Origin: a virus
IMG/VR virus record: IMGVR_UViG_3300009164_000434
Location: 1-20,791 of that record
Length of the DNA: 20,791 bases
Direction: 5' to 3' (one strand)
Below, piece by piece: positions 1 through 20,791 of the stretch. The position numbers and the translations under genes were made by a program. The first letter of the stretch is position 1. Each line of letters begins with the position of its first letter. Under the pieces are notes generated by a model, which was not told the DNA's origin, ran no database searches, and saw nothing but the letters and a program-made list of their open reading frames with translations.

Positions 1-1
1 A

Positions 2-289
2 GAGAAGGCAGAAGAAAATGTTAAGATCATTGAAAAGATTGTTACTCAGTATGACAATAAGTGTGAGTTGTCTAATGCTGCAATCGTGCTCCACGACAGT
101 GCCAGTCAAAATACCATTTCCCCAAGTACCGGAAGCGTTGTTGAAGGAACCTCCAAAGTTAAAATTAGTGATGTCCTACGAACTGTCACAGACAACTACG
201 CAACCTACTATCAAACCAGAGAACAAGTGATTGGTTGGCAGCAATGGTATAAAGAACAAAAGAAACTATATGAGGATAAATTGAAATGA
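2..289 (+). CDS. Rz: Rz-like inner-membrane spanin (i-spanin), 5' truncated by window edge
   Basis: This frame is open from the first full codon and has no start inside the window, so the N-terminus (with the expected membrane anchor) lies upstream. The visible 95 residues begin with a charged, helix-prone stretch (EKAEENVKIIEKIV) and end in a hydrophilic tail rich in Q, W, Y and K, as expected of the periplasmic part of an i-spanin. The assignment rests mainly on a lipoprotein with Rz1 features encoded inside it in another frame, the classic Rz/Rz1 arrangement. The i-spanin pairs with Rz1 across the periplasm to disrupt the outer membrane in the last step of lysis. An endolysin and a holin follow within 2 kb. 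No homology search was possible. Confidence 0.7.
   Translation, partial: EKAEENVKIIEKIVTQYDNKCELSNAAIVLHDSASQNTISPSTGSVVEGTSKVKISDVLRTVTDNYATYYQTREQVIGWQQWYKEQKKLYEDKLK
18..230 (+). CDS. Rz1: Rz1-like outer-membrane spanin lipoprotein, nested inside Rz
   Basis: A 70-residue protein begins with a basic hydrophobic signal peptide (MLRSLKRLLLSM) and a lipobox L21-Q-S-C24, so the mature lipoprotein would be 46 residues anchored at Cys24. The mature part is proline-rich (IPFPQVPEALLKEPP), a hallmark of Rz1 proteins. The whole gene lies within the i-spanin gene in the +1 frame. A purine-rich AGAAGG sits upstream of the ATG. It is expected to sit in the outer membrane and bind the i-spanin. Small size, lipobox, proline content and nesting agree well with the family. 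Confidence 0.8.
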   Translation: MLRSLKRLLLSMTISVSCLMLQSCSTTVPVKIPFPQVPEALLKEPPKLKLVMSYELSQTTTQPTIKPENK

Positions 290-711
290 AAAACCTATTA
301 TGTGTGTTATTATTCCTATCTGGTCTACCTTTAGTATACTTATCTGGTTGTTCATCTATTGATAGATTCATGATTGCACAATATGATCCAGGTGAATATA
401 ATTTAATCAATAAAGTAAGATCAACTGCAGAATTAGCACAACCATACTGTAATGATAGTGCCACAATCAAAGTTATATCAGAAAATCTAAACGATATGGC
501 ACATGAATTAAAGAATTACAGTCAGTATCTACCAAGAAACGAACAAACATTTAAACCTGTAGATTTACTTCATGTGCTTACTACAGATTTACAGAAACGA
601 TATAGCACATCAAAAGAAATTAATAAAACATATTGTGAGTTAAAATTAAAATCTATAGCATCATCCGCAGAAGAAATTCAGAAAGTAATTGCTAAGAGGC
701 CACGATCATGA
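286..711 (+). CDS. small lipoprotein, function unknown
   Basis: 141 residues. The N-terminus is a signal peptide ending in lipobox L19-S-G-C22, so this is a predicted lipoprotein. The mature part has four further cysteines or fewer depending on processing and a helical, polar C-terminal half. Its ATG overlaps the i-spanin stop (ATGA), so it is probably translationally coupled to the lysis genes. Family not recognised. It could help lysis or modify the envelope (for example superinfection exclusion), but nothing in the sequence decides this. Confidence 0.75.
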   Translation: MKNLLCVLLFLSGLPLVYLSGCSSIDRFMIAQYDPGEYNLINKVRSTAELAQPYCNDSATIKVISENLNDMAHELKNYSQYLPRNEQTFKPVDLLHVLTTDLQKRYSTSKEINKTYCELKLKSIASSAEEIQKVIAKRPRS

Positions 712-914
712 GTTTACAAGCACTAGCACAACAAGCATCAGATATTAAAGAAGCATACTCTGCAGGTACTATCTCTGCAGATGAATTTAAAGAGTTAATT
801 GAAAGTATGGATGTTATGCAATCAATAGAAGATCAAACTGCATATCTAGATGAAAACATTATGTATAGAGAAATACTGGTAAATATTATTAACATTGCAA
901 AGGCAGTTGCCTAG
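708..914 (+). CDS. small acidic helical protein, unknown function
   Basis: 68 residues, overlapping the preceding stop by ATGA. It reads as alternating helices (for example ISADEFKELIESMDVM) with no signal peptide or membrane segment, and a mildly hydrophobic C-terminus (IINIAKAVA). It sits between a lipoprotein gene and the endolysin gene, so co-expression with lysis functions is likely. Similar short proteins are common beside phage lysis and tail genes, but I do not recognise a family. Confidence 0.65.
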   Translation: MSLQALAQQASDIKEAYSAGTISADEFKELIESMDVMQSIEDQTAYLDENIMYREILVNIINIAKAVA

Positions 915-922
915 GAGATTAT

Positions 923-1549
923 ATGAGTGAATTTACATTTGATTTTACAGCACAAAAACTGGGACAATGTATTCCTGGTAATCAATATGTTGACCATTGG
1001 TTTGATGCATTGAACATTCTATTACCTGATTATGAGATTAACACACCTAAACGTGCCGCAGCATTTATTGCACAGTGCGCCCATGAGAGTGGTAACTTTA
1101 GAGCATTAAAAGAGAATCTAAACTATACTGCATCATCACTATCAAGAGTATGGCCGAGATTGTTTCCACCTGATATCGCAGCACAATACGCACATAATCA
1201 ACCGAAGATTGCTAATCGTGCTTATGGTAGTCGTATGGGTAATGGTGATGAAGCATCTGGTGATGGTTGGAAGTATTGTGGTCGTGGACTAATTCAATTA
1301 ACAGGTAAGAATAACTATCAGGCATTCGCAGATAGTTTAGAGATGTCGGTTGATGATGTGCCAGAGTATCTTGGAACATTTGAAGGTGCTGCACAATCTG
1401 CATGTTGGTTCTGGGAAACAAACAATCTAAACACCTTTGCTGATAAGGGTGATATCTTAACAATGACTAAACGTATCAATGGTGGTACATTAGGTTTAGC
1501 AGATAGACAAAAACATTACGATCATGCACTTCACGTATTTGGAGGGTAA
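923..1549 (+). CDS. endolysin, glycoside hydrolase family 19 (chitinase/lysozyme-like)
   Basis: 208 residues, a typical length for single-domain phage GH19 endolysins. The motif AHESGNF carries H54-E55, matching the catalytic Glu of the family, and the signature YCGRGLIQLTGKNNY follows. The C-terminus has the usual family segment (TKRINGG, then GLADRQKHYDHA). GH19 phage enzymes cut the glycan backbone of peptidoglycan. There is no signal peptide, so release should depend on the holin encoded at 1868. An SD (AGGAG) precedes the ATG by a good spacing. Confidence 0.93.
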   Translation: MSEFTFDFTAQKLGQCIPGNQYVDHWFDALNILLPDYEINTPKRAAAFIAQCAHESGNFRALKENLNYTASSLSRVWPRLFPPDIAAQYAHNQPKIANRAYGSRMGNGDEASGDGWKYCGRGLIQLTGKNNYQAFADSLEMSVDDVPEYLGTFEGAAQSACWFWETNNLNTFADKGDILTMTKRINGGTLGLADRQKHYDHALHVFGG

Positions 1550-1550
1550 C

Positions 1551-1856
1551 ATGAAAAAGATATTGTTAGTTATTACATTATTGGTATCAAGTAATGTATT
1601 AGCACAACATCATCACGGTCATCACGGCGGATACTACAGAGAACCTAATCGCAGTTCATGGGTAGCACCATTGTTACTTGGTGCAACTGCAGGATATATT
1701 ATGTCACGACCAACTGTGATATATAATCAACCTCCAATGATATATAATCCACCACCTGTTACATATGTTCAACCAGGTGCACCAATAGGTTATCATTACG
1801 AACAAATTTTAGATGCAAATTGTAATTGTTATAGAACAGTTTTAGTAAGTAATTAA
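1551..1856 (+). CDS. exported histidine/proline-rich small protein
   Basis: The ATG at 1551 follows GGAGGGTAAC, a strong SD, so it is preferred over the longer in-frame extension from 1524. The 101 residues start with a signal peptide probably cleaved after VLA (residues 13-15), then a His-rich run (QHHHGHHGG), a short hydrophobic segment (APLLLGATAGYIM), and a Pro/Tyr-rich tract with repeated YNQPP/YNPPP units. The C-terminal NCNCY could bind metal or form disulphides. The function is unknown. Position between endolysin and holin suggests late expression and an envelope location. Confidence 0.75.
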   Translation: MKKILLVITLLVSSNVLAQHHHGHHGGYYREPNRSSWVAPLLLGATAGYIMSRPTVIYNQPPMIYNPPPVTYVQPGAPIGYHYEQILDANCNCYRTVLVSN

Positions 1857-1867
1857 AGGAAAATAAT

Positions 1868-2302
1868 ATGACTGATATCGTAGAGAAAAAAGAAGAAGAT
1901 TGGATGCAAAAGAAGTGGCGTCCCATGATGGCATTTATGTATATGTTTTGTTGTCTGTGTGACTTTGCATTGTTTCCAATAATGTTTACTATCGTTCAAT
2001 TCTGGGAAGTTCAAGTTGCTAATGATGCATTTAGACAATGGGTACCAATTACACTGCAAGGTGGTGGATTGTTTCATGTTGCAATGGGTGCAGTATTAGG
2101 TGTATCTGCTTATGGTAGAACACAAGAGAAGGTTGCTGGTGCAGCAGTAAATCCACCGCCAGTTACACCAGTTGTAACACCTACTCCAACACCAGTTCCA
2201 ACATATACACCCGCACCTGCAGTTGTTCCAACATCAGCACCAGTATCATATTCATCAACAGGTAAACTTGCACCTGCGCCTGCCGCAGAACCACCACTAT
2301 AA
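1868..2302 (+). CDS. holin, three-transmembrane GTA-holin-like family
   Basis: 144 residues. After a charged N-terminus comes KKWRPMMAFMYMF and then hydrophobic segments at about residues 19-45 and 60-80. The LFHVAMGAVLGVSAYGRTQEK region matches the conserved end of the three-helix holins used by T4-like marine phages and gene transfer agents. The C-terminal 55 residues form a low-complexity P/T/A/V tail, which varies freely in this family. It would form inner-membrane holes that release the GH19 endolysin and trigger lysis. SD AGGA lies just upstream. Confidence 0.85.
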   Translation: MTDIVEKKEEDWMQKKWRPMMAFMYMFCCLCDFALFPIMFTIVQFWEVQVANDAFRQWVPITLQGGGLFHVAMGAVLGVSAYGRTQEKVAGAAVNPPPVTPVVTPTPTPVPTYTPAPAVVPTSAPVSYSSTGKLAPAPAAEPPL

Positions 2303-2310
2303 GGACTATC

Positions 2311-2520
2311 ATGAAAAACATAATTGCCACACTTTTGCTGTTATTCGTGTATAATGTTAATGCTGCAGAAGTAAAAGAAGTATGCCATGATCGTATGGGT
2401 AAAGATGGTAAACCCGTTGTAGATAAGAAAACTGGTAAGACTGCACAAGACTGCAAGAAAATAAAAGTGCATAAAAAGTTAGAAGGCACTAAAGTACCAG
2501 AGAAGGCACCTAAGAAATAA
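2311..2520 (+). CDS. small exported basic protein
   Basis: 69 residues. The N-terminus (MKNIIATLLLLFVYNVNAAE) is a good signal peptide with predicted cleavage after NAA. The mature 50 residues are lysine-rich (KKTGKTAQDCKKIKVHKK) with two cysteines (C25 and C48 approximately) that could form a disulphide in the periplasm. It is spaced 8 nt after the holin gene and belongs to the lysis/envelope block. The family is not recognised. Confidence 0.7.
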   Translation: MKNIIATLLLLFVYNVNAAEVKEVCHDRMGKDGKPVVDKKTGKTAQDCKKIKVHKKLEGTKVPEKAPKK

Positions 2521-2521
2521 A

Positions 2522-2761
2522 ATGGAAATGATAGACACTCAATCAAGGATAGCCGTGTTGGAAAATAAAGTTCAATTTGTTGTTGATGAATTAAAAGAGA
2601 TTAGAGCAGAACAAAAAGAACAACACCGGTGTTTAATGGAAAAGTTTGATTCTGTCTCAGATAGAATTTCTATCCTTGAGAAGTGGCGTTTCATGATATT
2701 TGGTGGTGCAGTTGTTATTGGTTACATATTGGCACATATAAAACTAGATAAGTTATTTTAG
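2522..2761 (+). CDS. coiled-coil protein with C-terminal membrane anchor
   Basis: 79 residues. Residues about 5-52 form a heptad-like charged helix (RIAVLENKVQFVVDELKEI), and the C-terminus has one transmembrane segment (FMIFGGAVVIGYILAHI). The layout resembles XhlA-type lysis accessory proteins (coiled coil plus one tail anchor), which suggests a second lysis or holin-accessory role; this is inference from shape only. It is the last gene before a hairpin and a new promoter. Confidence 0.7.
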   Translation: MEMIDTQSRIAVLENKVQFVVDELKEIRAEQKEQHRCLMEKFDSVSDRISILEKWRFMIFGGAVVIGYILAHIKLDKLF

Positions 2762-2777
2762 GTAATGATCTAGTTTT
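2741..2777 (+). terminator. possible weak terminator at end of lysis block
   Basis: A perfect 9-bp inverted repeat, AAACTAGAT (2741-2749) and ATCTAGTTT (2768-2776), surrounds an 18-nt loop and ends in TTTT. It overlaps the 3' end of the preceding gene and sits directly before a promoter. The AT-rich stem, large loop and short T-run make it a weak terminator at best. Confidence 0.4.
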
Positions 2778-2780
2778 ACA

Positions 2781-2809
2781 TTGTCTTATTGAGTAGTTTG
2801 TGTTATAAT
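2781..2809 (+). promoter_or_regulatory. sigma70-type promoter of the primase-thyX-nrd operon
   Basis: TTGTCT (2781-2786), a 17-bp spacer and a perfect TATAAT (2804-2809) preceded by TGT. The predicted start lies about 7 nt downstream, giving a leader of about 15 nt before the primase ATG. It lacks the upstream box and AGTCTGA start region of the promoters in the right half. Confidence 0.7.
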
Positions 2810-2830
2810 GTTTCTTTATTATGGTGAATC

Positions 2831-3862
2831 ATGTCATTATCTATTGATCTTAAGTATACTCTTCTATTAACCCCAAGATTTGAAAAGTTTCAGCGCAAGC
2901 AAGATTATCTCTTTGCTTGCCGTTGTCCTTTGTGTGGGGATTCTAAAAAGAATCTCAGCAAAATGCGGGGTTATATCTACCGTAAAGTAAACAATCTATT
3001 CTATCGCTGTCACAATTGTGGGCAGAGTATGAGTATTGGCAATCTTATTAAAACATTAGATGGTAGTCTATTCAAAGAATATCTAATGGAACGATACAAA
3101 TCTGGTGAAGTATTTAAGGATAATAAAGTAAAGATTGCAATAGAAATGCCATCTTTTAAGTTTGGTAAATTGAATACTAATATACAATATGAAAATGCAG
3201 AAAGATGTGATAAACTATCAAAAGAACATTTTTGTATTAAGTATTGTGAATCACGTAAGATGACCAAAGATATTCTCAGTATGTTGTATTATACTGATAA
3301 TTATAAGAAGTTCTGTGATGAAATATTTCCAAACCATGGAAAAGAGATAACTGCAGATAAACGACTAGTGATACCATTCTATGATGAAAACAATAGTTTA
3401 GTTGCGATATCTGGTCGTGCATTAGAAAATGCCAGTGAGAAGTTAAGATACGTTACAATACGCACAAATGAAAGTAATGAGAAACTAGTCTATGGTATGG
3501 ATAGAATTGATTTAAAACAACCAGTGTATATCGTAGAAGGACCAATTGATTCTTTGTTTCTAAATAACTGCCTTGCATCAGGTGATTCTAATCTTGCATT
3601 GACAGCAAAAAATATTAAAGCAGAAAAAATAATTTTGATTTATGACAATGAACCACGTAATAAAGAAGTAATGAAGTTAATGCAAAATGCAATCAAGTTA
3701 GGTCATAATGTAGTAATTTGGCCTGATACAATCAAAGGAAAAGATATTAATGAGATGGTTATGAATGGAATGTCACAAAGTGACTTACAGGATATTATAA
3801 GTAGTAATACATTTGAGGGACTCAGAGCACAGACTAAGTTTACATTTTGGAAGAAAGTATAG
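2831..3862 (+). CDS. DNA primase (zinc-binding domain plus TOPRIM)
   Basis: 343 residues. An N-terminal Cys4 zinc-binding module (C32-x2-C35 ... C60-x2-C63) is followed by a linker and a TOPRIM domain: E236 in VYIVEGPID, D272 in LIYDNE, and D305 in GKDINEM. This is the architecture of T4 gp61-like/DnaG-like primases without a fused helicase, so it should make RNA primers with a separate helicase encoded elsewhere. It is the first gene after the promoter at 2781 and heads a replication/nucleotide operon, 3 nt before thyX. Confidence 0.9.
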   Translation: MSLSIDLKYTLLLTPRFEKFQRKQDYLFACRCPLCGDSKKNLSKMRGYIYRKVNNLFYRCHNCGQSMSIGNLIKTLDGSLFKEYLMERYKSGEVFKDNKVKIAIEMPSFKFGKLNTNIQYENAERCDKLSKEHFCIKYCESRKMTKDILSMLYYTDNYKKFCDEIFPNHGKEITADKRLVIPFYDENNSLVAISGRALENASEKLRYVTIRTNESNEKLVYGMDRIDLKQPVYIVEGPIDSLFLNNCLASGDSNLALTAKNIKAEKIILIYDNEPRNKEVMKLMQNAIKLGHNVVIWPDTIKGKDINEMVMNGMSQSDLQDIISSNTFEGLRAQTKFTFWKKV

Positions 3863-3865
3863 ATT

Positions 3866-4516
3866 ATGCAAGTAAAGTTAATTAATTATAGTAAGTTTCA
3901 TGGATATGCTGGTGATATAGAAACACAAGTGGCGCACTGTGCAAGAGTATCTAATCCCGATAATCAAATCAATATGATGAATTCTCAAAAGTTAATTCGT
4001 TATTTGATTAAAAACAATCATTGGTCACCCTTTGAGATGGTCAATATTTGTTTAGAGATATCAACAACAAGAGATATTGCACGACAGATTTTAAGACACC
4101 GTAGTTTTAGTTTTCAAGAGTTTAGTCAACGATATGCTAATGCAACAATATTAGGTGTTGAATACAAAGAAGCAAGACTACAAGATACAAAGAATCGTCA
4201 AAATAGTATTGAAACTGATAATGAAGAATTAGAGAATCAATGGCGTATGCATCAAGTAGTAGTATCTAATCATGCAATGAATGCTTATCAATGGGCAATA
4301 GATAATGGTATTGCGAAAGAACAAGCAAGAGCAGTAATGCCAGAAGGTATGACCATGTCTAAGTTATACATGAATGGCACAGTGAGAAGTTGGATACATT
4401 ATATACAATTACGAAGTGGCAACGGTACACAAAAAGAACACAGAGAAGTTGCAATAGAATGTGCAAATATAATTGAACCAATTTTTCCTATGATAAAAGA
4501 ATTTATAGAACAATAA
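3866..4516 (+). CDS. thyX: FAD-dependent thymidylate synthase ThyX
   Basis: 216 residues, the normal ThyX length. The family signature RHR-x7-S is present (R77-H78-R79 ... S87 in RHRSFSFQEFSQRY), and further family-like segments follow (KEQARAVMPEGM, then SWIHYIQLR). The enzyme makes dTMP from dUMP using methylene-tetrahydrofolate and FAD, and feeds phage DNA synthesis. It lies between primase and nrdA, both also serving replication. With the dCMP deaminase at 17594 it forms a route dCMP to dUMP to dTMP. Confidence 0.95.
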   Translation: MQVKLINYSKFHGYAGDIETQVAHCARVSNPDNQINMMNSQKLIRYLIKNNHWSPFEMVNICLEISTTRDIARQILRHRSFSFQEFSQRYANATILGVEYKEARLQDTKNRQNSIETDNEELENQWRMHQVVVSNHAMNAYQWAIDNGIAKEQARAVMPEGMTMSKLYMNGTVRSWIHYIQLRSGNGTQKEHREVAIECANIIEPIFPMIKEFIEQ

Positions 4517-4530
4517 AAATGGAGTATGAA

Positions 4531-6327
4531 ATGTCGGAGATAGTAATAGATTACAGTAGAGATAGTTTGTTTGATGAGTTGGGTTTGAAAAGACTAAAAG
4601 AAAGTTACATGAAAGATGACGAAGTTTCACCACAAGAGAGATTTGCTTATGTATCAAAAATGTTCGCAACTGATTCAGATCATGGTCAACGTCTTTATGA
4701 TTATTCCAGTAAGCATTGGTTGTCATATTCTACTCCTATTCTTTCTTTTGGGAGGAGTAGGCGTGGGTTGCCTATTTCTTGTTTTCTACCTTATCTGCAT
4801 GATAGTGCAGAAGGTCTGGTCGATTGCTTATCGGAGGTTAACTGGTTATCAATGTTAGGTGGTGGTGTAGGTATTGGTCTAGGTATTCGTAGTTCAGATG
4901 ATAAATCAGTAGGCATCATGCCACATCTAAAAACATATGATGCAAGTTGTTTAGCATATCGTCAAGGCAGAACACGTAGAGGTAGTTATGCTGCATACTT
5001 AGATATATCACATCCAGATATTCTATTGTTTCTTGATATGAGAAAACCTACTGGTGATCAAAATCTTCGTGCATTGAATCTACATCATGGTGTTAATGTA
5101 ACAGATGACTTCATGCGATTAGTTGAACGGTCAATGTATGATCTACAGGCAGATGATTCATGGGAACTAAAAGATCCTAATTCAGGTGTTGTTCGTGAAG
5201 TTGTATCTGCAAGAGAGTTATGGCAAAAACTATTAGAGAATAGAATGTTGACTGGTGAACCATATGTTCATTACATTGATACAAGTAATGCTAAGATGCC
5301 AGAGTTTCAAAAGAAATTAGGATTAAAGATTCAACAAAGCAATTTGTGTAGTGAGATTATTCTACCGACTAATAAAGATAGAACAGCAGTATGTTGTTTA
5401 TCTTCACTTAACTTGGAGTATTATGATGATTGGAAAGATGACAAATTATTTCTTAGAGACACCGCAGAGATGCTCGATAATGTTCTTCAGTATTTCATTG
5501 ATAATGCTCCTGACAGCATATCAAGGGCACGATATTCTGCTATGCGTGAACGGTCTATTGGTGTTGGGGCTCTCGGTTTTCATGCGTATCTACAAAAGAA
5601 CCTAATTGCATTTGAAAGTGCATCTGCTAAATCTGCTAACATTAGAATGTTCAAACATATAAGGAGTAAACTAGATGAAGCCAATAAAGAGTTGGGGCAA
5701 CTTAGAGGAGAAGCTCCAGATGCTGTTGGCAGTGGTTTGCGTTTCTCCCATCTTATGGCTATTGCACCAAATGCTTCCAGTTCTATCATTATGGGAAACA
5801 CTAGTCCTTCTATTGAGCCTTATCGTGCTAATGCTTATCGCCAAGATACATTATCTGGATCGTCATTAGCAAAGAACAAATGGTTAGATAGATTCATTCA
5901 AACTAAATTAGCAAATGATTCTGGTTTAGTTAACCAAAATGATTATAATGATATCTGGTCTAGTATTATTGCTAATGATGGTTCAGTTCAACACCTAGAT
6001 ATTTTAGATGCATATCAAAAAGATGTATTCAAAACATCAATGGAAATAGATCAACGATGGGTAATTGAACATGCTGCAGATAGACAATTGTATATTGACC
6101 AATCACAATCATTAAATCTATTCTTTAGACCAGATGCAAATATCAAATACATACATGCTTGTCATTTCTTAGCATGGAAACGTGGACTGAAAACACTATA
6201 CTATTGCCGTAGTGAAAAGATTGGTAAGGCAGATAAGATATCAAAACGAATTGAGCGAAACATAATTAAAGAATTAGACATGACTGCCATTGCTCAGGGT
6301 AACGAGTGTCTAGCTTGCGAAGGATAA
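4531..6327 (+). CDS. nrdA: class Ia ribonucleotide reductase, large subunit, without ATP-cone
   Basis: I chose the ATG at 4531 because GGAG (4521-4524) is 6 nt upstream; an in-frame ATG at 4519 overlaps that SD. The 598-residue product keeps the catalytic set: C84 (PISCFLP) and C288 (TAVCC) as the redox pair, N271/C273/E275 in SNLCSEI, the tyrosine pair in KTLYYCRS that relays the radical, and the C-terminal C593-x2-C596 swivel cysteines. C84 aligns with E. coli C225, so about 140 N-terminal residues, including the allosteric ATP cone, are absent. It reduces NDPs to dNDPs with NrdB. Confidence 0.96.
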   Translation: MSEIVIDYSRDSLFDELGLKRLKESYMKDDEVSPQERFAYVSKMFATDSDHGQRLYDYSSKHWLSYSTPILSFGRSRRGLPISCFLPYLHDSAEGLVDCLSEVNWLSMLGGGVGIGLGIRSSDDKSVGIMPHLKTYDASCLAYRQGRTRRGSYAAYLDISHPDILLFLDMRKPTGDQNLRALNLHHGVNVTDDFMRLVERSMYDLQADDSWELKDPNSGVVREVVSARELWQKLLENRMLTGEPYVHYIDTSNAKMPEFQKKLGLKIQQSNLCSEIILPTNKDRTAVCCLSSLNLEYYDDWKDDKLFLRDTAEMLDNVLQYFIDNAPDSISRARYSAMRERSIGVGALGFHAYLQKNLIAFESASAKSANIRMFKHIRSKLDEANKELGQLRGEAPDAVGSGLRFSHLMAIAPNASSSIIMGNTSPSIEPYRANAYRQDTLSGSSLAKNKWLDRFIQTKLANDSGLVNQNDYNDIWSSIIANDGSVQHLDILDAYQKDVFKTSMEIDQRWVIEHAADRQLYIDQSQSLNLFFRPDANIKYIHACHFLAWKRGLKTLYYCRSEKIGKADKISKRIERNIIKELDMTAIAQGNECLACEG

Positions 6328-6331
6328 AAAA

Positions 6332-7321
6332 ATGAAAACATTACTTACAGTTCTATTATTAGTATCAAACATTGCATATGCTCAAGTAACAGGTGCAGGT
6401 GCTACATTCCCTGCACCATTGTATGCCAAGTGGGCAGAAGCATATAACAAAGCAACAAATATGCAAATCAATTATCAAAGTGTAGGTTCGGGTGCAGGTC
6501 TTAAACAGATTGAAGCAAAGACAGTTGCATTTGGTGCAAGTGATATGCCATTGACAGATGATAAGTTAAAAGAGATTGGGTTGTTTCAATTTCCTACAGT
6601 AATTGGTGGTGTTGTTCCTGTTATTAATGTTAAAGGTATTGAAGCAGGTCAGTTACGATTGACTGGTACTATCATTGCTGACATCTATCTAGCAAAGATT
6701 ACTAAATGGGATGATCCTGCAATCAAAGCACTGAACCCTAAGTTACCATTGCCAAGTGAAGAGATTAATATTGTTCGTAGGGCAGATGGTAGTGGTACAA
6801 CATTCATCTGGACAAACTATCTAAGTAAAGTTAATAAAGAGTTTAAAGATGCAATTGGTGAAGGCACGGCAGTTAATTGGAAAAAAGGTGCTGGTGGTAA
6901 AGGTAACGAAGGTGTATCAGCAATGGTTAAGCAATTACCTAATTCTATTGGTTATGTTGAGTATGCTTATGTTAAACAAACTAAAATGAATTGGGTTCAA
7001 GTTCAAAATGCTGCAGGCACATGGGTTACACCAGATGAAGATGCATTCCGTGCTGCCGCTGCTAATGCAGAGTGGAACAAAACATACTATCAAATCTTAA
7101 CTAATCAATCTGGTAAAGGTGCATGGCCTATCAGTGGTGCTACATTCATATTAGTTCATGTTAAACCAACCAACCCCGTTCAAGTTAAAGATGCATTGAA
7201 GTTCTTTGATTGGGCATTTACTAGTGGTGATAAGTTAGCAGATGAATTAGATTATGTTGCATTGCCTATCAATGTAAAGAATAAGATTCGTGAAGATTGG
7301 AAGAAACTAGGACTAATGTAA
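6332..7321 (+). CDS. pstS: periplasmic phosphate-binding protein PstS (auxiliary metabolic gene)
   Basis: 329 residues with a signal peptide cleaved after AYA (residues 16-18). The mature protein starts QVTGAGATFPAPLYAKW, the classic PstS start, and carries SVGSGAG, GASDMPL, FPTVIGGVVP, RRADGSGTTF and GGKGNEGV, the phosphate-contacting loops. It ends in the family's FDWAF and LDYVALP segments. The sequence resembles E. coli-type PstS. It would bind phosphate in the periplasm and hand it to the host PstCAB transporter. It has its own SD (AAGGA) 4 nt after nrdA, and no Pho box is visible, so it is expressed with the nrd operon. Confidence 0.96.
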   Translation: MKTLLTVLLLVSNIAYAQVTGAGATFPAPLYAKWAEAYNKATNMQINYQSVGSGAGLKQIEAKTVAFGASDMPLTDDKLKEIGLFQFPTVIGGVVPVINVKGIEAGQLRLTGTIIADIYLAKITKWDDPAIKALNPKLPLPSEEINIVRRADGSGTTFIWTNYLSKVNKEFKDAIGEGTAVNWKKGAGGKGNEGVSAMVKQLPNSIGYVEYAYVKQTKMNWVQVQNAAGTWVTPDEDAFRAAAANAEWNKTYYQILTNQSGKGAWPISGATFILVHVKPTNPVQVKDALKFFDWAFTSGDKLADELDYVALPINVKNKIREDWKKLGLM

Positions 7322-7611
7322 TGAAAACTATTATTCATGTTAATCAACACATAATAAAGAGTAACAGAATACACAAAGAAAATGAACCAGTTCTCACAAT
7401 TAAACAAGGAAAGACAAACACTTATGGTCATGAAGTATCTATTGACGGTCCTTCAAAAATAGTGTATAGTCCAGATAAACCTTTATCTTGTGGAGCAAGA
7501 GTTTGGATAGAAACAGAAAGCAATGTAACAATTATTGGAGCAAAGAAATATGAACGCCGCAAAAACAAAATCAAAACTGACAGACACGAGAGTATCATTC
7601 AAACCATTTAA
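7321..7611 (+). CDS. small protein between pstS and nrdB, unknown function
   Basis: The ATG at 7321 shares its A with the pstS stop (TAATG), so translation is probably coupled; longer in-frame extensions into pstS have no support. The 96 residues are rich in beta-prone stretches (PVLTIKQGKTNTYGHEV, KIVYSPDKPLSCGARVW) and end in a basic tail. From memory, similar small proteins occur beside RNR genes in T4-like marine phages, but no role is known. Its last 62 nt overlap the start of nrdB. Confidence 0.75.
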   Translation: MKTIIHVNQHIIKSNRIHKENEPVLTIKQGKTNTYGHEVSIDGPSKIVYSPDKPLSCGARVWIETESNVTIIGAKKYERRKNKIKTDRHESIIQTI

Positions 7612-8545
7612 CTATCCATGGGCATATGATGCATGGTTGAAACATGAACAATCACATTGGATTCATAGTGAAGTACCTATGTTAGAAGATGTTAAAGATT
7701 GGAAGAAGAAACTAACAAACGAAGAAAAGAAATTTCTTACTAACATTTTTAGATTCTTTACTCAAGGTGATATTGATGTTGCAGGTGGTTATGTTAATAA
7801 CTATCTGCCTCATTTTCCTCAACCTGAAGTTAGAATGATGTTGATGGGGTTTGCAGCACGAGAAGCATTACACATTGCGGCATATAGTCATCTCATTGAA
7901 ACATTAGGTATGCCAGAGTCTACCTATAATGAATTCATGGAATACAAAGAGATGGTAGAGAAACATGATTATGTAACAGATATATCAGGACAGAATTCTA
8001 CCTTAGATAATACTGCAACACATATTGCTGTATTCAGTGCATTTACTGAAGGTATGCAGTTGTTTAGTTCATTCATTATGTTATTAAACTTCCCTCGTCA
8101 TGGTAAGATGAAGGGTATGGGACAGATTATTACATGGTCTATTGTAGATGAAACAATGCACGCTGAGTCTATGATCAAGTTGTTTAGAACATTTATTGAA
8201 GAGAACAAAGAGATATGGAATGATGAGTTGAAAGAAAGAATTTATAGTATTGCAGAGAGAATGGTTGAGTTGGAAGATAAGTTCATTGATTTATGTTTCA
8301 ATTTAGGTGCAATTGAAGGTTTAACACCAGAAGATGTTAAAACATATATAAGATATATTGCTGATCGTAGACTGATATCATTGGGTCTTAAAGGCATATT
8401 TAAAGTTAAACGCAATCCCTTACCATGGGTTGAAGAGATGATCAATGCACCAGTTCATACAAACTTTTTTGAGAATCGTGCTACAGATTACGCAAAGGGT
8501 GCATTAGGAGGTTCATGGGGAGATGTATGGGGGAAAGCATCATAA
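7550..8545 (+). CDS. nrdB: class Ia ribonucleotide reductase, small (radical) subunit
   Basis: The ATG at 7550 has GGAG (7537-7540) 9 nt upstream; an in-frame TTG at 7535 overlaps the SD and is unlikely. In 331 residues the diiron ligands are visible: D74 (or D76) in TQGDID, E105 and H108 in REALHIA, E167 in FTEGMQ, E201 and H204 in DETMH. The radical tyrosine is Y112 (AAYSHL). It generates the tyrosyl radical used by NrdA. It starts inside the preceding small gene and is separated from nrdA by pstS, an unusual order. Confidence 0.96.
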   Translation: MNAAKTKSKLTDTRVSFKPFNYPWAYDAWLKHEQSHWIHSEVPMLEDVKDWKKKLTNEEKKFLTNIFRFFTQGDIDVAGGYVNNYLPHFPQPEVRMMLMGFAAREALHIAAYSHLIETLGMPESTYNEFMEYKEMVEKHDYVTDISGQNSTLDNTATHIAVFSAFTEGMQLFSSFIMLLNFPRHGKMKGMGQIITWSIVDETMHAESMIKLFRTFIEENKEIWNDELKERIYSIAERMVELEDKFIDLCFNLGAIEGLTPEDVKTYIRYIADRRLISLGLKGIFKVKRNPLPWVEEMINAPVHTNFFENRATDYAKGALGGSWGDVWGKAS

Positions 8546-8555
8546 GGAATAGAAA

Positions 8556-8702
8556 ATGATTTTAAAACACCACTGTGACAATTGTGACTCAAAGTATAAA
8601 ATAATTTACGATGAGGATGATTGTGAAGATAGTCCCACATATTGTCCGTTCTGTGCTGAATATCTGATAGTAAATAAAGAATATCAAAACGAAGATATCT
8701 AA
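8556..8702 (+). CDS. small zinc-ribbon protein
   Basis: 48 residues with two CxxC pairs: CDNC at residues 7-10 and CPFC at 30-33, with a highly acidic stretch between them (YDEDDCEDS). This is a minimal zinc ribbon. The SD (AAGGA, 8543-8547) overlaps the nrdB stop. Such orphan ribbons occur in T4-like phages and might bind nucleic acid or act as a redox partner for RNR; the position directly after nrdB allows either. Function unproven. Confidence 0.7.
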   Translation: MILKHHCDNCDSKYKIIYDEDDCEDSPTYCPFCAEYLIVNKEYQNEDI

Positions 8703-8718
8703 TTGACTATATATTATT

Positions 8719-9207
8719 ATGACATGGTTTTATAATAATATTGAATTCACACAAGAAGATGTAGAAACCTATTACGGTTTCGTTTATCTCATAGAGAATC
8801 TTACGACTGGTAAAAAGTATATCGGTCGTAAGTTCTTTACCAAATCTGGTACACAACAAATCAAAGGTAAGAAAAAGAAAATCAGAAAACAATCTGATTG
8901 GTTGACCTATTGGTCTTCCTCTGATGAAGTAAAGAAAGATGTTCAACAATACGGAAAGGAGAATTTCAAACGCACAATATTACATTTATGCAAAACAAGA
9001 GCGCCTTGTTCATATTTTGAAACATATGAAATATTTACAAGAAATGCTTTGTTATCTGAAGAATACTATAACAGTTGGGTATCGTGTAAAATACACAGAG
9101 CCCATTTAAAGGGAATAATATGTCCAGAAAACAATCTGCAAATAATGTCGTTGAAAGACAAACAACCAAGACTCATCAAACACTTAAAATCAGAATTGAT
9201 GACCTAA
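8719..9207 (+). CDS. GIY-YIG endonuclease-like protein (SegE-like)
   Basis: 162 residues. The GIY-YIG signature is seen as GFVYLIENLTT followed by KKYIGRKFF (residues about 20-40, with R37 in the catalytic position). A lysine-rich stretch (IKGKKKKIRK) and YWSSSDEV follow, and a Glu (FETYEIF, near 101) fits the metal-binding residue. It could be a free-standing homing endonuclease or a phage-specific repair or degradation nuclease of the Seg type. The last 88 nt overlap phoH. Its ATG lacks an obvious SD. Confidence 0.82.
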   Translation: MTWFYNNIEFTQEDVETYYGFVYLIENLTTGKKYIGRKFFTKSGTQQIKGKKKKIRKQSDWLTYWSSSDEVKKDVQQYGKENFKRTILHLCKTRAPCSYFETYEIFTRNALLSEEYYNSWVSCKIHRAHLKGIICPENNLQIMSLKDKQPRLIKHLKSELMT

Positions 9208-9899
9208 AAACATTTCAACCATTAACAGAGAACCAAAAGTCATTCTTTGAAGCATATAGACACGGTGATTATTTTATAGCATTACACGGAGTTGCAGGTA
9301 CAGGTAAAACATTCTGTGCATTATACAAAGCACTAGAAGAAGTTTTAGACAAATCAAATCCATTCAAGAAAGTTATTGTAGTTAGGTCTGCAGTTCAGTC
9401 AAGAGAGATGGGACACTTGCCTGGTGATGTAGATGAAAAAATGGATATCTACCAGCAACCATACAAACAAATCTGTCATACCTTATTTGATCGTAAAGAT
9501 GCATGGGAACGATTAGAAGAACAAGGTTATGTTCAGTTCATATCAACCTCATTCATTCGTGGTATGTCATTTGATGATGCAATCATTATTGTAGATGAGA
9601 TGCAGAATTTGAATTTTGAAGAGATTGATACTGTTATGACACGGGTAGGTTATAGGTCTAAAATTATATGGTGTGGTGATTATAGGCAAACAGATTTAAC
9701 CAAACGTAAGAATGATATGAGTGGCATATTAAAGTTCTTTGATATTGCTATGCATATGGCAGCATTTACACGGATTGAATTCACCGTTGAAGATATAGTT
9801 AGGTCATCATTGGTAAAAGATTATATCTTAGCACGGATACAACAAGAAGATGCCCAAGTGAAAATATCTAATGCGAAGGTTGTAAATATATCATCTTAA
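9120..9899 (+). CDS. phoH: PhoH-like P-loop ATPase
   Basis: 259 residues. Walker A is G57-VAGTGKT64 and Walker B is AIIIVDEMQ (D159, E160), with family segments VVRSAVQSREMGHLPGD and WCGDYRQTDL. This is the PhoH fold, a superfamily-1-like ATPase often carried by aquatic phages and in E. coli belonging to the Pho regulon. Its role is unsettled; RNA-related activity has been proposed. An SD (AAGGGA) lies inside the GIY-YIG gene, which it overlaps by 88 nt. With pstS it makes a second phosphate-linked gene in the same operon. Confidence 0.94.
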   Translation: MSRKQSANNVVERQTTKTHQTLKIRIDDLKTFQPLTENQKSFFEAYRHGDYFIALHGVAGTGKTFCALYKALEEVLDKSNPFKKVIVVRSAVQSREMGHLPGDVDEKMDIYQQPYKQICHTLFDRKDAWERLEEQGYVQFISTSFIRGMSFDDAIIIVDEMQNLNFEEIDTVMTRVGYRSKIIWCGDYRQTDLTKRKNDMSGILKFFDIAMHMAAFTRIEFTVEDIVRSSLVKDYILARIQQEDAQVKISNAKVVNISS

Positions 9900-9906
9900 A
9901 TTATTG

Positions 9907-9935
9907 TTGCATTGTGTCATTTTTTGATATATAAT
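9907..9935 (+). promoter_or_regulatory. sigma70-type promoter with 5' hairpin
   Basis: TTGCAT (9907-9912), a 17-bp spacer, TATAAT (9930-9935). The predicted transcript begins near 9942 and would carry a small hairpin at its 5' end, AGGC (9941-9944) paired with GCCT (9956-9959), before the SD AGAGGA of the next gene. Confidence 0.65.
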
Positions 9936-9977
9936 AGTAGAGGCTTCATTGTGAGGCCTTTACTAAAGAGGACAAAA

Positions 9978-10064
9978 ATGTTAGAAAAGATTAAAAATTT
10001 CATTAAAATTATGGTAGATACATTAATTGAAGCCCGTTCATTAAGGAAAAAGAATCATGTTTGA
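9978..10064 (+). CDS. 28-residue basic amphipathic peptide
   Basis: MLEKIKNFIKIMVDTLIEAR is followed by SLRKKNHV. A strong SD (AGAGGA, 9967-9972) lies about 5 nt before the ATG, and a dedicated promoter is just upstream. It would form one amphipathic helix with a basic tail. It overlaps the next gene by 8 nt. No family recognised; the start signals are the main support. Confidence 0.5.
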   Translation: MLEKIKNFIKIMVDTLIEARSLRKKNHV

Positions 10065-10269
10065 TACAAAGAAAACACAAGAGTTGGCAGTAGATTTGAT
10101 TGATGTCCAAGTTGGTGCAGTTAAATCATATGTAGATGCATTTAGTAAATTCTCAGGTTCTGAAAAGAATACATACTTAGATAGTATGGTAAAATTTATG
10201 GAAACTGGTACAGAAAATGCAAAACAAATCATCCAAGGAAATTACGCCTTTTCAGGCAATAAGAAGTAA
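10057..10269 (+). CDS. small helical protein, unknown function
   Basis: 70 residues, with SD AAGGA (10043-10047) upstream. It is predicted almost wholly helical (TKKTQELAVDLIDVQVG, then YLDSMVKFMETG), without signal peptide or membrane segment. It loosely resembles the short helical proteins of phasin type, but this is too weak to name. It is the second gene from the promoter at 9907. Confidence 0.65.
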   Translation: MFDTKKTQELAVDLIDVQVGAVKSYVDAFSKFSGSEKNTYLDSMVKFMETGTENAKQIIQGNYAFSGNKK

Positions 10270-10438
10270 TACAAAAAGTTTTATCCCTGTTATTAGGGGA
10301 GGATGGATTATTAAGTTTTCAATATGTGGTGATAATGTATTGTTACTGTTTCAGTCTATCGCTAGTGATGAAGTTCTAATACGATATTTCACTAGCGAGA
10401 CTGAAGCAGTTTATTATATCAATAATCTATTAGCATGA
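10217..10438 (+). CDS. small protein with uncertain start
   Basis: The open frame gives up to 73 residues, and the convincing part begins near WIIKFSICGDNVLLLF (codon 10304). The ATG at 10217 has no SD and lies 53 nt inside the preceding gene. A strong SD (AGGGGAGGA, 10295-10303) precedes an ATG at 10303 that reads only three codons in another frame, while the good frame offers only ATT codons (10307, 10310) after it. Either an ATT start is used or the start region has been damaged. It overlaps the next gene by ATGA. Confidence 0.55.
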   Translation: MQNKSSKEITPFQAIRSNTKSFIPVIRGGWIIKFSICGDNVLLLFQSIASDEVLIRYFTSETEAVYYINNLLA

Positions 10439-10722
10439 AAGAATGTCCTAGATGTGGCACTGAACACTCTAAAAGAGGACCATATTGTAGTCGCAGTTGT
10501 GGTAATGTAAGAACACATAGTCAAGAAGATAAACTAAAACGTAGTCTTAAATTGACTGAATATTATAGAACACCTGAAGGAGCAGCGACCGCAAGAATGA
10601 ATAAATATGCAATGGAGAATCTTAATCGCAGGCGTGATGGTGAGTATATGTTAAAGCCTGAAGATTTTGCGATAAATATACCATCATTCGAAGATGATGA
10701 AGAAGAAAAAATCAATTGGTAA
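10435..10722 (+). CDS. small zinc-finger protein, possibly DNA-binding
   Basis: 95 residues. The N-terminus carries CPRCGTEH then YCSRSCGNV, four cysteines spaced as a zinc knuckle (C4, C7, C18, C22). A basic helix follows (EDKLKRSLKLTEYY), and the C-terminus is very acidic (SFEDDEEEK). The finger-plus-basic-helix layout resembles the DNA-binding modules of HNH homing enzymes, but no nuclease core is present. It overlaps the previous gene by ATGA and ends 9 nt before the adhesin gene. Confidence 0.65.
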   Translation: MKECPRCGTEHSKRGPYCSRSCGNVRTHSQEDKLKRSLKLTEYYRTPEGAATARMNKYAMENLNRRRDGEYMLKPEDFAINIPSFEDDEEEKINW

Positions 10723-10731
10723 AGGCATTAA

Positions 10732-11745
10732 ATGGCTATTAAAAGTTCAGGTTTATTAAAATTATCTGAAATACAAACAGAGTTTACTGGAACAAACCCT
10801 ATTAGTTTGAGTGAATATTATAGAGGTGGTACTTATGTGCCTAATTTCACCACTTCAGTAAATTCTAATGTATCAACAAGTGGTGCCATATCTGTTAGTA
10901 AATTTTATAATACATCAAGAAGATATGTCATTAATGCTACATTAACTACTTCTAATACAACAGGTTTCAATTTGTGGGATTGGATAGTTGCAAATTACGG
11001 ATCTTTTAGTGTCCCGTATGATGTTACCTTTAATAACAATGTGTTAATACGTAGTAATACATTAGGAGTTTCATCATTTACTACTGGCACAGGTTGGCCA
11101 AGTGGTTCTACGATAACAATTGTAAATAACTCTGAAATTATTGGAAGAGGTGGTAATGGTGGTGCTGGCGGTACTATTGCTTCTCCTACTGGTGGTAATG
11201 GTGGTAACGGAGGTACTGCAATCTCTTTATCATATCCAGTAACAATATATAATAACTCGGTAATTTATGGTGGCGGTGGTGGTGCGGGTGGTGGCGGTCT
11301 TTCAAGATCCACTGGTCCGTATAATAACGCTGATCAAATTTACGCTGGTGGCGGTGGTGGTGCGGCACAAGGTAATGGTACTAATGGAGTTGGTGGTGCA
11401 TCAAACGCACCCATAGAGCTTGCTAATGTTGAAAGAAACGGTGCTGATGGTAGTTCAGTTACAACTGGAGTTGGTGGTATAGGCGGTAAAGTTTATTTTC
11501 AAAATCCCGGCGATAGCGAAAGTCCACCCGGACCAGATGGTGAGTGGTTAGGTGGTAATGGTGGTAATTCTGCTGGGTATCAAGCTGGTAATTCTGGTAG
11601 TGCTGGCACTATCGTTAATACAAATCCATATAATACCGCAGTTTACTCTGGAGGTTCTGGTGGTGCTGTTGGTTATGCAGTTCAACAAAATGGAAATAGT
11701 TTAACCTGGGCAGTGTATGGTACTGTATTAGGAACAGTAGCATAA
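10732..11745 (+). CDS. glycine-rich tail-fibre tip adhesin (gp38-like)
   Basis: 337 residues. The N-terminus has LLKLSEIQTEF and NPISLSEYYRGG, the short repeat seen at the start of many phage fibre and adhesin proteins; a second SVSKFYNTS follows near residue 60. From about residue 130 come glycine-rich blocks (GRGGNGGAGG, GGNGGNGG, GGGGGAGGGG, GGNGGNSAG) separated by variable segments, as in the polyglycine-helix host-recognition domains of T4-like gp38 adhesins (phage S16). It would bind a surface receptor. It is the last gene before the long gene-free region. Confidence 0.78.
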   Translation: MAIKSSGLLKLSEIQTEFTGTNPISLSEYYRGGTYVPNFTTSVNSNVSTSGAISVSKFYNTSRRYVINATLTTSNTTGFNLWDWIVANYGSFSVPYDVTFNNNVLIRSNTLGVSSFTTGTGWPSGSTITIVNNSEIIGRGGNGGAGGTIASPTGGNGGNGGTAISLSYPVTIYNNSVIYGGGGGAGGGGLSRSTGPYNNADQIYAGGGGGAAQGNGTNGVGGASNAPIELANVERNGADGSSVTTGVGGIGGKVYFQNPGDSESPPGPDGEWLGGNGGNSAGYQAGNSGSAGTIVNTNPYNTAVYSGGSGGAVGYAVQQNGNSLTWAVYGTVLGTVA

Positions 11746-11774
11746 TAAAAAAGAAACCATACTAGACCTCTGGC

Positions 11775-11816
11775 TGTGCATAACTCTGTGTATAACCATG
11801 TATAACTTGTGTATAA
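11775..11816 (+). repeat. four phased DnaA-box-like repeats
   Basis: The 9-mers TGTGCATAA (11775), TGTGTATAA (11787), CATGTATAA (11797) and TGTGTATAA (11808) start 12, 10 and 11 bp apart, about one helical turn each. Three of them match the reverse complement of the DnaA box TTATNCACA exactly; the third has two mismatches. All point the same way. Clustered, phased boxes beside an AT-rich tract are typical of replication origins or iterons. Alternatively they bind a phage regulator. Confidence 0.55.
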
Positions 11817-11971
11817 CTCTGTGACAAACGCACATCCGTAATTCCTGAAGTAAGTGCTCACTAACCTTATACCAAATAAAATAATAAAATACCAGAGATA
11901 ATCCATATAATATGCGGTCTTTCTCTGATATTCTGATAGTCCGTGCTGACCTTTACGTAATGTTCAAGCAA

Positions 11972-11988
11972 TCTCAGAGAATCCTCAA
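11972..11988 (+). repeat. 17-bp direct repeat, copy 1
   Basis: TCTCAGAGAATCCTCAA, identical to 12114-12130. The copies lie 142 bp apart, one before and one after the promoter at 12048. Confidence 0.85.
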
Positions 11989-12047
11989 CGGCGGACCAAT
12001 AGGTCTCTAAGAATTTACCGTTTATTATCAGTGACTTACAGAAATGC

Positions 12048-12076
12048 TTGACTTTTATGTCATTCTGTGTTATAAT
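12048..12076 (+). promoter_or_regulatory. promoter cassette, copy 1
   Basis: TTGACT (12048-12053), 17 bp, TATAAT (12071-12076). The upstream box ATCAGTGACTTAC (12027-12039) lies 8 nt before the -35. No gene begins before the second promoter at 12164, so it makes either a tandem start or a short untranslated RNA. Confidence 0.75.
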
Positions 12077-12113
12077 TAGAGGGTTGGAAGGGCGGGAATA
12101 GACTATCTAAGTG

Positions 12114-12130
12114 TCTCAGAGAATCCTCAA
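12114..12130 (+). repeat. 17-bp direct repeat, copy 2
   Basis: Identical to 11972-11988. Part of it (AATCCTC, 12122-12128) can pair with GAGGGTT (12079-12085) near the predicted start of the transcript from 12048. Confidence 0.85.
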
Positions 12131-12163
12131 TCAAATCAATGACTTACGAACCACAAATAATGC

Positions 12164-12191
12164 TTGACATTTGGTATAGTTATAGTATAAT
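12164..12191 (+). promoter_or_regulatory. promoter cassette, copy 2
   Basis: TTGACA (12164-12169), 16 bp, TATAAT (12186-12191), then AGAGTCTGAATTGA. The box ATCAATGACTTAC (12135-12147) lies 16 nt before the -35, 8 nt further away than in the other copies. It drives the gene at 12221. Confidence 0.82.
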
Positions 12192-12220
12192 AGAGTCTGA
12201 ATTGAGAAAAAGGAATGATT

Positions 12221-12427
12221 ATGAGTTTAGAAGATAAAATTTACGAGTTGCAATACTGTGATGCCTATGCAGACTTCATTATGGACCAAGGGTATATGGG
12301 TGAAATTGCGATTTATAACGGTGATTCTCTAACAAAAGCGATGGAGATGGGATACTTGTTTAAGGACTTTCTGTTTTCAATCGGATGTGCAGACTTGGCT
12401 TACATTTATACTAAGGAATTTGCTTAA
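12221..12427 (+). CDS. small acidic protein, unknown function
   Basis: The ATG at 12221 is chosen because AGGA (12211-12214) is 6 nt upstream; the in-frame ATG at 12215 touches the SD. The 68 residues are acidic and aromatic-rich (YCDAYADFIMDQGYMGEI, GYLFKDFLFSIGCADLAY). No motif recognised. It is the first gene of the right-hand small-gene cluster, behind two tandem promoters. Confidence 0.7.
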   Translation: MSLEDKIYELQYCDAYADFIMDQGYMGEIAIYNGDSLTKAMEMGYLFKDFLFSIGCADLAYIYTKEFA

Positions 12428-12428
12428 T

Positions 12429-12686
12429 ATGAACATTGGTGATATTAAATCCTTGTGGTTTTCTCATGTAGCTTTCAACCAAGCGCTTCCTTGCGAAGTT
12501 GTTGAGGACCGGTTGACTGCAGTTAAGTTCAGAGTGTTATCCACCAAGCGATTTGTGTGGATGCCAAAGAAAGCACTATATGAGTTGCCTAATTTACCAG
12601 GGATTCTCAATGTAAAAAAGTGGTTTACTGTAGAACCTCAGTTACAAGTAGTTTTAGACCGATATGGTAATTCATACAGGAAATAA
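12429..12686 (+). CDS. small basic protein, unknown function
   Basis: The ATG at 12429 follows the previous stop by 1 nt; an in-frame upstream ATG (12387) would overlap the previous gene by 41 nt and is not preferred. The 85 residues have beta-prone segments (CEVVEDRLTAVKFRVLST, FVWMPKKALYEL) that could form a small beta-barrel, and a basic C-terminus. Family not recognised. The next promoter starts 3 nt after its stop. Confidence 0.65.
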   Translation: MNIGDIKSLWFSHVAFNQALPCEVVEDRLTAVKFRVLSTKRFVWMPKKALYELPNLPGILNVKKWFTVEPQLQVVLDRYGNSYRK

Positions 12687-12689
12687 CGC

Positions 12690-12717
12690 TTGACATTGGG
12701 TATAGTTGTAGTATAAT
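12690..12717 (+). promoter_or_regulatory. promoter cassette, copy 3
   Basis: TTGACA (12690-12695), 16 bp, TATAAT (12712-12717), then AGAGTCTGAATTGA, nearly identical to copy 2 from the -35 through the start region. It lacks the upstream box because a coding region extends to 12686. Confidence 0.82.
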
Positions 12718-12747
12718 AGAGTCTGAATTGATTGATTAGGAGTTGTT

Positions 12748-12960
12748 ATGATTATTGAAAGATACGAAGAAGGTGCCCATGTTGTTATTATAACCTCTGA
12801 GGGTGCTGAGTGCTGGGGTACCGTGTTGGATAGTCGTGTTAAGTTCGGTGCTGATGCAGTTATTCAGTATGAAGTTAGGTTGGACTGGCAATCCAAGGTG
12901 GAATATGTTGATATGGACAAGGTTTTGTGTCTAGTATCTGAATTGGAGAATAATAATTGA
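12748..12960 (+). CDS. small beta-rich protein, unknown function
   Basis: 70 residues reading as a short SH3-like or Tudor-like barrel (GAHVVIITSEGAECWGTVLD, then VIQYEVRLDW and VEYVDMDKVLCL). It starts with the leader GATTAGGAGTTGTTATG, which is repeated exactly before the gene at 13571. The stop codon overlaps a TTG start of the next gene. No family recognised. Confidence 0.72.
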   Translation: MIIERYEEGAHVVIITSEGAECWGTVLDSRVKFGADAVIQYEVRLDWQSKVEYVDMDKVLCLVSELENNN

Positions 12961-13130
12961 AAATTGAGACTGCAAAGAAAGTATTGGAGAAAGAGGCAGA
13001 GTTCTTTGGTTGGTCTGTATATGATTTAATGATGGATATTAAAGGTATGAAGAATCCTTTAATGATGTATAGTAAGAAAGTGGTAGAGGCATACGAAGTT
13101 TTAAGTTGGAATAGACACGAAAACGCTTGA
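12957..13130 (+). CDS. 57-residue protein with TTG start
   Basis: The TTG at 12957 overlaps the previous stop (TTGA) and has GGAG (12945-12948) 8 nt upstream, a good coupled start. The product begins MKIETAKKVLEKEAEFFGW and continues with a helical, methionine-rich stretch (YDLMMDIKGMKNPLMMYSKK). Its last codons (AAC GCT TGA) are made from the -35 region of the next promoter. The family is unknown. Without the TTG the frame has no ATG with an SD. Confidence 0.6.
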   Translation: MKIETAKKVLEKEAEFFGWSVYDLMMDIKGMKNPLMMYSKKVVEAYEVLSWNRHENA

Positions 13131-13154
13131 CATTTGGTATAGTTGTGTTATAAT
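13127..13154 (+). promoter_or_regulatory. promoter cassette, copy 4 (drives structured RNA)
   Basis: TTGACA (13127-13132), 16 bp, TATAAT (13149-13154), then GTAGTCTGAGTTGA. No gene follows for 220 nt; instead a strongly folded region lies directly downstream. Confidence 0.8.
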
Positions 13155-13161
13155 GTAGTCT

Positions 13162-13296
13162 GAGTTGAGAGTGTTATAAGAGTGAATACTGTTGCCAGTC
13201 CTGTTTCTGACCGGGAAGAGTAAAATCTTTAGAGAAACCATACGGCGTTAGCCCAGGTTGTTAAGAAGAGTCAACGGATAGTGTTCACCCTTATAA
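13162..13296 (+). ncRNA. candidate structured RNA of about 135 nt
   Basis: The region starts about 7 nt after the TATAAT of promoter copy 4. Its ends pair in a 17-bp stem, TTATAAGAGTGAATACT (13174-13190) with AGTGTTCACCCTTATAA (13280-13296), with one A-C mismatch and one G-U pair. Inside are GTTG/CAAC (13191-13194, 13272-13275), a hairpin CCAGTC/GACCGG (13195-13200, 13209-13214; 8-nt loop), and a two-part hairpin AACC/GGTT (13236-13239, 13256-13259) capped by GGC-GTTA-GCC (13244-13253). No reading frame or T-run terminator is seen. It could be a free small RNA or a long leader of the gene at 13376. It matches no family I know. Confidence 0.55.
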
Positions 13297-13316
13297 ATCA
13301 ATGAGTTACAAAACGC

Positions 13317-13344
13317 TTGACATTCGGTACAGTTCTGATATAAT
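13317..13344 (+). promoter_or_regulatory. promoter cassette, copy 5
   Basis: TTGACA (13317-13322), 16 bp, TATAAT (13339-13344), then GTAGTCTGAATAG. The box ATCAATGAGTTAC (13297-13309) lies 7 nt before the -35 and directly abuts the closing stem of the structured RNA. Confidence 0.82.
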
Positions 13345-13375
13345 GTAGTCTGAATAGTTGATTAGGAGTTGTAGA

Positions 13376-13558
13376 ATGAAAATGCAAGAATACAGATTGG
13401 TATTATATAAAGATTTAAAAAAACGTGGTATCCACAAGATGGAAACCATAGATTTTGCCCCATGCACTTCCGCATATATTAAATCGGAAGTTCAGAAGAA
13501 AACCGAGATGGGATATATCGTCATTAAGTATATACGTGGTTGGGTAATTAATAGTTGA
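13376..13558 (+). CDS. small basic protein, unknown function
   Basis: The ATG at 13376 has AGGAG (13364-13368) 7 nt upstream; a TTG 18 nt earlier has no SD. The 60 residues (starting MKMQEYRLVLYKDLKKRG) are basic with a mixed alpha/beta pattern and end in IVIKYIRGWVINS. No motif recognised. Its stop lies within the next gene's leader. Confidence 0.65.
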   Translation: MKMQEYRLVLYKDLKKRGIHKMETIDFAPCTSAYIKSEVQKKTEMGYIVIKYIRGWVINS

Positions 13559-13570
13559 TTAGGAGTTGTT

Positions 13571-13783
13571 ATGAGAATTAGAGCAATTGTAAATAATGTT
13601 TGTTTTTATACTAGTACCACTGCAATTAAGAGGCGCACTGTATCGGATTTTAGTTTACAGAATACTGCTATGTTCTTTGCTTTGGATTGTATGGGTAAAG
13701 ACCGTGGTATTGGTAAGACGGTTACTCTATACGATGAGAAAATGAACCAGTTTAAATTTGATATTCAATTGACAAGGGCTTAA
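13571..13783 (+). CDS. small basic protein, unknown function
   Basis: 70 residues. It begins with the same 17-nt leader (13557-13573) as the gene at 12748. The product is basic (RIRAIVNNVCFYTSTTAIKR) with beta-prone ends (KTVTLYDEKMNQFKFDIQL). No family recognised. It stops 1 nt before the next ATG. Confidence 0.65.
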   Translation: MRIRAIVNNVCFYTSTTAIKRRTVSDFSLQNTAMFFALDCMGKDRGIGKTVTLYDEKMNQFKFDIQLTRA

Positions 13784-13784
13784 G

Positions 13785-14120
13785 ATGAAAACAGTTGAAG
13801 AGTTAGTATGTGAGTATTGCGATATTTTACATGGAATTTATGAGAAAACTGCTTCTAATTCTTTTTTTACTCAATATTACTTGATTGACTCTGGTAATAA
13901 GTATTATAAGATTATTATGAAGCAAAAATACAAGGAAACTGATGAATGGAGTAGTAGTGCTTCAGTTCATGCCTTTGTAGAGAAAAAGACGGGTAATGTG
14001 TTAATGGCATCCAGTTACAAAGCACCCGCAAAGAATGGTGTTCGATATAATCTATTCAAGGATTTAGAGTATATCAAAGATAATGCCGATTGGGCTGGTT
14101 CTTACTTATATAAGAGGTAA
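13785..14120 (+). CDS. conserved-looking phage protein, unknown function
   Basis: 111 residues. The central segment SVHAFVEKKTGNVLMASSYKA followed by PAKNGVRYNLFKD and the end WAGSYLY are, from memory, the recurring core of a small protein found in many T4-like aquatic phages and of unknown role. An N-terminal helix (VEELVCEYCDILHGIY) precedes a beta-rich body. It is preceded 1 nt by the previous stop. Confidence 0.75.
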   Translation: MKTVEELVCEYCDILHGIYEKTASNSFFTQYYLIDSGNKYYKIIMKQKYKETDEWSSSASVHAFVEKKTGNVLMASSYKAPAKNGVRYNLFKDLEYIKDNADWAGSYLYKR

Positions 14121-14124
14121 TAAA

Positions 14125-14490
14125 ATGAATGAAAAAGTGAAAAGATGTATTGTTAAATTTAGTGAGTTGTCTTGGCAAAAGCGTGTGCGAAAGAATAAAG
14201 AAACCGTGCTTCTTATTGCTGAATTACTCTACACTGCTCGTAAATACCTGAATTCTGGTGAATGGAAAGAGTTTATAAAAGAAATCCGTGCTACTCCAAC
14301 ATATGTTTCTAAGATGATTACAATTCATAAAAACAAGGATAGATTACAGAAAGTATTAGACGAGTATGACGCTATGATAGATAAAGATGTATACCAATGT
14401 TATACAAATTATTATAAATGGGCTAAAAAAGCAAGCTATCAGATTCGTGAAATATGTGAAGCTGCTGGCCTTAAAAGGATAAATGAGTAA
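14125..14490 (+). CDS. helical basic protein, DUF3102-like in shape
   Basis: The ATG at 14125 has AGAGG (14113-14117) 7 nt upstream; an extension from 14083 overlaps the previous gene. The 121 residues include LLIAELLYTARKYLNSGEWK and EIRATPTYVSKMITIHKN, a pattern like DUF3102/plasmid-replication-type helical proteins (helix, GEW, then a helix-turn-helix-like segment). It may bind DNA; this is a weak inference. C-terminus is basic. Confidence 0.65.
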   Translation: MNEKVKRCIVKFSELSWQKRVRKNKETVLLIAELLYTARKYLNSGEWKEFIKEIRATPTYVSKMITIHKNKDRLQKVLDEYDAMIDKDVYQCYTNYYKWAKKASYQIREICEAAGLKRINE

Positions 14491-14692
14491 TAAAATGAAT
14501 CCTAATAAATCAGTTAGAATTGATATTTTAAAGGTTGGTGTAGAGGTATTCAGTACCACTAATCATGGTCAGATTATGGTTACTGAATTCTATAATAAAG
14601 AAGAGATTGGTGGTGGTTTCTTTGATACTTTAGAAGAAGCATATAAGCATGTAGAGGAATACTTAAATGATGAAGAAAACAAGGATTGCTAA
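14483..14692 (+). CDS. small acidic protein, unknown function
   Basis: 69 residues; starts at 14483 (AAGGA close upstream) or 14495, and the SD spacing does not decide between them. The product has a small alpha/beta look (RIDILKVGVEVFSTTNHGQI, GGGFFDTLEEAYKHVEEYL) reminiscent of short phage proteins that end in one helix. It overlaps the preceding gene by 8 nt and the following by 26 nt. Confidence 0.6.
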   Translation: MSNKMNPNKSVRIDILKVGVEVFSTTNHGQIMVTEFYNKEEIGGGFFDTLEEAYKHVEEYLNDEENKDC

Positions 14693-14927
14693 TAAAGTTG
14701 CAGAGGATGCTATGAATAGACTAGATGAGTTGGCGGTACTGTGTTACTATGATACTGATTTTAACCCAGTATTTGATAAACAGATGTATGGTCAATTGAT
14801 TGTAAAAGAGTGCGCTTGGTTGGTAAGACAGGATACATTGAAGAATTTTAATGATCCTAGCAGTTATACTGGTAAGGTTCTACTAGAGGAGAAGATTAAA
14901 AAACACTTTGGAATCAATGACTTATGA
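14667..14927 (+). CDS. paralogous small protein, EC...HFG family, copy 1
   Basis: 86 residues. SD GAGGA lies 8 nt before the ATG. A helical middle carries YGQLIVKECAWLV, and the C-terminus EEKIKKHFGI. This pairing of (L/I)V(K/R)EC with a terminal HFG is shared with the proteins at 16107 (part), 16340, 18176 (part) and 19897, and is known to me as a common motif in small phage proteins of unknown function. Its last codons (ATC AAT GAC TTA TGA) match the promoter upstream box. Confidence 0.72.
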   Translation: MMKKTRIANKVAEDAMNRLDELAVLCYYDTDFNPVFDKQMYGQLIVKECAWLVRQDTLKNFNDPSSYTGKVLLEEKIKKHFGINDL

Positions 14928-14942
14928 TGAATTTTTTGGGTT

Positions 14943-14974
14943 CTAGTGATACAGTTGGCTTTGCCAGACACTAG
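14943..14974 (+). other. hairpin upstream of terminator
   Basis: CTAGTG (14943-14948) pairs with CACTAG (14969-14974); within it TGGC (14956-14959) and GCCA (14963-14966) form a second helix with a TTT loop. It lies in the untranslated tail after the gene ending at 14927, just before a terminator. Role unknown. Confidence 0.5.
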
Positions 14975-14979
14975 TTTGG

Positions 14980-15004
14980 GTGGTACTTTGGTACCACTTT
15001 TTTT
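14980..15004 (+). terminator. rho-independent terminator
   Basis: GTGGTAC (14980-14986), a TTTG loop, GTACCAC (14991-14997), then seven T. A perfect 7-bp stem with a strong T-run, the best terminator in the window. It closes the transcript begun at 12164-13317 and is followed at once by a promoter cassette. Confidence 0.88.
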
Positions 15005-15033
15005 CTTTATAAATCAAGAGCTTACAAAAGCGC

Positions 15034-15061
15034 TTGACATTCGGCTTGGGTATGATATACT
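15034..15061 (+). promoter_or_regulatory. promoter cassette, copy 6
   Basis: TTGACA (15034-15039), 16 bp, TATACT (15056-15061), then AGAGTCTGATTAG. Upstream box ATCAAGAGCTTAC (15013-15025) lies 8 nt before the -35. Terminator and promoter together form a compact 80-bp unit. Confidence 0.82.
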
Positions 15062-15080
15062 AGAGTCTGATTAGTTGATA

Positions 15081-15272
15081 ATGAAAGTGAAGAAAATGTT
15101 ATTACCACTTAAAATGTTGAGAGAATCTGGCGTAATTATTACCGTATTACCTATGAAAAAAGCAAGGAAATCTGAGATTACTTTTCCTTCTGTTAGAGGT
15201 AGTATTCAAAATGTAGGTCGTAAATCGGTGAGTGTGCGTAGTTACGGTTTTAAATCAAAACGATCTTCTTAA
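15081..15272 (+). CDS. small highly basic protein
   Basis: The ATG at 15081 lies about 13 nt after the predicted start of transcription, with no clear SD, so the start is less certain. The 63 residues are strongly basic (MKVKKMLLPLKMLRESG, KKARKSE, GRKSVSVRSYGFKSKRSS). It could bind nucleic acid. It is the first gene from promoter copy 6. Confidence 0.55.
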   Translation: MKVKKMLLPLKMLRESGVIITVLPMKKARKSEITFPSVRGSIQNVGRKSVSVRSYGFKSKRSS

Positions 15273-15282
15273 GGAAATGAAA

Positions 15283-15366
15283 ATGAGAAATTTTGACGTT
15301 GATGCGATGGTTGGTTATGTGTGTATTATGGCTGCTGTAGTTGTTATTGTCTTTGGTCTCTACTAG
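15283..15366 (+). CDS. 27-residue single-pass membrane peptide
   Basis: MRNFDVDAMVGYVCIM is followed by AAVVVIVFGLY, one transmembrane segment running to the C-terminus. SD AAGGA (15271-15275) is 7 nt before the ATG. Its stop codon contributes to the SD of the next gene (TAGGAG). Small membrane peptides of this kind are common early-phage products; function unknown. Confidence 0.55.
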   Translation: MRNFDVDAMVGYVCIMAAVVVIVFGLY

Positions 15367-15376
15367 GAGTTTTATT

Positions 15377-15598
15377 ATGACAGAATTTAAGCGCACTGTA
15401 GTTGATGATTTTACTGATATGATCCAAGATGGTGCTAAGGATATGATATCTGGTGCTGGTGATTATGAGATTAAAGCATTTACAGTAGGTTACCTAAATG
15501 GTTTTCTGAATATGTTGGCCAAAGAGATTCCAGAGGTTCGTGAAGAAATTGAGTTGCGGATGAGGAATTCATCATTAATGAGAAAGGAAGCAGCATAA
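15377..15598 (+). CDS. small acidic helical protein, unknown function
   Basis: The ATG at 15377 has AGGAG (15365-15369) 7 nt upstream; the longer frame from 15341 runs through the preceding peptide gene. The 73 residues are helical and acidic (VVDDFTDMIQDGAKDMISG) with a basic, charged end (REEIELRMRNSSLMRKEAA). Its stop overlaps the next ATG (TAATG). Confidence 0.68.
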   Translation: MTEFKRTVVDDFTDMIQDGAKDMISGAGDYEIKAFTVGYLNGFLNMLAKEIPEVREEIELRMRNSSLMRKEAA

Positions 15599-16041
15599 TG
15601 GGTCTAGATATGTATTTGAGAGGTAAGCGTTGGATGACTGATTGGCCGGAGCAACCCGAAGAATCGAAGTTGTCTAGTGTTATTAGTGAGTTATTTCCTA
15701 ATAATGTTAAAGTGACTAGTGTTACTGCTGAAGTTGGTTATTGGCGCAAAGCTAATGCTATCCATAACTGGTTTGTGACTAATGTTCAGGATGGAAAAGA
15801 TGATTGTGGTGAATATGATGTAAGTAGAGAGCAGTTGGAACAGCTTCGCCATCAGTGTAAAATAGTATTAGAGAATGCTTCTTTGGCTTCTAGTATGTTA
15901 CCATCTCTTGGCGGTTTCTTTTTCGGTGGTGTAGATTACGATGAGAGTTATGTGGGTGATCTAAGAGATACTATAACCATTATAGATAATGCACTAGCGC
16001 TAGATAAACAATGGTCTTTTAGTTATATGAGCAGTTGGTAA
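15598..16041 (+). CDS. MGLDMYL-type conserved phage protein, unknown function
   Basis: 147 residues. The N-terminus MGLDMYLRGKRW, the core EVGYWRKANAIHNWFV with NVQDGKDDCGEYDV, the segment GGFFFGGVDYDESYVGDL and the end FSYMSSW are, from memory, hallmarks of a widespread phage and bacterial protein family with no assigned function. The fixed H, W and C residues could suggest an enzyme, but no active site is known. SD AAGGAAG precedes the ATG. Confidence 0.85.
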   Translation: MGLDMYLRGKRWMTDWPEQPEESKLSSVISELFPNNVKVTSVTAEVGYWRKANAIHNWFVTNVQDGKDDCGEYDVSREQLEQLRHQCKIVLENASLASSMLPSLGGFFFGGVDYDESYVGDLRDTITIIDNALALDKQWSFSYMSSW

Positions 16042-16044
16042 CTT

Positions 16045-16107
16045 ATGATTCCGTCTGTAGTTATTAATAAGTATATACATTTTCATAAATCCATTAGAGG
16101 TGAATAA
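16045..16107 (+). CDS. possible 20-residue peptide
   Basis: A short frame (MIPSVVINKYIHFHKSIRGE) fills the gap between two genes; its stop overlaps the next ATG (TAATG). There is no clear SD. Coupling geometry is the only support. Confidence 0.25.
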   Translation: MIPSVVINKYIHFHKSIRGE

Positions 16108-16343
16108 TGAATAGAAAAGCAATTAAAGAATTTTCAGAACAAGCTAAACAACATGCCCTTAATTATATGATTAAAGTTAAGCTCACAGATAAAGCACAAG
16201 CATCTAGGGCTTATTCAGAAAAATATGAAACAAAGTTTGCCGAATTACTTGTTAAGGAATGTTTTGCTCTGGTTCAAGAGAATAAGGTGTATTATGATTA
16301 TCCGGAATATTCAATTCTAGATCACTTTAGAGTTAAAAAATGA
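16107..16343 (+). CDS. paralogous small protein, EC family, copy 2
   Basis: 78 residues. Helical N-terminus (REF-like charged helix AIKEFSEQAKQHALNYM) and a core KFAELLVKECFALVQENK matching the family's L(I)V(K/R)EC motif; the end ILDHFRVKK replaces the HFG. SD AGAGG precedes the ATG. It overlaps the next paralogue by ATGA, so copies 2 to 5 form one coupled run. Confidence 0.7.
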   Translation: MNRKAIKEFSEQAKQHALNYMIKVKLTDKAQASRAYSEKYETKFAELLVKECFALVQENKVYYDYPEYSILDHFRVKK

Positions 16344-16564
16344 CCGATAAAATTTATGAGTTGATAAAGCAATCTGAGGTATCTATTGGACACCCTAAGT
16401 GTTTTAGTGGATATATTGATATTAACAAGTTTACCGAGTTGATTGTGAGAGAATGTGTAGGTGTTGTGGAAGGTGGAAGATTCTTGCATGACCAGGCACC
16501 CACTGCCATATTTGCTAGAGAATGTAGTCATGCAATTAAACGACATTTTGGAGTTGAAGAATGA
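16340..16564 (+). CDS. paralogous small protein, EC...HFG family, copy 3
   Basis: 74 residues. Carries KFTELIVRECVGVVEGG in the middle and ECSHAIKRHFGVEE at the C-terminus, the clearest family member together with copy 1. The overlap with the previous stop is ATGA. Function unknown; the family is common in T4-like phages as strings of small genes. Confidence 0.72.
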   Translation: MTDKIYELIKQSEVSIGHPKCFSGYIDINKFTELIVRECVGVVEGGRFLHDQAPTAIFARECSHAIKRHFGVEE

Positions 16565-16770
16565 CAAAAGACGAAATAATTGAGATGGCAGACAAAGCGT
16601 TTGATGAATCTAGTTTTACTGATGCAGAGGTGATTCGCTTTGCCAAGCTAATAACAGAGAAAGAGCGTGAGGCTTGTGCAAATATTTGTGAGCAGCTTCC
16701 ATTACCTGACTGGCCCGACAAAGTGCGGCAACCATTAGCGCAAGCCATCCGAGCAAGGGGACAAGCATGA
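16561..16770 (+). CDS. small helical protein, EC family, divergent copy 4
   Basis: 69 residues. RFAKLITEKEREACANICEQL keeps the helix and the EAC step but lacks the HFG end; the terminal QAIRARGQA differs. It resembles the short helical domain (EREACA.IC) found in many phage and prophage proteins, which may be the true relationship. Its codons (GCG, CGG, CCC) are more GC-rich near the 3' end than in its neighbours, hinting at a separate origin. SD GGAG lies upstream. Confidence 0.68.
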   Translation: MTKDEIIEMADKAFDESSFTDAEVIRFAKLITEKEREACANICEQLPLPDWPDKVRQPLAQAIRARGQA

Positions 16771-16940
16771 CACAAGATGAAAGCCAAAAAGAATCTGCAA
16801 GAATTCCATCTGACATTATAGATATACTAAAGAATGATGATTCTATCAGGCATCATGGTATGACTACATTTACTAGAGATGTAATAGATGCGGCAATGGC
16901 TAAAGCAATTAAATTGATTGAAGAGAAATATAATATATAA
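16767..16940 (+). CDS. small acidic helical protein
   Basis: 57 residues, starting inside the previous stop (ATGA), with SD AAGGGG about 6 nt upstream. The product (MTQDESQKESARIPSD...) ends in a helix DAAMAKAIKLIEEKYNI. It has no cysteines, so it is not a clear member of the EC family. Function unknown. Confidence 0.62.
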   Translation: MTQDESQKESARIPSDIIDILKNDDSIRHHGMTTFTRDVIDAAMAKAIKLIEEKYNI

Positions 16941-16970
16941 TGATAGTATTACTTGGATGGGAGTGGAAAG

Positions 16971-17273
16971 ATGAAATACAAACCAAATAGATGGTTAATG
17001 GTAAAGATTGATACAATCTATAAGATATTTGCTACATGGGGTGGTGGATATACTGATGGTGATAGTTGGCAATTAAATTCTGGTGTTAAGAGTGTTACAG
17101 AGGATGATGACTATTATTACTTCCATGGTCATAGTGGTTCTGTATATGAATGTAGAAAAGGTTCATATGGAACAACAGGATACGGTGCTGGCGTATTAAG
17201 TGGGTTTATGAAGAAGTATCCAATGGAGATTTTACCTGATAATGTTAAAGTAATGGAGATTGAATACTCATGA
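16971..17273 (+). CDS. conserved-looking phage protein, beta-rich, unknown function
   Basis: The ATG at 16971 has GGGAG (16959-16963) 7 nt upstream; the longer frame from 16953 lacks an SD. The 100 residues have IYKIFATWGGGYTDGDSW, LNSGVKSV and YYFHGHSGSVYECRKGSYG, an array of Gly/Tyr/Trp-rich strands that, from memory, recurs in small proteins of T4-like aquatic phages. Function unknown. Confidence 0.75.
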   Translation: MKYKPNRWLMVKIDTIYKIFATWGGGYTDGDSWQLNSGVKSVTEDDDYYYFHGHSGSVYECRKGSYGTTGYGAGVLSGFMKKYPMEILPDNVKVMEIEYS

Positions 17274-17443
17274 TGTGGGCATTAGTAATTATTACTTTTG
17301 GAGCAATGAACGGGAGTCCAAATTTGGAGATATGGGCAAAGTATGATTTGAAAGAAGATTGTATAGAAGCAAGGAATATTTTATCTGCTGATAAAAGAAT
17401 TAACTGTGTTTGTATTAAGATACCAACTAAAGGAAAACAATGA
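17270..17443 (+). CDS. small protein with hydrophobic N-terminus
   Basis: 57 residues, starting at 17270 or 17273 in an ATGATG overlapping the previous stop. It starts MMWALVIITFGAMNGSP, perhaps a short signal sequence, and contains KYDLKEDCIEARNILS and a pair of cysteines near the end (CVC). This cysteine spacing resembles small exported phage proteins. Function unknown. Confidence 0.6.
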   Translation: MMWALVIITFGAMNGSPNLEIWAKYDLKEDCIEARNILSADKRINCVCIKIPTKGKQ

Positions 17444-17604
17444 ATAACTGGAAAGTAGTATATACTGAAGATGAAAAGAAGTATGGAGAACAAAGACAAT
17501 CATATATTGATTACTTGTTACTGAAGGTACAAGAGAGTGATTGGCATGGAGTATCTGATGCGGCAAATGATTTAAGAGTATTAGAAGCAAAGCATGGAAA
17601 TTAA
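17440..17604 (+). CDS. small acidic helical protein
   Basis: 54 residues, overlapping the previous stop by ATGA, with SD AAAGGAAA about 7 nt upstream. The sequence (YIDYLLLKVQESDWHGVSD, AANDLRVLEAKHG) reads as two helices with a short turn. The family is not recognised. It overlaps the dCMP deaminase gene by 11 nt. Confidence 0.65.
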   Translation: MNNWKVVYTEDEKKYGEQRQSYIDYLLLKVQESDWHGVSDAANDLRVLEAKHGN

Positions 17605-18013
17605 TCCAAAGCATCTTCAAGCACACATGGAAGCAGCACATGTGTATGCGAAGTTGAGTAGTGCAGTGCGATTAAAGGTTGGTGCATTGATTATTAAAGA
17701 TAATCGGATTATAAGTATTGGTTATAATGGTATGCCTTCTGGATGGGATAATACTTGTGAATACAACTTAGGCATTGAATTAAAAACAAAACCAGAAGTA
17801 ATTCATGCTGAGTCTAATGCGATATCTAAGTTAGCAAGGTCTACTGAATCTGGTGATGGTGCAATAATGGTATGCACCCATGCACCTTGTTTAGATTGTG
17901 CAAAGTTAATCTATCAATCTGGTATTAAAGCATTTTATTATAATAAAGAATATAGAAGTATAGAAGGATTATCTTTTTTACGTAAATGTAATATTCATGT
18001 AGCAGAGGTTTAA
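17594..18013 (+). CDS. deoxycytidylate (dCMP) deaminase
   Basis: 139 residues. The zinc and proton-shuttle residues are H71-A-E73 and P98-C99-L-D-C102, the standard cytidine/dCMP deaminase motif, and GYNGMPSGWDN before it is typical of dCMP deaminases. It converts dCMP to dUMP, supplying ThyX (3866). Its location among small genes, far from the nrd/thyX operon, means it is under the control of the upstream promoter (copy 6) or a read-through transcript. Confidence 0.93.
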   Translation: MEINPKHLQAHMEAAHVYAKLSSAVRLKVGALIIKDNRIISIGYNGMPSGWDNTCEYNLGIELKTKPEVIHAESNAISKLARSTESGDGAIMVCTHAPCLDCAKLIYQSGIKAFYYNKEYRSIEGLSFLRKCNIHVAEV

Positions 18014-18017
18014 AACT

Positions 18018-18179
18018 ATGAATATAGAACAATACCGAAGAATGGTTGAGAATAGAATCTATGAGAGGAAAATAGATGATATTAAGCAACAAAGACGGGT
18101 AATGGAAATACAAGAAGAAAGACTAAGAGAAGAAAATAAAGTTAAACAGTTAGGTCAAAATGTGGATGTTAAGGTATGA
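18018..18179 (+). CDS. highly charged coiled-coil peptide
   Basis: 53 residues in one long charged helix (MNIEQYRRMVENRIYERK, DIKQQRRVMEIQEERLREEN), likely a coiled coil. It starts 4 nt after the dCMP deaminase gene and overlaps the next by ATGA. No family name. Confidence 0.62.
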   Translation: MNIEQYRRMVENRIYERKIDDIKQQRRVMEIQEERLREENKVKQLGQNVDVKV

Positions 18180-18424
18180 ACGAAGAATTATTTAAATCTA
18201 AAACTACAATGTTCTCTAGGGTACCTGTTAAGAGTCGCACAGATACTTACTATGAATTCACTGAACAACAACTAGAAGAATTTGTAAGAGATATTGTTAG
18301 AGAGTGTGCGGCAATTGCTAATGATAACCATGAGAATTGTGTAAAGTATGGAGAGAGTTTAGCCGGACTCATTTTACCTAATACTGCAGACTTGATTAAA
18401 TCTCATTGGGAATTAGATGAATGA
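18176..18424 (+). CDS. paralogous small protein, EC family, copy 5
   Basis: 82 residues. EFVRDIVRECAAIANDNH carries the family motif; the C-terminal part (NTADLIKSHWELDE) replaces the HFG end with SHW. Overlaps both neighbours by ATGA. Function unknown. Confidence 0.7.
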   Translation: MNEELFKSKTTMFSRVPVKSRTDTYYEFTEQQLEEFVRDIVRECAAIANDNHENCVKYGESLAGLILPNTADLIKSHWELDE

Positions 18425-18612
18425 AAGTAATAACCGAGATATTAATTATTATTATACTTTTTGGTTTATTGTTAGTTAGTATTAGTCTGAATATGGAAGA
18501 TAAAAAGGTAATTGATTGTAGAATAGCAGAGATTAGTCCAGATATACCTGTATGGGCAAAAGAAGAATGCCGTAAACTTAATAGAAAAAACCTTTATAAA
18601 TCAACAACTTAG
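18421..18612 (+). CDS. small single-pass membrane protein
   Basis: 63 residues. An N-terminal transmembrane helix (EILIIIILFGLLLVSISL) is followed by a soluble part with DCRIAEISPDIPVWAKEECRK. Two cysteines could form a disulphide. The last codons (AAA TCA ACA ACT TAG) are made from the promoter upstream box of the next cassette. Confidence 0.7.
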   Translation: MKVITEILIIIILFGLLLVSISLNMEDKKVIDCRIAEISPDIPVWAKEECRKLNRKNLYKSTT

Positions 18613-18619
18613 AAAACGC

Positions 18620-18647
18620 TTGACATTTGTACCAAATCTGATATACT
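18620..18647 (+). promoter_or_regulatory. promoter cassette, copy 7
   Basis: TTGACA (18620-18625), 16 bp, TATACT (18642-18647), then GTAGTCTGATTAA. The box ATCAACAACTTAG (18600-18612) lies 7 nt before the -35. Drives the gene at 18678. Confidence 0.82.
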
Positions 18648-18677
18648 GTAGTCTGATTAATTGATTTGGAGCAGTAA

Positions 18678-19322
18678 ATGTTACATATTTCTAAAACCAG
18701 CAAATTAGATAATATTAAATCTTGGTCTTTACAGGCATTAACAACCTGTCCTGGAAGTAAGGCCAAAGATGGTGGGTTAGTTGATGCATGTAAAGGTTGC
18801 TATGCTACTCAAGGTACTTATCATTTTCCTGGTGTTAAATTAGTCCGTGCTGAGAATCAAGAGGATTGGGAACGAGATGGTTGGGTTGCCGATATGGTTG
18901 AAGCATTAAAGAAACAAAAATACTTCCGCTGGTTTGATTCTGGTGATATGTATTCACTAAAGTTGGCAAATAAAATGCTTGAGGTAATGAAAGCTACTCC
19001 TCATGTAAAGCATTGGTTACCAACTCGCATGTATAAATTTGTAAAGTTTCAACCAATCTTAGATGAGATGGATTCGTTACCTAATGTTAAGGTTCGCTTT
19101 TCAAGTGATTCTGTTATGGGTGAATTTACAAAAGGTATTCACGGTTCTACAATATTGCCTAATGATACTGTGCCAGAAGGTGTTACATTGTGTACCGCAT
19201 ATCAGAATGGTGGCAAGTGTTCTGGTTGCCGTGCATGTTATGATAAAACGGTAGATGTGATTGGTTATCCTCAACATGGTCGGGCAATGAAAAAAGTTAT
19301 TATGTTGAAAATTGCTGCTTGA
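18678..19322 (+). CDS. cysteine-rich gp88-like protein, unknown function
   Basis: 214 residues. TTCPGSK...ACKGCYATQGTYHF (C24, C38, C41), the segment FRWFDSGDMYSLKLAN, HWLPTRMYKF, KVRFSSDS and a C-terminal cysteine cluster GGKCSGCRACYD recall the phage gene-88-type family, whose role is unknown. The cysteine pattern would allow metal or Fe-S binding. It has its own promoter and SD (GGAGCAG, 7-8 nt). Its stop overlaps the next -35. Confidence 0.75.
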   Translation: MLHISKTSKLDNIKSWSLQALTTCPGSKAKDGGLVDACKGCYATQGTYHFPGVKLVRAENQEDWERDGWVADMVEALKKQKYFRWFDSGDMYSLKLANKMLEVMKATPHVKHWLPTRMYKFVKFQPILDEMDSLPNVKVRFSSDSVMGEFTKGIHGSTILPNDTVPEGVTLCTAYQNGGKCSGCRACYDKTVDVIGYPQHGRAMKKVIMLKIAA

Positions 19323-19347
19323 CATTGTAGTGATTCTGTTATATAAT
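19319..19347 (+). promoter_or_regulatory. promoter cassette, copy 8 (no upstream box)
   Basis: TTGACA (19319-19324), 17 bp, TATAAT (19342-19347), then GTATTCTTTGATGGAG. The -35 overlaps the stop codon of the preceding gene (GCTTGACA). It drives the small gene at 19370. The upstream box is missing because coding sequence fills that space. Confidence 0.75.
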
Positions 19348-19369
19348 GTATTCTTTGATGGAGATTATT

Positions 19370-19525
19370 ATGAAACCGATTAATAGTTTATATGATTTAT
19401 TGAATGAAACAAATTGGCAACCTTCAGAAGAAGAGATTGAAGATATGGCAATGGAATATGAAGCGCAACAATATGCTTCTCATTCCTATGATAATGATGC
19501 AGAATTTTATGGAGAAAATATATAA
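19370..19525 (+). CDS. small acidic protein, unknown function
   Basis: 51 residues. ATGGAG (19358-19363) provides an SD 6-7 nt upstream. The product is very acidic and Tyr/Asn-rich (PSEEEIEDMAMEYEAQQYAS). Its stop overlaps an ATG at 19525 (TAATG). Confidence 0.62.
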   Translation: MKPINSLYDLLNETNWQPSEEEIEDMAMEYEAQQYASHSYDNDAEFYGENI

Positions 19526-19551
19526 TGAGTTACAGAATGGGAGAAAGTATA

Positions 19552-19791
19552 ATGAGTTATAGAATTCAAGAACGGATTATTGATGCATTTGAAGATGGTT
19601 GGACTCCGTTAGAAGTATCACGGATGTTTAAAATGGATTTTGAAGATGTGAATTATGTTATTCAAAATTATTTGGATAATGAGTCTCCATATGATGATTA
19701 TGATGATAGTATGGATGGCGACTTTGATAGTGCTATGGCATCTGCAGGTTTTGGTATGGATGAAGATTATGCCGAAGGAGATTATCTATGA
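19552..19791 (+). CDS. small acidic protein with HTH-like N-terminus
   Basis: I prefer the ATG at 19552 because GGGAG (19539-19543) is 8 nt upstream; an in-frame ATG at 19525 shares its A with the previous stop and would add 9 residues. The 79 residues begin SYRIQERIIDAFEDGWTPLE, continue VSRMFKMDFEDVNYVIQNYL, an arrangement like a short helix-turn-helix, and end in a strongly acidic tail (DDYDDSMDGDFDS). A regulatory role is possible but unproven. Confidence 0.65.
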   Translation: MSYRIQERIIDAFEDGWTPLEVSRMFKMDFEDVNYVIQNYLDNESPYDDYDDSMDGDFDSAMASAGFGMDEDYAEGDYL

Positions 19792-19907
19792 TGCCTTTGA
19801 ATAATGATCAAGTAATGGCATTATTCCTTTTGATAAGTATTGTATTTTTTCTAGGTTATTATGTTGGTAGAGATATTGAACGAACAAGGAAAAGAGATGA
19901 GTCCTAA
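19788..19907 (+). CDS. 39-residue single-pass membrane protein
   Basis: It starts at an ATGATG overlapping the previous stop. One transmembrane helix (VMALFLLISIVFFLGYYVG) is followed by a basic tail (RDIERTRKRDES). Helix then basic tail suits a cytoplasmic C-terminus. It overlaps the next gene by 11 nt. Confidence 0.62.
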   Translation: MMPLNNDQVMALFLLISIVFFLGYYVGRDIERTRKRDES

Positions 19908-20106
19908 ATGTAAAGAATTAGCATTGATGGCGGGTGGCAGTCATTATCCAAGAGTTGGTGGTGAGACTCTGGAACAGTTTATGCGGTTAACAGTAGAGGA
20001 ATGTATTAAGATATTGCAGGAACGGGAGGTACGCAATTCCAACTCTGCCAGACTGATTTTAAAGGAACATTTTGGTCTAGAAAAGTCAATGGAATCAACG
20101 ACTTAA
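19897..20106 (+). CDS. paralogous small protein, EC...HFG family, copy 6
   Basis: The ATG at 19897 has AAGGA (19886-19890) 6 nt upstream; the frame extends to 19861 but without an SD. The 69 residues include QFMRLTVEECIKILQE and LILKEHFGLEK, the family signature. The last codons (GAA TCA ACG ACT TAA) come from the promoter upstream box of the next cassette. Confidence 0.73.
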   Translation: MSPKCKELALMAGGSHYPRVGGETLEQFMRLTVEECIKILQEREVRNSNSARLILKEHFGLEKSMESTT

Positions 20107-20114
20107 AATTACGC

Positions 20115-20142
20115 TTGACATTTGGCGAGAATCGTGTATAAT
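20115..20142 (+). promoter_or_regulatory. promoter cassette, copy 9
   Basis: TTGACA (20115-20120), 16 bp, TATAAT (20137-20142), then GGTCTCTATAG, so this copy lacks the AGTCTGA start region. The box ATCAACGACTTAA (20094-20106) lies 8 nt before the -35. Confidence 0.8.
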
Positions 20143-20176
20143 GGTCTCTATAGTAATTGATAAATGAAAGAAAATT

Positions 20177-20323
20177 ATGAGTGAATTAGAGAAAAACCAA
20201 GTATTAGAGAAAATTAGAGAAATTAAAATTTTAGTAGAAAATTCAAATATTGAATTAGATAAACAATCCAATATTATTAATTCTATGATGATTATTTTAT
20301 CTAATTGTGAAATAACCCATTAA
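20177..20323 (+). CDS. short coiled-coil protein
   Basis: 48 residues (MSELEKNQVLEKIREI...) with hydrophobic residues at heptad spacing across the whole length, consistent with a small coiled coil. A weak SD (GAAAG) precedes it. It is the first gene after promoter copy 9, followed within 2 nt by a membrane protein. No family recognised. Confidence 0.6.
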   Translation: MSELEKNQVLEKIREIKILVENSNIELDKQSNIINSMMIILSNCEITH

Positions 20324-20325
20324 TA

Positions 20326-20541
20326 ATGAATTTGATGAATAATTACTTAAAATGGGTTGCAACGGCAATTACTTTGGCAGGTGCTTTATGTACCAGTTTT
20401 CGTATTGATCCGTTGAATATATACTTACTTAACATGGGTTCTATTGTATTCCTTATATGGAGTATTCGTATTAAGGATTCGGCAATGATCGCTGTTAATT
20501 CTGGTCTTTTACTAATTTACTTTATAGGGATAATCAAATGA
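20326..20541 (+). CDS. small membrane protein with three hydrophobic segments
   Basis: 71 residues; 20326 or the ATG at 20335 may be used. Hydrophobic segments are seen at about residues 10-25 (WVATAITLAGALCTSF), 33-47 (LLNMGSIVFLIWSI) and 54-70 (AVNSGLLLIYFIGII). The RIDPLNIYLLN segment is, from memory, found in small membrane proteins of T4-like aquatic phages. Function unknown. Confidence 0.72.
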   Translation: MNLMNNYLKWVATAITLAGALCTSFRIDPLNIYLLNMGSIVFLIWSIRIKDSAMIAVNSGLLLIYFIGIIK

Positions 20542-20693
20542 TGTATATTTTATCTAGGGTTGTTAATAAAAGAAAAGTTACTCTGTATCAATTAGATAAT
20601 GGTGGTTATCAGATAAAATCTGGTAATTTTACGCAAACCTTTAAGTTGTCAGGATTTGATTTTGTTTATAATGTGTTCAAAGGGTTTAATTGA
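20538..20693 (+). CDS. small basic beta-rich protein
   Basis: 51 residues starting from an ATGATG overlapping the previous stop. Beta-prone segments (KRKVTLYQLDNGGYQIKSG, FTQTFKLSGF) suggest a small sheet; no motif is recognised. It is the last complete gene in the window. Confidence 0.6.
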   Translation: MMYILSRVVNKRKVTLYQLDNGGYQIKSGNFTQTFKLSGFDFVYNVFKGFN

Positions 20694-20704
20694 TAAATAA
20701 TAGT

Positions 20705-20791
20705 ATGATATCATTCAAAGAATTTATTAAAGAGGATGTTGAGTCAAGTTTATCAATATTTGATATTGATGATACTTTATTCAGCACCAAG
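20705..20791 (+). CDS. HAD-like phosphatase, 3' truncated by window edge
   Basis: The 29 visible residues (MISFKEFIKEDVESS...) contain SIFDIDDTLFSTK, the HAD motif I (DxDxT: D20-I-D22-D-T24 approximately). T4-like aquatic phages carry a similar gene with a short amphipathic N-terminus followed by this motif; its substrate is not known. The rest lies beyond the window, so whether it is a kinase/phosphatase or another HAD member cannot be told. Confidence 0.7.
   Translation, partial: MISFKEFIKEDVESSLSIFDIDDTLFSTK

Follow-up and report, generated by a model that had tools for sequence, protein, structure and literature searches.

The window analysed here, positions 1–20,791 of IMG/VR record IMGVR_UViG_3300009164_000434, represents part of the genome of a T4-like phage, with a PhoH protein of the phrog_170 family and a DNA primase (phrog_47). 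Two perfect sigma70-type promoters, both on the plus strand, were found between a 57-aa ORF that ends at position 13130 and the gene at 13376. The first (positions 13127–13154, TTGACA-16-TATAAT, 12/12 matches to the consensus) is followed by no ORF, and transcription from it is predicted to start at about position 13162; the second (13317–13344, 12/12) independently serves the gene at 13376, the protein product of which was found only in a twin contig. No intrinsic terminator was found between positions 13298 and 13376. The sequence-only reading had described the first promoter as one without a gene, followed by an RNA, and this description is accurate. The window contains at least five near-identical promoter cassettes (at 12155, 12681, 13118, 13308 and 15025), with partial similarity at 18590 and 20090. 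They often consist of an upstream element AAATCAATGA-TTAC, then TTGACA-16-TATAAT and AGTCTGA, and, scattered ahead of small genes, they resemble a mobile or amplified promoter.

The candidate transcript, which we call RNA1, occupies positions 13162–13298 of the plus strand and appears to be a truncated version of a structured non-coding RNA; a covariance model (CM) scores the window copy at 153 bits. Its closing helix P1 (13174–13296) was previously described as 17 bp long with one A-C mismatch and one G-U pair. The helix and the mismatch were recovered in our fold, with different counts: seven pairs, an A·C mismatch (A13181-C13289) and twelve further pairs add up to 19 standard pairs, of which three are G-U. 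The outer part, P1a, pairs 13174–13180 with 13290–13296, as predicted by folding and a three-way comparison, and the inner part, P1b, pairs 13182–13193 with 13277–13288, as predicted by folding and the alignment of variants. As had been proposed, the fold places a few short hairpins within the closing helix. Hairpin P2 (13199–13216, UCCUG-(UUUCUGAC)-CGGGA) is predicted in the window and L089 folds (L089 is a relative described below), and hairpin P4 (13244–13253, GGC-GUUA-GCC) is present in every predicted fold. Two others are tentative and come from the alignment: P3 (13217–13228, AGA-GUAAAA-UCU), which is absent from the minimum free energy (MFE) structure of the window, and P5 (13257–13275, GUUG...CAAC), which competes with an AACC/GGUU pairing of that structure. 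A resemblance of P2 to an anticodon loop (UUCUGA) was dismissed, as its loop has 8 nt and the hairpin is not a tRNA arm.

The window copy folds with an MFE of -36.3 kcal/mol, compared with -27.1 ± 3.5 for shuffled sequences (z = -2.6), and one of 200 shuffles was as stable. A 19-pair closing stem occurred in none of 2000 dinucleotide shuffles of positions 13161–13316, the longest shuffled stem having 17 pairs. However, positions 5850–5992, within the nrdA coding sequence, can form an 18- to 20-pair closing stem with a z-score of -4.4, and the protein encoded there looks like an ordinary NrdA. Since a comparable stem lies inside nrdA, the stem alone is no proof of an RNA gene, and conservation and context carry the case.

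Database searches gave RNA1 no name. Rfam 15 returned no family match, either at the gathering threshold or at E ≤ 10, no known ribozyme family matched at the latter cut-off, and ARAGORN detected no tRNA or tmRNA in the window, in agreement with the earlier impression that this is neither a tRNA nor a known phage RNA. Exact-pattern scans recovered the same five contigs only (the window, L007, L089, L090 and L114) apart from chance matches; L116, L218 and, from genome_contigs, L219 were dismissed as RNA1 carriers on the latter ground. An identical copy was located by blast within the fetched loci in contig 3300009184_000227 (L007), a 95% copy by searching whole records of relatives in contigs 3300009151_000047 (L089) and 3300010158_000028 (L090), where it sits between the same flanking genes as in the window, and a 92% copy by pattern scan in 3300010885_005622 (L114), another T4-like phage. 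No distant relative emerged when 0.87 Mb of boxA loci and 49 whole records were searched with the CM, its minus-strand matches being the mirror of the stem and not new copies, and a comparison of the RNA1 core with 215 other array spacers identified only L114. A blastn search of isolate phages with the region and with the full unit of RNA1 and its neighbour, RNA2, gave no true match.

In these relatives, which are freshwater viruses of bacteria, RNA1 is longer and has company. The homologues (L089:1502–1640 and L114:13797–13935) measure ∼139 nt, lie behind a near-identical promoter and have a closing helix of 27 pairs, with fold z-scores of -6.3 in L089 and -5.3 in L114. They abut a second long-stem RNA (RNA2), which is followed by one or more tRNAs. 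The order in L089 is promoter, TGTTCTTTAAAAATTT, RNA1, RNA2 (closing stem of ∼23 pairs), tRNA-Met(CAU) and the next promoter, and the tRNA is the only Rfam match above cut-off in this operon. In L114, the promoter-boxA-RNA1 unit and the 5' half of RNA2 lie within an array of nine tRNAs. The sequence TGTTCTTTAAAA of the relatives fits GYTCTTTAANA, the boxA consensus of gamma-proteobacterial rRNA and suhB leaders (PMC5725501), and a perfect boxA stands between the promoter and RNA1 in both L089 and L114. The 161-kb relative G002 has a single occurrence of the motif, ahead of RNA1, and the reversed version occurs in none of the 26 records.

L114 belongs to a different lineage. Its UvsX is only 26% identical to that of G002, and 5.25 kb of its core genes gave no DNA match in the close relative, yet the two are 91% identical over the 285 nt that comprise RNA1 and the 5' half of RNA2; some tRNAs are also common to both. 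Such identity despite diverged core genes suggests that the RNA1/RNA2 module has been conserved or exchanged on its own. At L114:13936–14045, the 5' half of RNA2 is fused to a T-arm and an acceptor-like 3' end (ACAGGTTTGATCCCTGTATCCCCCACCA), which suggests recombination between RNA2 and a tRNA.

Compared to its relatives, the window copy is reduced. A three-way comparison showed that the boxA segment, ∼19 nt flanked by a pair of TTGA repeats, is missing here, leaving a TTGA scar at 13165–13168 (+), the site of TGTTCTTTAAAAATTT in the relatives. No boxA beyond chance was found in the window. Downstream of CTTATAA, the window continues straight into the next promoter cassette, beginning with its upstream portion (from 13297). 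Missing from both the window and its twin contig are thus boxA, the outer 8 pairs of the closing helix, RNA2 and the tRNA. The window copy retains the promoter, an intact interior and 19 pairs of the closing helix. We regard it as a shortened derivative that apparently lost boxA between the TTGA repeats. An insertion in the relatives is less likely, given that two phage lineages carry the longer form.

The comparison of RNA1 rests on three sequence variants that differ at 6 to 13 positions. In P1, three one-sided changes stay paired by wobble, one gives a C-A break and none is double-sided. The seven P1a pairs are identical in all three variants, and the changes in P1b include A-U to G-U, G-U to A-U and one U-A to C-A. 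All interior helices that were counted are invariant, so that covariation is no test of P2; the best L114 fold departs from those of the window and L089 at P2, and the P3 loop reads UGAAAG in L114. The covariance search for compensatory changes that had been suggested for the long stem yielded only these three variants in the sequences that were searched: selection on structure, as first proposed from a wobble pair, agrees with the three wobble-preserving changes, and two-sided compensation in the stem was not found. The covariation is consistent with structural selection but not decisive, and the predicted interior fold is unproven, given three variants and no double-sided compensation. Conservation across lineages is better evidence for RNA1 than covariation. 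The proposal that this is a new structured RNA driven by a promoter of its own is supported by these homologues: in related phages as well as in deeply diverged ones, the RNA follows boxA within a tRNA/ncRNA operon. Judged by sequence and setting, we conclude that RNA1 is a real folded small non-coding RNA.

The distribution of the leader was assessed by scanning IMG/VR for a TATAAT box followed by boxA, with the reversed motif as control. The scan returned 101 stretches, versus 15 with the reversed motif. A same-strand tRNA was found within 450 nt of 44 of the 65 distinct promoter-boxA sites, mostly 11–15 nt downstream, compared with 28% of random positions in the same loci and 0 of the 15 control sites. 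Two loci fetched for PhoH and not for boxA (L222 and L223) have the promoter-boxA motif directly before a tRNA-Gln, and in L222 it heads an array of 12 tRNAs. Among array spacers of 90–400 nt, a closing stem of at least 14 pairs was present in 30 of 215, versus 1.0% of shuffles. In 13 array loci, the best 150 of 197 Rfam matches were only to tRNAs. The promoter-boxA-tRNA layout is widespread, extending beyond the carriers of RNA1; no description of phage tRNA arrays led by boxA came up in a literature search, which was not exhaustive.

RNA2 could be characterised further. It is a structured family of phage tRNA arrays that is absent from Rfam, has the core GGTATCGT...GGACG and is located at L089:1641–1802 and L201:11240–11412, and also in L139, L167, L120, L123, L156 and others. 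In an alignment of 13 sequences with four helices, 23 of 36 pairs have changed on both sides, and 93.8% of the cells are paired, versus 73% in shuffles. RNA1 and RNA2 are neighbours that share a long closing helix and the type of operon but differ in the interior.

The complete operon (promoter, boxA, helix-closed RNAs and tRNAs) mirrors the layout of a bacterial rRNA operon in which small RNAs replace the rRNA. With a probability of roughly 0.6, we favour the reading that RNA1 is a small non-coding RNA of such an rrn-like phage operon, excised, stable and protein-binding, and that the window holds a shortened copy. By analogy with the rRNA operon (PMC10250234), host RNA polymerase with Nus factors would transcribe the untranslated operon without Rho termination, and RNase III or a similar enzyme would cut the closing helices. 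RNA1 would then be expected to accumulate as a stable RNA of ∼100–140 nt. It might act by binding to a protein or ribonucleoprotein, for which the machinery of host translation or of RNA decay is the likeliest source; this step is a guess, since it is drawn from the RNA class.

Alternatively, the closing stems could be only processing signals for RNase III on a polycistronic precursor, with the interior of RNA1 an inactive filler. Long closing stems are common between tRNAs in these arrays and abut their neighbours, like the leader-trailer helices of rRNA (PMC10250234). Nevertheless, the RNA1 interior is ∼92% kept between phages that share no other DNA except tRNAs and promoters, and the interior hairpins of RNA2 covary strongly. 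Moreover, most tRNAs in the same arrays are only a few nt apart, which indicates that long-stem inserts are not needed for processing. We therefore consider this explanation unlikely.

It is likewise improbable that the window copy is a decaying remnant, functionless in this phage, whose promoter and stem survive by chance, although the losses relative to the relatives would fit such a fate and the RNA1 region, at ∼95% identity, does not stand out in conservation from most genes around it in close relatives (roughly 91–98%). The promoter of the window copy is perfect and its interior intact, wobble mostly keeps the stem paired where the three variants differ, and the same truncated form is present in a second contig. 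In the favoured reading of a small RNA from an rrn-like operon, the window copy, without boxA and part of the outer helix, may nevertheless be decaying.

The sequence-only reading had also raised two other roles. Regulation of the gene at 13376 by RNA1 as a cis-acting 5' leader is very doubtful: with no terminator found before it, the transcript could run into this gene, but the gene is served by a separate perfect promoter and its product was found only in the twin contig, and what follows RNA1 in L089 and L114 is RNA2 and tRNAs. An antisense role was not upheld either, the 15-nt complementarity between 12310–12324 and 13285–13299 being one of several chance-level repeats. Finally, an intergenic inverted repeat beside a chance promoter match, with no RNA gene at all, is hardly tenable, for despite the comparable stem in nrdA no shuffle reproduced the closing stem, and another phage lineage has homologues on the same strand, preceded by a promoter and boxA.

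The record of stable phage RNAs without an assigned function goes back to T4 RNA C and D, but families for comparison were lacking, and we know of no function for these two. RNA C (rnaC, species 1, 139 nt) and RNA D (rnaD, species 2, 119 nt) are like RNA1 in size and in being carried by a T4-like phage; they adjoin a tRNA gene in the tRNA cluster and are annotated as small stable RNAs. RNA1 lies beside tRNA genes in L089 and L114, with no tRNA in the window itself. RNA1 gave no blastn match to rnaC or rnaD at E ≤ 10, and rnaC has another shape, ending in a T-arm-like hairpin; neither a cassette led by boxA nor a long closing helix was noticed in the T4 stretch that was read. By analogy, RNA1 is most likely an excised, stable, protein-binding RNA of this kind. 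GOLLD and ROOL, whose function is unknown, come from phages or prophages and often lie close to tRNA islands (PMC12286853); both form nanocages, and GOLLD members often exceed 800 nt, whereas RNA1 has ∼139 nt and no Rfam match. Theta ribozymes, minimal HDV-like self-cleaving elements, are non-tRNA RNAs of phage tRNA regions (PMC10879173); RNA1 shares their position beside phage tRNAs but matches no ribozyme family. Bacterial rRNA operon leaders have in common with the RNA1 operon a promoter, boxA GYTCTTTAANA, a long helix closing each RNA and co-transcribed tRNAs (PMC5725501, PMC10250234); the latter differs in being phage-encoded, with RNAs of 140–160 nt and tRNAs, no rRNA and putative antitermination. 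RNA1 thus appears to belong with the phage ncRNAs of tRNA arrays, in no named family.

More tentatively, and at somewhat less than even odds, RNA1 could be one of a large, undescribed set of long-stem ncRNAs in mini-rRNA-operon tRNA arrays of many freshwater phages, which would hijack host rRNA antitermination and processing and so produce large amounts of stable RNAs, with host translation or RNA-targeting defence as the point of action. Since several new RNA families share the leader promoter and boxA, they can be found by a simple pattern and are testable. This raises the question of whether phages borrow the host rRNA antitermination complex for tRNA/ncRNA arrays, and what the partners of the extra RNAs are.

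The arrays contain other recurrent elements. A larger RNA of ∼210–240 nt with a 'GGTTACCAACTCCAGTAGGT' core and a long closing stem (L201:11033–11240; also L191, L119, L199, L167 and L169) looks like a further family. A spacer RNA of ∼215–230 nt ('GTTAGCAAGAGAAAGTCACGCTG...ATGGTT') recurs at L117:8953–9166, L122:2822–3050, L147:7742–7967 and L156:6000–6227. TRNA-like elements with a T-arm (e.g. GGCAGGTTCGATCCCTGT) nested in a longer outer stem were observed at L144:3500–3625 and L147:5932–6050 and in L159; those of L144 and L147 were not called as ordinary tRNAs by ARAGORN, and these elements are possibly variant or decoy tRNAs.
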